64,000 nt of DNA from Pseudomonadota bacterium (lineage in GTDB: Bacteria; Pseudomonadota; Gammaproteobacteria; Xanthomonadales; SZUA-38). Under the pieces are notes generated by a model. The model worked only from the letters and a program-made list of their open reading frames with translations, was not told the DNA's origin and made no database searches. The stretch lies in NCBI GenBank assembly GCA_039033415.1, contig JBCCCR010000018.1, forward strand, positions 62,001-126,000, given 5' to 3'. The first letter of the stretch is position 1. Each line of letters begins with the position of its first letter. Below, in pieces: positions 1 through 64,000 of this stretch. A program made the position numbers and the translations under genes.

Positions 1-1272
1 GCCGATACTCCCCATGCCGCCGGCGAGCATGATCGGCTTGTGATAACCGTAGGCAACTCCACCCAGCCGCGCTTCAAAGGATCGGAAGTAGCCGCAGAGC
101 GCCGGGCGACCAAACTCGTTGTTGAAGCTCGCTGCACCGATCGGCCCCTCGAGCATGATTTCCAGGGCGCTGGCCATGTGGGGCGGTCGGGCGGTGTCTT
201 CCTCCCACGGGCGCGGGTTATCGGGCAAGTGTAGATCGGCGACAGAAAACCCGGTTAACCCGGCTTTGGGTTTGCCGCCGCGCCCGGTGGCCGCTTCATC
301 GCGGATCTCGCCGCCGGAACCCGTCGCCGCCCCTGGGTAGGGTGAGATACCCGTCGGGTGGTTGTGGGTTTCGACCTTGATCATGAAGTGACTGGGTTCC
401 CGCCGGCTGACATAGCGCTGGGTTTTCGGGTCGACCATCCAGCGCTCGGCGGTGCTTCCCTCGACCACCGCCGCGTTGTCGCTGTAGGCGCTGAGTACCC
501 CATCAGCAAAACGCTCGTGGGTGTTGCGGATCATGCCGAACAGCGAGCGCTCCGCCGACACAGCGTCAACCCGCCAGTCGGCGTTAAAAATTTTGTGACG
601 GCAGTGCTCCGAGTTGGCCTGCGCAAACATCATCAGCTCGGCGTCTGTCGGGTCCCGGCCGAGCTCACCGTAGGCGGCCGTGAGGTAATCGATTTCGTCC
701 TCTGCGAGCGCCAGACCCAGCGCGCGATTGGCGCTGACGAGTGCCTCACGGCCCAGCCGCCACACCGCCACCCGGCCAACCGGCTGCGGTTTGCCCTGTT
801 CGAACAGGGCCCTCACCCCGGTCAGGTCCGCCAACACCTGTGAGGTCATTCGGTCGTGGAGGTGCAGCGTCTCGAGCGGTTGGCGAACGGGTGCAGCAAA
901 CTGGTAGCGGACTCCGCGTTCCACCCGTCTGACCCAGCCAAGGCCGCAGCCCCGGACGATCTCTGTGGCTTTGCTCGACCAGGGGCTGATCGTGCCTTCC
1001 CGGGGCAACACAAACACCATGCTGTGATCCTGGGATTCCAGGGAGATCTCGTCGCGTGCGCCCAGCAGGGAGGACAGCTCAACCCAGTGGGCGTCACTCA
1101 CCGTGCGGGCCGCCGATCGAGTAGTCGCGGCCAGGAAGACCTCCCTCGCCTCCATCAGCTCCGGCACGGCACCACCGCCACGGGCGGCAGCCCGGGCGGA
1201 CAGCTGACGATTGATTTTCTCCAGCCGAAACACCGACAGGTACGGGGCTCCGGAGAGGCAGCGCAGCAGCAT
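1..1272 (-). CDS. purL: Phosphoribosylformylglycinamidine synthase (N-terminal part, cut by window edge)
   Basis: This is the fourth step of purine synthesis: ATP- and glutamine-dependent conversion of FGAR to FGAM in the cytoplasm. About 424 N-terminal residues are present, and the C-terminal synthetase half and glutaminase domain lie beyond base 1. The N-terminus [20 protein letters not shown] matches the start of large single-chain PurL. The signatures [14 protein letters not shown] and [20 protein letters not shown] are intact and the frame is open throughout. The ATG at 1272 is chosen because GAGG lies about 10 bases upstream and the N-terminus aligns with the family. The 268-base spacer to dsbC probably carries its promoter, but I see no convincing PurR box. 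Confidence 0.96.
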
Positions 1273-1509
1273 CTGGTCAGAACCTCGGGATTTGCGGCGG
1301 AACGACGATCTGACCGGAGCATAAGACGGTCTGACTCGAGGCGTTCACGCCATTCGTGCGGCCAATCATCTGGTGAGGAAAACCCGAAGCCGGAGCAGGC
1401 CCGATGATACCGGAATCCAGTGCCCGCGGGCGACCCAGGCCGCTTCGCGGCCGTTCAAAAGACGGGGTTTTGGTGCGGCTCTTGCGGCCGCCGTGGGAGG
1501 GAGCTAGCC

Positions 1510-1536
1510 CCGCCCGCAGCGTCAGAATCCGGGCGG
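1510..1536 (-). terminator. GC hairpin just downstream of dsbC
   Basis: CCGCCCG at 1510-1516 pairs with CGGGCGG at 1530-1536, directly after the dsbC stop. There is no U tract, so intrinsic termination is uncertain; it may be only a 3'-end stabilising hairpin. Confidence 0.3.
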
Positions 1537-1540
1537 CGGT

Positions 1541-2275
1541 CTAGGGCGTCGCCAGCTGCTGGAGACGCACGATCAGATCAGCCGGCGGAACATACCCAGG
1601 AATCAGCGTGCCGCTATCGGTGACGAGTGCCGGTGTCCCGGTGACCCCCAGCTCCCGACCCAGGTTATAGTGGCTTTCGATCGGGTTGTCACACTGCGCC
1701 GCCGCAGGCTCTTCGCCCGACTTGGCGAGCGTCATTGCCGCATTCTGGTCCGGAGCACACCAGACGGAGACCGCTTTATCGAAGGAGTGAGAGCCTAGAC
1801 CGGCACGCGGGAAAAACAGGTAGTCGACCTCAATGCCGAGACGATTATATTCAGCGATCTGGTCGTGAAGCCGTCGGCAGTAACCACAGTCGATGTCGGT
1901 GAACACGGTAATTCGATGCTTCTTTTCGCCGTTGGCCGCAAACCGGATCCGCTCACCATCGGTCACGCCTTCCAGGCGGCTACTGCGCACCGCACCTTTG
2001 CTGGCCTCCGACAGGTTGCGCCGGGTGGCCATTTCGATCAGCTGCCCGTCGATTAGATACTTGCCGTCGTTCGACACGTAGACCAGCTGGGCCCCCAGCA
2101 GCACCTCCATGAAGCCGGCAAAAGGTGCCTGTTTGACGGAATCGATCTGGACGTCCGGCACCAGTCGCTGCATCGCCGCGCGCACGGCAGATTCGCTGCC
2201 CGACACGCCAGGCTGGGCCATCGCGACTGAGGAGATGAGGCTGGCGATGACCAGCAGCAGAGTCTTTCTGTTCAT
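1541..2275 (-). CDS. dsbC: Thiol:disulfide isomerase DsbC
   Basis: DsbC is a periplasmic disulfide isomerase that reshuffles wrong disulfides and is kept reduced by DsbD. The 244-residue product has a signal peptide (MNRKTLLLVIASLISSVAMA, cleavage near residue 20), an N-terminal dimerisation region, and a thioredoxin domain with the CGYC active site at about residues 130-133. A cis-Pro-type TGTPALV motif follows near the C-terminus. The open frame extends further upstream, but the ATG at 2275 is chosen because it gives the signal peptide. It follows xerD in the same direction with a 136-base gap, the same neighbourhood as xerD-dsbC in Escherichia coli. Confidence 0.95.
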   Translation of the reverse strand: MNRKTLLLVIASLISSVAMAQPGVSGSESAVRAAMQRLVPDVQIDSVKQAPFAGFMEVLLGAQLVYVSNDGKYLIDGQLIEMATRRNLSEASKGAVRSSRLEGVTDGERIRFAANGEKKHRITVFTDIDCGYCRRLHDQIAEYNRLGIEVDYLFFPRAGLGSHSFDKAVSVWCAPDQNAAMTLAKSGEEPAAAQCDNPIESHYNLGRELGVTGTPALVTDSGTLIPGYVPPADLIVRLQQLATP

Positions 2276-2411
2276 GGTGTTCACTACGTTGATGTTCGCT
2301 CGTGGGACCGGTTTGGCCCCGAAAAATTCCGCTACCTTAGCATTTTGCCTCGTGCGCGGCGTGGTTGACCCGATACTCGGCGGAAAAGTGCCGCCGGAAC
2401 CGGCCAACGGG

Positions 2412-3314
2412 TCACCCCCGAGGGTGGTGCTTGCGATGCAGCTCCGACAAATGATCGGTGGCCACATGGGTGTAAATCTGTGTGGTCGACAGATCGCCAT
2501 GACCGAGCAGCAGCTGGATAACCCTCAGGTCTGCGCCGTGATTCAACAGATGGGTGGCAAACGAATGGCGCAGCGTGTGCGGCGACAGGTGGTCCTCGAT
2601 GCCCGCCTGCTGCGCGTGCCGACGGATCAGGTGCCAGAACGCTTGCCGGGTCATGCCGGCGCCGCGGCGCGTGACGAACACCGCCTCACAGCTTCGGTCC
2701 CCGAGCAGGTCAGGGCGTGAGGTTTCCAGGTAGCGCGTCAGCCAGTGGAGCGCGGCTTCGCCGATCGGCACCAGGCGCTCCTTGCTGCCTTTGCCCACGA
2801 CCCTGACCGCGCCCTGTCGCGTGCTGATTTCCGACGCTTTGAGATTGACCAGTTCGGACACGCGCAGTCCGGTGGCGTAGAGCAGCTCAATCATCGCCCG
2901 ATCACGCAGGCCCAGCGCGGTGGTCACATCGGGCGCTGCCAGCAGGCGCTCCACCTGATCCTCGGAGATAGCGCCGGGCAAAGGGCGGCGGAGCTTTGGG
3001 GCCTCGATTCGTTCGCTGGGGTTATCGCTGCGCCGCCCGCTATCCAGCAGAAACCGATAAAACACCCGCAAGCACGACAGCAGGCGGGCATTAGAGGCCA
3101 GACTGAAGCCGATTTGAGCGCGGCGCCCGAGATACTCCAGTAGATCCCCTCGCTCCGCGGTCAGCAGCGTGTGTTCCCGCGCCGCAAGCCAGAGCGACAG
3201 GCCGCTCAGATCGAAGCGGTACGCGGCCAGCGTGTTCTCGGCGGCTCCATCTCGCGCCCAGAGCTGATCGACAAACTGCTCGATCAGCGGGTCGGTTGCG
3301 GGTGAGGCGCTCAA
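2412..3314 (-). CDS. xerD: Site-specific tyrosine recombinase XerD
   Basis: XerD works with XerC at dif to resolve chromosome dimers at the FtsK-bound septum. The 300-residue product has the N-terminal SAM-like DNA-binding domain (AAENTLAAYRFDLSGLS) and a catalytic domain with the Arg in ATGLRVSEL, the Lys in GKGSKER, HTLRHSFATHLLNHGADLR and the nucleophile Tyr in STTQIYTHV. No ATG fits, and a TTG start at 3314 gives an N-terminus that lines up with known XerD. XerD rather than XerC is called from the dsbC neighbour and overall similarity. No phage genes lie nearby, so this is the housekeeping enzyme. Confidence 0.94.
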   Translation of the reverse strand: MSASPATDPLIEQFVDQLWARDGAAENTLAAYRFDLSGLSLWLAAREHTLLTAERGDLLEYLGRRAQIGFSLASNARLLSCLRVFYRFLLDSGRRSDNPSERIEAPKLRRPLPGAISEDQVERLLAAPDVTTALGLRDRAMIELLYATGLRVSELVNLKASEISTRQGAVRVVGKGSKERLVPIGEAALHWLTRYLETSRPDLLGDRSCEAVFVTRRGAGMTRQAFWHLIRRHAQQAGIEDHLSPHTLRHSFATHLLNHGADLRVIQLLLGHGDLSTTQIYTHVATDHLSELHRKHHPRG

Positions 3315-3343
3315 CGGTTTGCTCGGTTGGACGTGGACCGCCC

Positions 3344-3376
3344 AAAAAAAAGACAGCGGTGATCGCTCACCGCTGC
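3344..3376 (-). terminator. Rho-independent terminator of the TonB/TPR operon
   Basis: Read on the minus strand, an AGCGGTGA/TCACCGCT stem (8-9 bp, 4-base loop, 3355-3374) is followed directly by eight T residues (the A run at 3344-3351). It lies about 55 bases after the TPR gene and just before xerD, so it separates the two operons. Confidence 0.9.
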
Positions 3377-3429
3377 CCTTAAAGTCTGATCCAGGTAGGC
3401 CCAGTCAGGGCAACCCTGATCGAGCTGAT

Positions 3430-4701
3430 TCAGGGGCCCGAACGCTTCGACAATTCGTCCAGGTGGTTCAGCCACTGCTGGGCGCTCTGTCGCGTCTTGT
3501 CATACTTGCGGGCGGTCTGGAAGGCGGTCCGAGCGGCTCTGGTGTTCTCGGTATTCAGCTCCGCCATCCCCAGCAGCACATACATGTTGCCCGTCTGGGT
3601 TTCGGTGAGCCCGCCTTTGTCGATGGCCGCGGTAAGCGACTTTTTGGCCGCACCCCAGTCTTCCTTATCGATCAGAATGTGAGCCACCTGCATATCCAGC
3701 TTGCCGTCCAGCGAGAGTTCTGCGGCGTTGGCCAGCGCCACGACCGCCTTATCGAGCTCCTGCGACGCGTACCAGGCATTACCCAGCTGCTCCCAGTATT
3801 TCTGCGTCGGTTCAATCACCCCGCTTTCGAGACCCTCGGACAGGATTTCTGCCGCTTTGACAGGCAGCTCCAAATAGCCATAGAGGCTGAACAGCTGGAT
3901 CAGCTCCTGCTCGGTCTCAAGCATTCCGCGTCGGTGTGCCAGCGCGAGGAGCGCCAGCGCTTCCTTATCGTTTTTGAGCGTCACGTTGATCGAAGAAAGC
4001 TGCGTCCAGTACTGCTTTTTTTCAGGCCAGCCGCGCAGCAGGATCTCAAGCGTCTCCCGCGACTCGGGGAACTGCTTCAGCTCGTAGTGCATCGCCAGCT
4101 TCAGCTGATACCAGGTTTCTTTCGGCGCGTCCGACATCCCGATGGCGATGTCGATGTTTTCCAGGGCTTTGACGAAGTCGTCGCGTTGAGCATAGATCGA
4201 CGCCCGCAGCTCGTAGGCCTCGACCTTGACCTGGCCGGACTCTTCCTGCCACTTGTCGATCCAGCGCAGGGAATCATCGTAGCGCTCACGCATGTAGTAG
4301 AGCTGAGCGATCTGGAACATGGCGTCAAAGTGGGGCTGGTTGGGCAACACGTCCATTTCGACGATCTGCTCGTAAAGCTTCAGCGCGCTGTCGAAATCAT
4401 CCGACGCCATTTGTGCCTGGGCGAGTCCAAACATCGCCTGCGATCGCTCGTAGGGGTCTTTGATCTTCTCGACCAGTTCGGCGAACTCAATTTTTGCCTC
4501 GGCGTACTCCTCGTTTGCAACCAGCTCCCAAGCCTTCTGCACCGCGTTGAAGTTGCGCTCGTTTTTCCACACGGCGGCCGGCGGCTCACGGGTGGAGGCA
4601 TCTTCCTGGGCCAAGACTGAGGTCAGGGGCAGCGCGAGGGCGAGCGACAAACATAACGCCAGGCTGAGCGCTGAGGGGCGAAACAGTCGAGTTTTGGTCA
4701 T
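3430..4701 (-). CDS. TonB-system-associated periplasmic TPR protein
   Basis: This secreted protein of about 423 residues is made largely of tetratricopeptide repeats. A signal peptide (MTKTRLFRPSALSLALCLSL, cleavage after VLAQ) is followed by repeated helix pairs such as YERSQAMFGLAQAQMASDDF and RYDDSLRWIDKWQEESG. It is the last gene of the DUF3450-ExbB-ExbB-ExbD-TonB-TPR operon, 57 bases after tonB and before a strong terminator. TPR proteins of this size recur at the end of such clusters and probably scaffold TonB-dependent uptake; that role is inferred from context. ATG 4701 is preferred over GTG 4725 because GGAG sits 9 bases upstream of it. Confidence 0.85.
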   Translation of the reverse strand: MTKTRLFRPSALSLALCLSLALALPLTSVLAQEDASTREPPAAVWKNERNFNAVQKAWELVANEEYAEAKIEFAELVEKIKDPYERSQAMFGLAQAQMASDDFDSALKLYEQIVEMDVLPNQPHFDAMFQIAQLYYMRERYDDSLRWIDKWQEESGQVKVEAYELRASIYAQRDDFVKALENIDIAIGMSDAPKETWYQLKLAMHYELKQFPESRETLEILLRGWPEKKQYWTQLSSINVTLKNDKEALALLALAHRRGMLETEQELIQLFSLYGYLELPVKAAEILSEGLESGVIEPTQKYWEQLGNAWYASQELDKAVVALANAAELSLDGKLDMQVAHILIDKEDWGAAKKSLTAAIDKGGLTETQTGNMYVLLGMAELNTENTRAARTAFQTARKYDKTRQSAQQWLNHLDELSKRSGP

Positions 4702-4758
4702 TCTGATCTCCACTTGAGACGGCACCGGCTGCCTGGATTAGCGACAGCCGGAGGGTTA

Positions 4759-5403
4759 TCAGGTATCAGCGAGTTTAAATTCGAGGGTCTGGGTTGCCCG
4801 CCTGGCAACCGCCGTACCGTCGATCACCCGCGGCTTAAATTTCCACTTGAGGATCGCGCGAATCGCCTCGCGGTCAAACACTCGAGGGGGTTTGGAATCC
4901 ACCACCGAAGGATCGGTCACGGTACCCGATTCGGTAATCGTAAACTCGACGGTCACGTAACCCTCGATCTTCGCGATCGCCGCCCGCCGCGGATACTGCG
5001 GCTGGATCCGGACCAGCGGGATGATGTCCCCCTCGGAGTTGGCGTCGCCGGCACCGAAGCCGCCCAGGAACGGGCCGCTACCGCTGACCGGCACGTCCAG
5101 CTTCGGCATATTCATGTTCGGCATCGGTGTCACCACCCGATCCATGTTCTGCACGTTCATCTTCGGCGGTGGCGGCGGATCTTTCGGCGGCGGCGGCTTC
5201 TTGGGCACTTCGCGGTTCTTGACGTTCAGGTCCTCCTCAAGATCGATCGGCCCAAACCGGATCCCCGGTGGTACGTCGCCTTTGTCGCCCAGCCCAGGGC
5301 CACCCGAGATCAGATACTGCATGAAGAGAAACAGGGAGACCGTGACCGCTACCGCCAGCAGCAGACAAATTCCGGTCCGCACGTTGTCCTGCATCGCTAC
5401 CAT
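4759..5403 (-). CDS. tonB: TonB family energy transducer
   Basis: TonB transmits proton-motive force from ExbB/ExbD to outer-membrane TonB-dependent receptors. The 214-residue product has one N-terminal anchor (ICLLLAVAVTVSLFLFMQYLI), a proline-rich spacer (KKPPPPKDPPPPPK, about residues 69-82) and a C-terminal TonB domain with PQYPRRAAIAKIEGYVTVEF and the ending KWKFKPRVIDGTAVARR. It begins 2 bases after exbD, so the two are translationally coupled. The short, proline-rich form fits TonB2-type systems rather than the longer canonical TonB. Confidence 0.93.
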   Translation of the reverse strand: MVAMQDNVRTGICLLLAVAVTVSLFLFMQYLISGGPGLGDKGDVPPGIRFGPIDLEEDLNVKNREVPKKPPPPKDPPPPPKMNVQNMDRVVTPMPNMNMPKLDVPVSGSGPFLGGFGAGDANSEGDIIPLVRIQPQYPRRAAIAKIEGYVTVEFTITESGTVTDPSVVDSKPPRVFDREAIRAILKWKFKPRVIDGTAVARRATQTLEFKLADT

Positions 5404-5405
5404 GA

Positions 5406-5810
5406 TTACCTCCCGGGTTTTTCAGCCGCTACCGAAATGGCGTTCACTCCAGCCAGCTTCACCTGGTCCATCACCGAAACCAAAATACCGGTGGCAGACT
5501 TGTCGTCAGCGATGATCACCACGCTGCCCTCGGGGTTCTCGGCGTGGGCTTTCTCCACGTTGGCGCGGACAGCCCGCACCTCAACCCGCCGTTTGTTCAT
5601 CCAGACCTCACCGTTCTCGCTGATCGCAATCATGATACTGCCCTTGGTTTTCTTCTCCGCCGTGTTGGCGGTCGGGCGGCTCACATCGATTCCCGACTCC
5701 TTAACAAACGAGGTGGTCACGATGAAAAAGATCAGCATGATGAACACAATGTCCAGCATGGGCGTAATATTGATTTCGGTATCGTCTTCCTGGCCGTGTC
5801 GACGTCGCAT
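5406..5810 (-). CDS. exbD: Biopolymer transporter ExbD
   Basis: ExbD is the inner-membrane proton-channel partner of ExbB in the TonB motor. The 134-residue product has an N-terminal segment (INITPMLDIVFIMLIFFIVTTSF) carrying the conserved membrane Asp of PMLDIVFIMLIFF, and a periplasmic domain with IADDKSATG. It lies between exbB and tonB in the same operon. Family membership is clear from the transmembrane Asp motif. Confidence 0.93.
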   Translation of the reverse strand: MRRRHGQEDDTEINITPMLDIVFIMLIFFIVTTSFVKESGIDVSRPTANTAEKKTKGSIMIAISENGEVWMNKRRVEVRAVRANVEKAHAENPEGSVVIIADDKSATGILVSVMDQVKLAGVNAISVAAEKPGR

Positions 5811-5845
5811 CGGGCTTTCCTCGTTCGGTTGGGATCCGGCGGCGC

Positions 5846-6370
5846 TCAGTGGCGCTGCATCAGGTCCCCTAATTTATGGGTTTCGGTTTTGTGCCAGTAC
5901 TCAAAGCGGGTGCCGAAGTAGACCCCGGAAAGGGCCGCGACCATGCCTGCCATGGTCGGAACGGTCGCTTTGGACACGCCAGACGCCATCGCGCGGGCGT
6001 TGCCGGTCCCGGTGATGGCCATGATGTCGAAAACGTTCAGCATACCGGTGACCGTTCCCAGCAGGCCGAGCAGCGGACACAGGGCAATCAACGTTTTCAC
6101 GAGCAAAATATTGCGGCCCATGTCGTTGCTCACTTCCGAAATCATCGCCTGGCGAATCTGACGGGCGTGCCATGAGTTGGTGTCGACCCGGGCGTCCCAG
6201 GCGCTGATGACCTGGCGCATCCGTCGGGGGTGCACCATTTTGAAGTACCACATGCGCTCCAAAATAAAGGTCCACATCAGCAGCAAAACCGCCATGATGG
6301 CCCATAACACCCCCCCGCCGAGCTCGATGAACTCGGCAAGGTTGGTCGAAATGTTAGACAGCCACGCCAT
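5846..6370 (-). CDS. exbB: MotA/TolQ/ExbB proton channel protein (short ExbB2 type)
   Basis: This 174-residue ExbB forms the pentameric channel around ExbD. Three membrane segments are seen: GGVLWAIMAVLLLMWTFI, ILLVKTLIALCPLLGLLGTV and a C-terminal pair-forming helix near TVPTMAGMVAALSGVYFG. LGLLGTVTGMLNVF is the family signature. ATG 6370 is chosen because GGAG precedes it by 8 bases; an upstream TTG at 6385 is an alternative. It overlaps the end of the longer ExbB-like gene by 17 bases, consistent with coupled synthesis of the two paralogues. Confidence 0.9.
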   Translation of the reverse strand: MAWLSNISTNLAEFIELGGGVLWAIMAVLLLMWTFILERMWYFKMVHPRRMRQVISAWDARVDTNSWHARQIRQAMISEVSNDMGRNILLVKTLIALCPLLGLLGTVTGMLNVFDIMAITGTGNARAMASGVSKATVPTMAGMVAALSGVYFGTRFEYWHKTETHKLGDLMQRH

Positions 6371-7775
6371 CCTGCTTCTCCGCAATGCGAGCGACGATAC
6401 CGGCGCTCTGCTCTTCGAGGATCTGAATCAGAGCGCGCGAGCGGCTCTGCAGCAGACTGTGCAGGAAGGTGAGCGGAATCGCCACACACAGGCCCAACAC
6501 CGTGGTGATGAGTGCCTGGGAAATGCCGCCTGCCATCATCTTCGGATCGCCGGTACCAAACAGGGTGATGGCCTGGAAGGTCCCGATCATACCGACCACC
6601 GTGCCGAGCAGACCCAGCAGCGGTGCGATCACGTACAGCATCTTGATGAAGCTCAAGCCCGACTCCAAAGGTCCGGTTTCCCGCAGAATTGCCTCGTCCA
6701 GTTTCAACTCTAACGTCTCAACGTCGGCATCGGGGTTTTCGGCGTAAACCGCCAGGACCCGGCCGAGCGCGTTGCCACTGTCGGGCGCAGATTTCTTGAG
6801 CTGGCTGCTGATGGCCATGCCTTTGGTGAACAGCAGCACGCCCCGGAAGGCCGCCACCGCGAGTCCGAGCAGGCCGATGGCCATAATCACGTAGCCGATC
6901 AGGCCCGCGTCACCCATCTCAGAGAGCACTCCGTCACCGATACCCAGGCGCTCAGCCCAGGTCTTGGTCTGAACCACCAGGGACAGAATCACGCCGCGGG
7001 TAAAATCGACCGCCATCGGCTCGGCGGTGCCTGCCGCAGCACCCTCAAACCCGCCGACCAGGCCCAGGAAACGACCCGGGGGCTGGCGCTCGAGCTCAGC
7101 CAGAATGCCTTGCTTATGGTCGGTGGACGGCTCCTGCCACTGCAGGAACTTGCCGCCGGAGATCGCGTTGAACACGCCGACTCGCGTGACTTCCTGCGCG
7201 CGGTCGATCTCGCCGTTCGGACGCAGAATGTCGGCCGTGAACTTGGTCACCTTGCCCTGCTCGGTCAGCTCCCGCTGGACCTCATACCAAAGCTGCTGTA
7301 GCTCCGGGATGTTGGGCAGCTCTTTGCGCTGGGCCAGCGTGCCGAGAAACTCCTCGCGACCCGGGAGCTGGGCGCTGACGATCGAGCCCTCAACCTTGCC
7401 CTTAAAGTCGTTCGATACCTGCCGAACGACGCCAAACATCTCACCGAGGTTCCCCATGCGCTCATTGAGGACGGTTTCGAGTTCAGCGAGCGTCTGTTCA
7501 TTTTCGTCGAACGCGTTCTTCAGCCGATCTGACTTGTCTTCCTCGGCCTGGAGCGCGGCCCGAGCCTGGGACAGAAGCTGGCGCTGCTGGTTGCGGTTGG
7601 CTCGGAAGGTGTCTTCACGCTGCTTATTTTCAGCGGTCTGGCGGCTGGCAGCCGCTTTGGTCTCGTCCAGGAGCTGGTCGAGCGTTTGTGCGCCAACCGG
7701 CGCAGCCAGCACGCACGCGGTGGCGCCGGCGATCAGCAACGTGCTGAGTCGTTGGGTCATTTGACGGATCATCAT
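6354..7775 (-). CDS. TtpC-like long ExbB/TolQ protein with periplasmic extension
   Basis: This 473-residue paralogue of ExbB has a signal peptide (TLLIAGATACVLAAPVGAQ), a long coiled-coil periplasmic domain (about residues 30-280, rich in Q, E and K) and a C-terminal MotA/TolQ/ExbB domain with APLLGLLGTVVGMIGTFQAI. Proteins of this architecture (TtpC in Vibrio TonB2 systems) are needed alongside ExbB2 and ExbD2. It overlaps the DUF3450 stop by 4 bases (ATGA). Function in energising specific receptors is inferred from family and operon. Confidence 0.88.
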   Translation of the reverse strand: MMIRQMTQRLSTLLIAGATACVLAAPVGAQTLDQLLDETKAAASRQTAENKQREDTFRANRNQQRQLLSQARAALQAEEDKSDRLKNAFDENEQTLAELETVLNERMGNLGEMFGVVRQVSNDFKGKVEGSIVSAQLPGREEFLGTLAQRKELPNIPELQQLWYEVQRELTEQGKVTKFTADILRPNGEIDRAQEVTRVGVFNAISGGKFLQWQEPSTDHKQGILAELERQPPGRFLGLVGGFEGAAAGTAEPMAVDFTRGVILSLVVQTKTWAERLGIGDGVLSEMGDAGLIGYVIMAIGLLGLAVAAFRGVLLFTKGMAISSQLKKSAPDSGNALGRVLAVYAENPDADVETLELKLDEAILRETGPLESGLSFIKMLYVIAPLLGLLGTVVGMIGTFQAITLFGTGDPKMMAGGISQALITTVLGLCVAIPLTFLHSLLQSRSRALIQILEEQSAGIVARIAEKQDGVAV

Positions 7776-8545
7776 TTTGCACCCCCAGCGGCCGGAACCG
7801 GCAGCTTGACCAGATTGAAGGCCTCCTGGTTGTTGGCCATGCGCACCGCGTTATTAATCGGGGTGACGTAGCTCCCGTCGAGCTCCTCCCAGTTGCGGCT
7901 GTTCGGATTCCACCAGCCCACCTGCTCACCGTCGAGCGATTGATAGATCAGCAGCGTGCGACCGACCACCAGGAAATTCACGGTCCGATCGGTTTCCGGA
8001 AGCTTGCCCTGGTAGGAGAAAACGTTCCGCCCGAGATCGATTTCGCGCTGGTAGGCGTCCATCACGCGTCGATACTTTTCGGAGGTCGTGACGTCCGCGC
8101 GATAAATGGTGTCCTGCAGATCCAATACAATGTTGCGGCGCTGCTCGAGCTGAAACGGCACGTCAGCCTCGACGATCTGCTCCAGCGTGTCGATCATTTC
8201 GATCAGCAGCGGAACCACACCGCGGTTGGTGCTCTCAAGCTGCTCCAGCTGCCGATTGACTGCGTCAATTTCGCTGACCTGGTTGTTCACGACCCGCTGC
8301 AGCTGGTCGTTATAAACGCGGAGCGACTCAGTTTCGCGGAGGACCCGCCGATACTCGGCAATGAGATCTTCGGTTTCCGAAGCGAGATTGTTGATTCGAT
8401 CCTGCGATTGGCGGGTGTCCTGGTTGGTTTGCTGTTCGGTTTGAACCGATGAGTCCAGCACGTCAGCCAGGCTGCTGCCGGTGGTCAAGCTCGCAACGAG
8501 CGCCACGGCTGCCCAGTCCACAGCGCGAAATGGTCGGATTGGCAT
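7772..8545 (-). CDS. DUF3450 family periplasmic coiled-coil protein
   Basis: This first gene of the TonB2-type operon encodes about 257 residues with a signal peptide (AVALVASLTTGSSLA), a heptad-rich coiled coil (about residues 30-125, NNQVSEIDAVNRQLEQLEST) and a C-terminal domain with VGRTLLIYQSLDGEQVGWWN, typical of DUF3450. The molecular role is unknown; these proteins almost always sit before a TtpC-like gene. ATG 8545 is preferred because GGGA lies about 10 bases upstream; TTG 8560 is an alternative. Confidence 0.85.
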   Translation of the reverse strand: MPIRPFRAVDWAAVALVASLTTGSSLADVLDSSVQTEQQTNQDTRQSQDRINNLASETEDLIAEYRRVLRETESLRVYNDQLQRVVNNQVSEIDAVNRQLEQLESTNRGVVPLLIEMIDTLEQIVEADVPFQLEQRRNIVLDLQDTIYRADVTTSEKYRRVMDAYQREIDLGRNVFSYQGKLPETDRTVNFLVVGRTLLIYQSLDGEQVGWWNPNSRNWEELDGSYVTPINNAVRMANNQEAFNLVKLPVPAAGGAK

Positions 8546-8571
8546 ATTGTTTTGTCCCAACTTTGTAGGCT

Positions 8572-8636
8572 AAAAAGTCGCAACTGGCGTCTTCCGAACC
8601 CCTCGGAAGGGCTTCGTGGCACAAGAACGCCGGTTG
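8572..8636 (-). terminator. Attenuator-like hairpin in the TonB operon leader
   Basis: On the minus strand AACGCCGGTTG (8626-8636) pairs with CAACTGGCGT (8581-8590), enclosing a second hairpin CTTCCGA/TCGGAAG (8591-8609). A CGAC then five T residues (A run 8572-8576) follow. It sits about 25-35 bases before the DUF3450 start and after any promoter of that operon, so it looks like an attenuator. No gene upstream on this strand needs a terminator here. Confidence 0.5.
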
Positions 8637-8994
8637 TCCCAGTCGTTTGAGGCCGAACAGCTTAGCGCCTGTCTGTGTAAAAGCAAACGAAGCCGGGTCG
8701 TGCCCCCCGGGGCGATAATGACGTCTCGCTGCGTGCCTCGACAAGGCCGGCCGGAGACCCATTCCCACAACGCCTTGTACCGGCATTTTCGTAGGGCCCA
8801 AGCCGGGAAAGTTAGCAGCCTTTACCCATAGCTGACAAGCCTGGCCCCGGCCCTCGCACCCTGATCGACGACCCCGGGGCCGAAGCCGCCCGGGAGGACC
8901 CGCTACCTGGTGTTACCCCGATTCAGGCTACCGGAACCCGGTTGGCACACCCCAAAAACGGTCTCTTCACGGCGCCATGCAGTAAGCTCGCACC
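8637..8994. other. Divergent intergenic region with further inverted repeats
   Basis: This non-coding spacer lies between the TonB operon and the RDD gene. It holds a TCGTTTG/CAAACGA inverted repeat (8643-8649 with 8684-8690) and a GC-rich GGCCCCGG/CCGGGGCC pair (8843-8850 with 8874-8881). I see no confident promoter on either strand and no complete Fur box; the GATAATGA at 8714 is only a half site. Confidence 0.5.
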
Positions 8995-9495
8995 ATGGAT
9001 GCCAACGTGCCAACAGAAAGCTCCGGCAGCCCCGCGGGTTCGGCCTCAACGGAGCCAGAAGGGGTGCCGGAGTACGCACCGTGGTGGCAGCTTTTGCTCG
9101 CCAACCTCTATGATTGGCTTGCGATTGTCGGCCTGCTTTTTGTGGCGACCGCCCCTTGGGCGATGCTCAGCAGCGGCGATGTCGTTACCGCCGGATCGCT
9201 GGCGTTTCAGCTGTATCTCCTGGCGCTGATCAACGCGTATTTCTGCTTCAGCTGGTGGCGGGGAGGTCACACCCTGGGTATGCGCCCGTGGCGGATGCAG
9301 CTTCGCCGATCCGACGGTGCACTCCCGACCCTCGCTCAGTGCCAGCTGAGGTTTTGGGTAGCGGTGCTGTCCTGGAGTGTCGGTGGCCTGGGCCTGGTTT
9401 GGCAGCTGGGTGGCAAAGGCACATGGCACGACATCGCCAGTTCGACTCGGGCGGTGAAAGTCATCATCCACAAGAAGCCGCGCACCAAGGCGTAA
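8995..9495 (+). CDS. RDD family membrane protein
   Basis: This 166-residue inner-membrane protein has an N-terminal polar tail of about 30 residues and then three hydrophobic segments (LYDWLAIVGLLFVATAPWAM, LAFQLYLLALINAYFCFSWW, FWVAVLSWSVGGLGLVWQL). It carries the family residues in LYDWLA and GGHTLGMRPWRMQL. RDD proteins are poorly characterised; transport roles have been proposed for some. It converges on lptG with a 34-base gap, a common neighbour of lptFG in this lineage by my reading. No partner gene in cis points to a substrate. Confidence 0.85.
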   Translation: MDANVPTESSGSPAGSASTEPEGVPEYAPWWQLLLANLYDWLAIVGLLFVATAPWAMLSSGDVVTAGSLAFQLYLLALINAYFCFSWWRGGHTLGMRPWRMQLRRSDGALPTLAQCQLRFWVAVLSWSVGGLGLVWQLGGKGTWHDIASSTRAVKVIIHKKPRTKA

Positions 9496-9529
9496 CCCGC
9501 GGCGGCCGGATACCCAAGCGCCGCCGAGT

Positions 9530-10618
9530 TCAGTTACCCCGCCGCAGGGCCCACAGCGTCACCAGCGCAAACAGGCCGCTGGGCAGCAGCGCAGCCAGCA
9601 CCGGCGAGATGTCGTAAACCTGAGCCAGGCTGCCCGACCACCGGTTGACCAGGTGAAACCCGATCCCCAGCAGCATGCCCACGAAAAGGCGCCCACCCAG
9701 CGTGCCTGCCCGAACCCCCTGAAAAAGGAACGGCGTGGCGGCAAACACGATGACAAGCGTCGACAGCGGGTACGCCAATCGAGCCCAAAGGGCCGCCTCG
9801 TAGGGCCTGGCGTTCAAGGCATTCTGCTCCAGATAGCTCACGTAGGGCCGCAGCTCGTGGATCGGCAGGTTTTTGGGGCGGGTGATGGCCGCGCGGATCT
9901 GACTGGGCCGGATCAGGGAATCCCACGTTTCCTCGACCGGCTGTTCGGTGCTGACCCGGCCTTCCGCCAACCGGCTGCGACGCAGCTCCGACAACGTCCA
10001 CCGGCCGTTTTCGAAGCGGGCACTGCTGGCCGAGGTTGCCTGCCGCAGCCGCCCCTCCTCAAACTCAAAGACATCGATGTCCGCCAGCACCACCGGCTCC
10101 GTTGGGTCCGCGTTGGCGACCAGTGGTCTTCGGGCATGGATCACCCGATCGCCGTCTCGCACCCAGAGCCCCGCATCACTGGAGAGCGCCACCCCTTCGG
10201 TGGTGGCCCGCAGGCGCATGGCTTTGGCGAGCCGATCTCCGGCCGGTCCGACCACCTCGCTCAGCAGCAAGATCGGGAGGAGCAGCACCGCCGCCGCGAG
10301 CACTACCGCAAGAGCGATCCGCAGCCGCGATAGGCCGACGGTCCGGTAGGCCACAATTTCTCCGCTGGCCGCCATGCCGCCGACGCCGAGCAGGGCGCCG
10401 ACCACCGCGGCCGTCGGAAACAGGTTGGCCGCATGCTGCGGGATCACCAGCAGCGTGAACTGAACCGCATTGCCGGCGGTGTAGGTCCCGCGACCGACGT
10501 CCCCCAGCTCTGCGATCAGCGTAAACACCGCGTCGAGCGAAACCAGCACCGCCAGCGCCAAACCCATCCCCGCGATCGCCGTGCGGCCAATGTGCCGATC
10601 AGCAATAGCGCCAATCAT
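9530..10618 (-). CDS. lptG: LPS export ABC permease LptG
   Basis: LptG forms with LptF and LptB the inner-membrane ABC transporter that extracts lipopolysaccharide and feeds LptC-A-D. The 362-residue YjgP/YjgQ-family protein has an N-terminal membrane helix (GMGLALAVLVSLDAVFTLIA), two further helices, a periplasmic jellyroll around residues 130-250, and three C-terminal helices ending in LLPSGLFALVTLWALRR. Its start overlaps the lptF stop by 4 bases (ATGA). Confidence 0.93.
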   Translation of the reverse strand: MIGAIADRHIGRTAIAGMGLALAVLVSLDAVFTLIAELGDVGRGTYTAGNAVQFTLLVIPQHAANLFPTAAVVGALLGVGGMAASGEIVAYRTVGLSRLRIALAVVLAAAVLLLPILLLSEVVGPAGDRLAKAMRLRATTEGVALSSDAGLWVRDGDRVIHARRPLVANADPTEPVVLADIDVFEFEEGRLRQATSASSARFENGRWTLSELRRSRLAEGRVSTEQPVEETWDSLIRPSQIRAAITRPKNLPIHELRPYVSYLEQNALNARPYEAALWARLAYPLSTLVIVFAATPFLFQGVRAGTLGGRLFVGMLLGIGFHLVNRWSGSLAQVYDISPVLAALLPSGLFALVTLWALRRGN

Positions 10619-11715
10619 GGGGTAGCTGCACCCAGGGGCGGCGGCGGCTGGGACGCCTGCCGGCGGCGATGGCGATTACGCAGCAGCCACAGCGCCAGCA
10701 GCACGCCGTCGAGGTGGATCCACCACAGGCCAGCGGAGCGCCAGCCCGGATCGTCCTCCAGCCAGGAGGTGCCGATGGCCAGCAGATTGGCGTAGGTCAC
10801 ATAGATCATGATGGCGAGCACCATATTGCCGAAATAACCGCGTCTCGGGTTGGTGCGGGACAAAGGCACCGCGAGCATGGTCAGCACCACCATCGCGGCG
10901 ATCGGCGCAATCCGCCAGTGGAACTCCGCGTGGTGATAGGGGGTCTCGCCGGCCATCACCTCCGCGAGCGGCAGCGCGCCAAATTTGGTGATCACCTGGT
11001 CTTTCGCCGGGTCGGGGAGGCGAAGATCGTTGCGGACAAATTTCATCCATCGATAGTCGCCGGCACCGGGCGTACCTTCGCTGCGCTCTCCATCGCGCAG
11101 CGCGAGATAACGTGCACCACTCGCGTCTTGGTATTGATACCCGCTGTCGGCAGTGACAATGTCTTTCCGCCCGTTGCGCTCGATATGGATGAAAGCATTG
11201 CGAAACGACCCGTCAGCTTCGAGAGAGCCCACGTAAACCACGCTGCCGCCGCTGGCAAACTCGTGGAACCGCCCGGCCTGCAGGCCGGCCACCGACAGGT
11301 CGCTCGCGGCTCGGGCAATCAGCGTTTTGGAGGTCCGAAGTGCCCAGGGCGCAATCCATAGCGACAAGATCGTGATCATCACCAGCATCGGCGCCAGCAG
11401 CCACGCCAACGGCCGAAACAGGCTCCGCTGACCCATCCCGCACGCCGCCAGCACGGTCAGTTCCTCGTCCCGGTAGAGCCGGCCGAAACCCAAAATGATG
11501 CCGAGAAACAGCGACAGCGGCAGGAGTATGGTGAGTCCCTCCAGGCTCTTCAGCATCAGCTGCGTCATCAGCAAATTCGAGGGCACGCGACCCATCGCCA
11601 CGTCCGCCAGCGTGTCGCCGACCGCCAGTCCAACGGTGACACACAGCAGCACGGCGAGGACGCCAAGCCAGGTTAAGCCAACCGTCCTCAGCAGGTATCT
11701 GTCGGCGATTCGCAT
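10615..11715 (-). CDS. lptF: LPS export ABC permease LptF
   Basis: LptF is the partner permease of LptG in the LptB2FG transporter. The 366-residue product shows the start MRIADRYLLRTVGLTWLGVL, the family stretch YRDEELTVLAACGM (cytoplasmic coupling region), a periplasmic domain and C-terminal helices followed by a basic, proline-rich tail (RNRHRRRQASQPPPP). It is divergent from pepA, as in E. coli. Confidence 0.94.
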   Translation of the reverse strand: MRIADRYLLRTVGLTWLGVLAVLLCVTVGLAVGDTLADVAMGRVPSNLLMTQLMLKSLEGLTILLPLSLFLGIILGFGRLYRDEELTVLAACGMGQRSLFRPLAWLLAPMLVMITILSLWIAPWALRTSKTLIARAASDLSVAGLQAGRFHEFASGGSVVYVGSLEADGSFRNAFIHIERNGRKDIVTADSGYQYQDASGARYLALRDGERSEGTPGAGDYRWMKFVRNDLRLPDPAKDQVITKFGALPLAEVMAGETPYHHAEFHWRIAPIAAMVVLTMLAVPLSRTNPRRGYFGNMVLAIMIYVTYANLLAIGTSWLEDDPGWRSAGLWWIHLDGVLLALWLLRNRHRRRQASQPPPPLGAATP

Positions 11716-11754
11716 GGGTTTACCGCAGGTTAAATTCCTTTAAAATACCGGGTC

Positions 11755-11760
11755 ATTTTA
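11755..11760 (-). promoter_or_regulatory. Probable lptF -10 element (extended)
   Basis: The minus strand reads TGCTAAAAT, an extended -10 with TAAAAT at 11755-11760, about 40 bases before the lptF start. TCGACA lies 19 bases further upstream as a possible -35. The same TGCTAAAAT string precedes pssA. Confidence 0.45.
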
Positions 11761-11896
11761 GCAACGGGCGCGACGGGGGTGTCGAGCCCGTTATCGTTTC
11801 GGCAAGCGCCCTTATCCATGGTGGATCCATGGGTGGTCCTCGTCCAGCCGTGTCCATGGCGCCAGCAGCGCCCCAACCATGTGAGATGTTGAACCC

Positions 11897-13369
11897 ATGA
11901 AATTTTCCGTAGCTGAACAGTCAGCGGTTGAAGTTGCGACGCCCTGCCTCATCATCGGTGTGCATGAACAGGCTCGGCTCCGGGGAGCGGCCGCGGCAGT
12001 CAACAAAGCGAGCGGCGGGCGGCTGTTGAAGATGCTCAAAAGCGGCGACATCGCCACCCAGGTTGGCAAGATGTTTCTCTGGCCGGACGTGCCCGGGGTC
12101 AAGGCCGACCGGGTGTTGGTGGTCGGCTGCGGCAAGGCGGAAGAATTTGGCCCCTCGTCGCTGCAGGCGGCAACCGCTGGCGCCATGTTTTTCCTGGCCG
12201 GGCGCAACGTTCGCGCAGCCGCCTGTGCGCTGCCCGAGCTGACCATCAGCGGGCATACAGCGGCCTGGCGAACCCGACTCTGCGCACTCGCCTGCGCCTT
12301 CGGCGCCTACCGCTACACCGCCACCAAGGCCCGCAGCGCTCGGCGTTCGGCGGTATCCCGGGTGACCTTTTTCGGGGATAAGACGCTGCGTAAACCGCTC
12401 CGCGAAGCGGCCGCGATGGCCGCCGGCGTTGAGCGGGCCCGGGAGCTGGGTAATCTGCCGCCGAACATCTGTACCCCCAGCTACATCGCCCAGGAATGTC
12501 GTTCGATGGCGGAGAAGCTGCCGAACTGCAAGTCCCGGGTGCTCAGCCGCAAGGAGCTGGAGAATCTCGGCATGGGCTGCCTGCTGGGCGTTTCCCAGGG
12601 CAGCGCTCACCCGCCCAAGCTGGTGGTACTCACCTACCAGGGAGCGGCGAAAAGCGCGGCGCCGGTGGTCCTCGTCGGGAAGGGCATCACGTTCGATACG
12701 GGCGGTATCTCCCTGAAGCCCGGCAAGGGTATGGACGAGATGAAGTACGACATGTGCGGCGCCGCCAGCGTCATCGGGGCGTTTGCCGCCTGCGCTGCGC
12801 TCAAGCTGAAAATCAATCTGGTGACGCTCGTCCCGGCCGTGGAGAACATGCCTGACGGGAAGTCATATCGTCCCGGTGACGTCCTGACCAGCATGTCCGG
12901 CCAGACGGTGGAAGTACTCAACACCGACGCCGAGGGCCGACTCATACTTTGCGATGCGCTCACCTACGCCGAGCGCTTCAAGCCCCAGGCGGTGGTCGAC
13001 GTGGCAACGTTGACCGGAGCGTGCGTGATCGCTCTGGGTAAGCACGCCAGCGGCCTGATGACGCCCCACGACAAGCTGGCCGCCGAGCTGGTGGATGCCG
13101 GGGAAGACACCCACGACCGAGCGTGGCGTCTGCCCCTGTGGGACGACTACCAGCCTCAGCTCGATACACCCTACGCCGATATGGCCAACATCGGCGGCCC
13201 GACCGCCGGCGCGATCACGGCGGGCTGCTTTCTTGCCCGGTACACCAAAGCCTTCGACTGGGCGCATCTGGATATCGCCGGCAGCGGCTGGGACGGCGGC
13301 ACCAAGAATGGCGCCAGCGGCCGACCGGTGGCGCTGCTGACGCAGTTCCTGATCAATCGCGCCGGCTGA
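11897..13369 (+). CDS. pepA: Leucyl (cytosol) aminopeptidase PepA
   Basis: PepA is a dizinc/dimanganese M17 aminopeptidase that trims N-terminal residues; in E. coli it is also a DNA-binding accessory factor in cer recombination. The 490-residue product has the non-catalytic N-terminal macro-like domain and the catalytic C-terminal domain with VGKGITFDTGGISLKPGKGM, the signature NTDAEGRLIL and the metal ligands expected in these motifs. The ATG at 11897 starts MKFSVAEQSAVEV, typical of PepA. Three CCATGG sites lie in the 100 bases before the start. The holC gene that commonly follows pepA is not here; a structured repeat fills the gap to valS. Confidence 0.96.
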   Translation: MKFSVAEQSAVEVATPCLIIGVHEQARLRGAAAAVNKASGGRLLKMLKSGDIATQVGKMFLWPDVPGVKADRVLVVGCGKAEEFGPSSLQAATAGAMFFLAGRNVRAAACALPELTISGHTAAWRTRLCALACAFGAYRYTATKARSARRSAVSRVTFFGDKTLRKPLREAAAMAAGVERARELGNLPPNICTPSYIAQECRSMAEKLPNCKSRVLSRKELENLGMGCLLGVSQGSAHPPKLVVLTYQGAAKSAAPVVLVGKGITFDTGGISLKPGKGMDEMKYDMCGAASVIGAFAACAALKLKINLVTLVPAVENMPDGKSYRPGDVLTSMSGQTVEVLNTDAEGRLILCDALTYAERFKPQAVVDVATLTGACVIALGKHASGLMTPHDKLAAELVDAGEDTHDRAWRLPLWDDYQPQLDTPYADMANIGGPTAGAITAGCFLARYTKAFDWAHLDIAGSGWDGGTKNGASGRPVALLTQFLINRAG

Positions 13370-13376
13370 CACACCC

Positions 13377-13644
13377 AGTGTCCTGTCACGTTAATTGGTT
13401 GCATTTCAGAGCCCCGTTGGGCGCCAAGATCAAGGCGCATCGCGCCGGCAATGGCCGTAGCCCTTGGCAAGCGATGCAACGCGGTTTTTGGTGCCCAAGG
13501 GGGCTCCCTTCGGGCGCGTCCCACAAGGCCTGGAGCGGCGTTGCGAGCCTTGGCCAGGGAACCACCCTGGCCGGCGCCTCGCGCCTAACTCCAGGGCCTT
13601 GTGGACACGCGCTGAAACTCAACAAATTAACGTGACAGGACACT
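13377..13644. repeat. Self-complementary three-way-junction element, copy A
   Basis: This 268-bp intergenic element begins AGTGTCCTGTCACGTTAATT and ends with the reverse complement of that sequence. The outer stem has 20 perfect pairs and continues with few mismatches to a TTTCAG box (about 36 bp). Inside are two long hairpin arms: arm 1 is closed by GCCCCGTTGGGCGCC with GGTGCCCAAGGGGGC, and arm 2 by GTCCCACAAGGCCTGGAG with CTCCAGGGCCTTGTGGAC. Arm 1 has GCGCATCGC and GCGATGC pairing near its tip, and arm 2 has GGCCAGGG and CCCTGGCC. It fills the pepA-valS gap, 7 bases after the pepA stop and 8 before the valS ATG. Interior identity to copy B is about 95 percent by eye, but 11 bp of the outer stem are unrelated. 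Confidence 0.9.
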
Positions 13645-13652
13645 AGCCTGCG

Positions 13653-16454
13653 ATGGACAAGAGCTATCAGCCGGCGGCGATCGAGCAGCGCTGGTACGAG
13701 CGCTGGGAGGAGCTCGGCGTTTTTGCACCGACATCCGAGGGTCAGCCCTACTGCATCATGCTGCCGCCCCCGAACGTCACGGGCGTGCTGCACATGGGCC
13801 ACGCATTCCAGCATACGCTGCAGGATGCCTTGACACGCTACCATCGCATGGCCGGCCATAGTGCGCTCTGGCAGTGCGGGACCGACCATGCCGGCATCGC
13901 CACGCAGATGGTGGTCGAGCGCCAGCTGGAGAGCAAAGGCCAGACCCGACATGACCTCGGCCGCCAGGCGTTCACCGAAGCCGTGTGGCACTGGAAGGCT
14001 CACTCGGGCGGTGAAATCACGCGGCAGATGCGCCGGCTGGGCGACTCGGTCGACTGGCAGCACGAACGGTTCACGATGGACGAAGGACTGTCAGCGGCGG
14101 TTCGCGAGGTGTTTGTTTCGCTCTACGAGCAGGGCCTCATCTACCGTGGCAAACGGCTCGTGAACTGGGATCCGGTGCTGCACACGGCGTTGTCCGATCT
14201 GGAGGTGGTATCGGAAGAGGAGCGCGGGCACCTGTGGCACCTGCGCTACCCCCTGGCGGACGCGGACGGCGACCAGCAGCAATTCCTGGTCGTGGCCACG
14301 ACCCGCCCCGAGACGATGCTCGGCGACACGGCGGTGGCCGTACACCCCGACGACGAGCGCTATCAGCACCTCATCGGTCAGCGCATCGAGCTGCCGCTCA
14401 GCGACCGGCAAATCCCGATCATCGCCGACAGCTACGTCGACCCAGCTTTTGGTACCGGCTGCGTGAAGATCACGCCAGCCCACGACTTCAACGACTACCA
14501 GATGGGCCAGCGGCACCAGCTGCCGCTGATCAATATCTTTACGCCGGAAGCGGCGATCAACGAAAACGGCCCGCAGGCCTATCAAGGCCTCGACCGGATG
14601 GAGGCGCGCCGGCGCATCGTCGCCGACCTCGAGGCCGCCGGCCTGCTGGAAAAAACTGAGGACCATACGCTGACCGTTCCTCGCGGCGACCGTTCGGGGG
14701 CGGTGCTGGAGCCGTACCTCACCGATCAGTGGTATGTCGATCTGACCCGGGACCAGCAGCCCGACGGCCGTCCAGGCGGGCTGGCCGCCATCACCAAGCC
14801 GGCAATTGAGGCTGTCCGCAGCGGCGCGGTGCGCTTTGTCCCAAGCAACTGGGACAAAACCTACTACGAGTGGCTCAACAACATTCAGGACTGGTGCATC
14901 AGCCGCCAGCTCTGGTGGGGACATCGCATTCCCGCCTGGTACGACGACGCCGGTCAGGTCTACGTCGGGAACAGCGAGGCGGAAGTTCGGGAGAATCATG
15001 ACCTTGGCGATCGCCCGCTGAAGCAGGACGAAGATGTCCTCGACACCTGGTTCTCTTCCGGACTATGGCCGTTTTCCACCCTGGGCTGGCCGGAGCAGAC
15101 CGACCGGCTGCAGCGGTTTTATCCGGGCAACGTGCTGGTCACCGGCTTTGACATTATCTTTTTCTGGGTCGCCCGGATGATCATGTTTGGCCTGAAATTT
15201 ATGGGCGACGTGCCGTTTCGCGAGGTGTACATCACGGGCCTCATCCGCGACTACCAGGGCCAGAAGATGTCCAAGTCCAAGGGCAACGTGCTCGATCCGC
15301 TGGACCTCATCGACGGCATCGACCTCGATGCGCTGCTGCACAAGCGCACCAGCGGCCTGATGCAACCGCAGATGGCGGCCAAGATTGAGAAGGCCACGCG
15401 CAAAGAATTTCCCAACGGGATCCAGGCCTACGGGACCGACGCGCTGCGCTTCACCTTTGCCGCCCTGGCAACCCATGGGCGGGATATCCGCTTCGATACC
15501 GGCCGTATCGAAGGCTACCGGAACTTCTGCAACAAGATCTGGAATGCGGCTCGCTACGTGCTGATGAACGTCGAGGATGAGGCTGTCCAGCAGCAGCCCG
15601 CGCAGGCTACCATCTTTGATCAGTGGATCGTTTCGCGCCTGAATCACGCCGCGGACCGGGTCAACCAGGACCTGAAGCGCTATCGCTTTGACCTCGCCTC
15701 GGCGGCCATCTACGAATTCATCTGGCACGAGTACTGCGACTGGTACCTCGAGCTGACCAAACCGATTCTGAACGCCGATGGACATCCCTCGGCGGCGCAC
15801 ACCCGCTACACCCTGCTGTCGGTGCTGGAAGAACTGCTGAAGCTCATCCACCCGCTGATGCCGTTCATTTCGGAAGAGATCTGGCAACGGGTGGCGCCCA
15901 AGCTGTCGATCGACGGCACCACGATCTCCACTCAGGCTTTCCCAGGCGTCAGCGATGACCGGAGCTACCCGGCGGCAGAAGAAGAGGTACGCTGGCTGCA
16001 GCAGCTGCTGCTGGGCCTGCGACAGATCCGCGGCGAGATGAACATCGCACCGCGCAAATCGCTGACGCTGCTCCTCGAAGGCGGCAGCGAGCAGCATCGG
16101 CGCCTGTTCGACCGACATGTGGAAATGCTCCAGGCGCTGGGCTCACTCGGCGATTGCCGCTGGCTCGCTGACGGCGAAGAAGCGCCAGCCTCGGCCTTTG
16201 CCAGCGCTGGCGAATTAAAGCTGCACGTCCCGCTGGCGGGCATCATCGACCCCAAGGAGGAGCTCGCCCGCCTGGACAAAGAACTCGAGCGAAAGTCCCA
16301 GGAGATCCAGCGGCTCAACGGCAAATTATCGAACGAAAAGTTTGTCGCTAACGCGCCGGAGGCGGTGGTCACCAAGGCGCGTGATCAGCTCGCCGCAGCG
16401 GAGTCGGAAAGTCGGGACCTGGCAGCGCAGATCGAGCGCCTAAGGAATCTCTAG
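13653..16454 (+). CDS. valS: Valyl-tRNA synthetase
   Basis: ValS charges tRNA-Val in the cytoplasm. The 933-residue class I synthetase shows [15 protein letters not shown] (HIGH motif), the editing domain ([18 protein letters not shown]), [12 protein letters not shown] (KMSKS), the anticodon-binding domain and a C-terminal coiled coil ([20 protein letters not shown]), all at usual length. The ATG at 13653 gives [20 protein letters not shown]. No good Shine-Dalgarno lies in native sequence; AGGA at 13637-13640 is inside the 3' arm of repeat copy A, 12 bases before the ATG. Confidence 0.97.
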
Positions 16455-16506
16455 GCCAAGCAGGCCATCCCTGGAACGCCTGGACAGTTAAGCGGCGGTC
16501 GCCAGC

Positions 16507-16998
16507 TCAGCTTTCCTGACCGAGCGAACCGCTCACGAGCTTCATCGCCATAATGAGGGCGTCCTCTCGGCCCTGCGCCGCCGGATAGTAGTTCGGGCGG
16601 CGCCCTACCACCGAAAACCCCCGCTCTTCGTAGACGGCGATCGCGCGCGTATTGCTCGGGCGAACCTCCAGAAAAATGGTACGGCAGTGATGCCATCGTC
16701 CCACGTTGATCAGACGATTCAGGAGCGCCAGCCCGTGGCCCAAGCCACGATAGGCTTCCGCCATACAGAGGTTTAGCACGTGCGCTTCACCGCCACCCGC
16801 CGACAGGATGCCGTAACCGATCACCGCGTCCCCCCGCTCGGCCACCCAGCAGGAATAACCCACCCGCAGACAGTCTTCAAAAATCCCCTTTGACCAGGGG
16901 AACGGGTAGGCCTGAGCCTCGATCGGCAGCACCGCGGCGATATCCCGCTCCACCATCGGTCGGATCTCCATCGCCGGAGACTCGAGGACCGCGCTCAC
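16507..16998 (-). CDS. rimI: Ribosomal protein bS18 N-alpha-acetyltransferase RimI
   Basis: RimI is a GNAT-family acetyltransferase that uses acetyl-CoA to modify the N-terminus of ribosomal protein S18. The product shows the acetyl-CoA loop AEAYRGLGHGLALLNRLI and the GNAT strand-helix LEVRPSNTRAIAVYEERGFSVVGRRPNYYP, typical of RimI. A GTG at 16998 overlaps the holD stop (GTGA) and gives 163 residues; an ATG at 16971 (MEIRPMVERD) would give a more usual length near 154. Its partner upstream is holD, the same pair as in E. coli. Confidence 0.92.
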   Translation of the reverse strand: MSAVLESPAMEIRPMVERDIAAVLPIEAQAYPFPWSKGIFEDCLRVGYSCWVAERGDAVIGYGILSAGGGEAHVLNLCMAEAYRGLGHGLALLNRLINVGRWHHCRTIFLEVRPSNTRAIAVYEERGFSVVGRRPNYYPAAQGREDALIMAMKLVSGSLGQES

Positions 16999-17441
16999 GA
17001 CTGTTGGGCCATCCAGCGTTTGAGATGCTGCCAGGCTACCCGCTTCAGGCCGGGGTCACTCAGCATGGCCGGTACCGATGGCAGCAGCAGCACGCTGCCC
17101 ACCGCCACCACGGGGCGCTGGGTGAACCACAGCACCTGCCCCTCGAGCTCCGGCGGTTGGTCAGCGACCTGATAAACCGAAAAGCGTTCCCGCGCAAAGC
17201 CGGTGGCCCCCAGGATTTTGGCCAGCAGCTCGGGCCCGGGTTCGGCGGCGTCCAGGTCGAAGGCATCCTCGAGGTCCCAGTCGAGCAGGACGGTGGCCAG
17301 GGGATCAGAAGCCCGCTGCAGCAGCTTTGGCTCACCGCCGCCGCTGGCGCGGAGTGGTGATGCGACGTCCCGCGAACGGCGCTGCCAGCGTTCGATCTCA
17401 AGCGCCGACAGGCACTGCTGCTGACGGGCTGACAGGCTCAG
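16995..17441 (-). CDS. holD: Probable DNA polymerase III psi subunit HolD with CTG start
   Basis: This is a 148-residue frame with no ATG, GTG or TTG near its beginning. Its first codon is read as CTG at 17441-17439, overlapping the upstream stop as CTGA, with AGAGGG six bases before it. The N-terminus (LSARQQQCLSALEIERWQRR) resembles the HolD motif in which an Arg, an L..LGI..W segment and basic residues bind chi. The C-terminus (DPGLKRVAWQHLKRWM) fits the terminal helix of the family. HolD (psi) links the clamp loader to chi and SSB. The rimI neighbour is the same as in E. coli. Assignment rests on motif resemblance plus synteny. Confidence 0.75.
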   Translation of the reverse strand: MSLSARQQQCLSALEIERWQRRSRDVASPLRASGGGEPKLLQRASDPLATVLLDWDLEDAFDLDAAEPGPELLAKILGATGFARERFSVYQVADQPPELEGQVLWFTQRPVVAVGSVLLLPSVPAMLSDPGLKRVAWQHLKRWMAQQS

Positions 17442-18064
17442 AGCGAACCCTCTAGCTCACCCAAAAAGCGGTCGATGACCTCGTCCAGCGCACGAGAGAA
17501 GGCCGAGGCGGTATCGACCATCAGATCGCTTTCGGCCTGGACCTGTTCACGGTAGCTGCCGCGAAAAACCGCCTCTCCCTCCGCGAAGCCGGTGAACAGG
17601 ATCACGTCCACGTCGATGACCGCGGAAGCCACACCGGCGTCGACCACCCGATCGAACTCCCGGATGCGGGTCCGCAGCCGGTAGTTCACGTCGCTGGACA
17701 GCCCCTCCGTGATCGACACCGCAGCGTTGGCGAGACGCAAACGCTCGATCAGTCTGCGCTGCAGCAGCTGCGGCGGCGGCTCTTCCCAGAAGTGGTAGTA
17801 ATAGCGCCGCACCTCTACATGATCTTCGTCTTCGCTGTAGAGGATCCCCCGCTGACGCCGGATCCCCGCCGCACGGGGCACCTCGATCATCAGCCTGCCA
17901 TCGACCGGCGGCGAGTCGAAGACCAAAGACGGCTCCGGCAGATTGCCCATCCGGTAGAAGCTGTCCTCCGGCACCGGCGTCGAGCTACAGCCGGCCAGTG
18001 TCAGTGCGGCCGCCAGCAGCGCCGGCAAGCATGGGGATTGGATGGTCACGTTGCGCCTGCTCAC
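17438..18064 (-). CDS. ABC-type transport auxiliary lipoprotein (PqiC/DUF330-like)
   Basis: This lipoprotein of 208 residues has a signal peptide ending in the lipobox LTLAGC (Cys near residue 26). The domain is of the ABC_trans_aux type (RLMIEVPRAAGIRRQRGILY then NYRLRTRIREFDRVVD and a C-terminal helix DTASAFSRALDEVIDRFLGELE). Such lipoproteins accompany MCE transporters and are thought to act at the outer-membrane side. It overlaps mlaD by 4 bases. There is no mlaC in the operon, so this protein may take the periplasmic or outer-membrane role; that is inference. Confidence 0.85.
   Translation of the reverse strand: MSRRNVTIQSPCLPALLAAALTLAGCSSTPVPEDSFYRMGNLPEPSLVFDSPPVDGRLMIEVPRAAGIRRQRGILYSEDEDHVEVRRYYYHFWEEPPPQLLQRRLIERLRLANAAVSITEGLSSDVNYRLRTRIREFDRVVDAGVASAVIDVDVILFTGFAEGEAVFRGSYREQVQAESDLMVDTASAFSRALDEVIDRFLGELEGSL
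17448..17453 (-). promoter_or_regulatory. Ribosome binding site of holD
   Basis: AGAGGG on the minus strand, six bases before the proposed CTG start. It lies inside the last codons of the preceding lipoprotein gene and is what supports the non-standard start. Confidence 0.6.
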
Positions 18065-19008
18065 CGTGGATTTGCCCCCGTTTCGTCAGCCTCCGGCGAA
18101 AACAACAGCCGATTCGGGCTGCGGCGAATCGCGCGCGCAAACTCGTTCAGATTCCGGCTGGCCTCGTCGAGGTTGAAGGTGATGGAGTCCAGGCGCTGAG
18201 ACAGCAGCAGCACCGAGGTCTCAAGCTCGGAAACCGTACCGGATATCCCGTCGCGGTTGTCGCTGGCGATAGCGCCGAGGTCAGCGATGAGCTGCCGGAG
18301 CTCGCTGCGCGCCTCGGCGAGCTCGCTGACCAGCAGCTGTGCATCCGCTGAGGTCTGACTGAAATTGCTCAGGATCGTGCTAACGTTATTCACGTTGTCC
18401 TGACCCATGAGGGTCTTGAGCGACTCCGCTGAGTCGTTCAGTCGGGCCAGCAGCTCGGTCACGTCGTCCACCAACACCGGCGTCGACGACTCCAGGTTGG
18501 CTGTGATGGTATCGACCCGGGTCGCCAGCAGCTCCAGCAGGGGCTCGACGTGAGATTCGGTGAGATCGGAAACGTCGTCGGCCAGCGCGTTCAGCGAGCC
18601 GAAGATATCCGAGGCCTCGCGCCCGATGATCTCGGAGTCGGGCTGAAGCAGCTGAGCCGATTCACCCTGGTTCAGGACAATAAAGACGTCCGACAACAGT
18701 CCGGATGTCGCGATGGCCGCCACGCTGTCAGACGGTATAGGCCAGTCCTCCTCCACCGTAAAGTCGATCCGAAAGGTGGTTTGCCCCCCGTCCCGCTGCG
18801 GGCTGATGGATTCGATCTGACCGATCCGGTAACCCTCAAAATAGACCGGCGTGCCGTAGCGCAGCCCTGCGACCTGCCGGTAGAACGTGTAGTAGTTATC
18901 GCTGGCGCCGCTGCGGCCGGTGAGCTGATACAGCACCACAAACAGCAGCGACATCCCCGCGAGCACCACCGCTCCGGCCAGCACGTAATTGACGTTATCT
19001 CGTTTCAC
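18061..19008 (-). CDS. mlaD: MCE-domain lipid transport protein MlaD
   Basis: This periplasmic substrate-binding protein of an MCE lipid transporter has a single N-terminal anchor (VLAGAVVLAGMSLLFVVLYQL), the MCE domain (about residues 38-115, with LRYGTPVYFEGYRIGQIESI) and a long helical tail to residue 315 (LLELLATRVDTITANLESS and repeats of similar helices). The tail is much longer than in E. coli MlaD (about 180 residues) and resembles the extended MCE proteins that form needle-like barrels. It lies 63 bases after mlaF in the same operon. Confidence 0.9.
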   Translation of the reverse strand: MKRDNVNYVLAGAVVLAGMSLLFVVLYQLTGRSGASDNYYTFYRQVAGLRYGTPVYFEGYRIGQIESISPQRDGGQTTFRIDFTVEEDWPIPSDSVAAIATSGLLSDVFIVLNQGESAQLLQPDSEIIGREASDIFGSLNALADDVSDLTESHVEPLLELLATRVDTITANLESSTPVLVDDVTELLARLNDSAESLKTLMGQDNVNNVSTILSNFSQTSADAQLLVSELAEARSELRQLIADLGAIASDNRDGISGTVSELETSVLLLSQRLDSITFNLDEASRNLNEFARAIRRSPNRLLFSPEADETGANPR

Positions 19009-19071
19009 AAACTTCGATTGGCCCCAATGGTGTTGCTGTGTTCATCTGCGTCGTCAGCTGCGGCGGGCAGC

Positions 19072-19878
19072 TTAGACATATTCTTCTTCCGTCAGGCGGC
19101 GCAGGTACTCCTCCGCATCCACCTTAACGTCTCGCGGCCGGCGGTTCAGCAGATCCTGAACGCGCTCCAGCTTGCTGTTTTTCACCTCGTCCACCGTGCC
19201 GGTCAGCAGTACCTTACCCTGATCCAGGACGGTGATTTTGTCGGCGATCTTGAAGGCGCTGTCGAGCTCGTGTGTGACCACCACCATCGACATGCGCATC
19301 GCGTCGCGCAGCTGCAGGATCAGGTCATCCAGCTCCGCGGCCACCACCGGGTCCAGGCCGGCGGAAGGCTCGTCAAAAAACAGCAGCTTCGGGTCCATCA
19401 CAATCGCTCTGGCCAAGGCCGCACGTTTGATCATGCCCCCCGAAAGCTGGGACGGCATCAAATCCTGAAAACCACCGAGATTCACAACCTCCAGCTTGAG
19501 CCGGGACATGATCCGGATGGTGTTTTCGTCCAGATCGGTATGCTCCCGCAGCGGCAGCGCCACGTTTTCTCCGACCGACATGGAGGTAAACAGCGCGCCG
19601 CCCTGGAACGATACGCCCAGCTCCTTACGCAGGGCCTGAAACTCCTGGGCGCTGATCTCGGTGATGTTCTGATCCAGCAGCCTGATGGTTCCGGCGGTCG
19701 GTTTATAGAGTCCCAGCAGGTGCCAGAGCAGCGTGCTCTTGCCCGATCCGCTGCCCCCCATAATCACCCGGATCTCCCCCGCCGACATTTTAAGATCGAC
19801 GCCGTCGAGGATCTTGCGGCGGCCGTAGTGAGTCACCAGCCCCTCAACTTCGATCACGGGTGGCGCTTGATCGCTCAT
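19072..19878 (-). CDS. mlaF: Lipid ABC transporter ATPase MlaF
   Basis: This ATPase drives the MCE lipid transporter at the cytoplasmic face. The 268 residues hold Walker A GGSGSGKST, a Q-loop in LGVSFQGGALF, the signature LSGGMIKRAALARAI, Walker B LLFFDEPSAGLDP and the switch His in VVTHELDS. The C-terminal extension (DVKVDAEEYLRRLTEEEYV) is typical of MlaF, which uses its tail to hold the neighbouring subunit. It overlaps mlaE by 4 bases. Confidence 0.94.
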   Translation of the reverse strand: MSDQAPPVIEVEGLVTHYGRRKILDGVDLKMSAGEIRVIMGGSGSGKSTLLWHLLGLYKPTAGTIRLLDQNITEISAQEFQALRKELGVSFQGGALFTSMSVGENVALPLREHTDLDENTIRIMSRLKLEVVNLGGFQDLMPSQLSGGMIKRAALARAIVMDPKLLFFDEPSAGLDPVVAAELDDLILQLRDAMRMSMVVVTHELDSAFKIADKITVLDQGKVLLTGTVDEVKNSKLERVQDLLNRRPRDVKVDAEEYLRRLTEEEYV

Positions 19879-20666
19879 CGGTTCAGGAAAAAGGTAAAGA
19901 CCATGTCGGCGATCACAATCCAGCTTATCGCCATCACCACCGACTGAGTGGTGGCCCGACCGACCCCCTCTGCACCGCCTTTGACGTTGAAGCCCGAGCT
20001 TACGCCCACCAGCGCAACTATCGCGCCAAACACCAGCGACTTGGCCAACCCCTGCAGTACGTCACCCGCTTTGAGGGAGTCCACGCTGGCCACCAGGTAG
20101 GCCCAGAGCGACACGTCGAGGTTGGGAAGGCTGTAGACGGCGCCGCCGAAGATCGCGGCCGCATCCGCCAGCACGGTCAGCGTAGGCACCATGACCAGCA
20201 GCGCAACCAGCGGGGGAACCACCAGATAGCGTACAGGCATGATGCCGATCACCCGAAGCGCGTCGACCTCCTGCGATACCACCATCGACCCGATCCGGGC
20301 AGCCAGCGCAGACGCTGTTCTCCCGGCCACCAGGATGCCGGTGATCAGCGGCCCAAATTCGCGGGTCACGCCGATCGCAATCGCCAGGATCACCTGCGAC
20401 TCGGCGCCAAAATTTTTGAGCGCGTAGATCGTTTGAATCGCCAGGCTCACGCCGATCGCAAAGGAGAGCACCATGACAATCGGGATGGCCTGGACGCCGG
20501 TCTCGACCATCTGGCTCGCCAGCGGCCCCATTTTAACCGGCTGTCCGCGGCGCCGACCGAATAAGATCCAGTAGAAGCTTTCGACCAGCAGCGCACCCAT
20601 ATACCCGAAGTTGCTGACCGCTTTCAGCACCCCTTGGCTCATGGCGTTGGCGGCTTTTTCCAGCAC
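19875..20666 (-). CDS. mlaE: Lipid ABC transporter permease MlaE
   Basis: MlaE is the permease of the phospholipid-transporting MCE system. The 263-residue protein has an N-terminal amphipathic stretch and five hydrophobic segments, with the family motifs VRTEFGPLITGILVAGRTASALAARIGSM (the first residues read as GVTREFGPL) and RVIGIMPVRYLVVP. It follows the STAS gene by 11 bases. Direction of lipid movement cannot be read from sequence. Confidence 0.93.
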   Translation of the reverse strand: MLEKAANAMSQGVLKAVSNFGYMGALLVESFYWILFGRRRGQPVKMGPLASQMVETGVQAIPIVMVLSFAIGVSLAIQTIYALKNFGAESQVILAIAIGVTREFGPLITGILVAGRTASALAARIGSMVVSQEVDALRVIGIMPVRYLVVPPLVALLVMVPTLTVLADAAAIFGGAVYSLPNLDVSLWAYLVASVDSLKAGDVLQGLAKSLVFGAIVALVGVSSGFNVKGGAEGVGRATTQSVVMAISWIVIADMVFTFFLNR

Positions 20667-20677
20667 GGAGAGTCGAC

Positions 20678-21001
20678 TCAGCCGGCCGCCTGTACGTCGG
20701 CGTAGATGGGAAAAACCTGGTCTAGACGAGCAAGCTCGAGTACCGCCTGCACCGCGCTGCTGATCGACACCAGACCAAACTTGGCGCCTTTGGATTTTGC
20801 GGTCTGATAGCCCTCGACCAGCGCCGCGATGCCGGAGCTGTCGATGTAGCTCACCTTCTCGAGCTCAACCAGCACGGCGTTGTTCTTGCCGAGCGCATCC
20901 AGGATCGCGCCGCGTACTTCCGACGACCAGGACAGATCGACCTCGCCGCTGACCGCAACAATCAGATACTCCCCCTGCTCCCTCGCTTCACATCCGTTCA
21001 T
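20678..21001 (-). CDS. STAS domain protein (SpoIIAA/MlaB-like)
   Basis: This 107-residue single-domain STAS protein has the motif SYIDSSGIAALVEGY. The Ser-Ser-Gly matches the phosphorylated serine of SpoIIAA/RsbV-type anti-sigma antagonists, whereas E. coli MlaB has a Thr at that place. It lies between an anti-sigma-like kinase gene (4-bp overlap) and mlaE. It may be MlaB, part of the MlaFEDB complex, or the substrate of the kinase, or both. The dual placement is what makes it notable. Confidence 0.88.
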   Translation of the reverse strand: MNGCEAREQGEYLIVAVSGEVDLSWSSEVRGAILDALGKNNAVLVELEKVSYIDSSGIAALVEGYQTAKSKGAKFGLVSISSAVQAVLELARLDQVFPIYADVQAAG

Positions 21002-21420
21002 GACGGCTCTCGCTCAATGGTTTTGGTCATTTTTAACACGTTGCCGGACCCATCGGTGGGACAGCTGAAGGACCACTCGTCCATCACCGAGTCGATGAAA
21101 TTGATCCCCAGCCCGCCCGGCCGACATTCACTCAAATCCCTGGGTTTGATGCAAGCAGGGTCAACGGGTGGGGCGTTGTCCCGGAGGTGAAACGCCAGGC
21201 GGTCCTGGTTACGGGTCACGCGCAGGCGAATTTCGCCATCTTTCTGGCCCCCATAGCCGTGACGAATGACATTGCTGACCGCTTCATCGATCACCAGCTT
21301 GAGCTTATGCACCTGCGAATCGGAGCAGCCCGAGCCCTCGGCCACCTCCGCCACCGCCCGGCGCACGTCCTTCAGACGCGTTGGGCAGGAATGGAACGTC
21401 AGATCGAGCAGCGTCTGCAA
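20998..21420 (-). CDS. Anti-sigma regulatory kinase (RsbW/SpoIIAB-like HATPase)
   Basis: This 140-residue GHKL ATPase has the N box DEAVSNVIRHGY, the G1 box RDNAPPVDP and a G2-type loop PGGLGINFID. Such kinases phosphorylate the serine of STAS partners and release or bind sigma factors or other targets. The TTG start at 21420 is preceded by GGGAGAGG with good spacing and lies 2 bases after the PP2C gene. No sigma-factor gene is in the window, so the output may be the STAS protein next door. Confidence 0.88.
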   Translation of the reverse strand: MQTLLDLTFHSCPTRLKDVRRAVAEVAEGSGCSDSQVHKLKLVIDEAVSNVIRHGYGGQKDGEIRLRVTRNQDRLAFHLRDNAPPVDPACIKPRDLSECRPGGLGINFIDSVMDEWSFSCPTDGSGNVLKMTKTIEREPS

Positions 21421-21422
21421 GG

Positions 21423-22685
21423 TCAGCCTCTCCCGTCGACCACCAGCAGCGTGGTGTCATCGTTCAGCTGGCGCTGCCGCAGCTGACCGACAATTCTGCC
21501 GAGGCGGGTCTTGGCGGGACCAACGGCCTGGGTCGCGATCATCGCCCTGAGTCCGGCCTCCTCCAGCATGGCGCCGTCGCGACCCCGCGCTTCGGTCACA
21601 CCGTCGGAGTAAAAGAACATCGTGCCATCGTCCAGGCTCACCCGTTCATCGGCGTAACCCGACTGCGGAATGATCGCGAGCGGCGGCGCCCCGGCGGGAA
21701 AGGTCTCCTGATGCCCATCGGGTCGGTGAAGAATCGGCGGCGGAAAACCGGCGTTCGACCAGGTTAGCGTGCCGGTCTTGGGCTCGAGATAGCCCGCGGC
21801 AGCGCAGATGAACATGCCGTCGCTGACGGTTGACAGCAGCTCGTTATTGACCTGGGCCAGCCACTGGCCCGGCGCTTGACCCGCTTTGCCGATCCAACGC
21901 AGCAGGCTGGTGGTGCGCACCATCAGCAGGGCGGCGTTCATGCCTTTGCCGGACACGTCGCCCACGGCAAAACCGATCCGACCATCCGGCAGCTCAAAAA
22001 AATCAAAGAAGTCGCCGGACACCTCACGCGCCGGGAGGTTGATTCCCTGCACAGGAAAGGGGGCGGGGCGTCGGCGCGGCAGGAGCGAACGCTGCAGCCG
22101 ACGGGCCATAAACAGCTCTTTTTTGATGCGCTTTTGCTCGAGCAGGTTCGAGGCAAGCCGGGCGTTGTTGATCGCCAGCGCGGTGGGTGACGCCAACACC
22201 CGAAGCGTCTCCTGATCGTGTTCACCAAACAGGCCGCCGTCGAGCTTGTTGAGCACCTGCAGTACGCCGATCACGCCGCCCGACGTTCGAAGGGGTGTGC
22301 ACAGAATCGAGCGGGTTCGAAAGCCGGTTTTGGCATCGACGTTGCCGGCGAAGTCCGGATCCTGGCTGACGTCGCGCACCAGCTGACACAGGTTTTCTTT
22401 GGCGGCGCGACCCACGATGCCCTGCCCCATATCGATGCGCAGCCCCGTGACGTCCACCGGGCCCGCGCAGGCTCGGCACTCGAGATCTCCCGACTGTCCG
22501 TCGACGAGAAACACAGAGGCGGCTTCGGCATTCATATAGCCGGAAATACGCTCGACGGCGCGATCGAGCGTCGCGGCGATGTCGATCGATTGGGCAAACT
22601 CCTGGCCCAGTTCCACGAGGAGGTCGAGATCGGAGAGCGCTCGAACCGGCGCCTCATCCAGCGCCCGGCTGATCGCCTCACTCAC
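21423..22685 (-). CDS. PP2C-type serine phosphatase with GAF domain (RsbU-like)
   Basis: The product (about 420 residues) has an N-terminal helical part, a GAF sensor domain (VERISGYMNAEAASVFLVDG to VLQVLNKLDGG) and a C-terminal PPM/SpoIIE phosphatase domain (REVSGDFFDFFELPDGRIGF, VGDVSGKGMNAALLM, SDGVTEARG, NDDTTLLVV). It would dephosphorylate the STAS protein in a partner-switching circuit. The frame is open to 22877, but GTG 22685 overlaps the pssA stop (GTGAGTGA) and is preferred; GTG 22694 is also possible. Confidence 0.88.
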   Translation of the reverse strand: MSEAISRALDEAPVRALSDLDLLVELGQEFAQSIDIAATLDRAVERISGYMNAEAASVFLVDGQSGDLECRACAGPVDVTGLRIDMGQGIVGRAAKENLCQLVRDVSQDPDFAGNVDAKTGFRTRSILCTPLRTSGGVIGVLQVLNKLDGGLFGEHDQETLRVLASPTALAINNARLASNLLEQKRIKKELFMARRLQRSLLPRRRPAPFPVQGINLPAREVSGDFFDFFELPDGRIGFAVGDVSGKGMNAALLMVRTTSLLRWIGKAGQAPGQWLAQVNNELLSTVSDGMFICAAAGYLEPKTGTLTWSNAGFPPPILHRPDGHQETFPAGAPPLAIIPQSGYADERVSLDDGTMFFYSDGVTEARGRDGAMLEEAGLRAMIATQAVGPAKTRLGRIVGQLRQRQLNDDTTLLVVDGRG

Positions 22686-23628
22686 GGCTGTCACCGCCGG
22701 CCGCAGCGTTGGGGTCCGGGACAGACTCAACCTCGGGGCCATGCCGCTCGTCGTTGGCGGCGCGATTGGGCCGTCGGGTTTCAACGGGCGTCGCCGCCGG
22801 CTCGGTCTCATCGCCGCGCTCGCGTTCACGGCGCTGGCGAATCCTGTGGCGGAGGCGTTTGCGTCGGGAGCGGCCAATCAAGGTGAGGACCGGTCCTGAG
22901 GCCGCGTAGAGGTAGGCTACGGTGAACAGCAGCTTTGGCGGATCCAGGGCCAGCAGCACCAGCATGATCACCACCACAAAGATCCACAGAAACGGAACCC
23001 GGGCAGGCCACGACTTGAAGCTGTAATACCGCACGTTGCTCACCATCAGGAGCGCGGCGGCCAGCGTCACAACCAGGGTTGGCGCCTGCAGGCCGGCGCC
23101 GGTCACGCCTTCGCTTTCGCAGATCCAGACCCCGGTGACCAGCAGGGCAGCGGCCGCCGGGGACGCAATCCCCTGGAAGAACCGCTTATCGGCGACCCCC
23201 GCCTGCGCGTTGAAGCGCGCCAGGCGCAGGGCGGCGCAGGCGGCAAACAAGAACGAGACGAGCCAGCCCACCTTGGCCCAGAGCGCACCCCACTCGGCCA
23301 TCGCCGCCAGCGACCAAAGGTAAACCAGCAGTGCCGGCGCCAGGCCGAAGCAGACCAGGTCGGACATGCTGTCGTACTGGACGCCAAACTCCGACTGCGT
23401 GTTGGTGAGCCGCGCAATACGTCCGTCCAGACCGTCGAGCACCGCGGCGATGATCAGCGCTTCGCAGGCGTCGCCAAACCGGCCGTTCATGGCCGCCACA
23501 ATGGCGTAGAAGCCGGCAAACAGGGCGCCTGTGGTCAGCAGGTTTGGCAGCAGGTAAATGCCGCGGTGGGGTTTACCCACCCCGTCCTGCGGACCGCTGG
23601 ATGATGGCTGGCTTTGCGAGTCGCTCAC
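22678..23628 (-). CDS. pssA: CDP-diacylglycerol-serine O-phosphatidyltransferase
   Basis: PssA makes phosphatidylserine from CDP-diacylglycerol and serine in the inner membrane, the first step to phosphatidylethanolamine. The 316-residue CDP-alcohol phosphatidyltransferase has DGLDGRIARLTNTQSEFGVQ followed by YDSMSD (the DG..AR....G...D...D site) and about eight membrane segments. A polar, charged C-terminal tail of about 60 residues (RSRRKRLRHRIRQRRERER) follows. This is the membrane (type II) enzyme rather than the peripheral E. coli type. It heads the operon with the partner-switch and Mla genes. Confidence 0.92.
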   Translation of the reverse strand: MSDSQSQPSSSGPQDGVGKPHRGIYLLPNLLTTGALFAGFYAIVAAMNGRFGDACEALIIAAVLDGLDGRIARLTNTQSEFGVQYDSMSDLVCFGLAPALLVYLWSLAAMAEWGALWAKVGWLVSFLFAACAALRLARFNAQAGVADKRFFQGIASPAAAALLVTGVWICESEGVTGAGLQAPTLVVTLAAALLMVSNVRYYSFKSWPARVPFLWIFVVVIMLVLLALDPPKLLFTVAYLYAASGPVLTLIGRSRRKRLRHRIRQRRERERGDETEPAATPVETRRPNRAANDERHGPEVESVPDPNAAAGGDSRE

Positions 23629-23665
23629 TGGTTTGGGGATGACACAGCAGTGCTGAAACCCCGGT

Positions 23666-23671
23666 ATTTTA
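23666..23671 (-). promoter_or_regulatory. Probable pssA extended -10 element
   Basis: TGCTAAAAT on the minus strand (TAAAAT at 23666-23671), 38 bases before the pssA start. No good -35 is seen, consistent with an extended -10 promoter. It would drive the ten-gene pssA-rimI operon. Confidence 0.45.
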
Positions 23672-23773
23672 GCAGCGTTCGCAGACTTAAGGCCGCAAAC
23701 CGCCGATGGGTAGGCTTTTTTACCCGGAAACGGAGGCGCATAATGCAGGGATCGGTAGCAAAAGGTGCGGGCA

Positions 23774-24259
23774 ATGAACGCAAAAAAGCGACAGATCGGC
23801 CGGAAATCCCACCGCGGATGGTTAGTGAGTCTCGCTCCAGCCCTGGCGCTGACCCTGACACTGGGCAGCAGTTTGGAAACACGGGCGGCGGAGCGCGTTT
23901 ACAAGTGGACCGACGAAAACGGCACGGTGCATTTCACGTCGACCCCTCCCCCGGGCAGCCAGGCAGAGCGGGTAAAGCTTCGGAAGGCCCCGCCCGCACC
24001 GCCGACCGAAACCACCAGCACCTCGGCGCCCCAGGGTGAGCTCTACGCTGAGTCGGAGGAGCCGGACAACAGCGAGATCGAGGAAGAGAACCGTCGGATC
24101 CAGTGTCAGAAAGGCCGCAACATGATCGCCCAGATTGAGCCACGGCCGCGCGTCTTTCGCGTGGAGGACGACGGTAGCCGCACGTACCTGCTCGACGAGG
24201 AGCGAGAGGACCTGCTGACCGAGGCGCGCGACCTCGTCGCGGAGCACTGCGACCCGTGA
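23774..24259 (+). CDS. DUF4124 domain periplasmic protein
   Basis: This secreted protein of about 161 residues has a signal peptide (WLVSLAPALALTLTLGSSLETRA) and a DUF4124 domain directly after it (ERVYKWTDENGTVHFTSTPPPGSQAERV). A proline/serine-rich linker and an acidic C-terminal half follow (ENRRIQCQKGRNMIAQIEPRPRVF, LLDEEREDLLTEARDLVAEHC). DUF4124 proteins are common in gammaproteobacteria and their function is unknown. ATG 23774 is taken rather than GTG 23765 because AGGTGC sits 6-11 bases before it. It overlaps the next gene by 4 bases. Confidence 0.8.
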   Translation: MNAKKRQIGRKSHRGWLVSLAPALALTLTLGSSLETRAAERVYKWTDENGTVHFTSTPPPGSQAERVKLRKAPPAPPTETTSTSAPQGELYAESEEPDNSEIEEENRRIQCQKGRNMIAQIEPRPRVFRVEDDGSRTYLLDEEREDLLTEARDLVAEHCDP

Positions 24260-24534
24260 GACGTCGCCGGCGCAGCGTCGTCAAGCCAGCGGTGCTGCTG
24301 TTGCTGCTGGCCGGCGTGGCCATGGCGGGTTTCTGGTACTACCAGCCGCAGCAGCGGCCGGATTGGGTCACCGAAAGCCTGCCGATCGCGCCAAAGTCCA
24401 AGGTTGCTCTCTACCGCTGGAAAAACGACCGAGGCGAATGGGTCGTCAGCGACCAAAAGCCGGCGGCCGGCGTCGAGTTTGAACGGGTAGAAATCCGGAA
24501 CGACGTCAACGTGATGCCGTCAAACGGCAACTAG
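24256..24534 (+). CDS. Small membrane-anchored DUF4124-like protein
   Basis: This 92-residue protein has a basic N-terminus, one membrane segment (PAVLLLLLAGVAMAGFWYY) and a short DUF4124-like region (KVALYRWKNDRGEWVVSDQKPAAGVEFERVEI, quoted here only for its YRWKNDRGEWVVSD core). It starts at GTG 24256, overlapping the previous stop as GTGA. It is probably a duplicated, truncated partner of the gene before it. Function unknown. Confidence 0.75.
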   Translation: MRRRRRSVVKPAVLLLLLAGVAMAGFWYYQPQQRPDWVTESLPIAPKSKVALYRWKNDRGEWVVSDQKPAAGVEFERVEIRNDVNVMPSNGN

Positions 24535-24577
24535 CTAGTTTCTGACACCAGCCACGGATGGCCTTTGTGACGATCGG

Positions 24578-24952
24578 CTAATGCAGGATGCCAGGCATGC
24601 TGAGGCGGAAACGGGGAATGGGGAGCTGAAACTCACGGCCCGAGTCGTCCACGAGCACGTAATGGCCCTCCATGGTGCCCACCGGTGATTCCAAGATTGC
24701 GCCGCTTGAGTAGCGGAAAGCGCTACCCGCTTCGATCACCGGCTGCTGACCCACAACCCCTTCGCCGACCACTTCCTCGACCCGACCCGACCCGTGGGTG
24801 ATCAGCCAGTAGCGGGACATCAGCTGGACCCGCATGTGGCTCTGGTTAGCCACCTCGATCTGGTACGAAAACACGTAGCGCTCGGCGTCCGGGTCGGATT
24901 GATCAGAGAGATACAGTGGCCGGGCGCTGACCTTCAGGTCGGGCGCATTCAT
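24578..24952 (-). CDS. apaG: ApaG (DUF525) protein
   Basis: ApaG is a 124-residue fibronectin-III-like fold protein of unclear function, conserved beside ksgA/apaH in gammaproteobacteria. The core is YVFSYQIEVANQSHMRVQLM with the family stretch RYWLITHGSGRVEEVVGEGV and the ending MEGHYVLVDDSGREFQLPIP. ATG 24952 overlaps the rsmA stop as ATGA and is preferred over upstream starts. The 5' neighbour order lptD-surA-pdxA-rsmA-apaG is conserved; apaH is not in the window. Confidence 0.92.
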   Translation of the reverse strand: MNAPDLKVSARPLYLSDQSDPDAERYVFSYQIEVANQSHMRVQLMSRYWLITHGSGRVEEVVGEGVVGQQPVIEAGSAFRYSSGAILESPVGTMEGHYVLVDDSGREFQLPIPRFRLSMPGILH

Positions 24953-25713
24953 GGCGTTACCGCATTGGCGATCGCGACAAAGTCTGCCGGCGCAAGCTGT
25001 TCGGGTCGGAGCGTTGGATCGATGTCCAGAGATGAGAGCTGGGCTGCCGTGAGATGCGACCGCAGCGAATTTCCCAGCTGCTTGCGCCGCTGGGCAAAAG
25101 CGCTGCTGACAACGCGGGAAAACACCTCGTAGCTGCGCGCCCGCGAGGGCAACTCGGCGTGGGGGATCAGGCGTACCAGGGCCGAATGCACCTTGGGCGC
25201 CGGCATAAACGCGCCGGGGGCAACCGTAAATAAACTGCGCACCTGACAATGATACTGCAACATGACGCTCAGTCGACCGTAAACTCGGCTGCCCGGCTGC
25301 GCAGCCATCCGCTGCACCACCTCCAGCTGAAGCAGAAAGTGGGCGTCGCGCAGCTGGTCGAGCTGATCCAGGCAGTGAAACAGCAGCGGGCTGGAAATGT
25401 TGTACGGCAGATTGCCCACTACCCGGTAAGGGCCCTCGCCGAGCTCAGCAAACCGCACGTCCAGCGCGTCCCCCTCAACAATTCGTGCCTCGCTAAAACC
25501 GGGGTCAGACGACAGCTCTGCCACCAGGTCCCGGTCGATCTCGAGCACCGTCAGCTTCGCTCCAGCGGTCATGAGCGGCCGACTGATCGCGCCGTGCCCC
25601 GGTCCGATTTCCAGCAGCCGCTCGCCCGGTACCGGCGCAATCGCACCGACAATTTTGTCGATGACGTTCGGATCGTGGAGGAAATTCTGGCCGAAGCGGC
25701 GCCGGGCGCGCAT
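24949..25713 (-). CDS. rsmA: 16S rRNA (A1518/A1519) dimethyltransferase RsmA/KsgA
   Basis: RsmA uses SAM to dimethylate two adenosines near the 3' end of 16S rRNA and is a late checkpoint of 30S assembly. The 254 residues show the N-terminus RRRFGQNFLHDPNVIDKIV, SAM motif I LLEIGPGHGAISRPL, motif IV VVGNLPYNISSPLLFH, and the C-terminal helical domain. Its start shares a base with the pdxA stop (TGATG). Confidence 0.95.
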   Translation of the reverse strand: MRARRRFGQNFLHDPNVIDKIVGAIAPVPGERLLEIGPGHGAISRPLMTAGAKLTVLEIDRDLVAELSSDPGFSEARIVEGDALDVRFAELGEGPYRVVGNLPYNISSPLLFHCLDQLDQLRDAHFLLQLEVVQRMAAQPGSRVYGRLSVMLQYHCQVRSLFTVAPGAFMPAPKVHSALVRLIPHAELPSRARSYEVFSRVVSSAFAQRRKQLGNSLRSHLTAAQLSSLDIDPTLRPEQLAPADFVAIANAVTP

Positions 25714-26666
25714 CAGCTCGCCATCGTCACAGCCGTGGCGAGGGCAGCTTTCAGGCTGCCAGGGTCGGCAATGCCCTGACCGGCGATGTCCAGCGCGGTG
25801 CCGTGATCAACCGAGGTGCGCACGATGGGCAGGCCGAGCGTCACGTTGATAGCACTCCCAAACCCAACGTACTTCAGCACCGGCAGACCCTGGTCGTGAT
25901 ACATCGCCAGCACCGCGTCATGCCGCTCGAGCACCCGCGGCGTAAAGACCGTATCAGCGGGCAGCGGACCGGTGAGTTTCATTCCGCGGGCACGCAGTGA
26001 CTCGACGGTCGGGGTGATGGTGTCCTGCTCCTCGGTTCCCAGATGCCCGCCCTCGCCCGCATGTGGATTGAGGCCACAAACCGCGATGGCGGGGTTGGCA
26101 ATGCCGAAACGCTGCCGCAGCCCCTGATCGATGATCGCCAGCGTCTCGCTGAGCATCGAGCGGTCGATCGCTTCCGATACGCGGGCCAGGGGCAGGTGGG
26201 TTGTCGCAAGGGCGACTCGAAGATCCCCGGCCGCCAGCAGCATGACCACCCGCCGGGTATTCGAACGCTGGGCGAGAAACTCGGTGTGCCCGGTGAAGGC
26301 GATGCCTGCGTCATTGATGGCGCCCTTATGAACCGGACAGGTAACCATGGCGGCAAAGTCACCGCCGGCGCAGCCGTCAAAGGCACGCTCGAGCATTTCG
26401 ACAACGGCAGGTGAGTTGCGCGTATTGAGTGTACCCGGCTGCACCGGCGCAGCGGCCGGGACATCGAGCAGCTGGCGGGGGGCGTTTTGGCCCGCTCGAA
26501 ACGGCGCGAGCTCTAGCGACTGGCCCAGGGACTCTGCGGCCTGGAGCAGCGCCGCGCCGCTGCCGACGAATACCAGAGGCACCTCGGCGCCTCCCGCCGC
26601 CAGCCGGACGCAAAGCTCCGGACCGATGCCCGCCGGGTCACCGACGGTGACCGCAATGGGTTTCAC
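25713..26666 (-). CDS. pdxA: 4-hydroxythreonine-4-phosphate dehydrogenase PdxA
   Basis: PdxA performs NAD-dependent oxidation in the DXP-dependent pyridoxal phosphate pathway. The 317 residues show VTVGDPAGIGPELCVRL at the start, metal-ligand motifs FTGHTEFLAQ and MYHDQGLPVLKYVGFGSAINV, and VDHGTALDIAGQG near the end. It lies 16 bases after surA in the lptD operon, as in E. coli. Confidence 0.95.
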   Translation of the reverse strand: MKPIAVTVGDPAGIGPELCVRLAAGGAEVPLVFVGSGAALLQAAESLGQSLELAPFRAGQNAPRQLLDVPAAAPVQPGTLNTRNSPAVVEMLERAFDGCAGGDFAAMVTCPVHKGAINDAGIAFTGHTEFLAQRSNTRRVVMLLAAGDLRVALATTHLPLARVSEAIDRSMLSETLAIIDQGLRQRFGIANPAIAVCGLNPHAGEGGHLGTEEQDTITPTVESLRARGMKLTGPLPADTVFTPRVLERHDAVLAMYHDQGLPVLKYVGFGSAINVTLGLPIVRTSVDHGTALDIAGQGIADPGSLKAALATAVTMAS

Positions 26667-26681
26667 CTGGTGTCCTGTTTG

Positions 26682-27968
26682 CTAGATGCGATATTCGATG
26701 TAGGCCTCGTCGCGCAGCTCGCGCTCCCACAGGCGAAACTCTTCTTCGGCCTTCAGGCGGCGCAGCGCTTCCCGCGCCTGCCCACGCTGAATGTCGACGG
26801 TCCGGTCCTGTTCACGGGCGCCCTCTTTTTGAAGGATGTGCCACCCGGCTGCCGATTGAAACGGTTGGCTGATCTCACCGTCCGCCAGCGAATCGAGCAC
26901 ACCCTGGACGCGTTCACCGAAGGTGCCCGGGACAAACCACCCCATGTCGCCGCCGAGGTTCGCGGAGCTGGTGTCGTCCGAATACTGCCGGGCCAGCTCG
27001 GAGAAGTCGGACCCACCCGTCACGCGCTCGTGGATATCGGTAATCGTGTCCAGCGCCTCCTCCTGGGTCACCAGCTCTGAGGTTTCCACCATGATGTGCC
27101 GGGCCTTAATCTCGGTCACCATGTTCATGCTTTGAGCGCGATAGTCCGCAACCCGGAACAGGTGGAAGCCTGAGGCGTCGCGAATCGGTCGGGTGAAATC
27201 ACCCTTTTCCATCGCGCCCAGTTCCTGGGCCAGCATGGTTGGCACCTGATTCGCCGGACGCCAGCCCAGATCGCCGCCCTGCAGCGCCTGCGGTCCGTCG
27301 CTATGGGTGATCGCCAGCGTCGAGAAGTCTGAACCTTCCCCGAGCTCACCGTGCAGCGAGTCGGCCTTGTCTCGTGCCTCCTGCACCTGGGTGGGTGACG
27401 CCCCCTCCGGCAGGCCGATCAGAATGTGGGACAGGCGAAACTCACCCTCCGGGCCATCCTGATTTTCCAGAAACAGATCGATCTCGCTTTCGGAGATGTT
27501 GACCCGGCTGTTGGAGACGCGACGTTCCAGCTGCTGAGTGATCAGCTCATCGCGCATGTCCTCCCGGAATCGCTGCCAGCTCAAGCCGTCAGCGACAATG
27601 GTGCGGCGCATCTGTTCCTGAGTGATGCCCGACTGCTGGGCGACCCGGGCAATCGCCTGGTCCACCTCCTGATCACTGACCCTGACGCCGGTCTGGCGGG
27701 CGTTCTGCAGCTTGAGCCGGATGAGCGCAAGCTGGCTCAGGATCTGTCGCTCCAGCGTGCTGCGCGGCGGCAGCGGCTGACCGGTAGCGTTGAACTGCTT
27801 GACCACGTTGGCCACCGAGCGGTCCAGCTCGGTCCGGACGATCACCTCGTCTTCAACCACGGCGACGATGCGCTCGAGAGGTTCAGCACCCACGTTGAGG
27901 CTGGCCAGCAGGCCGGCGGCGGCGAGCAGCGACTTCAGCGGATTAGAAAGCGGTCGGTACATTGTCAT
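26682..27968 (-). CDS. surA: Periplasmic chaperone/peptidyl-prolyl isomerase SurA
   Basis: SurA escorts outer-membrane proteins to the Bam complex. About 428 residues comprise a signal peptide (LLAAAGLLASLNVGA), an N-terminal chaperone domain (IVAVVEDEVIVRTELDRSVA), two parvulin domains (FRLSHILIGLPEGAS and EIKARHIMVETSELV) and a short C-terminal helix. ATG 27968 is preferred because AGGT precedes it by 7 bases; the start lies within the end of lptD (26-base overlap). Confidence 0.93.
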   Translation of the reverse strand: MTMYRPLSNPLKSLLAAAGLLASLNVGAEPLERIVAVVEDEVIVRTELDRSVANVVKQFNATGQPLPPRSTLERQILSQLALIRLKLQNARQTGVRVSDQEVDQAIARVAQQSGITQEQMRRTIVADGLSWQRFREDMRDELITQQLERRVSNSRVNISESEIDLFLENQDGPEGEFRLSHILIGLPEGASPTQVQEARDKADSLHGELGEGSDFSTLAITHSDGPQALQGGDLGWRPANQVPTMLAQELGAMEKGDFTRPIRDASGFHLFRVADYRAQSMNMVTEIKARHIMVETSELVTQEEALDTITDIHERVTGGSDFSELARQYSDDTSSANLGGDMGWFVPGTFGERVQGVLDSLADGEISQPFQSAAGWHILQKEGAREQDRTVDIQRGQAREALRRLKAEEEFRLWERELRDEAYIEYRI

Positions 27969-30210
27969 AGCGGTAACCTGCAATAGCTTGTTCCAGCACC
28001 CTTCCGGTGCCGCGACCCAGAGAGCCCAGGCCTTTCAGTTCCAGTTCAAAATAGAGGGCGTTTCGATAATCGCCGTCCAAAGTCCTTACAAAGCGCCGCA
28101 CCATCAGGCGGGTTGCCCAGCAGCAGCTCTGATATTCAAAGCCGGCCAATCCTTCCAGCAACGCCTCGTCCTGAAAGGAATAATTGGCCCGCCCCAGCAC
28201 CGCCCAGCGCTCGTTGAGGGGCCACCAGGCGGAGACATCCACCTGATCTACCACCTGCGACCGCTGACGATAAGCAAAGTTCAGCAGCCGTCCCTCAGCG
28301 CCGCGATAGCGGACGCTGAGCTGGCGCTGCTGCAGACGATCGTTCCCGACCAGCGGCTCGGGCTCATACTGCAGCCCCAGCACCACGCGCCAGTTGTTGC
28401 TCGGGCGCCAGGTCAGCTCGCCCACCAGGGGCGAGGTGTCGCGATCGTCCGCTGCCGTGCCGGTCAAACCCACCCGACGATCGCGGAAGTGCACAATCGT
28501 GCCGACGCTGGCTTCCAGCACATCCCGGCCGCCGTCCAGCAGCCGGGTGGTCAGCGCCAGCGTCAGCTGGCTCGCGTCACCTTGCCGATCAGCGCCGGAA
28601 AAACGGTTATACCTGAAAAGCTGCCCAAAACTGAAGGTCAGATCCCGGGTGTCGAAGGTCGGAATCTCGTCCTGCGCCTCAAAGGGCACGTAGAGCAGGT
28701 AAAAGCGCGGCTCCAGCGTCTGGGTGTAGCGCGCGCCGCTGCGCTCCAGAAACAGCCTGCCGTCGAGCTCCGCAATCGGCGTGGTGCGCGACGGCGAGTC
28801 ATCGAGATCCCCGGCCCGGCTGTCCAGCCGGTACTGCGTGTGACGAACGCTCAAAGACGGCTCGAGCATCCACGCAGCGCCGGCAAACGTGCGCGACAGG
28901 CGCGGCATGAGGTCGAGGCGCCAGCCCTCGTCACCGATATCCCGGTCGAAGGCCACCAGCTCCGTATCCACCTCGAGCCGGGTGGAACCGAGCGGCAGGT
29001 CCAGCTGATAGTTGAGCCGCGGCAGCCGGGAATAGGGCTCAGCGGTGGCGGCCAGCGTGTCGTCGACGCTGGTGTAGTCGTCGACCGCCAGCGAGGCGTT
29101 CCAGTAGCGGCCGGCTGTGCTCAGCTGCGCCAGGGAGCGAAGGAAGCTGCGCGAGTTGGCCGAAAGGCTGTTGCCCAGATCCTCGAAGTAGCGATCGTCC
29201 GAGACGTGGTTGAGATCCACGAACAGCGACCACCGGTCGCCGAGGCGGCCGGCATGCTGGAGCCAGCTGTAACTGCGGCGCTGGCCGGTTCGATCGTCAT
29301 CGGGCAGTACCTCGAAGCCCAGCTCTCCCTGGGACCGCCGCCCCAGGTAGCGATACTCCCCCATGAGCATCGGCCCCCGGTCGGTGATCAGGCGTGGCGT
29401 CAGCGTCAGGTCTCGCTCCGGCGCCAGATTGAAGTAGTAGGGAATCGATGCGTCGAGGCCGTCGTCGTTTGATCCGCCGATCGCCGGCAGCAGGAAGCCT
29501 GACTGGCGCCGATCGTCGAGCGGAAAGGCCGCGTAGGGAAGATAGAGGAGCGGGACCGACTTGAACCGCAGGGTCAGGGCCCGAGCGGTTCCCCGGCCGG
29601 CCTCATGATCCAGCGACATCCGGTCAGCGCTGATCTGCCAGTCGCTGACCCCCGTCGGGCAGGTGGTAAACGTGACGGCCTTAAGGTCGGTGCGGGCTTC
29701 GCCGAAGCGCTGGGCGCTGTCAGCGCTGCCGCGCCCGGCGCCGCGGCCGAGCCAGTAGTCGAGCAGATCGATGTCGACCTCGCGGCCGCTGAGATCCAGC
29801 TCGGCCTGCTCCGCGCGGATCGTCAGCTCGGGACTGAAGTAACGCACCGAGCCAGTTGCGCTGGCGATGTTGGTCTGGCGGTCCAGGCTCACCTGGTCCG
29901 CCTGCAGCCGCTGGCCGGCCTGGGAGACGTCGACACCGCCGCTGAAAACGCTAAACCCCAGCTGGCTCAGGTCGAGCTGCGGCGCCAGCACGCCAACGGC
30001 GTCCGGCGGCAGCTCAGCGGCAAAGGGCTGTGCTTGCGGCGTTTCCGCCTGGCGGCAGGCGAGCGGGTCTTGGGCCCACGCCGGGAGCGAGAGCAACCAT
30101 AGACACGCGGCAAAACCGCAGGGGCGAAAACACTGGACCAAAAGACTGTTACCGAACGCAGGCGCCGGCACCTTCGCACGTTTGCTGGCGCCAGGCAACG
30201 CGCCGCTCAT
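27943..30210 (-). CDS. lptD: LPS-assembly outer-membrane protein LptD
   Basis: LptD is the outer-membrane beta-barrel that with LptE inserts lipopolysaccharide into the outer leaflet. About 755 residues include a signal peptide (AACLWLLSLPAWA, after a long polar n-region), the OstA/LptA-like jellyroll (DVSQAGQRLQADQVSLDRQT) and the C-terminal barrel. The cysteine pattern is kept: CRQ just after cleavage, TTCPTG, and the paired cysteines in YQSCCWATRL, which form the essential disulfides. ATG 30210 overlaps the aminopeptidase stop (ATGA); an open frame to 30255 exists but is not used. Confidence 0.93.
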   Translation of the reverse strand: MSGALPGASKRAKVPAPAFGNSLLVQCFRPCGFAACLWLLSLPAWAQDPLACRQAETPQAQPFAAELPPDAVGVLAPQLDLSQLGFSVFSGGVDVSQAGQRLQADQVSLDRQTNIASATGSVRYFSPELTIRAEQAELDLSGREVDIDLLDYWLGRGAGRGSADSAQRFGEARTDLKAVTFTTCPTGVSDWQISADRMSLDHEAGRGTARALTLRFKSVPLLYLPYAAFPLDDRRQSGFLLPAIGGSNDDGLDASIPYYFNLAPERDLTLTPRLITDRGPMLMGEYRYLGRRSQGELGFEVLPDDDRTGQRRSYSWLQHAGRLGDRWSLFVDLNHVSDDRYFEDLGNSLSANSRSFLRSLAQLSTAGRYWNASLAVDDYTSVDDTLAATAEPYSRLPRLNYQLDLPLGSTRLEVDTELVAFDRDIGDEGWRLDLMPRLSRTFAGAAWMLEPSLSVRHTQYRLDSRAGDLDDSPSRTTPIAELDGRLFLERSGARYTQTLEPRFYLLYVPFEAQDEIPTFDTRDLTFSFGQLFRYNRFSGADRQGDASQLTLALTTRLLDGGRDVLEASVGTIVHFRDRRVGLTGTAADDRDTSPLVGELTWRPSNNWRVVLGLQYEPEPLVGNDRLQQRQLSVRYRGAEGRLLNFAYRQRSQVVDQVDVSAWWPLNERWAVLGRANYSFQDEALLEGLAGFEYQSCCWATRLMVRRFVRTLDGDYRNALYFELELKGLGSLGRGTGRVLEQAIAGYRYDNVPTAF

Positions 30211-31310
30211 CGGTCCGGCTGACCCGCGGGCTGTGCCGGGGCTTCGCCCGGCCACTGGGGCGGAGCTTGCTGCCCCAGCGCCTCTAAACGACTCTGCCGC
30301 TCCGACCGCGGCAGGTCAGCAAGCTCTTCCGCGGCACGGTAGAAACAGGGCCAGGACCGCTCACATCGTTCGAACAGCGCAACAAACGCCGGCACCGCCA
30401 GCTCGTAGGTTGAAAACAGGGCCAGGCGCGCGTTGTTGGGACCCTCACCCTCAAACCAGTGATCGATTGGGCTGGCGCCCTGCCAGCGTTCTTTCAGGGT
30501 ATCGTGACGGCGGCGAAAGCTGTCGAAGATCGCCGCCTTTTGCTGCGCCGGCGCGGTGTCCTCCCCGCGGTACAACAGCTCTAGCTCCCCCCGAACCTCC
30601 AGGACCAGCTGATCAAACTCTCTCCGCAATACCTCGGCCTGAGGATTGCTGATCGGGACGTCCCCCAGCTGCTGCTGTCGGGCCCAGGCCTGACGGCCAA
30701 GCTTTTCCACCGCGGTGGCAAACGATTCGTTGAAGGTGCTGTCGTCCAGCACGTACAGCCGCTCGTGGGCAAGCTCGTGAAACAGCACGCCCGCCAGCTG
30801 CAAATCCGAATAGCGCAGCATCGTGGACAGAACCGGGTCGTTGGCAAAACCCAGCGTCGAATAGGCCAGGCCCGGAACTAGCGCAACGTCATAGCCATTC
30901 TTGGCCAGCCGGTCCCGCTCCGCTTCTGCCTGGCGGCGGCTAAAGTAGCCGCGGTAATTGAAACAACCGACAAACGGGTAGCACCAGCGGCGCGGCGAAA
31001 GCGAATAGGCCGGCGCAGCGCTGAGAAGCCAGAGGGTCACGTCGCGCTCGAGGTCAACGTAGTCGGTATAGCTGCCGGAATCGGGGAGCAGGAGCTCGTC
31101 GATCGCAAAGCTGCGGATGGCGATGACCGTCTCCAGCCGACGCTTGAGCTCGGGCTCCAGGTCGGGGTCGGCGAGCAGTTTCTTGATGTCTTCCTTGCCG
31201 CGCGTGATCTGCCAGTGACCCTTGACCGCCTGCCCGTAGTAAGAGACGGTGGCGCAGCCTGACAGGAGCAGGCACAACCCACAGAAGACCAGGAGGCGTG
31301 CGATGGGCAC
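30207..31310 (-). CDS. Lipoprotein zinc aminopeptidase-like protein (PF10023 type)
   Basis: About 367 residues, with a lipoprotein signal (RLLVFCGLCLLLSGC, lipobox LLSGC) and the zinc motif HELAHE in GVLFHELAHERLYVLDD, followed by NESFATAVEKLG, matching the predicted-aminopeptidase family. A conserved middle part reads WCYPFVGCFNYRGYFSRRQA. The GTG at 31310 is the only start that keeps the signal peptide; no Shine-Dalgarno is visible. Its 5' end overlaps the divergent methyltransferase start by 8 bases. It runs into lptD with a 4-base overlap and is the probable first gene of that operon. Substrate unknown. Confidence 0.82.
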   Translation of the reverse strand: MPIARLLVFCGLCLLLSGCATVSYYGQAVKGHWQITRGKEDIKKLLADPDLEPELKRRLETVIAIRSFAIDELLLPDSGSYTDYVDLERDVTLWLLSAAPAYSLSPRRWCYPFVGCFNYRGYFSRRQAEAERDRLAKNGYDVALVPGLAYSTLGFANDPVLSTMLRYSDLQLAGVLFHELAHERLYVLDDSTFNESFATAVEKLGRQAWARQQQLGDVPISNPQAEVLRREFDQLVLEVRGELELLYRGEDTAPAQQKAAIFDSFRRRHDTLKERWQGASPIDHWFEGEGPNNARLALFSTYELAVPAFVALFERCERSWPCFYRAAEELADLPRSERQSRLEALGQQAPPQWPGEAPAQPAGQPDR

Positions 31311-32055
31311 CCGGGCGGTGAACAACTGGTTTGCCGATGAGCAGTTCTGGAACACGTTCGGCGATTGTATGTTCCATCCCGCCAGCTTTCGAGTGGCGCA
31401 GGAGCAGGCCCCGCTCCTGGTGGAGCTCGCCGGTGGCCAGCAGCACCGGATCCTCGACCTTGGCTGTGGCCCGGGACGACACGCGGTGCCGCTGGCAAAG
31501 CTTGACCAGCAGGTCACGGGGGTGGACCTGATCGGCGTCCTGCTCGACCAGGCGCGAGAGGTGGCGACGACTGCAGGGGCGCAGGTTGAGTGGGTTCAGG
31601 CCGACATGCGGGAATTCGCCAGACCAGACTCCTTTGACCTGATCATTTCGATGTGGTCGAGCTTCGGCTACTTCGACGATCCGGCTGACGACCTGCGTGT
31701 GCTGCAGCGCTGCCGCGAGAATCTGGCGCCTGGCGGCACCCTGGTGCTCGACATTGTGGGCAAGGAGATCGTCTGTCGCGATCTGGAGCCCGTCCACGTC
31801 ACGGAACTGGACGACGGCGCGATGCTGGTCGAGCGGCCGGTGCTGGAAGAACAGATGACCGTTTACAGCAACGAATGGACGCTGATCCGGGACGGCGTCG
31901 CTCACCGGGCGCATTGGCATCACCAGCTTTACAGCGGTGCGGAGCTCCGCAACCTGCTGACCACCGCCGGTTTCGAGCAGATCGAACTGAAGGCTGACCT
32001 GTCCGGCACGGACTACGACTTCGACGCCGAGCGGCTGGTGGCCGTTGCACGGTGA
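31303..32055 (+). CDS. Class I SAM-dependent methyltransferase
   Basis: The 250-residue methyltransferase has motif I ILDLGCGPGRHAVPLA, an acidic residue at VTGVDLIG, and DLIISMWSSFGYFDDPADDL after it. The architecture resembles small-molecule methyltransferases of the Methyltransf_25 kind; substrate is not indicated. ATG 31303 is chosen because AGGAGG (31291-31296) lies six bases upstream. It is co-directional with the glycosyltransferase and aldolase genes, with a GTGA junction to the next frame. Confidence 0.85.
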   Translation: MGTRAVNNWFADEQFWNTFGDCMFHPASFRVAQEQAPLLVELAGGQQHRILDLGCGPGRHAVPLAKLDQQVTGVDLIGVLLDQAREVATTAGAQVEWVQADMREFARPDSFDLIISMWSSFGYFDDPADDLRVLQRCRENLAPGGTLVLDIVGKEIVCRDLEPVHVTELDDGAMLVERPVLEEQMTVYSNEWTLIRDGVAHRAHWHHQLYSGAELRNLLTTAGFEQIELKADLSGTDYDFDAERLVAVAR

Positions 32056-33064
32056 GCGCCGCGGTGGACCAACCCCTCACCCTGACCGTTGTGGTGCCGG
32101 TCTTTAATGAAGCAGAAAATCTAGCGGCGCTGCACCGGCGCCTGGCCGACGCGCTCCAGCCCACGAATCTGTGCTGGGACGTGCTTTACGTCGATGACGG
32201 CAGCACCGACCAGAGTCTGCCGGTCATCCGCCAGCTGGCCGCTGACGAGCCGACCGTCGGCTGGCTGTCGTTAAGCCGGAACTTTGGCAAAGAGCTCGCG
32301 ATGACCGCCGGGCTGGACCACACCAGCACAGATGCGGTGGTCATCATCGATGCGGACCTGCAAGATCCGCCGGAGCTGATTCCCGCGCTGATCGAACGCT
32401 GGCGTGAAGGCTATGACGTCGTTTACGCGCAGCGGACCGCGCGGGCCGGAGAATCGCTGGTCAAACGCGGCTGGCGGCCGGTTTTTATCGGGTCATCAAC
32501 TGGCTTTCCCGAACCCGGGTGCCGCCGGATACCGGCGACTTCCGATTGCTCAGCCGACGCGCCGTCAAGGCGCTGGGCCGGCTTCGGGAGCGCCATCGGT
32601 TTATGAAAGGACTGTTCGCCTGGGTCGGCTATCGGCAGATTGCCGTGCCCTACGAACGCGAACCAAGGCTGGGCGGCAGCACCAAGTTCAGCTATCGGTC
32701 CTTGTGGAATTTTGCGCTGGAGGGCATCACCAGCTTCAGCAACGTCCCGCTGAAGGCGGCCTCCTACCTTGGCATCGGGGCCTCGCTTGGGGCCATGGTC
32801 TACGGGTTCTACATCATCGCCAAGACGCTACTCTACGGCGATCCGGTGCCCGGCTATCCCTCGCTGATGGTCGTCATTCTGTTTCTCGGCGGCGTCCAGC
32901 TGCTGGCCCTTGGCATCATCGGCGAATACCTTGGCCGGGTGTTTGTGGAAGCCAAGCAGCGGCCCCTCTACCTGGTCGGCGAGAGCCAGCCCGTTTCACG
33001 CCATGCCGGTCGCTCGGAGAACCCTCGGGAAGCGAGCCTGAAGGCGGTACCCTCGGGTGACTGA
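32052..33064 (+). pseudogene. Family 2 glycosyltransferase (DPM1/GtrB-like), frameshifted
   Basis: Together two frames encode one polyprenyl-phosphate-type glycosyltransferase. Frame 1 (32052 to about 32486) holds VVVPVFNEAENLAALHRRLA, VLYVDDGSTDQS and IIDADLQDPPELI. Frame 2 (about 32483-33064) holds RVINWLSRTRVPPDTGDFRL, GGSTKFSYRSLWNFALEGI and two C-terminal membrane helices (YLGIGASLGAMVYGFYIIAK, PSLMVVILFLGGVQLLALGI). The break is at a run of five T at 32482-32486: a sixth T would restore the expected ...RPVFYRVINW.... Both halves look well conserved, so this is a recent lesion, a base-call error, or slippage that makes the full protein. It would move sugars to or from an undecaprenyl carrier. 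Confidence 0.85.
32482..32486 (+). other. T5 homopolymer frameshift site
   Basis: The five-T run where the glycosyltransferase frame changes. A -1 shift here, re-reading one T after the Phe codon, joins the two halves without loss or gain of residues. Confidence 0.8.
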
Positions 33065-33680
33065 CGCGCGTGAGGGCGTCATTCAGTATGACCTGCGCCA
33101 CACCGGTGAACCACTGAAACCCGAGCCGGACCTGCCGCTGCTGTGCCGGTGGCACAACGTGTTTCGCCGGCTCGGCTGGCTCGGTCGCGATCCAAATCGC
33201 TACGGCGGCGACGCCTACGGCAACCTGAGCTTTCGGTCTGCCGCCGGCAGCGGGTTTGTGATCAGCGGGACCCAGACCGGTGACGTTGAGCTGGGGCAAG
33301 AGCACGTCTCCCGAGTCATCGACGTGGACCTGAGCCAGAACTTCCTGGCGGCACGGGGTCCGGCGAGACCCTCCTCGGAGGCGTTAACCCACGCCGCCGC
33401 CTACCGGCTGGGCCCGTCGGTTCGATGGGTCTTTCATGTGCATGAGCCGACCATCTGGGCCCAGTCCGCCAACCTGGGCCTGCCACAAAGCGATCCTCAG
33501 ATCGGTTACGGGACCCCCGCGATGGCCGAGGAGCTGGCACGGCTTCACGAGAGTCCGGCCGGAAGCGGCATCCTGTCGATGGGTGGGCACCGGGACGGCG
33601 TCCTCAGCTTCGGTGAGAGCGCTGAGCAGGCGGCGGTTGAGCTGTTTCAGGCGTATGCCGCAGCGCTGGCGCTCCCCTGA
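33057..33680 (+). CDS. Class II aldolase/adducin-like protein
   Basis: This 207-residue protein is similar to the class II aldolase/adducin N-terminal family. It has YGGDAYGNLSFRS (the conserved GN.S loop), VFHVHEPTIW (zinc HxH-like site) and a third histidine in MGGHRDGVLSFG. The fuculose-aldolase type Glu-based active site cannot be confirmed. It may be metal-dependent aldolase, epimerase or dehydratase-like. GTG 33057 overlaps the glycosyltransferase end. It converges on the sulfotransferase gene with a 13-base gap. Confidence 0.75.
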   Translation: MTDAREGVIQYDLRHTGEPLKPEPDLPLLCRWHNVFRRLGWLGRDPNRYGGDAYGNLSFRSAAGSGFVISGTQTGDVELGQEHVSRVIDVDLSQNFLAARGPARPSSEALTHAAAYRLGPSVRWVFHVHEPTIWAQSANLGLPQSDPQIGYGTPAMAEELARLHESPAGSGILSMGGHRDGVLSFGESAEQAAVELFQAYAAALALP

Positions 33681-33693
33681 CCCACCGCGGCGA

Positions 33694-34713
33694 TCAGGCG
33701 TTGAACGCTTCAGCCCATCGTAGCCCTCGCTGGATTTCGTCCGTGTGCTCTTTAGCCGATTGCTCGAGCTCCGCCTGCCGGCTGCTGCGGTCGTAGCGCA
33801 TGGCTGGGTCTTTGGAGTACCCCTGAGCGATCTCACCCCGGGCTGCTTGCTCGATCTGTTCCTCGCTGGGTGTGATGCCATAGAACGCGGCAATTCGAGC
33901 CAGCTGCGTCACCGGCTCGGCCAGAAACCTTTCAAAATCCACGCTGAGAACACGCTCGCCCGGTGCCGCCGACGTCAGCTCGGCCTCGGCGGCGTCCAGC
34001 GATCGGTTGACCGCCAGCCAGCTCATGGCGGCCAGCTCGCCGGGCGTCAGCTGATATAGCCTTACGCTCGGACCCAGCCCCAGGGCCTGCAGGTCAGCCA
34101 GCCGGGTCTGGGAGAAGTGGTACAGCTCCTGCCGCCGCAGTTCGCTTCGCAGCATCGTCTGGAGATAGCTTTCCAGGGGGATACCCACGCGCAGGGCCCG
34201 GTGTTCAGGGTGGCTGGCCAGCAGCGGCCCTGCCAGCCTGCCGCAGTCGCTGGTTGCCTTTACCAGCGTCGGCAGCGACGGCTCGTAGCGCCGGGTCAGC
34301 AGCCTGAGCTGCTGGTCGAGATGTCCGTCGAAGTCGGCCGGGTCCATCAGGCTGAGGGGGCTCGCGAGGTCGCGCTGAAACACCGCCAGGGCGCGCAGCG
34401 TCATAGGTTCGCGCAGCGCCAGCAGCGGGCTGAGCTGCTCCAGCATGCGGCTGAGGTAGGTGGAGCCGCAGTGACCGTGATGAAACACCCACAGCGCCGG
34501 CAACACCTCGACCTCCGCCAGCGGCTCCCGACACGCCGCCATCGCAACAATCTGCTGCTCGGCGCTGGGCGCCGCGATACGTTCATCGAGAAACAGCGAG
34601 CGGCGGTAGCTGTCGGCGGTCATCGGCCGCAGCAAGAATCTGCGCGTTGGCAGGTCCAGCTGCTGGCAGAACCAGTCCGGCGTGTCGAGCCGGACCTGGG
34701 GCGGCAGGCTCAA
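33694..34713 (-). CDS. Sulfotransferase-like P-loop protein
   Basis: The 339-residue protein has LWVFHHGHCGSTYLSRMLEQ, which resembles the PAPS 5'-phosphosulfate loop (HxGSTxL), a conserved REPMTLR stretch and a C-terminal part with VLSVDFERFLAEP that is typical of bacterial sulfotransferases. Acceptor unknown. It overlaps the 2OG-oxygenase gene by 4 bases and follows a CadC-TPR gene, so the three form one operon. Such combined clusters suggest peptide or small-molecule modification, but that is inference. Confidence 0.75.
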   Translation of the reverse strand: MSLPPQVRLDTPDWFCQQLDLPTRRFLLRPMTADSYRRSLFLDERIAAPSAEQQIVAMAACREPLAEVEVLPALWVFHHGHCGSTYLSRMLEQLSPLLALREPMTLRALAVFQRDLASPLSLMDPADFDGHLDQQLRLLTRRYEPSLPTLVKATSDCGRLAGPLLASHPEHRALRVGIPLESYLQTMLRSELRRQELYHFSQTRLADLQALGLGPSVRLYQLTPGELAAMSWLAVNRSLDAAEAELTSAAPGERVLSVDFERFLAEPVTQLARIAAFYGITPSEEQIEQAARGEIAQGYSKDPAMRYDRSSRQAELEQSAKEHTDEIQRGLRWAEAFNA

Positions 34714-35717
34714 ACGCGTCGTTCCATGGGCACTTCGCGAAACTGGTCGGGCTGCGAGTAGAAAAAACTGACCAGCGCAAACCGAACGCCTTCGGTCACG
34801 GGCCTGGCCTGGTGCGCGAGATTACAGGAGAACACCACGGCGGCGCCCTCCTCTGGCTTGAAGCACTGGCCATACTCGGGGAAACACAGCTCCCCGGCGG
34901 CGTAGTCATCGGTGTTCAGGTTGAGCGTCATGGCAAAGCGACGGTGGGCCGTATCCTCGCCGTCGTTGTCGCGGTGCGGGGCAAAATGACCGCCGTCGCG
35001 AGCGTCATACGCCACCACCTTGACCCCTTCGAAGTGGGTGACCTCGTAGTTGAATGCCCACTGGATTTCCGGCAGCAGGCAAAGGCGCAGCCGGGTCTCA
35101 ACCGTCTGCCATAGCGGGTGGTTGTGGGTCATCCGGTGTTCACGCCGGATTTTGACGTCGGGATCAGGCTCATAGACCGCCTTCCCCTGCGCCAGCCGGT
35201 ACACCCCCGAGGCCTCGTTATCCTGGTGATACGCCGCGATCAGCTGCCGACAAAGCTCGCCCGACATCACCCGCGGGACCACCAGCACCGGCGCGTGCTG
35301 AGCGGCCTCGTCGGCGGCCTCCAGGCGCTGCCTCAGCTGATCCGGATCGGTCCCCGTCAGCGGCTGGCGCTGCAGCAGCCGAAACTGGCGATCGAGTACG
35401 AGAACGGCAGGATCAGGCGCTCGACTTAAGAATGCGGCGACCTGGCCGTCGTCAGCCAGCAGCAGATCAACTCCCGCGATCGGCGCCAACCGGGTCGGCC
35501 CCGAAACCACCTGCAGCACCACCAGCAGGGCATCACCGGAGGCGAGACGCGAGAGCTGCGCCTGCTGCTCCGGGGCCAGGGGCGAGGGGCTGACCACCAG
35601 CACCTGAGGCCGTCCGCAGCATTCTGCGTAGTAGTTGACCGGACGATGGCTTCGCTCGGGCCGTAAAAAGTTCGGCAGCCGCTGGCCCTCGATCAGGAGT
35701 TCCGTACCCAACGTCAT
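34710..35717 (-). CDS. 2-oxoglutarate/Fe(II) dioxygenase with peroxiredoxin-like N-terminal region
   Basis: The C-terminal half (about residues 195-330) is a prolyl-4-hydroxylase-type 2OG-Fe(II) domain: FAPHRDNDGEDTAHRRFAMT gives the H-x-D pair and SCNLAHQARPVTEGVRFALV gives the distal His and the 2OG-binding Arg. The N-terminal half (LPNFLRPERSHRPVNYYAEC, PQVLVVSPS, ADDGQVAAFL, AVLVLDRQFRLL) looks like a degraded thioredoxin/peroxiredoxin fold. The substrate is unknown. It overlaps both neighbours by 1-4 bases. Confidence 0.85.
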   Translation of the reverse strand: MTLGTELLIEGQRLPNFLRPERSHRPVNYYAECCGRPQVLVVSPSPLAPEQQAQLSRLASGDALLVVLQVVSGPTRLAPIAGVDLLLADDGQVAAFLSRAPDPAVLVLDRQFRLLQRQPLTGTDPDQLRQRLEAADEAAQHAPVLVVPRVMSGELCRQLIAAYHQDNEASGVYRLAQGKAVYEPDPDVKIRREHRMTHNHPLWQTVETRLRLCLLPEIQWAFNYEVTHFEGVKVVAYDARDGGHFAPHRDNDGEDTAHRRFAMTLNLNTDDYAAGELCFPEYGQCFKPEEGAAVVFSCNLAHQARPVTEGVRFALVSFFYSQPDQFREVPMERRV

Positions 35718-38011
35718 CAGTTCAGGCCTCCGGCAGCCAGCTCATCCAGCTGCGCCTGCTGCCGCGGCTGCCAGCACTCCCCAGCCGCATCTCGGGCTTT
35801 GACCAGCTGTGCCAGCGCAGCCTGAGGTTCACCGCTGCGGCGCAGCAGTCGGGCCTCGAGAAACAGGCTGCCGGAATAGGCCGGCTGCCAGCGCTGAGCG
35901 ATTCCCAGCAACGCGTCCAGCTCGCGGCCGTCAGCATCATCGTCGTCCAGCAGGATCAGCGCCAGCTCGATCGCCAGCAGCGCTCGCAGCCGCTGGTCGC
36001 CAGCCGCCTGGGCGTGGTCTAGGGCCTCCCTCAGCAGCTCGGGGTCCTTTTGTCGCTCGCCCCGCGCTTTGAGCACGGAAGCGAGCAGCGAGGAATCGGC
36101 GGTGTCCTGGGCGAGGATCAGCGCTGCCGCGAGGTCGTTGTCGGTCTGTGCACCCACGCCGCTGCCGGCCCGCGCGATCAACGCACGCGCTCTTAGCAGG
36201 GGGTTGCCCAGCTCCTCGAACAGGCTTACGGCCCGATCAGCCTGCCGGAAGCTCTCCCCCTCGTCTCGCTGGCAGCTCGCGATCTGCCCGAGAAGCAGCC
36301 TTGTGGTGCCTTCCCCGGCCGGATTGTTCAGCTCCCGCTGCACGGCCAGCGCCTCCTCGAGCCGCCGCTTAGCCTCGGCCAGCTGGCCCTGCAGGATCAG
36401 CTGCTCGGCGCGCGCTGACAGCGCGTCGGCGGCGCCCAGCCGATCGCCGAGCTCCTGGCCGAGCGCCACGGCACGTTCCAGAAACTCAGCTCCTTCCTCC
36501 CACCGACCCTGCGCAAAAATGACGGTACCGAGCTCCGAGTAGGAAAACACCAGCATCTGCCTCAGGCCCACCTGCTCCTGAATCTCCGCGGCCCGGCGCT
36601 GCAGCGTTTCAGCCTCAACATACCGTCCCTGCTTCCGCTCAAGCGCCGCCAGGTTGCTGTAGACGACAGACTCACCCAGCTTTTTACCGGCCTGGCGATA
36701 CAGCGACAGCGTCTGCCCGTAAAGCGTTTTGGCCTCATCTCGGCGACCCTGGTTCTCCGCCAGGATTCCCAGATTGCCCAGTGCGCTCGCGAGGTTGGCA
36801 TCATTGCCGACCGCCTGGAAGCGCTGCCGCGCGTCGTTCAGGTGCTGCTCAGCGAGCACCAGATCGCCGTTGCGCCACGCCACCATCCCCAGCCCGGTTG
36901 CGGCGGCGCCGGCCAGGTTGATGTCGCCGCTGGCCAACGCCTGGGCGCGGGCTTCGTTGAAAGCCCCCACGGCCTGCTCAAAGCGGCTGAGCTGATTGAG
37001 GGCGTTGCCCAGCTCATACCGAGCCCAAGCCATCTTGGGGTCGCTGGCCAGCGCACTGTCAAAAAACGCCCTGGCCTGCTCAGCATCTCCGCTGAGCAGC
37101 GACTGCATGCCGCGGGCGAACGCCTCGTTGACAAATTCGTCCGCGGAGATTTTTTTGAGGGCAATGCCGGCCGCGTAGGCCACATCCAGCTCGCTGGCGA
37201 CCGCCTGCGAAAGACCGGACGCCAGCATCTCGATGCTGTCCGCCGCCAGCGTGCCGCTCTGCACCGGATTGCTTGGGCTCGCCAGCTCGTATCGAATCTC
37301 ATAACCCCCGCTGCCGCGCGACACGCTGGCGAGCAGCAGGTGGTCGACGCCGGCCACGTCTGCCAGCGCGGCGAGCTGTCGGGCCGCGGGATCCGCGCGG
37401 GTAATGCCGCGCCGGCGCAGCGCGGAACGAACGCGGGCAGCGCTCATCACCTGCAGCGAGGTCCGGTCTTTGACCGCGTCGCCGAGCATCGAGGCTAAGC
37501 CCAGCTCAGCCCAGTCGATGTCGCTGTCGGCGGCAACGGCCAGCGGCGCAACCGCCAGCGTCGCCGGGGCGGCCGCCTGCTCTGGCCGCAGACCCAGCAC
37601 CAGCGCAGCCAGGGCCAGCACGGCCAGCACCGCCCAGCGCCAGCGAGCGCTGCTGCGGGCTGTCGTGTTCCCTTGGGATGGCGCTTTCGGCGCCATAGGC
37701 CTTTCGTCGACCGAGGGCCTCAGCAGGTCTGCGCCCGCCCAGCGATAGCCATGGCCGTGTACCGTTTTGATGGGGTCTTCGCTGACGCCCGCCGCGCGGA
37801 TGGCTCGGCGCAGCTTGGCCACAGCCTGAGAGATCGCCGCATCGCTGACAACCCGGCCTTCCCAGACCGCCGCCAGCAGCTGATCTTTGCTGACCAGCTC
37901 ACCGTTGGCGGCGACCAGGCGCTGCAGCAGATCAAACAGTTTGGGTTCCAGGTCCAGGACGCTGCCGTCGATCGCCGCTTCGCGCCGACTTTGGTCGATC
38001 TGTAAACCCAT
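35717..38011 (-). CDS. CadC-like winged-helix regulator with TPR sensor
   Basis: The 764-residue protein has an N-terminal OmpR/PhoB-type winged helix (EPKLFDLLQRLVAANGELVS, DAAISQAVAKLRRAIRAAG, IKTVHGHGYRWA). A transmembrane segment (WAVLAVLALAALVLGL, about residues 125-145) and a periplasmic part with many TPRs follow (AGAATGLGMVAWRNGDLVLA, LGNLGILAENQGRRDEAKTL). This is the CadC/ToxR plan, in which a membrane-bound activator senses envelope signals. ATG 38011 or GTG 38020 could be the start; the latter adds three residues. It probably controls the sulfotransferase/2OG operon it heads. Confidence 0.88.
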   Translation of the reverse strand: MGLQIDQSRREAAIDGSVLDLEPKLFDLLQRLVAANGELVSKDQLLAAVWEGRVVSDAAISQAVAKLRRAIRAAGVSEDPIKTVHGHGYRWAGADLLRPSVDERPMAPKAPSQGNTTARSSARWRWAVLAVLALAALVLGLRPEQAAAPATLAVAPLAVAADSDIDWAELGLASMLGDAVKDRTSLQVMSAARVRSALRRRGITRADPAARQLAALADVAGVDHLLLASVSRGSGGYEIRYELASPSNPVQSGTLAADSIEMLASGLSQAVASELDVAYAAGIALKKISADEFVNEAFARGMQSLLSGDAEQARAFFDSALASDPKMAWARYELGNALNQLSRFEQAVGAFNEARAQALASGDINLAGAAATGLGMVAWRNGDLVLAEQHLNDARQRFQAVGNDANLASALGNLGILAENQGRRDEAKTLYGQTLSLYRQAGKKLGESVVYSNLAALERKQGRYVEAETLQRRAAEIQEQVGLRQMLVFSYSELGTVIFAQGRWEEGAEFLERAVALGQELGDRLGAADALSARAEQLILQGQLAEAKRRLEEALAVQRELNNPAGEGTTRLLLGQIASCQRDEGESFRQADRAVSLFEELGNPLLRARALIARAGSGVGAQTDNDLAAALILAQDTADSSLLASVLKARGERQKDPELLREALDHAQAAGDQRLRALLAIELALILLDDDDADGRELDALLGIAQRWQPAYSGSLFLEARLLRRSGEPQAALAQLVKARDAAGECWQPRQQAQLDELAAGGLN

Positions 38012-38046
38012 GGACCTCACTGATCACGCCGCTAAGCCAAGCGCTA

Positions 38047-38052
38047 ATTGTA
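38047..38052 (-). promoter_or_regulatory. Probable -10 of the CadC-TPR operon
   Basis: TGCTACAAT on the minus strand gives an extended -10 (TACAAT at 38047-38052) about 27-36 bases before the candidate starts. No clear -35. Confidence 0.4.
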
Positions 38053-38393
38053 GCAAGGAGTTTGGCGATCATCGGTGCCCTTGATGCCCTGCTGGGCAGC
38101 CGCTGAATTGAGCCCTCCATGACACCGGCCCTGCGCCGGTCATGGGATCGTCACAAATCCATTAGCTTTCCGTTGAGACTTCGGACCGCGAAGCCCGGAT
38201 GATCGTCGGCATGCTTGCGGGGAACAGCGGGCTTCCGACGGCACCCGCCGGCTTCAGGGATGAGCTGCAGGCAGGCGGTTGCCACCGGTTCTAAAGGGGC
38301 GAAACCGGCACAGGGAGGTGCCGGATTCTTGGCGCCCACTCCCGGGCCCGCTCTTGGAACGTGCGGCGTGTTGGCCCCTTCGGCCAGCGACCC
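38053..38393. other. Intergenic region rich in inverted repeats (thrE/CadC spacer)
   Basis: About 340 non-coding bases with several hairpins. CCATGAC...CCGGC pairs with GCCGG...TCATGG around 38118-38145. GAAGCCCG (38190-38197) pairs with CGGGCTTC (38228-38235). Two overlapping alternatives share CCGG at 38305-38308: CCGGTT/AACCGG (38285-38308) and CCGGCA/TGCCGG (38305-38324). A small TGGCC/GGCCA hairpin lies just after the thrE stop. No known riboswitch is recognised. Confidence 0.5.
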
Positions 38394-39620
38394 CTAGAGA
38401 TGGCGGCGTGGGGGAACCACCGTATTTCCCAGCAGCAGTCCCGCAACCAGCGCCGCCAGCACCGTCGCCACCGCCACCGCGGCGGCGAGGCCGTCGTTCA
38501 CGTTGTCGGAAAACATCAGCGTCAGCGAGCGATAGCCGAGGGAACCGGGAACCAGCAATATCACCCCTGGCAGACGCATAACCGAGGCCGGACGGCGGAG
38601 CACGCGAGAATACAGGTTGCTGAGCGCCGCAACCGCAAAGGCGGCAAAAAACACGCCGACATCAGCGCCCAGCGCTCCGCCCGCGAGCTTGTTCACCGTA
38701 AACGCCAGCAGTCCAGCCAGTGCCATCGCCGGATAGTCCGAGCGGCGGGCTTTGAACAACACGCCGAAAGCCACTCCGACCAGCACGATGGAAGGCCAGG
38801 TGAACCAGGGTGAAGACACGGGATCCACCACCACCGTCAGCTGAGTGAAGCCCAGCAGGTTCATCAGCTGGGTCGCCATCACCACGCCCAAAGCCAGCTT
38901 GACCAGCCCTACCACCGCCCCGGCGAAACGCGCGGTGCCGGACGCCAGATGTCGAGTCGACAGCTCCGTGATCGCCATGGTCAGTGACAGTCCGGGCATC
39001 AGCACAATCAGCGCGCCGACGACAATATGCGGGACGTTCGAACCGCCGAGCCAGGTTGCACAGACATAGGCGAGCACCGTCACCACAAACGCAGCGATCG
39101 GTTCAAAGCTGCCCAGCTCGAGCAGGCGAGCGCTGCGAAGACTGAAAAAGCCGGTCAGCACCGCCAGCCCGGCGGCCAGACCGATGTCGACCCAGTTGCC
39201 GCCCAGCAGGCCGGCCACGGTCATGCCGACGATCCCCCAGGCGGTCAGGACGGGCAGTGGTGATGCGGGCACCGGCAGCGCAATCTGCTTGAGCTCTGCG
39301 GCACCGTCGGCGACGCTGAGACTCCCGTCTGCCACCGCTTCGCTCACCGCGTCCACGGCACACAGGCGTCCCAGATCGTCCTCACCCGGATTGAGGCGCA
39401 GCAGCTGAGTCGGCAGCAGGACGTCGTCAGGGTCGGCGCCAACCTCGCGAAAGGTCAGGAACATGCTGGTTGGCGACGAGAACACCTCCACCTCGAGACC
39501 GAGCCGCTCACCGACGCTTTTAACAGCGCCCTCAAGACGGTGCGCACCGGCGCCGTATTCGTGGAGCCGCTGGGCCATGAGGCGCACAAAGCGAACCGAG
39601 GCGGTGGGCTGATCGGTCAC
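38394..39620 (-). CDS. Threonine/serine exporter ThrE family protein (fused two-domain)
   Basis: The 408-residue inner-membrane protein has the ThrE (DUF1212) half followed by the ThrE_2 (DUF3815) half in one chain. The N-terminal soluble part (RLMAQRLHEYGAGAHRLEGAVKSVGERLGL) is followed by about ten membrane segments. The motifs LMPGLSLTMAITELSTRHLASGTAR and LLVPGSLGYRSLTLMF support the call. The GTG at 39620 overlaps the methyltransferase stop. Export of threonine, serine or similar small solutes is inferred from family. Confidence 0.87.
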   Translation of the reverse strand: MTDQPTASVRFVRLMAQRLHEYGAGAHRLEGAVKSVGERLGLEVEVFSSPTSMFLTFREVGADPDDVLLPTQLLRLNPGEDDLGRLCAVDAVSEAVADGSLSVADGAAELKQIALPVPASPLPVLTAWGIVGMTVAGLLGGNWVDIGLAAGLAVLTGFFSLRSARLLELGSFEPIAAFVVTVLAYVCATWLGGSNVPHIVVGALIVLMPGLSLTMAITELSTRHLASGTARFAGAVVGLVKLALGVVMATQLMNLLGFTQLTVVVDPVSSPWFTWPSIVLVGVAFGVLFKARRSDYPAMALAGLLAFTVNKLAGGALGADVGVFFAAFAVAALSNLYSRVLRRPASVMRLPGVILLVPGSLGYRSLTLMFSDNVNDGLAAAVAVATVLAALVAGLLLGNTVVPPRRHL

Positions 39621-40609
39621 GTGCGGTCAGATCTCGGGTCGGTGACGGTGATCGCCACCTCGCGTCCGAGCATGGCCGCCGCTCGGTACGCGTAAGTTAT
39701 GCCCCGGCTTTTGCTGAACTCCTCCAGCGCGCGGTGCTCGTGATCGCGCCAGCCCGCAAAACCCATGTAGTCGTCAAAGACGATCACCGTGCCTTCCCGC
39801 AGCAGCGGCGCAAAGGCGTTCAGCACCGTCAGCGTCGAGCTGTAGAGGTCGCAGTCGACGTGCAGCAGGTCCAGTGGCTGGTCCTGGTCGCTGACAAAAG
39901 CTGGCAGGGTTTGGTCGAACCAGCCTTTGTAGAGCAAGACGTTGGCGGGTACCTGCGGCAGCTGCCCGCCCGTACTGTAGGCGCCCTCCGGTTCACCGAC
40001 CTTCCACGCTTCGGGCAGGCCGGCGAAGCTGTCAAAGCCGTGCACCCGGTCCCGGCGGGCAGCCAGCAGGCGAATCGAGCGGCCCCAGAAGACGCCGCAC
40101 TCCACGCACAGCCCGCCCGTCGGCGCGTTTGCCAGCGCCCAGTCGAGCACGTTTGCCGGAAATGCCAGCCACGCCAGGTCGGGTTGCGGCAGCAGGTGGG
40201 CCATGCCGTCCATCGCGTCTGACCAGGGCGGCGACGCGGGACTCGGTGCAGCAAGGGTGGCCGGTGCGGCCGCTGCCTCCACAGCCCAGGCGACCGCCTG
40301 GCAAAACGGCGAGGCGTCCAGCCGGCGTGCTGCGTCACGTGCCTCAACCGTGCGCCCGGCCGCCCACAGCAGCAGCACCTCGTAGGCGGCCAGCGCTCCG
40401 GAGTCAGGGCTCCGTTGGCGCCAGAACGCCACCAGCTTGGCCGCCTCGCTGAGGTTGCCCAGCGCCAGCAGCGCACGCAGCAACGCCAGGATGTCCCGCT
40501 CCTGCCCATATCGTGCGGCCCCCGCGAAGCTGCGCGTGGCGGCGCCGTACCTCCCGGAGCGCCAAAGATCCTGCCCCTGCTGTCGCAGGGCCTGAAGCGT
40601 ATCGTCCAT
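39617..40609 (-). CDS. TylF/MacO-like class I methyltransferase with N-terminal helical repeats
   Basis: This protein of 330 residues has a TPR-like N-terminal third (GQDLWRSGRYGAATRSFAGA, ALLALGNLSEAAKLVAFWRQ) and a C-terminal methyltransferase of the TylF kind (LCVECGVFWGRSIRLLA, VHGFDSFAGLPEAWKVGEPE, LDLLHVDCDLYSST, IVFDDYMGFAGWRDHEHRAL). TylF relatives methylate sugar hydroxyls. ATG 40609 starts MDDTLQALRQQ; the open frame further upstream runs into repeat copy C and is not part of the gene. It overlaps thrE by 4 bases. Confidence 0.85.
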   Translation of the reverse strand: MDDTLQALRQQGQDLWRSGRYGAATRSFAGAARYGQERDILALLRALLALGNLSEAAKLVAFWRQRSPDSGALAAYEVLLLWAAGRTVEARDAARRLDASPFCQAVAWAVEAAAAPATLAAPSPASPPWSDAMDGMAHLLPQPDLAWLAFPANVLDWALANAPTGGLCVECGVFWGRSIRLLAARRDRVHGFDSFAGLPEAWKVGEPEGAYSTGGQLPQVPANVLLYKGWFDQTLPAFVSDQDQPLDLLHVDCDLYSSTLTVLNAFAPLLREGTVIVFDDYMGFAGWRDHEHRALEEFSKSRGITYAYRAAAMLGREVAITVTDPRSDRT

Positions 40610-40643
40610 GGCGGCGGATTCTAACCGGTTCAGGCTATAGATC

Positions 40644-40909
40644 AGTGCGCTGTCCCGCAAATAACTTGCGTTCAGAGCGTTGAGGACGCGCCAGGGCAAG
40701 GCGCGTGGCGCCGGCAATGGCCGTAGCCCTTGCCAAGCCATGCAACGCGGCCATGGTGCGTCCTCAACGCTCCCGCAGGGCCCATCCCACAACGGCTGTG
40801 GGGGCGTTACGAACCTTGGCCATGGAATGACCATGGCGCTGCGGCTCGTGCCTTCCCACAGCCGTTCTGGGACGGGCTGAAGCGAAAGTTATTTGCGGGA
40901 CAGCGCACT
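40644..40909. repeat. Self-complementary three-way-junction element, copy C
   Basis: This 266-bp element begins AGTGCGCTGTCCCGCAAATA and ends with its reverse complement; the first 24 bases pair perfectly, then a TTCAG box. Arm 1 is closed by GCGTTGAGGACGC with GCGTCCTCAACGC. Arm 2 is closed by CCCACAACGGCTGTGGG with CCCACAGCCGTTCTGGG. Both closing stems differ in sequence from copies A and B but are internally complementary. The tips keep GGCAATGGCCGTAGCCCTTG and GGCGTTACGAACCTTGGC, close to the other copies. It sits between the MarR stop (whose TAG overlaps the element end) and the TylF-like gene start, both on the minus strand. Confidence 0.88.
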
Positions 40910-41366
40910 AGTCTTCAAGAAGCTCGCGCAGGCTCTGCGCGACCCGCTCCATGACCTCGGCCATCTGTTCGACCTCCCCCGGGCTGCAAACGCCGAGCAT
41001 GTGGCTGACCACCGCCTGCTGCACCGGCCGGCTGCGCGCGACGAGCGCCTCTCCCTCATCGGTGAGAAACAGCTCCTTTACCCGGCCGTCGGTGGCGCAG
41101 GGCCGGCGGCTGACCAGGCCGTCGCGCTCGAGATCGCGCAGCAGCATGCTCACGTTGCTGCGGGCCACGAGCAGCCGATCCGCCAGCCGCTGCTGCGTCA
41201 GGCCCGGGCGGCGGGCGATGTTCATCAGCACGTCATTTTTGGGGATGGAAAGCTGCAGCGGTGCGAGCGCGCGCGTCAGTGCCTTCTCACAGAGCGCGTA
41301 GGTCTTCACGACGCTCAGCCAGGCGGCAAAATCATCGCGATGTGGATCGGGTTGCATTTCGTTCAT
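40908..41366 (-). CDS. MarR family transcriptional regulator
   Basis: The 152-residue winged-helix regulator has LTQQRLADRLLVARSNVSML (recognition helix region) and DGLVSRRPCATDGRVKELFL with the DxR wing. MarR proteins are dimers that bind palindromes and are released by small ligands. ATG 41366 starts MNEMQPDPHRDDF; upstream frame is not used. It is divergent from an alpha/beta hydrolase gene with tandem operator-like repeats in the 49-base spacer, so it likely represses both itself and that gene. Confidence 0.9.
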   Translation of the reverse strand: MNEMQPDPHRDDFAAWLSVVKTYALCEKALTRALAPLQLSIPKNDVLMNIARRPGLTQQRLADRLLVARSNVSMLLRDLERDGLVSRRPCATDGRVKELFLTDEGEALVARSRPVQQAVVSHMLGVCSPGEVEQMAEVMERVAQSLRELLED

Positions 41367-41380
41367 ACCTGAACTATATT
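41352..41380 (+). promoter_or_regulatory. Candidate sigma-70 promoter of the hydrolase gene
   Basis: TTGCAT (41352-41357) and TATATT (41375-41380) are 17 bases apart; the -10 lies between the two operator repeats. The -35 is weak (TTG match only). Confidence 0.45.
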
Positions 41381-41394
41381 GTTCGTGTCTGAAC
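41361..41394. promoter_or_regulatory. Tandem MarR operator
   Basis: Two 14-bp inverted repeats, GTTCATACCTGAAC (41361-41374) and GTTCGTGTCTGAAC (41381-41394), are separated by TATATT. The centre-to-centre spacing is 20 bp, two helical turns. The first overlaps the marR start codon and the pair brackets the -10 of the hydrolase promoter, so binding would repress both genes. Confidence 0.7.
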
Positions 41395-41415
41395 AAACTG
41401 TAACAGGTAAACACC

Positions 41416-42237
41416 ATGGCAACCAGGATTCCTGGCACCCTTGCACCACCAACCAAGCCGCAGCTGCTGCTCGAATCCCGAGCCGCGCTCGACGTGCTTC
41501 GCATGATGCCGGTCCTGGCCGGGGCGCGCCTGAGCGCTCCAAAAGACAATGCCGAGCAGCCGATTATGGTGATTCCGGGGTTCGGCTCCGGCGACAGCTA
41601 TACCCGGCCGCTAAGATACTTCCTTACACGCCTGGGCTATCCCGCCGTCGGCTGGGGGCTGGGCAGAAATCTGGGCGGGCTCGATGTGGATCATCAGCAG
41701 TCCGACGTATCGGAGCGCTGGGACATGCCGCGGCTCGAACCCTACCGCCGTGAAGCTGGCGTGCCGTACGTGATCGACCGGCTGGTTGAGCGGGTGACCG
41801 AGTTTCAGCAGGAGTTCGACAGGCCCGTCACCCTGATCGGCTGGAGCCTCGGTGGCTTTATGGCGCGGGAGGTTGCGCGAGATTTTCCTGAGCTGATCGA
41901 CCAGGTGATCACCATGGGGTCACCGACGGTCGGCGGCCCAAAGTATACGGCCGCCGCTGACTGGTTTCGCCAGCGCAAAATCAATCTGGACTGGATCGAG
42001 CGGGAAACCGCCAAGCGGGAGTCAACGCCGATCTCGGTCCCGATCACGGCGATTGTCAGCCGCAGCGACGCCATCGTCGGCTGGGGCGCCGCGCAGGATC
42101 AAACCAGCCCGAGTGTCCGGCATATTGAGGTCTCTGCCTCACACCTCGGGATGGGCTTCAACCCCACCATCTGGCGCCACATCCGCGAAGCGCTCGCGCG
42201 GCGCGGGGGTGACAGCGCGGAGCGACAGGCCGCCTAG
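41416..42237 (+). CDS. Alpha/beta hydrolase
   Basis: This 273-residue alpha/beta hydrolase has an oxyanion-type region MVIPGFGSGDSYTRPLRYFL, the nucleophile elbow GWSLGG, and a late His in SASHLGMGFNP. The fold resembles lipase- or esterase-like proteins whose acceptor is unknown. No signal peptide is seen, so cytoplasmic. It starts 21 bases after the operator repeats of the divergent marR and is probably induced when MarR lets go. Confidence 0.8.
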   Translation: MATRIPGTLAPPTKPQLLLESRAALDVLRMMPVLAGARLSAPKDNAEQPIMVIPGFGSGDSYTRPLRYFLTRLGYPAVGWGLGRNLGGLDVDHQQSDVSERWDMPRLEPYRREAGVPYVIDRLVERVTEFQQEFDRPVTLIGWSLGGFMAREVARDFPELIDQVITMGSPTVGGPKYTAAADWFRQRKINLDWIERETAKRESTPISVPITAIVSRSDAIVGWGAAQDQTSPSVRHIEVSASHLGMGFNPTIWRHIREALARRGGDSAERQAA

Positions 42238-42334
42238 CCCGATTCACGCGGCCGCTCCTGTGGCCGCGGTGGGTCTTCCGGCCCAAGATCCCGTAGAGCG
42301 AGGGGTCTTGTGTCCGCGTGCACAGCGTGCGTTG

Positions 42335-42360
42335 ATAGGGGCTCGACCGAACGCCCCTAT
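42335..42360. promoter_or_regulatory. Inverted repeat just before the GATase gene
   Basis: ATAGGGGC (42335-42342) pairs with GCCCCTAT (42353-42360), ending 7 bases before the ATG. It could be an operator or an mRNA hairpin covering the start; nothing else marks a promoter in the 130-base spacer. Confidence 0.4.
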
Positions 42361-42367
42361 TGAGACC

Positions 42368-43108
42368 ATGGCAAAAATTATGGTTTTCCAGCACGTGGCG
42401 GCCGAACCGCTGGGCACGCTGGATGCGCTGATTCGAGCCCGCGGGCATCGGATTCGCTTCGTCAACTTCGAACGGGACCCCGCCGCCACCGTCGACGTCA
42501 CCCGCTATGACGGACTGATTGTCCTCGGCGGGCCGATGATGGTGGCTGATCGGCACCGCCTGCCCCACCTCCAGACCGAGATTAGCGCCATCAGCGACGC
42601 CCTCGATGCGGAGCTGCCGGTGCTGGGAATCTGTCTTGGCGCCCAGCTCCTGGCGCATGCGCTCGGGGCCAGCGTCGGCCCGCTGCCGCGGCCGGAAATC
42701 GGCTGGTACCCGCTGTCCCCAACCGCCGAAACTGCCGGGGACCCGGTGCTCGGCTCGCTGGACCAAACCTCGCCGATCTTCCAATGGCACGGTCATGGCT
42801 TTGACCTCCCCCGGGACGCGGTCCATCTGGCCAGCACCCCCGATTGCCCCAACCAGGCCTTTCGCTACGGCAACGCGTACGGATTCCAGTTTCATCTGGA
42901 AATGGATCGAGCCCTGATCCATCGCTGGCTGCACCTGCCGGCCTACCAAGCGGAGCTCAAGCACGCGGCGGTGGGCGGGGTTGACCAGATTCAGGCGGAT
43001 ACCGAGCGCCACCTCAACGGCATGAACGCGATGGCGGACACGGTATTCAACCCGCTGCTCGATCGGTTTGGTCCGCCCCGGCCGCGGGTCTCGCTGCCGT
43101 CGCGCTAG
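42368..43108 (+). CDS. Class I glutamine amidotransferase (GMP-synthase GATase-like)
   Basis: The 246-residue single-domain GATase has LIVLGGPMMVADRHRLPHLQ, the catalytic Cys in LGICLGAQLLAHALGA and the His-Glu pair in YGFQFHLEMD. Stand-alone proteins of this type hydrolyse glutamine or related amides (for example gamma-glutamyl conjugates); the partner or substrate is unknown. ATG 42368 is preceded by TTGAG. It converges on hisN across repeat copy B. Confidence 0.85.
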   Translation: MAKIMVFQHVAAEPLGTLDALIRARGHRIRFVNFERDPAATVDVTRYDGLIVLGGPMMVADRHRLPHLQTEISAISDALDAELPVLGICLGAQLLAHALGASVGPLPRPEIGWYPLSPTAETAGDPVLGSLDQTSPIFQWHGHGFDLPRDAVHLASTPDCPNQAFRYGNAYGFQFHLEMDRALIHRWLHLPAYQAELKHAAVGGVDQIQADTERHLNGMNAMADTVFNPLLDRFGPPRPRVSLPSR

Positions 43109-43110
43109 CT

Positions 43111-43378
43111 AGTGTCCTGTTTGAACAGTTCGTTGCGTTTCAGAGCCCCGTTGGGCGCCAAGAACAAGGCGCATCGCGCCGCCAATGGCCGACGCCCTTG
43201 GCAAGCGATGCAACACGGTTATTGGCGCCCAAGGGGGCTCCCTTCGGGCGCGACCCACAAGGCCTGGAGCGGCGTTGCGAGCCTTGGCCAGGGAACCACC
43301 CTGGCCGGCGGCTCGCGCCTGACTCCAGGGCCTTGTGGACACGCGCTGAAATACAACGAACTGTTCAAACAGGACACT
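43111..43378. repeat. Self-complementary three-way-junction element, copy B
   Basis: This 268-bp element has the same length and about 95 percent interior identity to copy A. It begins AGTGTCCTGTTTGAACAGTT and ends with its reverse complement; the first 25 bases pair perfectly, then nearly to TTTCAG. Stem bases 11-21 (TTGAACAGTTC) are unrelated to copy A (CACGTTAATTG), though each is matched by its own opposite arm. Arm 1 TTGGGCGCCAA/TTGGCGCCCAA is perfect here, whereas copy A has a mismatch. The element fills the gap between the convergent GATase and hisN-like genes, with CTAG at both outer edges. Confidence 0.9.
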
Positions 43379-43395
43379 AGTCCTGTCGGACTGCT

Positions 43396-44175
43396 TCAGC
43401 CTGAGAAAGCGAGCAGCCGGCAGACTTCCTCGTGCAGCAGCCCGTTGGTGGCCAACACGGAGGTGGAATCGACGGTGATCGGGCCACCGCCCAGCTCAGT
43501 CATGGTGCCCCCAGCCGCTTCGACCACAACCTTGAGCGCCGCAATATCTAGAATGTTGACGTCCGACTCAACCACCACATCGATACGCCCTGCCGCCAGC
43601 AGGTGGTAGTGATAAAAATCGCCGTAGCCGCGAATTCGATCGGTTCGGCCGATCAAGGTGGCCAGCGCCGGCCACGCGTCGCTGGCGGCCAGGGACTTGA
43701 GGTTGCCGGTCGAAACGGTCGCCCGGCTGAGCTCATCGATGGTGCTGACCGCTAGCGGCTCCCCGTTCAGCCACGCCCCCTGACCGGCCACACCCCAGGC
43801 GCGCTCTTCAAACAACGGCGCGTTGGATACGCCGACCACCAGCTCGTCGGATTCTGCCAGGGCAATCTGAGTCGAGAGAAAAGGATAGCCGCGCACAAAG
43901 CTCTTGGTGCCGTCGATGGGATCGATCAGCCACAGGCTGTTGCTGCCCTGATTGCCCTGCCGGCCGGTCTCCTCACCAAAAAACCCATGGTCCGGGAAGG
44001 CGTCCGCAATGATCGAATAGATGGCCTTTTCGCAGGCCACATCCGCTTCAGTGACCGGGCTCAGGTCAGCCTTGTGCCGCACCGCAAGGCCTTTTCGGTA
44101 GCTGTCGCGGATGATCGCTTCGGCCGCGTCGGCGGCGCGGATCGCGCACGCGAGCCGGGGGTCTTCAACGTTCAT
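43396..44175 (-). CDS. hisN: Inositol monophosphatase family phosphatase (histidinol-phosphatase HisN-like)
   Basis: The 259-residue Mg-dependent phosphatase of the inositol-monophosphatase family shows LSPVTEADVACEKAIYSII, GEETGRQG, LWLIDPIDGTKSFVRGYP and ESDVNILDIAALKVVVEAAG. The ESDVNILDIAA form and RGYP match HisN-type histidinol-phosphate phosphatases better than SuhB. ATG 44175 has AAGGAA upstream. It lies 41 bases after gspN and may be co-transcribed with the gsp operon. Substrate choice between histidinol-P and inositol-P is by motif only. Confidence 0.78.
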   Translation of the reverse strand: MNVEDPRLACAIRAADAAEAIIRDSYRKGLAVRHKADLSPVTEADVACEKAIYSIIADAFPDHGFFGEETGRQGNQGSNSLWLIDPIDGTKSFVRGYPFLSTQIALAESDELVVGVSNAPLFEERAWGVAGQGAWLNGEPLAVSTIDELSRATVSTGNLKSLAASDAWPALATLIGRTDRIRGYGDFYHYHLLAAGRIDVVVESDVNILDIAALKVVVEAAGGTMTELGGGPITVDSTSVLATNGLLHEEVCRLLAFSG

Positions 44176-44216
44176 GAACTCATTTCCTTTGTCTTAGGCT
44201 GGAACCCCGTTGGGTC

Positions 44217-44996
44217 TCAGGTTCCCGAGGTAGGCTTCAGCGGCACCAGCGGGCCAAAAATTTCCAGCCGAACTTCACCCGACGGTTCGGTGCGGCCCAG
44301 ATAACTCAGCGCCCGCCGCAGCGCGACATCGCCGCTGCGCGCTGACACCAGCGCTCGAACCCGATAGGCGCGATTAGCGATAGAAACCTCACCGGCCAGC
44401 GCCAGGGGCCCGCCTTCGTCCGCCAGCGTGCCGCTGATGCGTCCATTGCTGTCGGTGGTCCAGGACAGCAGCAGATCACCGAGGGCGCTGCGCTGGTCGA
44501 CGCTGACCACCGCGTCGCGCCATCGCGCGGTGCCGTCCAGCGCCACCAGCCAGCCTTCGCTGTCGACCATCGCCCGATCGATCTTTAGATCAACCGTACC
44601 GGCCAACCGCAGCGCCGGCTGATTGATAATCTGCTGCAGCCATAGCGCCGGCAGCGTGATCTGGGCGCCGCTGATCAGCATCGTGCCGTCAAAATTTCGC
44701 TGCAGCACAAGCTGCCCGCGGAGCGGAGGTCCTTCAAGCTCGAGCTCCAGCCGCGGTCGAAATGCAAGCAGCGGCAGGATGGCGACACGCCACCGAACCG
44801 CTCCGGCCGGCCAGCGATCCCAGCTCGTCTGGACCGCCCGACCCTGCCAGAGCGATCCGCTTACGCCGCTTAGTGCCAGCGGCGGCAGCTGGCTGGACAG
44901 CAGCCGGGGGGCGAGCGACGCGGGGAGTTGAATCGCCAGCGCAAGCAGCAGCAGGGCGGCCACCCCGACTGCCCCCGCCAGCCAGCGACGCCTCAT
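44217..44996 (-). CDS. gspN: Type II secretion system protein N
   Basis: GspN is a bitopic inner-membrane protein of type II secretion, present in some lineages only. The 259 residues have an N-terminal anchor (LAGAVGVAALLLLALAIQL) and a periplasmic part with LSGVSGSLWQGRA and LRLAGTVDLKIDRAMVD, typical of T2SSN. It is the last gsp gene in the cluster and overlaps gspM by 4 bases. Confidence 0.85.
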   Translation of the reverse strand: MRRRWLAGAVGVAALLLLALAIQLPASLAPRLLSSQLPPLALSGVSGSLWQGRAVQTSWDRWPAGAVRWRVAILPLLAFRPRLELELEGPPLRGQLVLQRNFDGTMLISGAQITLPALWLQQIINQPALRLAGTVDLKIDRAMVDSEGWLVALDGTARWRDAVVSVDQRSALGDLLLSWTTDSNGRISGTLADEGGPLALAGEVSIANRAYRVRALVSARSGDVALRRALSYLGRTEPSGEVRLEIFGPLVPLKPTSGT

Positions 44997-45460
44997 TCGC
45001 CCAGCGGTTCGGCCAGCAGCAGGCGAACGTTGACCACGCCGGCAATGCCGGCCTGATCGATGCTGGCCTCGGCTACCGACACGCTATGCCGCTTCTGCAG
45101 CACGATCAGCCACCGCAGCATGGCGTCAAAGGGCGCGTTTTCGAGCCACACCCGCAGCTCTCCGCCGGCGCCCGGTTCGGCGCGACGCCAGGATTGACCC
45201 AGGCCTGCACCGCGGGCTGAACTCTCAGCGAGCGCCAGCAGCGACTGCCCACCGCGGCTCACAGGCTGCGCGGCGTCACCCAGCCGCTGAATCTCGGCCG
45301 CCGCCGCCCGCATCCACGGCAGGTCGTCACTGAGCTGCGTGACGCTGCTGCTCAACGTCTGGCGCTGCTGCGTGAGGGGCCGCCAGGCGGCCAGCCAGAT
45401 CACGAACACCGCCAGCATGATGCCCGCCAGCCAGACCAGCTTTTTCTCGCGGGCGTTCAT
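44993..45460 (-). CDS. gspM: Type II secretion system protein M
   Basis: GspM is an inner-membrane component that pairs with GspL and GspE/F. The 155 residues have a cytoplasmic start MNAREKKLVWLAGIMLAVFV, one membrane helix and a periplasmic ferredoxin-like domain (LRVWLENAPFDAMLRWLIVL then VSVAEASIDQAGIAGVVNVRL). Overlaps gspL by 4 bases. Confidence 0.85.
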   Translation of the reverse strand: MNAREKKLVWLAGIMLAVFVIWLAAWRPLTQQRQTLSSSVTQLSDDLPWMRAAAAEIQRLGDAAQPVSRGGQSLLALAESSARGAGLGQSWRRAEPGAGGELRVWLENAPFDAMLRWLIVLQKRHSVSVAEASIDQAGIAGVVNVRLLLAEPLGE

Positions 45461-46635
45461 TGTCGCTGGTCCCCGCCGATGCGCATCCGGACCCGCGTGC
45501 CGTCGACCACCGTCTCGCTAGACTCGATCACCACCGGCACCGGCGCCTGGCTGCTGATCTGCTGGCGCAGGTTTTCGACCTGGTCCAGCGACCCGGCCGT
45601 CAGATCCAGCACCATGCCGTCCGAACGAAAGTTGATGGAGGCGAGCTCTACGCGGTCACCCGCTACCAGCGCGGGTCCGACGATTTCGAGCAGATAAAGA
45701 AAGCCGTCCTCGGCGGCACCGCGCGCGCCCTGCAGCCGACCCAGGGCAGCACTCAGCTGGGAGCGATAGTCACTGCCGGGCGCTACCTGATCCAGCGCGG
45801 ACCCGGCAACCTCGCCAGCGACGCCCTGCAGGGCCTGAAGCTGCTCGGACAGCGCCCGTACCTCGAGGTAGCGGTTGGCGAGCAGCAACACGCCCGCTGC
45901 GGCTCCGGCGATCGCAGCCCAGCGCCACAGTCCGCCGATCCTCGCCGCTACATCGCCGCGTCCCTGCCACTGCCCCTGCAGCAGATTGAGTTCGGGTGCG
46001 GAGATGGCCGCCGCCTGATCGTTCGGCCAGCGGCCCAGCTCAAGCGGCTGACGCGTCAGGCCCGGCGCGCCGGACCAGCGGCCGCCGGGATCCGCCACCT
46101 GAACCTTTGCGAGATCGGGCTGCAGGGACAGCAGCACGTCGAGATCGCTTAAGTTCGCCTCAAACGCCTGCGCCGCGCCGACCCGAACGAGGGCGCGATC
46201 GTCTTCGAGCAGCACGTTGGCCTGGTCTTCGGCGGTCGGTGTTGGCAGCAGCAGCGGTTCGGGAAGCAGCACGTCGGGGCTCAGGCCGGCCTCCGCCAGC
46301 GCGTCCATCCAGCCGGTCATACGATCGCGGGCCACCGCGGCGGCGAGCCAGGTGCCGCTATCCAGCTTTGCCCCGAGCGCAAAATGGTAGTGATCAACGT
46401 CTTCGACCAGCTGCTCTTCCAGCGCAAACGGCAGCGCCTGACGCAGCCGCTGACGACTGCCTGCAGGCAGCACAACGCGCGCAATCGTGACGTCCCGCCC
46501 AGGGACCAGCACCAGCAGCGGCGCACGACCCTGCTCGGGCAGCGTGCTTAGCGGCCCCTGCCCGGCACCGTGCTGGGGATGCCACCAGCGCGGCGATTCA
46601 CCGGCCAGGGACAGGATGATTTGATCAGCCGCCAA
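45457..46635 (-). CDS. gspL: Type II secretion system protein L
   Basis: GspL connects the GspE ATPase to the periplasmic platform. The 392 residues have an actin-like cytoplasmic domain (VARVVLPAGSRQRLRQALPF region, ALEEQLVEDVDHYHFALGAK), one membrane helix (RWAAIAGAAAGVLLLANRYL, about residue 240) and a periplasmic ferredoxin-like end. The start is TTG 46635, with GAGG seven bases before it. Confidence 0.86.
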   Translation of the reverse strand: MAADQIILSLAGESPRWWHPQHGAGQGPLSTLPEQGRAPLLVLVPGRDVTIARVVLPAGSRQRLRQALPFALEEQLVEDVDHYHFALGAKLDSGTWLAAAVARDRMTGWMDALAEAGLSPDVLLPEPLLLPTPTAEDQANVLLEDDRALVRVGAAQAFEANLSDLDVLLSLQPDLAKVQVADPGGRWSGAPGLTRQPLELGRWPNDQAAAISAPELNLLQGQWQGRGDVAARIGGLWRWAAIAGAAAGVLLLANRYLEVRALSEQLQALQGVAGEVAGSALDQVAPGSDYRSQLSAALGRLQGARGAAEDGFLYLLEIVGPALVAGDRVELASINFRSDGMVLDLTAGSLDQVENLRQQISSQAPVPVVIESSETVVDGTRVRMRIGGDQRQ

Positions 46636-46685
46636 GAATCATCCTCGCGGCGGGCGCTTTGCTGGGTTGATGCATGGTGCTCAGT

Positions 46686-47663
46686 TTACCCCGACTGCTG
46701 CGCCGCCACCGCATACCCGCGGCTATAGCGTTCGGGCGCGCGCCAGCGAACCGTAAACCGATTGCCCAGCTGAACGATCAGGCTCTGAAAGCGCCGCGTT
46801 CGTCCGTCGATCTCGATGAGGCCGCGCGCCAGAAAGTGTTGGCTGTCCAGGCTCAGAAGTTGCTGCTGAAAATAGGTGATAAGGGTTTGCTGGAAGGGCC
46901 GTACCTCCGGGTGATTGAGGAACGCGTTGATCGACTCAAAATTGGCGCGGCCATTTTGAAACAGCGACTCTGCCACCGGCCGGGTGATCAGGGCATCGAT
47001 GGACATCAGCACCGGCACGGTGGCGGTATTGACGTTGATCGGCGTCACCTGAGAGGCCGCGGGCAAAACGCTGACGTGAGGCTCGAGCGCGTCGAACACC
47101 GGCGGGGTCACGCCGTCGATCAGGCGCAGCTCAGATAGATCCACAAAAGGGGCGTTGGCGGCGCGATACGGCGGCTGACGGCGGCCATAGCTGTCGTCTT
47201 CCGCGCCGTCCCGCTCGTTGGTACTGTCAGCGTCGATCCAGTCGACGCAGCGCCGCGCGATCGCCGGATCGAGCGCCAGCGCCGTCAGCAGCCGCTCGAA
47301 CTGCGCGATCCTCGCCGACTGGCGAACGCCGTCCAGCACCAGATTGTTGAGATTGAAGCGGCCGTCCAGGTCCGTCATGCGACCGGTCAGGCGCCCTTCG
47401 TCCAGCGTGATGACGGGCAGTTCGCTCGCCCAGGGCTCGACGTAAGAGTCGCGCCCGGCGGACTCTTGAGCGTCCAGGCGCAGCGCCTCGATGGCCCAAA
47501 GTTCGAGCCCCCGAGCGTATTGATAGCCTCGCTCCACGGCCAGCAGATTGCCCGTACGTCGGATGTCTAGCTGCATGCGCTGCGCCATGGAGACAGCGAT
47601 GATCGACGCCAGCGAAACAATCAGCAGCGCCGTCACCAGAGCAACACCACGCTGGCCGGTCAC
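46686..47663 (-). CDS. gspK: Type II secretion system minor pseudopilin K
   Basis: GspK is the largest minor pseudopilin and caps the pseudopilus tip with I and J. About 325 residues: a hydrophobic N-terminal helix (QRGVALVTALLIVSLASIIA) and a long periplasmic domain with FNLNNLV and PINVNTATVPVLMSI. GTG 47663 overlaps the gspJ stop (GTGA) and gives the short leader VTGQRG; the open frame upstream is not used. Confidence 0.88.
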   Translation of the reverse strand: MTGQRGVALVTALLIVSLASIIAVSMAQRMQLDIRRTGNLLAVERGYQYARGLELWAIEALRLDAQESAGRDSYVEPWASELPVITLDEGRLTGRMTDLDGRFNLNNLVLDGVRQSARIAQFERLLTALALDPAIARRCVDWIDADSTNERDGAEDDSYGRRQPPYRAANAPFVDLSELRLIDGVTPPVFDALEPHVSVLPAASQVTPINVNTATVPVLMSIDALITRPVAESLFQNGRANFESINAFLNHPEVRPFQQTLITYFQQQLLSLDSQHFLARGLIEIDGRTRRFQSLIVQLGNRFTVRWRAPERYSRGYAVAAQQSG

Positions 47664-48280
47664 CGCCGCACACCCGCGACGGTATCCAGGGCAAACACTC
47701 GGGTGATCGCGCCAAATTGTGGGTGCTCCAGCTCCACGCGCAGCGCGTCGGGCAGCGCCGGCGCGGGCCCGCCATTGGCCGGCGGCCAAACGTCGAGCCA
47801 GCGGCCGTTACGGTGATACGTGATCGACAGCCGCTCCAGCCCGTCCAGGAGCTCCCGTTCGTTAACCGGCGTGGCCGCCGAGCGATCGAGGCTCGCCCAC
47901 TGCAGCCGCGTCAGGGTGCCGCGCTGCCAGCGATACTCCACCCTTTGCAGGCTGGATCGTGGCGCTGCCGCCGGGTTGGCCCAGCCGGCTCGCGTCAGCG
48001 CGATGGCGCGACGCGTCCCGAGCAGTGAGGGCACCGGATCGCCGTATTGGTCTCGCACCGGGCGAGCCACCGGGTAACGGAAGTCCTGTTCGATCAGGCG
48101 GATCGCGCGCTGCAGGTCCGCCCGCTGCTGAGCACTTTCCTCAAGCGCCTCGCCGGCGCGCAGGGAGCCGCCTAACCCCCCGTAGGCCATCACCGACAGG
48201 GTGGCGAACACCGCCAGCGCGACCACCAGCTCCAGCAGCGTGAAGCCATCGGACGCTGGGCGAGGAGCAAAGGTCCTCAT
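47660..48280 (-). CDS. gspJ: Type II secretion system minor pseudopilin J
   Basis: The 206 residues have a prepilin leader cut at G-F in DGFTLLELVVALAVFA and a minor pseudopilin fold (ALEESAQQRADLQRAIRLIE then RVEYRWQRGTLTRLQW). GspJ sits in the tip complex with I and K. Overlaps both neighbours by 4 bases. Confidence 0.88.
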   Translation of the reverse strand: MRTFAPRPASDGFTLLELVVALAVFATLSVMAYGGLGGSLRAGEALEESAQQRADLQRAIRLIEQDFRYPVARPVRDQYGDPVPSLLGTRRAIALTRAGWANPAAAPRSSLQRVEYRWQRGTLTRLQWASLDRSAATPVNERELLDGLERLSITYHRNGRWLDVWPPANGGPAPALPDALRVELEHPQFGAITRVFALDTVAGVRR

Positions 48281-48690
48281 GGGCCCGCCACCGCGCCCAC
48301 GGCGCTCGGCGCGGGGCCCGCGACCGCCTGGGGCATGAAGCCAGACAGCGAGACCACCTGCTGCTGGCGCCGCGAGTCGGCAAACACGGCGACGTCCAGC
48401 CGCAGAATCGAGTCGACTTCGGTCTGCGCAACGTTCATCTCCCAGTACCAGCGCTGGCGCCCCATCGTGGTCTGGCCCTGACGTCGGCCGACGTTGAGAC
48501 CGGTCGGCTCAAGCCGGGCCAGCTCGATCGTATTGCTCGCTACCCAGCCGGCGAGCGTCAGCTCGTCCAGGGCCATCGCGGACTGAGCGTGCTGGACGCC
48601 CAGCCGGGAAATCGCTGCAAGGCCCACGGACACCACGACGAGCGCGACGAGCACTTCGAGCAGGGTAAAACCCCGCTGACTAGCCGGCAT
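48277..48690 (-). CDS. gspI: Type II secretion system minor pseudopilin I
   Basis: The 137-residue pseudopilin has the prepilin site QRGFTLLEVLVALVVVSVGL and the conserved motif ASNTIELARLEP then QRWYWEMNVAQTEVDSILRL. GspI nucleates the tip complex. It overlaps gspH by 11 bases. Confidence 0.87.
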   Translation of the reverse strand: MPASQRGFTLLEVLVALVVVSVGLAAISRLGVQHAQSAMALDELTLAGWVASNTIELARLEPTGLNVGRRQGQTTMGRQRWYWEMNVAQTEVDSILRLDVAVFADSRRQQQVVSLSGFMPQAVAGPAPSAVGAVAGP

Positions 48691-49165
48691 CGTCGGGGAC
48701 CAGTCTGCCGCGATCGTCGATGGTCACGAGCATCCGGACGGCGTCTGCCACAACGGCCGCGCTGAACTCACTGATTTCGCCCGCCGAATCACAGACCACC
48801 TCCGGCACGTCGGCCAGCTCCGAGCGCGCCTGCGGCAGCGATACCTCCAGCGTCAGCGGGGGCTTCAGCGCCTGGGGCTGGAACAGCTTGTCTTCCCGAG
48901 GCACCCAGGCTTCGCCGTCCCACCAGTAGAATTCGTAACCTTCTTCGACCAGCCGAACGCCGCCTTCACGCCCGAGAAGCACCGACTCCTCGCAGTGTTG
49001 ATTCACCAGGTGGATCAGCAGGCGACGGGCGTCCGCCGCTTTGGCGGCAGGCCCGGCCAGGGAGCTGGACAGCAGCATGACGCCGGCCAGGACGGCCATG
49101 ATGATCGCGACGACGAGAACCTCAAGGAGGGTAAAGCCGGCCTGCTTTCGTGGCCGAAAGATCAT
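48680..49165 (-). CDS. gspH: Type II secretion system minor pseudopilin H
   Basis: The 161-residue pseudopilin has the prepilin leader RPRKQAG and FTLLEVLVVAIIMAVLAGVM. The following part (KAADARRLLIHLVNQHCEES, LLGREGGVRLVEEGYEFYWW) is typical of GspH. It starts 2 bases after gspG. Confidence 0.87.
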   Translation of the reverse strand: MIFRPRKQAGFTLLEVLVVAIIMAVLAGVMLLSSSLAGPAAKAADARRLLIHLVNQHCEESVLLGREGGVRLVEEGYEFYWWDGEAWVPREDKLFQPQALKPPLTLEVSLPQARSELADVPEVVCDSAGEISEFSAAVVADAVRMLVTIDDRGRLVPDDAG

Positions 49166-49167
49166 GG

Positions 49168-49596
49168 TTACTGCTGCCAGTTGCCGATGTCGGCCGCCAG
49201 CCCCTCACCGCCCGGCTGGCCGTCCGCGCCCAGGCTGTAGATATCGACCTCGCTGCGGCTGCCCGGGTTGGCGTAACCGTAGTCGTTGCCCCAGGGGTCT
49301 TTGGGCAGCCGCTTGAGGTATCCCCCCTGCTTGTAGTTTCGGGGCTCAGGGTAGCCGCCGGGCGCACTGACCAGAGCCTGCAGGCCCTGCTGAGTGCTGG
49401 GATAAAATGTGTTGTTAAGCTTGTAAATCTCCAGCGCCTGCTCCAGGGTGCGGATATCGGTCAAAGCGGCCTGCCGGCGCGCATCGTCGGTGACCCCGCC
49501 CAGGTTCAGCACTACCACCGAACTCAGGATTCCGATGATCACCACCACAACCAGAATTTCAATCAGGGTGAAGCCCCGGTTTTTACGTTGTTGCAT
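49168..49596 (-). CDS. gspG: Type II secretion system major pseudopilin G
   Basis: GspG is the main subunit of the periplasmic pseudopilus that drives folded proteins through the outer-membrane secretin. The 142 residues have leader MQQRKNRG, then FTLIEILVVVVIIGILSSVV, and the conserved C-terminal domain NTFYPSTQQGLQALV, KDPWGNDYGY and DIYSLGADGQPGGEG (calcium-binding loop). ATG 49596 gives a normal leader length; ATG 49632 is possible. gspG is the first gene, and no C, D, E or F gene lies in the window. Confidence 0.93.
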   Translation of the reverse strand: MQQRKNRGFTLIEILVVVVIIGILSSVVVLNLGGVTDDARRQAALTDIRTLEQALEIYKLNNTFYPSTQQGLQALVSAPGGYPEPRNYKQGGYLKRLPKDPWGNDYGYANPGSRSEVDIYSLGADGQPGGEGLAADIGNWQQ

Positions 49597-49656
49597 AACA
49601 GCCCAGGTCGATCGTTTGGAGGCCTCAACCATACTTGAGAAGGACACCCCGCGACA

Positions 49657-50385
49657 ATGAGACGTCAGCGGCTTTTCCTGGCCGATGCCCCCGCCAACGG
49701 CGGCTGGACGCTGCCAGAAAAGCGGGCACACTACCTGCGCCGCGTGCTGCGCCTGAAGCCCGGCTACCAGGTGACGGTTTTTAACGGGCGAGGACAGCAG
49801 TGGCAGGCGGCGCTGGCCGACGCGACGGGCCAGCGCCTCGAGCTGCTGGAGGACCTCGGCCTGACCCCGGAGCAGGGGCTGGGGACGCTGCTGATTCAGT
49901 GCGTCGGCCGCGGGGAGCGGATGGATTATGCGCTGCAGAAAGCGACGGAGCTGGGGGTCCGTGAGGTCATGCCCGTCAGCTCCGAGCGGACCGAGGTGCG
50001 GCTGTCCGGTGATCGCGCCCAGCGACGCCTGGAACACTGGCAGGCGGTGGTGGTCCAGGCCTGCGAACAGTGCGGCCGCAGCTGGGTGCCGCAGGTCCAA
50101 GCCTTAAGCGCGCTGGACGAGGCGCTCTCCCAGATTGACGCTAGCTACGATGTTCGCCTGGCGCTGACGCCGGATGGGGACCCGCTGAGCCGTGGTCAGT
50201 CAACACCGAACGGTCTGGCGGTGCTGATTGGGCCGGAAGGTGGACTGAGCGACGCGGAGCTGAGAGCGGCGCAGCGTCAGGGGTTCGCCGCAACCGCCTT
50301 GGGCCCGCGCGTTCTGCGCACCGAAACCGCCGGCCCGGCGATGCTGGCAGCGGCCCAGGCGCTGTGGGGGGATTTTGCGGCCTAG
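49657..50385 (+). CDS. rsmE: 16S rRNA (uracil-1498-N3)-methyltransferase RsmE
   Basis: The SPOUT-class enzyme methylates U1498 of 16S rRNA. The 242 residues show an N-terminal PUA-like domain (RAHYLRRVLRLKPGYQVTVF) and the SPOUT knot with LLIQCVGRGERMDYALQKAT, LAVLIGPEGGLSDAE and GFAATALGPRVLRTETAGPA. AAGGA precedes the ATG. A CTCAA/TTGAG inverted repeat (49624-49639) lies in the 60-base spacer with gspG. Confidence 0.94.
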   Translation: MRRQRLFLADAPANGGWTLPEKRAHYLRRVLRLKPGYQVTVFNGRGQQWQAALADATGQRLELLEDLGLTPEQGLGTLLIQCVGRGERMDYALQKATELGVREVMPVSSERTEVRLSGDRAQRRLEHWQAVVVQACEQCGRSWVPQVQALSALDEALSQIDASYDVRLALTPDGDPLSRGQSTPNGLAVLIGPEGGLSDAELRAAQRQGFAATALGPRVLRTETAGPAMLAAAQALWGDFAA

Positions 50386-50405
50386 TGGCCTAGTGGGCTA
50401 GTGGG
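50381..50405. repeat. Three tandem CTAGTGG units at the edge of repeat copy D
   Basis: CTAGTGG occurs three times with 9- and 8-base spacing just before and into the 5' end of copy D (the element itself begins AGTGGGC at 50400). The first unit overlaps the rsmE stop codon. Confidence 0.7.
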
Positions 50406-50678
50406 CCGCTTGAAAAGAAAGGTAAGTTCAGCGAGCGTGTCGGGCGTCAGGCCAAGGCCCAAGGTCAAGGCGATGGGTCGGGGTCATAGCCGTAGCTATG
50501 GCCGCGGCGGATCAACGCCGGCATGGCGCCTGACACGCTCGCCCTGCGGGTCGCCACCTGGGCCCGCCTGGCGGCGTTGCGAGCCTTGCCAAGGGCTGCG
50601 GCCATTGGCGGCGGCTCGCGCCTTGCCAGCCAGGCCCAGCTGGCGACTGAAGTCACCTTTCTCTTCAAGCAGCCCACT
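50400..50678. repeat. Self-complementary three-way-junction element, copy D
   Basis: This 279-bp element begins AGTGGGCCGCTTGAAAAGAA and ends with a near-perfect reverse complement (AGTGGGCTGCTTGAAGAGAA read on the other strand), then a TTCAG box. The outer stem is about 28 bp with four mismatches, two of them G-T type. Arm 1 is closed by GCGAGCGTGTC with GACACGCTCGC. Arm 2 has GTCGCCACCTGGGCC with GGCCCAGCTGGCGAC. The tip of arm 2 keeps GGCGTTGCGAGCCTTGCC and GGCGGCTCGCGCC, shared with A and B, while the stems are unlike the other copies. It fills the gap between convergent rsmE and a thioesterase gene. Confidence 0.85.
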
Positions 50679-50682
50679 TGCG

Positions 50683-51141
50683 CTACTGCATGGAGTCCGG
50701 GAGCCGGACGGCCAGGACTTCTCCCCGCACACACTCGGTCTCGCCAACGTTCACGGTCACGTTGACCCGCACCTTTCGTTCACCGATCTCCAGCGGACGC
50801 GCCCGCAGCTCCAGCTCCGGCCCGAGCGGGGTTGGCTTCAGGTAGTTGACGGTTAAGGATCCGGTGACAAAACGCGGCATCTCCTGTCCATGGTCATCGC
50901 TTCCAAGAGACGCCGCGGCGGCCGTGCCAACCCCGTGGCAGTCAATCAGGGACGCGAGCAGGCCACCGTACACAAAACCGGGGACCGCCATGTGCTCGGG
51001 GCGAGGGGTGAAGCGTGCGACCCACTCGTCACCTTCAGGAATGCTGCGGACCTTGAGCCCGGATTTGTTGTTCCGGCCGCAGCCGTAGCAGTAGCTGACC
51101 GATTCCGGATAGCGGTCCTGAACCGCCTCGGGCGTGGTCAC
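50683..51141 (-). CDS. PaaI-type hotdog thioesterase
   Basis: The 152-residue hotdog-fold protein has the N-terminal CxxC-like start SYCYGCGRNNKSGLKV, seen in many PaaI/YigI-like thioesterases, and the catalytic-helix motif VPGFVYGGLLASLIDCHG. It is the last gene of the chp operon, with a GTGA overlap after chpC. The acyl-CoA substrate is unknown; linkage to twitching is only by position. Confidence 0.85.
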   Translation of the reverse strand: MTTPEAVQDRYPESVSYCYGCGRNNKSGLKVRSIPEGDEWVARFTPRPEHMAVPGFVYGGLLASLIDCHGVGTAAAASLGSDDHGQEMPRFVTGSLTVNYLKPTPLGPELELRARPLEIGERKVRVNVTVNVGETECVRGEVLAVRLPDSMQ

Positions 51142-51596
51142 AAAATTCCCGCCAACCGCTCTTCGATCCCGTCCAGATCCGGGACAAACGCTGCCTCGTC
51201 GTTCACGCTTACGACGTGGCTGACACCCTCCGGCAGGTCTTCCTGATTGCCCTCGAGCAGCAGATTTTCCTCCGTGATGGTGGTCAGCCGGGGAAAACCC
51301 TGCGCCAGCAGCGCCATGTACGGCATGTTGGCGCTGCCGCCCAGCGCCTTGAGAATGGCCACTTTGGCGCCGGACGTGTTTTCGTTGGCAGCCTGCCCGG
51401 CCATCAGCGAGAACGACACCAGCGGAATCCGCCAGCCGCGCCAGGTGATGGTGCCCAGCACCCACTCCGGCGCGTCAGCCACCGCCTGGGGATCACCGTA
51501 AGTAATGACTTCGGACACGGAGGCGTTGGGCAACAGGATTTTGGCGTCGGTAAGGGGAATCATGACCCCGCGAATATCTGCCGCTAGCTGGACCAT
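51138..51596 (-). CDS. chpC: CheW-like protein ChpC
   Basis: This 152-residue single CheW domain protein shows VMIPLTDAKILLPNASVSEV, the CheW-type TWRGWRIPLVSFS strand and LTTITEENLLLEG. In Pseudomonas aeruginosa ChpC is an accessory coupling protein of the Pil-Chp array. It follows chpB by 33 bases. Confidence 0.83.
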   Translation of the reverse strand: MVQLAADIRGVMIPLTDAKILLPNASVSEVITYGDPQAVADAPEWVLGTITWRGWRIPLVSFSLMAGQAANENTSGAKVAILKALGGSANMPYMALLAQGFPRLTTITEENLLLEGNQEDLPEGVSHVVSVNDEAAFVPDLDGIEERLAGIL

Positions 51597-51629
51597 GGCG
51601 TTATCCCTCGTTGATTGGTGCTGTTCATG

Positions 51630-52616
51630 CTAACCGCTCAGCCGCTGATTGAGCTGGCGGGCCAGCTGCGCCGGGGGCAGGGTGTGGTTTACCGGGCCGT
51701 CACGCATAGCGCCCTCTACCATCGAGGCCACCACGCAGGATTCTGGGTCCTGAACCCAGAGCTGACCGCCCGATTCCCGGATCGCGCTGGCGCCGGCAAC
51801 GCCATCACTCGCCATGCCGGAGAATATGATGCCGTGCAGGCGCGAGCCGTAGCGCTCCAGCAGGCCGGCGATCACGTCGTCGATGCAGGGTGAGTACTGC
51901 GGCGGCGTTGGATAGTCGCTCAAGACCACCCGGCCTGCGGCGTTGAAGCTCATTATCTGACCCACCGGCGTCACCAGCACCTGGCCCGGAAGCAGGGTCA
52001 TCCCGCTGCGGGCCAGGCTGACGGGCAGTGCCGACACCTGGTTCAGCTGCTCGGCCAGCGAATCGACAAACTCCTGACCGATGTGCTGGGCCAGCAGCAG
52101 GGCCGCCGGGCATTCCGGACTGAGTTCAGCCAGAAAGCTCCGGACCGCCTCAGGCCCCCCGATCGAAGCGCCCAGCAGCCAGACCTCAAAGGTGTCATTG
52201 GCCGCCAGCGGCGCCTCGTCTGCAGGCAGCTGAGGATTGGGTGGGAGCCAGCGGCCGGTGCCGCTGATCTTGGCCGCAAGGTGGCGCAGCCAGCGGGCCC
52301 GGTCGGGGCCGTCAAGCTGGGCACTGGCGGCCGCATCGTTAATGACCAGCCCGCGCCGACCCTGCTCCGCCAGCACCTGTTCTAAGATGGCGGGCTTGCG
52401 ATCCAGCAGCGGTTCGAGATTGAGCAGGAGCACGTCGGCGGGCAGCGCGTCGACGGCGCCCGCGGCAAATTCACTAAAGCGCAGCTCTGCGGTCAGTGTC
52501 GCCCCGGCGGCCGATACGGCCGCCACGAGCGCCTCGCGATGCGCGGCCTGCTCGTACAGCACGGCGACGGTCGTGGCAGCGCCCGAGACTCGGGAGTTGC
52601 TGGCCGTATTCGCCAT
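51630..52616 (-). CDS. chpB: CheB-type methylesterase ChpB
   Basis: The 328-residue protein has a receiver-like N-terminal domain and a CheB methylesterase C-terminal domain with the catalytic triad in LGASIGGPEAV (Ser), LLLAQHIGQEFV (His) and SGMASDGVAGA (Asp). It would remove methyl groups from PilJ. The receiver part (TTVAVLYEQAAHREAL, DVLLLNLEP) shows Asn where the phosphoacceptor Asp is expected, so phosphorylation control looks lost. It overlaps the chpA end by one base. Confidence 0.9.
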   Translation of the reverse strand: MANTASNSRVSGAATTVAVLYEQAAHREALVAAVSAAGATLTAELRFSEFAAGAVDALPADVLLLNLEPLLDRKPAILEQVLAEQGRRGLVINDAAASAQLDGPDRARWLRHLAAKISGTGRWLPPNPQLPADEAPLAANDTFEVWLLGASIGGPEAVRSFLAELSPECPAALLLAQHIGQEFVDSLAEQLNQVSALPVSLARSGMTLLPGQVLVTPVGQIMSFNAAGRVVLSDYPTPPQYSPCIDDVIAGLLERYGSRLHGIIFSGMASDGVAGASAIRESGGQLWVQDPESCVVASMVEGAMRDGPVNHTLPPAQLARQLNQRLSG

Positions 52617-55600
52617 CAGCCAGCCGCCTTCACCTCTTCCAGGAGCTCGCGTACGTTGCTCAGCAGCTCAGCTTCCTGATAGGGCTTGCCCAGATAGCGG
52701 TTCACGCCGATCTCCATCGCCCGATCCCGGTGTTTATCACCGGTTCGCGAGGTGATCATGATGATCGGCACCTGCTTGAGGCGCTCGTCGTTGCGCATGT
52801 GCGTCGCCAGTTCGAAACCATCCATCCGCGGCATTTCGATATCGAGCAGCATTAGGTCGGGCACCGCATCTTGAAGCTGTTCGACCGCGTCCACCCCGTC
52901 TTTCGCTGTGGTGACCTCCATGGCATGCCGCTGCAGCACGCGCGAGGTGACTTTGCGCATCGTGATCGAGTCGTCCACCACCATAATGGTCGGCGGCCGA
53001 TCAACCTCTTGCGGCGCCGGTTCGTCGGGGGCCGCAGCCGCCTCGTCCGGCCCCAGCCGCAGGGCCGCTCCCCGGCGCACCAGCGGGCCGAGATCCAGAA
53101 TCATGATCACGCTGCCGTCGCCGAGAATCGTGGCGCCAAAGATGCCGGGAATCGAGCTGATCTGTGGACCGACCGACTTAACGACAATCTCGCGGCTGCC
53201 TAGAACGGCGTCGACGCGAATGGCGGCCCGCTGATCGCCGATGCGCGACATCAGCACCGGGGTCATGTCGTCATCGGCGCTCTCGCGTCGCTCCAAGCCC
53301 AGCAGCACGGCCAGCTCCTTCAGCTGATACTCCTCGCCCGTATAGCTGTAGCTGGTTTCGCCTTCTTCTATGCGGCGGTCAAACTCATCCCGCTGCATCC
53401 GCACGACACCCTGGATACTGGTCAGCGGTACCGCAAAGGTGCTGTCGCCGACCCGCACCATAATGGCGTGGGTGACCGCCAGGGTGAACGGCAGGCGGAT
53501 CGTAAACGTGGTGCCCTGCCCCTGGTTTGAGCTGATATCCAGCGAGCCCCCGAGCTGTTTGATCTCGCTGTTCACCACGTCCAGGCCGACGCCGCGGCCG
53601 GCAACCTTGGTGACCTCATCCGCGGTCGAGAAACCGGTTTCCAGAATGAATCCGTAGAGATCGCGGTCGGTGAGCTCGGCGTCCGGCTTGAGCATGCCGC
53701 GCTCGATCGCCTTGGCTCGGACCCGCTCGTGGTCGACGCCGCCGCCGTCGTCCGAAACGGTGATCACCACTTCGGTCGCTTCACGCGCAACGTTCACCTG
53801 GATCGTTCCTTCCGGCGTCTTGCCGGCGCGGTCTCGATCCTCCGGGCCTTCCAGACCGTGCGCCACGGCGTTGCGCAGGATGTGCTCCAGCGGCGCCGTG
53901 ATGCGCTCGAGCACCGTGCGGTCCATCTCACCCTGAGCGCCACTCACACGAAGCTGCGCTTTCTTTTCCAGTTCAGCCGTGGTTTGTCGAAGAATCCGTC
54001 GCAGCCGCGGCACCAGCGAGTCGAAGGGCACCATGCGGGTGCGCATCAGCCCTTCCTGCAGATCCGAGTTGACGCGCGACTGCTGCAGCAGCAGCGTTTC
54101 GGATTGGCGCGTCAGATCATCCAGCATGCTCTGAATCGACACCAGGTCAGACACGGATTCAGCCAGGGCTCGGGAGAGCTGCTGAAGCGTCGAGAAACGG
54201 TCCAGTTCCAGCGGGTCGAAGGTCTCGTTGAGTTCCTCGGCCTCACGCTGGTAGCGCGACAGGATCTGCGCTTCGGTCTCGATCTCCAGGTTGCGAAGCT
54301 GTTCCCGCAGACGGGTCACCGTCTGATCGAATTCCACCAGGTTGAAGCGGAAAGTTCCGATCTGCTGTTCCAGGCGCGACCGATAGATGCTGACCTCGCC
54401 AGCGTAGTTCACCAGGTTGTCCAGCAGGTCGGCCCGGACACGGATCAGCTCCTGCTGCGGCCTAGCTGCAGGGGCACCGCTGCGCTGCGCCTGCTGGTCC
54501 AGGGCAGTCGGACGTTCGATTTCCGGTGCCACTTGGGGAGCGGGCTCCGGCTCGGCTGTCAGCTCAGCGTCATCAGCGGCAGCTGGCGTCTCATCATCCG
54601 CAGCCTCGACAACTTCCGGCTCTTCCTCGACTGCCGGCGTGGTTTCCGCCACCTCAGCGTCATCTGCGACCACCTCAGCGGCTTCCGAGGTCTCTGCTTC
54701 GGGCGAAAGCTCTTCCAGCGGGCGTCCGCTGAGCACCGCCTCGATGCGGGCAATCGACAGCTTGCCCGTGGGAATCGGCTCCCGGGAGGAAACCTGGTCG
54801 AGCATCTGATGCAGCTGGTCGAAGGCCGCCTCAAGAATCTCTACCGTCTGATCGGTGACCGAGATGCGGTCTTCGACCACCCCTTCGAACAGCGACTCCA
54901 TGGCGTGACTGAGATCACCGATTGGCCCGAGGCCCGCCATGCGAGCACCACCCTTGAGCGTGTGCAGCTCCCGCTGGAGCTCAAGCACGGGTTCGTTGTT
55001 TTCGGCGTTTTCGCGCCAGTCGGCCATCTTGTGGTCCGACTCATCCAGAATCTCAGCGCCTTCCTGCAGGAAGATCTCTAGCAGCTCGTCGTCGATGTCG
55101 CCCAGGTCCTCGAGCGCAACGGTCTCGTCGTCGGGGACCGATACCGGCCCCTGCGCTTCGGCCATCTCCTCCCACGCTTCCAGATCGGAGGCGAGCTCAG
55201 CGATGGCTTCCGCGGCCTGCTGATCGGCCTCGTCCTCGGCGGACGGGGCTTCGACTGACGCCTCGGCCTCCTCGTCGACCTCGTCCTCGGACTCCGCCTC
55301 AGCCTGAGCTTCGGTCGTTTCCTCTAGCTCGGCTTCCGCTTCGACATCGTCGAACGTCGCCTCGGCCGCGTCTTCCGCGTCGGCGTCCTGGAGGGTCTCC
55401 TCGACGGACTCCGTTAGGCCTTCGGCGTCGTCAGCGGCGCTGTCCTCGAGCGAAGTTTCGCCAGCATCTTGATCGGCCTCCGGCTCGGCCTCGGCCACCG
55501 TTTCATCGTGAGCCTCGGGCTCGCTCTCATCCTCGACGGCCGAATCGTCCGCGGCGGCATCCATCGCCAGCTCGTCTGACGTCTCTGGCTCAGCTTCGAT

Positions 55601-58600
55601 CTCTTCGACGGCGTCCGTCGGCAGGCCCTCGTCGTCCGTTCCTTCGGCAGCGGCCTCCCCCGGCGTCGCCTCGTCAGCTTGCACTTCCGGCTCCACCGCC
55701 GCATCGACTGATGCGTCCTCGGATTCCGCTGAGTCGTTGCGGCCCACCGTCTCAGCGATCGCTTCGCTGTCTTCAACCGCGTCCTCTGCGGCAGCGAGCA
55801 GGGTTGTTTCGTCGAACGCCAGATCGCCCTCGCCCAGCAGCTCGGGTTCGCCGTCTTCGAGCGTGATGGTGTCCGCTTCGGTGGGGAGAACGGCATCGTC
55901 TGTGGCCGAGACCGATGCCGTCTCATCAGCACCACCCTCGAAGTCCAGGGAAGAAATCAGCTCAAGATCGTCTTCAAAACCGCCCTCAGGGATCGGCTGG
56001 TCGTCAGACGCCAGTTCGGACTCCTCATCCAGCAATTGATTGAAGCCGTCAGCCGACGGCAGATCGTCGCGCAACGACGTAAGCCGCTCGCTCAAGGGCC
56101 GGGTATCCGGCAACGAGAGCGCGTCGCTGTCCAAACCTTGGGTGACCTCGTCGAGGAGGTCGGCCGTCTCCTTGAGAGCGGCCAGACCCGACTCGCCAGG
56201 GGTGTCTTCGGCCGAGTGCAGCCGCTTGACGTACCCCTCCAGCGGGGCCGTTACGGCGGCGAGCTCTGGTAGCTCTACCATGGAGACCGCGCCATTCAAC
56301 GTGTGGACCGCCCGCAGCAGTGGTTCGTGCACACGCTCAGGGGATTCGGCGTCCTGGTTGTCGTCCAGGTATCGGCGCAGCACCACCACGTGGTCGGCAA
56401 TCTCGGTGCGCAGAATGTCTCGCAGCACCGGATCGATCGCTTCGCGGCTGGCGCTCAGCTCCGCCTCGGCCGGCGCCAGATCGTCCCCGGCGTCGGTCGT
56501 ATCATCCAGCACGTCTTCCGGCACAGCCGCCGCTTCCTCCGCGGCTTCCTCCAGCGCCTCGGGCGGCAGACTGTCCAGGAGCGCATCGATGTCCAGCGCG
56601 TCGTCAGCGCTGAGCTCGTCGGCCTCGGTCGACGGCGAGTCGCCCGGCTCAGGTTCAGCCAAGCCGGCCGACTTGAGTTCGGCCATCGCGTCATCAGCGG
56701 CAACTTCGTTCAGGAAGGACTCCAGGTCGTAGTCGCCAACGTCATCCGCGGTGCGCTCTAGCCCGAGCACCGCGTCATCATCCAGCGTCAGCTCTTCGCC
56801 AAAATCGACCAGCGACAGGTCCTCGCCATCGCCGAGGGCCAGAATCGGGTCGTCTGCGGCTGCCACCGGCGCCTCATCCGGCGACGGCTCATCGCCCACC
56901 GAAAGCTCATCGTCAAAGTCCACCAGCGACAGCTCGTCACTCTCATCGTCCGCCGCCAGCGCGTCCTGCGCTTCTGCATCTTCGCCCTCGGCCACAGCCC
57001 CAGCCGGGACATCCTCAGCCGCCGAGGCTTCGTCGTCCAGCGGCACCAGCTCCAGGTCGTCCAGCCGGATCTTTTGCGTCGGCAGATCCGCTTCCTCGTC
57101 GGCTGACGCCTCAACATCGTCTTCGGCCTCTGCTACTTCGGCAGCCTCTGCCTCCGTCGCTTCACTCGGCAACGCTTCTGTGTCCGGGTCGGGCTCAAGC
57201 GTCAGGTCGCCCAGGTCCAGGTCGTCCAGCGACAGATCGTCGTTGTCCGGCGTTTCGACAACAGCGCCCCCCGGCTCTGTGGGCAGATCGTCGAAGCCCA
57301 GGTCGGAAACGTCAAAAGCCTCGTCCTGCTCAGCGGCGGTAGTTTCAGCTGCCGGCTCCTCCGACGCGGCCTCGGCCGCCTCACCCTCATCGCTGTCCCC
57401 TGGGGTGTCCGCCAGGAGATCGTCGAGACTCAGCTCTTCCAGTCCGAGGTCCGGTTCGTCGCTGACCGCCAGCTCCGCGGCTTCGCCGTCCGGCGTATCC
57501 AGATCGAGGAAGTCCAGGTCGAGCGGCTCATCACTCTCGGCGGGATCCCGAGCCTCAGGGGCCTCGTCGCCGACAGGCTCGGCGGTTTCGTCATCGGCCG
57601 CCAGCTCTTCCGGCTGCGGCTCGGGACGGCCGGTAGCGGTCACCGCCTCCAGCGACTGACCCTGATCAACACCCCCGTCATCTGGCTCAAGCCCCAGGTC
57701 AAACACGGCGCGACCCGCGTCATCACCCGCACCGCTCGGATCCGCCGCCTCTTCGCCCTCGAGGGGCTCCAGGGACAGCTCCAGCGGCGCTGAGGGCGCG
57801 GCGTTTTCTTCGACGACGTCCGGATCAGCTTCCTGATCGTCGACCAAAATCAAGTCGTCGTCCGGCGAGAACGACTCTTCCGCCGCCGCCAGCGAAGCCG
57901 CTGCGTCGTCGAGCATTTCCAGCTCGCCAACCCCGTCAGCCGGTGCAGCCTTATCGGCCTCGTCTTCCGCGTCTAGGTCGAGGTCCAGATCGAGGCCTTC
58001 GAAGGCGGCAGTAACCTCTTCAAGATCCGGCGTCAGGCCTTCCGCTTCCGGCGCCTCGGATATTTCTTCATCGTCCAGCTCAGCGGTCTCGCTCGCCGCC
58101 TCGAGCTCAATCGTCTCCGCGCTCTCCGCTTCGACGGACAGTTCAGCTTCAGCTGAAGGCTCGGTTTCAGCCTCAACGGCTTCAGCGTAGGCGGGCGCAG
58201 CTGCTTCGTCTGCCGGCGCGCCGGCCACATCAGACAGACTGACCTGTTCGCCCTCAGCCAGCCGTTCAGCGACCTGCTTGATGGCTTCGATGTCCTGCGT
58301 CGACCGGCCCTCTCCCTTGACGCCAGCAAGCAGGCCCGGGACCGCGGCCACGGCGTTGTCGAGCAGCTCAAGGACCTGCGGTGAGGTTTCGACGGTGCCG
58401 TCGATGATTCGATTGAACAGGTTTTCAATCTGCCAGCTAAATTCGCCGATTGTCAGCGCGCCGACGAGGCGGCCACTGCCCTTGAGGGTATGAAAGGTCC
58501 GCCGCAGCGTACCCAGCGCCTGCTCGTCTTCGGTGTCCGACCGCCACTTCGGGTAAAGCTCGTTCAGCGAGGCAAGCTCTTCCTCGACCTCTTCGATGAA

Positions 58601-60616
58601 GACGTCGCGGATCTCTTCGTCGATATCGTCGGAGATATCGGCAGGGCCGTCGGCAGCAGCCACCCGGGGGGCCGCCGTCAGCGCCGCAGCCGTTTCGATG
58701 TTTTGCGCCTCGAGCTCAACGGATTCCGCGGGTTCGAGATCGTCGGTGGATCGTTCGTCCGACGCGGCGGCTTCCGCTTCTGCCGGATCGCTTTCGCTGA
58801 CCGCTTCATCAGCAGACGCCTGCGGTGGCTCGGGCGGCGGCGCTTCCTCGATGGGCTGGCTGCGCCGCTCGGCAATCGCCTCTTCACCGTAGTAGCCAAG
58901 CTGAGTCAGACTTTGGCGAGCAACTTCCAAAATTTTGTCGCGACCGGGCCGATGCTCCCGCACCGCCTCGAGGTAGTATTCGAGACTCGCTACCGCGTCA
59001 GCGATGGTGTCCAGATCTTCAGCGCCCGGAACGGTGCGACGCCGCAGCAGCTCAACCTCGGTGTAGGCCACGATGCCCCCGAGCAGCTCCGCCGCCTCGG
59101 TGAGATCGAGCATCTTGAGCGCGCCGACAATCTCCTCGAGCAGCGCCGGCGTGTCTTCGATTCGCTTGTGGTCCCAGGGCGCTTCGATGAACTCGACGAT
59201 GTTTTGCTTGATGATCTGCAGGTTGCCGGAGGCTTCCTTCATCAGCGCGTCGAGGATGCGCCGGACCTCCGACCTCGGCAGCTCAGCGGCGCCATCGGAG
59301 TCGCCGTCTTCGCCTTCCTCATCAGGTGCCGGGACGGCGCCTTCCGAGGTGCTGCCCAGCTGGTCGATGTGGTCATCCAGCGAACCTTCCACGTAAAGCA
59401 GCGATCCGGCGATATCCAGCAGCAGCGGCTCGTCGATCGAAACGTGGCCAGCCACGATATCGGTCACTTTTTCGCGCTGTTCCAGCACCACCTTCCGCGG
59501 CACGCCAAGTCCGAGCATGCCCAGCGTATCGGCCACGCGATCGAGGGTCTCACCCTGCTCGTTGAAACCTTCGACCGTCAGATCGCCCCGCCGCACCTTG
59601 AGGTCCAGCGAGTCTTTGACCCGCATCAGATCTTCTTTAATCGCCCCGGAAACCGTACTCAGCAGCTCACGGTTGTGGCCCGACATCGCGCCCTGCGCGT
59701 GTTCGAGCTCCGCGGCCTGGGGCAGCAGCGCGGCGAGGCCATACCGCTCCTTGAGGTCTTCGATGAGCTGCGATCCGGCCCCGCCGTGGGCCGCGTAGTA
59801 GAGCAGCCCGCGGGTCAGCTCCTGCGCCTCGCCGGAATCAAAAAAGCTTTCACCCTTTAGCGCCAGCCCTTTTATCTGTCGATCGATCTTGCCGATGAGC
59901 AGCTTGAGCGCGCCGTTGGGTTTGACCGCACCCATGCGAAGACCGTCAAAGACACCGCTGGCCACCCACCAGAGACGACGACCGTCCTCGTGATGGGTCA
60001 CCTGCAGCAGCTTGCCGCAGCAAGACTGGAGCCGTTCGATCAGTCCAAAGTCACCATCAGCTCGGAACCACTGAACCAGCGAGGCTTCGAAGGCTTTACG
60101 GATTTTTGCGGCCGCGACCCTCAGCTGTCGCTCGCCAAGCTCCGGACTGGGCGAGGCCAGCGAATCGGGCAGCGGCTGCGTCAGATCCGGGGAAAACAGC
60201 GCGGTTTCCGACAGCAGCTTTTGACCGCGCGCCGCGCGGAGATCGTTCAGCAGCGGTAGGAGTACCACCGGGATATCCCGGTGCCCGCTTTGCAGCCGCT
60301 CGAGATAGTCAGGAAGCTGGACGATGCCGCGCATCAGCATCGCGTACGCTTCCTCCCGGTCGGAGATCTCGTCCTCGAGAAGCTCAAGCGCAACCTGCTC
60401 CATCTCCTCGACGACCAGGGCCGCCCCGTAGAGCTCAACCATTCTCAGCGTGCCCTGCACCTGGTGCAGGTACGTTGCGCAGAAACGCATCTGACTCGCG
60501 TCGGTCGCATCCTCGACGTACGCTTCCAGCGCCTGCCGGGCCTGTTTCAGCGTCTCATCAAGCTCCTGCTTGACCCAGCTCAACGTGGTGAAATCGATGT
60601 CGTCCTGCAATCTCAT
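52616..60616 (-). CDS. chpA: Giant hybrid CheA kinase ChpA (PilL) with multiple Hpt domains
   Basis: The 2666-residue kinase of the type IV pilus chemosensory system is slightly longer than P. aeruginosa ChpA (about 2470). In order: an N-terminal FimV/Hpt-like domain with H51 (HQVQGTLRMVEL), a second helical domain without a clear His, Hpt H709 (FHTLKGSGRLVGA), Hpt H1438 (VHTLNGAVSMVEL) and Hpt H1885 (LHTLKGGARMAGL). The dimerisation/HATPase core follows (N box HILRNAVAHGLEG near 2248, GRGVGLDVVNSEIKQLGGS), then a CheW domain and a CheY receiver with D2592 (LLDIEMPRMDGF). Linkers between residues about 585 and 2050 are extremely acidic. It overlaps pilK by 4 bases. Confidence 0.93.
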   Translation of the reverse strand: MRLQDDIDFTTLSWVKQELDETLKQARQALEAYVEDATDASQMRFCATYLHQVQGTLRMVELYGAALVVEEMEQVALELLEDEISDREEAYAMLMRGIVQLPDYLERLQSGHRDIPVVLLPLLNDLRAARGQKLLSETALFSPDLTQPLPDSLASPSPELGERQLRVAAAKIRKAFEASLVQWFRADGDFGLIERLQSCCGKLLQVTHHEDGRRLWWVASGVFDGLRMGAVKPNGALKLLIGKIDRQIKGLALKGESFFDSGEAQELTRGLLYYAAHGGAGSQLIEDLKERYGLAALLPQAAELEHAQGAMSGHNRELLSTVSGAIKEDLMRVKDSLDLKVRRGDLTVEGFNEQGETLDRVADTLGMLGLGVPRKVVLEQREKVTDIVAGHVSIDEPLLLDIAGSLLYVEGSLDDHIDQLGSTSEGAVPAPDEEGEDGDSDGAAELPRSEVRRILDALMKEASGNLQIIKQNIVEFIEAPWDHKRIEDTPALLEEIVGALKMLDLTEAAELLGGIVAYTEVELLRRRTVPGAEDLDTIADAVASLEYYLEAVREHRPGRDKILEVARQSLTQLGYYGEEAIAERRSQPIEEAPPPEPPQASADEAVSESDPAEAEAAASDERSTDDLEPAESVELEAQNIETAAALTAAPRVAAADGPADISDDIDEEIRDVFIEEVEEELASLNELYPKWRSDTEDEQALGTLRRTFHTLKGSGRLVGALTIGEFSWQIENLFNRIIDGTVETSPQVLELLDNAVAAVPGLLAGVKGEGRSTQDIEAIKQVAERLAEGEQVSLSDVAGAPADEAAAPAYAEAVEAETEPSAEAELSVEAESAETIELEAASETAELDDEEISEAPEAEGLTPDLEEVTAAFEGLDLDLDLDAEDEADKAAPADGVGELEMLDDAAASLAAAEESFSPDDDLILVDDQEADPDVVEENAAPSAPLELSLEPLEGEEAADPSGAGDDAGRAVFDLGLEPDDGGVDQGQSLEAVTATGRPEPQPEELAADDETAEPVGDEAPEARDPAESDEPLDLDFLDLDTPDGEAAELAVSDEPDLGLEELSLDDLLADTPGDSDEGEAAEAASEEPAAETTAAEQDEAFDVSDLGFDDLPTEPGGAVVETPDNDDLSLDDLDLGDLTLEPDPDTEALPSEATEAEAAEVAEAEDDVEASADEEADLPTQKIRLDDLELVPLDDEASAAEDVPAGAVAEGEDAEAQDALAADDESDELSLVDFDDELSVGDEPSPDEAPVAAADDPILALGDGEDLSLVDFGEELTLDDDAVLGLERTADDVGDYDLESFLNEVAADDAMAELKSAGLAEPEPGDSPSTEADELSADDALDIDALLDSLPPEALEEAAEEAAAVPEDVLDDTTDAGDDLAPAEAELSASREAIDPVLRDILRTEIADHVVVLRRYLDDNQDAESPERVHEPLLRAVHTLNGAVSMVELPELAAVTAPLEGYVKRLHSAEDTPGESGLAALKETADLLDEVTQGLDSDALSLPDTRPLSERLTSLRDDLPSADGFNQLLDEESELASDDQPIPEGGFEDDLELISSLDFEGGADETASVSATDDAVLPTEADTITLEDGEPELLGEGDLAFDETTLLAAAEDAVEDSEAIAETVGRNDSAESEDASVDAAVEPEVQADEATPGEAAAEGTDDEGLPTDAVEEIEAEPETSDELAMDAAADDSAVEDESEPEAHDETVAEAEPEADQDAGETSLEDSAADDAEGLTESVEETLQDADAEDAAEATFDDVEAEAELEETTEAQAEAESEDEVDEEAEASVEAPSAEDEADQQAAEAIAELASDLEAWEEMAEAQGPVSVPDDETVALEDLGDIDDELLEIFLQEGAEILDESDHKMADWRENAENNEPVLELQRELHTLKGGARMAGLGPIGDLSHAMESLFEGVVEDRISVTDQTVEILEAAFDQLHQMLDQVSSREPIPTGKLSIARIEAVLSGRPLEELSPEAETSEAAEVVADDAEVAETTPAVEEEPEVVEAADDETPAAADDAELTAEPEPAPQVAPEIERPTALDQQAQRSGAPAARPQQELIRVRADLLDNLVNYAGEVSIYRSRLEQQIGTFRFNLVEFDQTVTRLREQLRNLEIETEAQILSRYQREAEELNETFDPLELDRFSTLQQLSRALAESVSDLVSIQSMLDDLTRQSETLLLQQSRVNSDLQEGLMRTRMVPFDSLVPRLRRILRQTTAELEKKAQLRVSGAQGEMDRTVLERITAPLEHILRNAVAHGLEGPEDRDRAGKTPEGTIQVNVAREATEVVITVSDDGGGVDHERVRAKAIERGMLKPDAELTDRDLYGFILETGFSTADEVTKVAGRGVGLDVVNSEIKQLGGSLDISSNQGQGTTFTIRLPFTLAVTHAIMVRVGDSTFAVPLTSIQGVVRMQRDEFDRRIEEGETSYSYTGEEYQLKELAVLLGLERRESADDDMTPVLMSRIGDQRAAIRVDAVLGSREIVVKSVGPQISSIPGIFGATILGDGSVIMILDLGPLVRRGAALRLGPDEAAAAPDEPAPQEVDRPPTIMVVDDSITMRKVTSRVLQRHAMEVTTAKDGVDAVEQLQDAVPDLMLLDIEMPRMDGFELATHMRNDERLKQVPIIMITSRTGDKHRDRAMEIGVNRYLGKPYQEAELLSNVRELLEEVKAAG

Positions 60617-61530
60617 GTTGAGCTGTCCTCGGCGATCGGGCCGGCGTCGCCGCGGCGGCGGAATGCCAGGGCGCGCCTGCTGTCGATCCGTTCCAGCAGC
60701 GGGTTACGCCACTGAGTCACTTCGCCAGGACCGATAATCAGGCAACCGCCAGGCCGCAGGCAATTCACCAGCTGGTCCAGAAACGCTTCGCGGCGAGCGC
60801 GGGGAAAATAGATCAGCACGTTCTGGCAGTAGATCAGTTCCAGGCCGCTCATCGGCTGGCGTTCAATGTCGAGCAGGTTGAGCTGCGCAAAACGGGTCCG
60901 CGCCCGCAGCGCCGCGTCGATGACAAACTCATCGACACCGTGAGCGCGGCTGTAGTCGCGATAGCCGGCGGGAATCTCGCGCTCGCGATCGACCGAGTAG
61001 ACGGCGGCGTCCGCCACCTTCAGGGCCGGGCCGCTCACGTCGGAACCGGTAACGGCAAAGCGGAAACGCGGGCGAGCACGGCGCGCATAGTCGTCGATCA
61101 CCATCGCCAGGCTGAACGCCTCTTCGCCGGTCGCGCAACCGACGCTCCAGGCATGAAACTCCTGCCGCCCGCCGGTGCGAGCCATGTAGGCCGGGAGAAT
61201 GTGTTCGCGCAGCAGCGCCAGTGACGGCGTATGGCGAAAAAACCGGGTTTCGTGAACCGTGAGCCGATCGACCAGCACGGCCCACTCGCGCGCGCCGTTA
61301 GGACCGACCAGCCACTCGTCGTGATAACGCTCCAGGCTCACAAGCTTTAGCTCCGCCAGCCGGAGGCGTAGGTTGGTCTCGAGAAACTGGCGCCGGCTGG
61401 GCGGCACGACCACGCCCGTGCGCTGTTCTAACAGCCTTACCCAGCGGTCGAACTCGGCGTCATCCATCACGATCCCGTCGCCGGGTAAGACGCCGGGATT
61501 CATCATGATTTGAGCCTGTCCACTGATCAT
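60613..61530 (-). CDS. pilK: CheR-type methyltransferase PilK
   Basis: SAM-dependent methylation of glutamates on PilJ. The 305 residues show the CheR N-terminal helices (RQFLETNLRLRLAELKLVSL), TVHETRFFRHTPSLALLRE, SAM motif HAWSVGCATGEEAFSLAMV and NVLIYFPRARREAFLDQL. The start lies 27 bases after pilJ. Other ATGs at 61506 and 61503 are possible. Confidence 0.92.
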   Translation of the reverse strand: MISGQAQIMMNPGVLPGDGIVMDDAEFDRWVRLLEQRTGVVVPPSRRQFLETNLRLRLAELKLVSLERYHDEWLVGPNGAREWAVLVDRLTVHETRFFRHTPSLALLREHILPAYMARTGGRQEFHAWSVGCATGEEAFSLAMVIDDYARRARPRFRFAVTGSDVSGPALKVADAAVYSVDREREIPAGYRDYSRAHGVDEFVIDAALRARTRFAQLNLLDIERQPMSGLELIYCQNVLIYFPRARREAFLDQLVNCLRPGGCLIIGPGEVTQWRNPLLERIDSRRALAFRRRGDAGPIAEDSST

Positions 61531-61556
61531 AGAGTCGTCGATTAACCAGCGCCGGA

Positions 61557-63596
61557 TCAGGCCGGCAGCTTAAAGTCCGCTACCGAACGCCGCAGCTCCG
61601 CCGCCAGGTCGGCCAGGTGACCGATGCTTTCAGCGGTCTGGCTGGTACCGGCGGAGGTCTGGGTGGTGATTTCCTGAATCACGTTCATGGTGCCGGAGAT
61701 GTTGGTCGCCGCCGCCGACTGCTGGCGCGCCGCCTCGGAGATATTCTGAATCAGATCCGCCAGGTCGTGTGACACTTTCTCGATCTCGCCGAGCGCCTCA
61801 CCGGCGTCCTCCGCCAGCCGGGCCCCGTTGACCACCTCGGTGGTGGTTTGCTCCATCGAGATCACCGCTTCGTTGGTATCAGCCTGAATCGTCTGTACCA
61901 GCGTCTCGATGCGTTTCGTTGCGTTAGAGGCGCGCTCCGCGAGGCGCTGAACTTCGTCCGCAACCACCGCAAAACCGCGACCCGCCTCACCGGCTGAAGC
62001 GGCCTGAATAGCAGCGTTGAGCGCGAGAATGTTGGTTTGCTCGGCGATGTCGTTGATCAGCTCAACGATGTCGCCAATTTCCTGGGAGCTCTCACCCAGC
62101 CGCTTGATCCGCTTAGACGTTTCCTGGATCTGCTCGCGGATGTTGTCCATCCCGTCGATCGTCTGGCGCACCACGTCCGCGCCCTTGGCAGCGATCGCCA
62201 CCGAGCGCTGCGCCACGTCGGCTGACTCGGCCGAGTTCTTTGACACCTCGTCAATCGACACCGCGATCTCGTTGATCGCCGCAGACGCTGAGGTGATCTG
62301 CTGCGCCTGGTGCTCGGAGGCCTCGGCCAGGTGCATGGCGGTCGCCTGCGTTTCCTGGGCGGCGGAGGCCACCTGCACCGCGGTTTCGTTAATGGTGGTT
62401 ACCAGGGAGCGCAGGGCCTCAATCGCGAAGTTGATCGAGTCCGCGATCGCGCCGGTGATGTCTTCGGTCACCGTAGCCTTCACCGTCAGGTCACCCTCAG
62501 CGAGTGAGCCCATTTCGTCCAGCAGGCGAAGAATAGCCTCCTGGTTCCGCTGGTTCAGGTCCTCGGTGACCCGGAAGCGGGCACGCTGGTCGCGATAGAG
62601 GTACCACAGCAGCAGCGCGATCAGCAGGGCCGCCGCGGCACCGAGACCAAATCCGAGGATCGGCGAGGGAAACAGCTGTTCACCCTCGGTGAGCTCCTCA
62701 TAACGTTCTTCCAGCTGCTGAGCGTCGCTGAGCAGCACGCCTGAGCCGAGTGAGATGCCGTCGGAAGCCTCCTTGGCACGGAATAGCGTTGCGGCGGCCT
62801 CGAGGATCAGCTTGGCGTTGGCTTCGACTTCGTTGAAGACCTGAAACACCGAGCCGAGCCGCTCCAGCGCCTCGGGATTCTGGATAGCGCGGATGCCGAG
62901 CTCCGGGCTGCCGTTGAGCAGGCCGGAGAGGATTCCCCGCAGCTGATCCACGTCTCGAGCCAGACCCTCAACGGCCTGGCTGGCGTTCATGGCACCGGAC
63001 AGGATCTCGGCAATCCGCCGCAGCATCCGCTCCGCCACCTGCTGCTGCCCGGTGGCGAGATAAATCTGCTGGCGGTCAGCGTTAATGTCGGTAAGCACCT
63101 TGGCCACGTCGTCCAGACGCTCGCCCATCACCGGCACTTCCCTAGAGAACTGGCCCACCACTTGCGCCAGGTCTGTGACCTCACCACCGGCTTCCAGGAT
63201 GGTTTGAGCGTCGGTCTTAATGCCCGCCCAGGTGGAATCCACCAGCTTGACGCGAATCTGCTCCAGCGATTCGTCTTTCGGCAGGGCCGTGACGCCGGCG
63301 TCGTTGCCCTCGGTCAGTGTTGTCAGATTGATCTGAATCTTGTCCCGGGTCTCGCGCAGCGCATCAAACGCCGCAAACGCGCCGCCCGCCGCCTCGTTGG
63401 CGAGCTTAGCGATTTGCTGCGACTGCACCTGAACTTCGGTAATGAGCGCCAGGTGTCGGCGCTGCTGTTCGTTGGCCTGGTTCAGAAAGACGAAGTTGGC
63501 TACCAGCAGCAGGATGACCGCCACCAGCAGCGCGCCGATCAGATACAGCCCGGTGTTGCTTTCCCTTGCCTGCAGGGTGCCAGCCGCTGCACTCAT
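61557..63596 (-). CDS. pilJ: Type IV pilus methyl-accepting chemotaxis protein PilJ
   Basis: The 679-residue receptor has membrane helix 1 (LYLIGALLVAVILLLVANFV), a helical periplasmic PilJ domain, helix 2 (ILGFGLGAAAALLIALLLWY, about residue 315), HAMP-like region, and a signalling hairpin with INDIAEQTNILALNAAIQAA and AGRGFAVVADEVQRLAERA. ATG 63596 is taken over GTG 63605 because GAGG lies about 9 bases before it. It senses surface or pilus cues and drives ChpA; context supports this role. Confidence 0.93.
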   Translation of the reverse strand: MSAAAGTLQARESNTGLYLIGALLVAVILLLVANFVFLNQANEQQRRHLALITEVQVQSQQIAKLANEAAGGAFAAFDALRETRDKIQINLTTLTEGNDAGVTALPKDESLEQIRVKLVDSTWAGIKTDAQTILEAGGEVTDLAQVVGQFSREVPVMGERLDDVAKVLTDINADRQQIYLATGQQQVAERMLRRIAEILSGAMNASQAVEGLARDVDQLRGILSGLLNGSPELGIRAIQNPEALERLGSVFQVFNEVEANAKLILEAAATLFRAKEASDGISLGSGVLLSDAQQLEERYEELTEGEQLFPSPILGFGLGAAAALLIALLLWYLYRDQRARFRVTEDLNQRNQEAILRLLDEMGSLAEGDLTVKATVTEDITGAIADSINFAIEALRSLVTTINETAVQVASAAQETQATAMHLAEASEHQAQQITSASAAINEIAVSIDEVSKNSAESADVAQRSVAIAAKGADVVRQTIDGMDNIREQIQETSKRIKRLGESSQEIGDIVELINDIAEQTNILALNAAIQAASAGEAGRGFAVVADEVQRLAERASNATKRIETLVQTIQADTNEAVISMEQTTTEVVNGARLAEDAGEALGEIEKVSHDLADLIQNISEAARQQSAAATNISGTMNVIQEITTQTSAGTSQTAESIGHLADLAAELRRSVADFKLPA

Positions 63597-63656
63597 AGCG
63601 AGCACCTCACCCTGGCATCAACGTCATTGATTTCGCACATGATTCGTTCCCCTTGC

Positions 63657-64000
63657 TCAGGCCGCGGCCTGCATAAACACCGGATTGTTGACCAGGCGGG
63701 TAAAGTCGACCGCGCCCCAGAACTCTTCGCCTTTCAGATACTCTCGGGTCAGGTAGGGTGCAATCGCCTGCTCGGCGTAGTGCCCCGCCTGCGAAAGGTC
63801 CTCAACCAGAAAATGTCGCTGTCCCTGGACTTCGTCGATTAACAGGCCCACCACGCCGCCGCTCTGCTGTACCACCAGCACCCGGCTGTATTTGGTGTGA
63901 GTGGTGCGACCGCCGCCCAGGAACAGGCAAAAGTCGATGACCGGCACCAGGGTGCCGCGGACGTTGGCCACACCCATGACCCAGGCCTTTGCGCCGGGCA
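63657..64000 (-). CDS. pilI: CheW-like coupling protein PilI (5' end beyond window)
   Basis: The C-terminal 113 or so residues of a CheW-domain protein. The frame runs open to base 64000 and the visible start of the fold is WVMGVANVRGTLVPVIDFCL, followed by SGGVVGLLIDEVQGQRHFLV. It lies 60 bases before pilJ, so by position it is PilI. The real start is outside the window. Confidence 0.85.
   Translation of the reverse strand, partial: PGAKAWVMGVANVRGTLVPVIDFCLFLGGGRTTHTKYSRVLVVQQSGGVVGLLIDEVQGQRHFLVEDLSQAGHYAEQAIAPYLTREYLKGEEFWGAVDFTRLVNNPVFMQAAA

Follow-up and report, generated by a model that had tools for sequence, protein, structure and literature searches.

How can two copies of a repeated element agree closely in their interior and carry unrelated sequences near their ends, while each end remains complementary to the opposite end of the same copy? 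This question was raised by a first-pass annotation of a 64,000-nucleotide stretch of a proteobacterial genome (the window), which set the arrangement against the inverted repeats that transposon copies share. It offered three explanations: copying of one arm onto the other through a hairpin, selection for an RNA structure, and capture of a target sequence duplicated in inverted orientation.

Copies of the element in the window

Copy A (13377-13644, plus strand, 268 bp) was flanked by a leucyl aminopeptidase gene (11897-13369) on one side and by valS (13653-16454) on the other. Its left arm (13377-13409, plus) is composed of a terminal inverted repeat and a TTTCAG box, and bases 1-10 and 22-33 of this arm were conserved among copies. 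Bases 11-21 (CACGTTAATTG; 13387-13397, plus) are the variable paired segment, with a pi of 0.51 against 0.062 for the interior. The core of hairpin 1, AGGCGC-N4-CGCCG...CAAG-N4-GCAAC, is at 13433-13480 (plus; G000:C18:75433-75480), and the CCCTTCGGG linker hairpin (13506-13514, plus) separates it from the core of hairpin 2, which has the same motif on the opposite strand (13540-13586, minus; G000:C18:75540-75586 minus). The right arm (13612-13644, plus) is an inverted copy of the left arm, and its variable segment (13624-13634, plus; pi 0.47) complements 13387-13397 at 10 of 11 bases.

Copy B (43111-43378, plus) is also 268 bp long, with cores at 43167-43214 (plus) and 43274-43320 (minus). The identity between A and B was 89.2% over the full length and most differences fell in the two arms, so that the interior identity of about 95% given in the annotation is a fair figure. 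Bases 11-21 of the two copies, CACGTTAATTG and TTGAACAGTTC, agreed at about the level of chance, as had been claimed. An exact partner at the opposite end had been described for both copies; in B the segment paired at 11 of 11 bases, whereas A had a single mismatch, at base 21.

The two other copies, C (40644-40909, plus; core 40699-40746) and D (50400-50678, minus, 279 bp; core 50576-50623, minus), were of other subfamily type, and the stems of C were unrelated to those of A yet paired. The AGTG...CACT termini and TTCAG were present in all four copies, in agreement with the annotation, and all four were positioned inside or bordering short intergenic gaps.

The right end of A, AGGACACT, is about a dozen bases upstream of the valS start codon (13630-13655), and this conserved end may act as the valS ribosome-binding site or mask that site. 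A methyltransferase ORF (39617-40834, minus) has its predicted start within copy C; its first residues may be derived from the element, or the start may be wrongly placed. Repeated CTAGTGG fragments adjoin copy D (about 50380-50400) and look like scars from earlier insertions at the same site.

Architecture and pairing of the stems

Each copy was composed of an outer stem (AGTG...CACT), a TTCAG/CTGAA box, and two hairpins, which together make a Y shape. Hairpin 2 is a reverse-complement relative of hairpin 1, so that the core motif occurs once per strand, and CCCTTCGGG or a similar small hairpin is found between the two. The element thus carries a single bulged hairpin twice, in inverted orientation, a feature absent from the first-pass annotation. 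A similar inverted motif was present in the second half of all 11 elements of other lineages that were read. When the folding of A was compared with that of shuffled sequence, z was -12.7 for one strand and -13.4 for the other; A folds beyond chance.

Evidence for pairing was obtained from swap tests, pair counting, and wobble counts. Two-sided changes affected 43 of the 108 pairs scored in 17 related copies, against a mean of 18.9 after shuffling (none of 500 shuffles reached 43), and sliding the partner by 1-3 columns left 7-20 such pairs. In a set of 80 diverse hairpins, in which L107, L154, and L171 were kept although they are likely chance matches, arm identity in the inner stem P1 was 31%; the P1 duplex had a mean of -42.3 kcal/mol with its native arms and -22.4 kcal/mol with arms swapped, and the native partner ranked best of 80 for 62 hairpins. 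The inner stems, too, varied in a paired fashion between subfamilies, which the annotation had not mentioned.

The variable arm segment

The arms were compared in 14 full copies from the host genome (G000) and its sister species (G001), and diversity was calculated over 12 of them, with the L029/L215 subfamily excluded. In bases 11-21, pi was 0.506 on the left and 0.466 on the right, against 0.058-0.094 in bases 1-10 of the arms and 0.062 in the interior (12 copies). Within copies, the segment paired at 11 of 11 bases in eight, at 10 in four, at 9 in one, and at 5 in one. With 10 or 11 paired bases in 12 of the 14 copies, the annotation was right that the arms stay paired as their sequence changes, between fixed boundaries. 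The copy with 5 paired bases, L209:744-1023 of the sister species, had arms of two different types and may be a recombinant or an assembly misjoin. Distance in the segment had no relation to distance in the interior (rho 0.03) among the copies of the two species.

The same region of the arm was variable yet paired in ten Comamonadaceae elements, at positions 10-14 and 19-22, with 0-1 mismatch in 26. Arms in the host genome fell mostly into two clusters, CACGTTAATT and TTGRNARGTTC, along with many singletons. In the related genus g11, most copies of one genome had a common arm sequence, CTAGTGGGCCATGCGGCTAATTAGG, and differences were mainly between species. The idea that the segment acts like a variable barcode therefore held for the host and its sister species, and failed in g11, where copies share one terminal sequence, as the annotation had said would count against it; the barcode is lineage-specific and non-universal.

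Two sites were occupied in both species, with one arm readable per site. The arm segment was unchanged at one of them and differed by 2 bases at the other; the segment is therefore not hypermutable in place. At these sites, 5 of 250 bases of element DNA differed between the species, and in the flanks the figure was 348 of 2883 (p 3e-8). This low divergence could be explained either by conservation in place, by conversion between copies, or by consensus effects at the contig ends of drafts. The comparison of shared sites argues that arm variants originate among source copies, either ahead of transposition or in its course.

Copy number and distribution

The host genome (6.4 Mb, 62 contigs) had the element at 30 or more loci, the best 30 of 70 BLAST matches to A having been made into loci. 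A strict hairpin core gave 37 exact matches in this genome and 0 with a reversed-pattern control, and 19 cores were found in the sister species. Many copies were located at contig ends, suggesting that the element breaks the assembly, and therefore the copy number is a minimum.

Of 369 gammaproteobacterial species sampled, 21 had the strict core and none the reversed pattern. A scan of a species-level genome collection with the core pattern, by which the invariance of the core letters is partly imposed, found at least 119 stretches in alpha-, beta-, and gammaproteobacteria, and one in a MAG labelled Desulfovibrionaceae. In the first three classes the stems were unrelated between lineages and pairing was retained. 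In Rfam, the window and 16 diverse loci had no family match at the curated (gathering) threshold, and a search at E <= 5 gave a chance-level match only. Literature searches found no description of the element, and their sole sequence match was a PCR primer.

Reduced forms (arms-only and single-hairpin remnants) were common. Arms-only remnants that had lost the whole interior were seen at L181:1678, L184:2632, L211:811, and L301:206-245, which suggests frequent deletion across the hairpins. In L302:387-552 and L305:234-387 one of the hairpins has been lost from close to its base; such a loss is the likely origin of the single-hairpin elements of 160-180 bp. Four copies of one genome (L282-L285, G064) had about 500 bp of similar flank in common, as if they were carried within a larger repeat.

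Insertion sites

The joined flanks of ten copies of the host genome were sought in relatives. At four sites (L004, L006, L009, and L010), the sister species had a single TA where the host genome had TA-element-TA or a decayed form of it. Empty sites in a relative thus confirmed precise insertion with a duplicated target. The site of A was also empty in the sister species, with a diverged junction, and short element-like scars were found there at the sites of B (L007) and L008. Sequences of the sister species that resembled C, D, and L029 were considered as copies at the same sites and were rejected, as they were located at different sites. Among 47 diverse elements, TA flanked at least one side in 44 and both sides in 30, where the A was fixed by the search anchor and the informative base is the T. 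The element is mobile, because empty sites with TA duplication were found together with ends like those of the IS5 family in four other lineages.

IS5-type ends and the search for a transposase

The outer 17-24 bases of four ISs (L197, L218, L330, and L332) closely matched the ends of four elements of other lineages. The match was exact for L076-type and L177-type elements and near-exact for the other two, with a weaker match at the right end for the L332 IS. The four ISs are of the IS5 family and 811-1192 bp long. Three of the four transposases scored above the NCBIfam IS5 cut-offs; that of L197 carries an IS5-family annotation and had stops in the frame read. ISs of the IS427 group are about 832-865 bp long and make 2-bp duplications, with one 4-bp exception (PMC3281130), and those of 811-863 bp found here resemble this group in length. 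The resemblance to IS427 is split between lineages, with IS5-type ends in other lineages and TA duplication in the element's own. The contrast that the annotation drew with transposon inverted repeats needs to be narrowed accordingly: in other lineages the outer part of the arm is itself an IS5-type inverted repeat, and the barcode lies just inside it.

Such ends were thus common to the element and an autonomous IS at the sequence level in four other lineages, and no partner was found in the host's own genome or order. No IS5-type transposase (Pfam DUF4096 or DDE_Tnp_1) was detected in the host genome (a draft of 62 contigs), the sister species, or a family relative (G003). Four g11 genomes, of which three were single-contig, yielded no autonomous element that shared these ends. 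An end-pattern search for an autonomous partner in the own genus and family returned element copies, scars, and remnants only, and end queries from several other lineages and the own lineage gave no clear IS match.

A 1.1-kb span with matching ends (L288:636-1749, G057) was considered as a partner IS and rejected, since it was a nest with another element type and an IS200-like gene. The nest has three levels, in which the element ends enclose a TTAACCCGG-type element that in turn encloses the IS200-like transposase gene.

Wobble pairs in inner stems and outer arms

A G.T mismatch is more stable than an A.C mismatch in both RNA and single-stranded DNA. If only the double-stranded end mattered, G.T and A.C would be expected equally often. 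On the motif strand of P1, 51 G.T and 15 A.C were counted under strict alignment (p 1e-5, an optimistic value, as are all wobble p-values here, since related sequences are non-independent), and 89 and 21 under loose alignment. A wider count gave 132:45 in P1 and 34:4 in P2, and 90:32 in P1 without near-duplicates; L107, L154, and L171 were left out of the wobble counts. Given how far G.T exceeded A.C on that strand, selection in the inner hairpins probably acts on a folded single strand, either RNA or single-stranded DNA.

The outer arms gave 10 G.T and 11 A.C under strict alignment and 24 and 32 under loose alignment. They were 98.3% Watson-Crick, with hardly any wobble pairs and frequent swaps between G-C and A-T. 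Pairing of the outer arms looks like a DNA-level matter, of arm-to-arm copying and/or a requirement of transposition, because the arms had no bias of G.T over A.C. Of the explanations in the first-pass annotation, selection for RNA structure would thus suit the inner hairpins and not the outer arms, and hairpin-templated copying would fit the outer arms.

Explanation of the matched arms

We think it reasonably probable that the element is a MITE of a superfamily found throughout Proteobacteria, with IS5-type ends, a conserved pair of hairpins, and arms matched by a DNA-level process. At 268 bp it is too short for a transposase gene, it was found at 30 or more loci, and its terminal inverted repeats and the precise insertions with TA duplication at the four empty sites are those of a MITE. 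The outer arms would be IS5-family (IS427-like) terminal inverted repeats, with insertion at TA, and the interior would hold the conserved bulged hairpin twice, in inverted orientation, so that each strand carries the motif of one hairpin. An IS5-type transposase would move the element in trans, in its own lineage as well; we infer this mobilization for the host's own order, in which no IS5-type transposase or autonomous partner was found. Within the inverted repeat, the transposase may make the fewest contacts with bases 11-21, whose sequence would then drift. The arms could be kept matched when the palindrome folds and one arm is copied onto the other by template switching in replication, and also because only copies with matched arms would continue to transpose. 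Palindromes are known to keep their stems perfect through template switching (PMC8794818). Against this reading count the failure to detect an IS5-type transposase in a host genome with 30 or more copies, an autonomous element with matching ends in the g11 genomes, or a clear IS match for the end queries from several lineages, together with the small arm changes at the two shared sites and the unpaired arms of L209. The inner hairpins, by contrast with the arms, would be selected as a folded single strand of RNA or DNA. As a tentative alternative, the hairpin pair might be a selfish structured module of RNA or single-stranded DNA, recognized by a protein, which spread across Proteobacteria as it acquired different IS5-family ends time and again, with arm-to-arm copying keeping them matched.

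Selection of the whole Y as RNA, including the outer stem, in a small RNA, a leader, or a terminator-like transcript, would reduce the matched arms to ordinary compensatory evolution. The strong covariation in each long helix and the excess of G.T over A.C on the motif strand of P1 and P2 agree with this, but the outer arms, with their 10:11 ratio, scarce wobble pairs, and frequent G-C/A-T swaps, do not; the lack of an Rfam family match also speaks against it, and since the motif is on opposite strands, any single transcript would have one hairpin in antisense. We consider it unlikely. Diversifying selection on the arms, whose variants would be specificity tags for resident or past transposases as the element switches ends, appears about as improbable. 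Lineages do have ends of clearly different IS5-family ISs, and host arms do fall mostly into the CACGTTAATT and TTGRNARGTTC clusters, but the host genome had many singleton arm sequences and no transposase variants matching the tags, and a change of transposase does not predict that bases 1-10 and 22-33 are common to copies.

REPIN-like movement, with a RAYT (Y1) transposase acting on single-stranded DNA, would account for two inverted hairpin units, a strand-specific folding signal, and compensatory changes like those of REPINs (PMC3116915), and Y1 transposase genes were present. REPINs cluster beside the RAYT gene, however, and no core lay within 1.5 kb of RAYT-like genes in the host, sister, or G003 genomes, while TA duplication and IS5-type ends indicate a DDE enzyme; this origin is very doubtful. 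Capture of target DNA, duplicated inverted at insertion, would explain why the segment is near the ends and differs between copies. It is almost certainly wrong, because the empty sites had a single TA only and nothing of the segment, and because the segment is internal to ten conserved terminal bases.

A conserved pair of structured hairpins within mobile elements of varied IS ends would be a widespread genomic repeat absent from Rfam and from the literature searched. The element also offers a natural way to test how perfect long stems persist without sequence conservation, and the comparison of outer arms without wobble bias and inner hairpins with a strong bias separates DNA-level matching from selection on a folded strand.

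Comparison with known systems

IS200/IS605 elements have strand-specific subterminal hairpins that are recognized as folded single strands. Unlike in the present element, those hairpins are short, the ends are not inverted repeats, and no target duplication is made. NEMIS and Correia elements are small repeats with paired inverted ends that insert at TA and fold as transcripts; as far as is known, the core motif and three-way shape of the present element differ from theirs. Like REPINs and BIMEs, the element consists of two inverted hairpin units in a larger hairpin, with compensatory changes in the stems (PMC3116915). It differs from them in its length of about 268 bp, compared with REP units of 20-40 bp, in its IS5-type ends and TA duplication, and in having no linkage to RAYT; at about 100 nt, its hairpin units differ in length and core from REP palindromes, which have a conserved tetranucleotide tag. 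The element resembles MITEs of the IS5 family (IS427 group) in being short, non-coding, multi-copy, and intergenic, with TA duplication and with ends that match IS5 in other lineages. It is not plainly derived from one IS by internal deletion, however, and no partner IS was found in its own order; unlike those MITEs, it has a two-hairpin interior that is common across Proteobacteria whatever the IS type of its ends.
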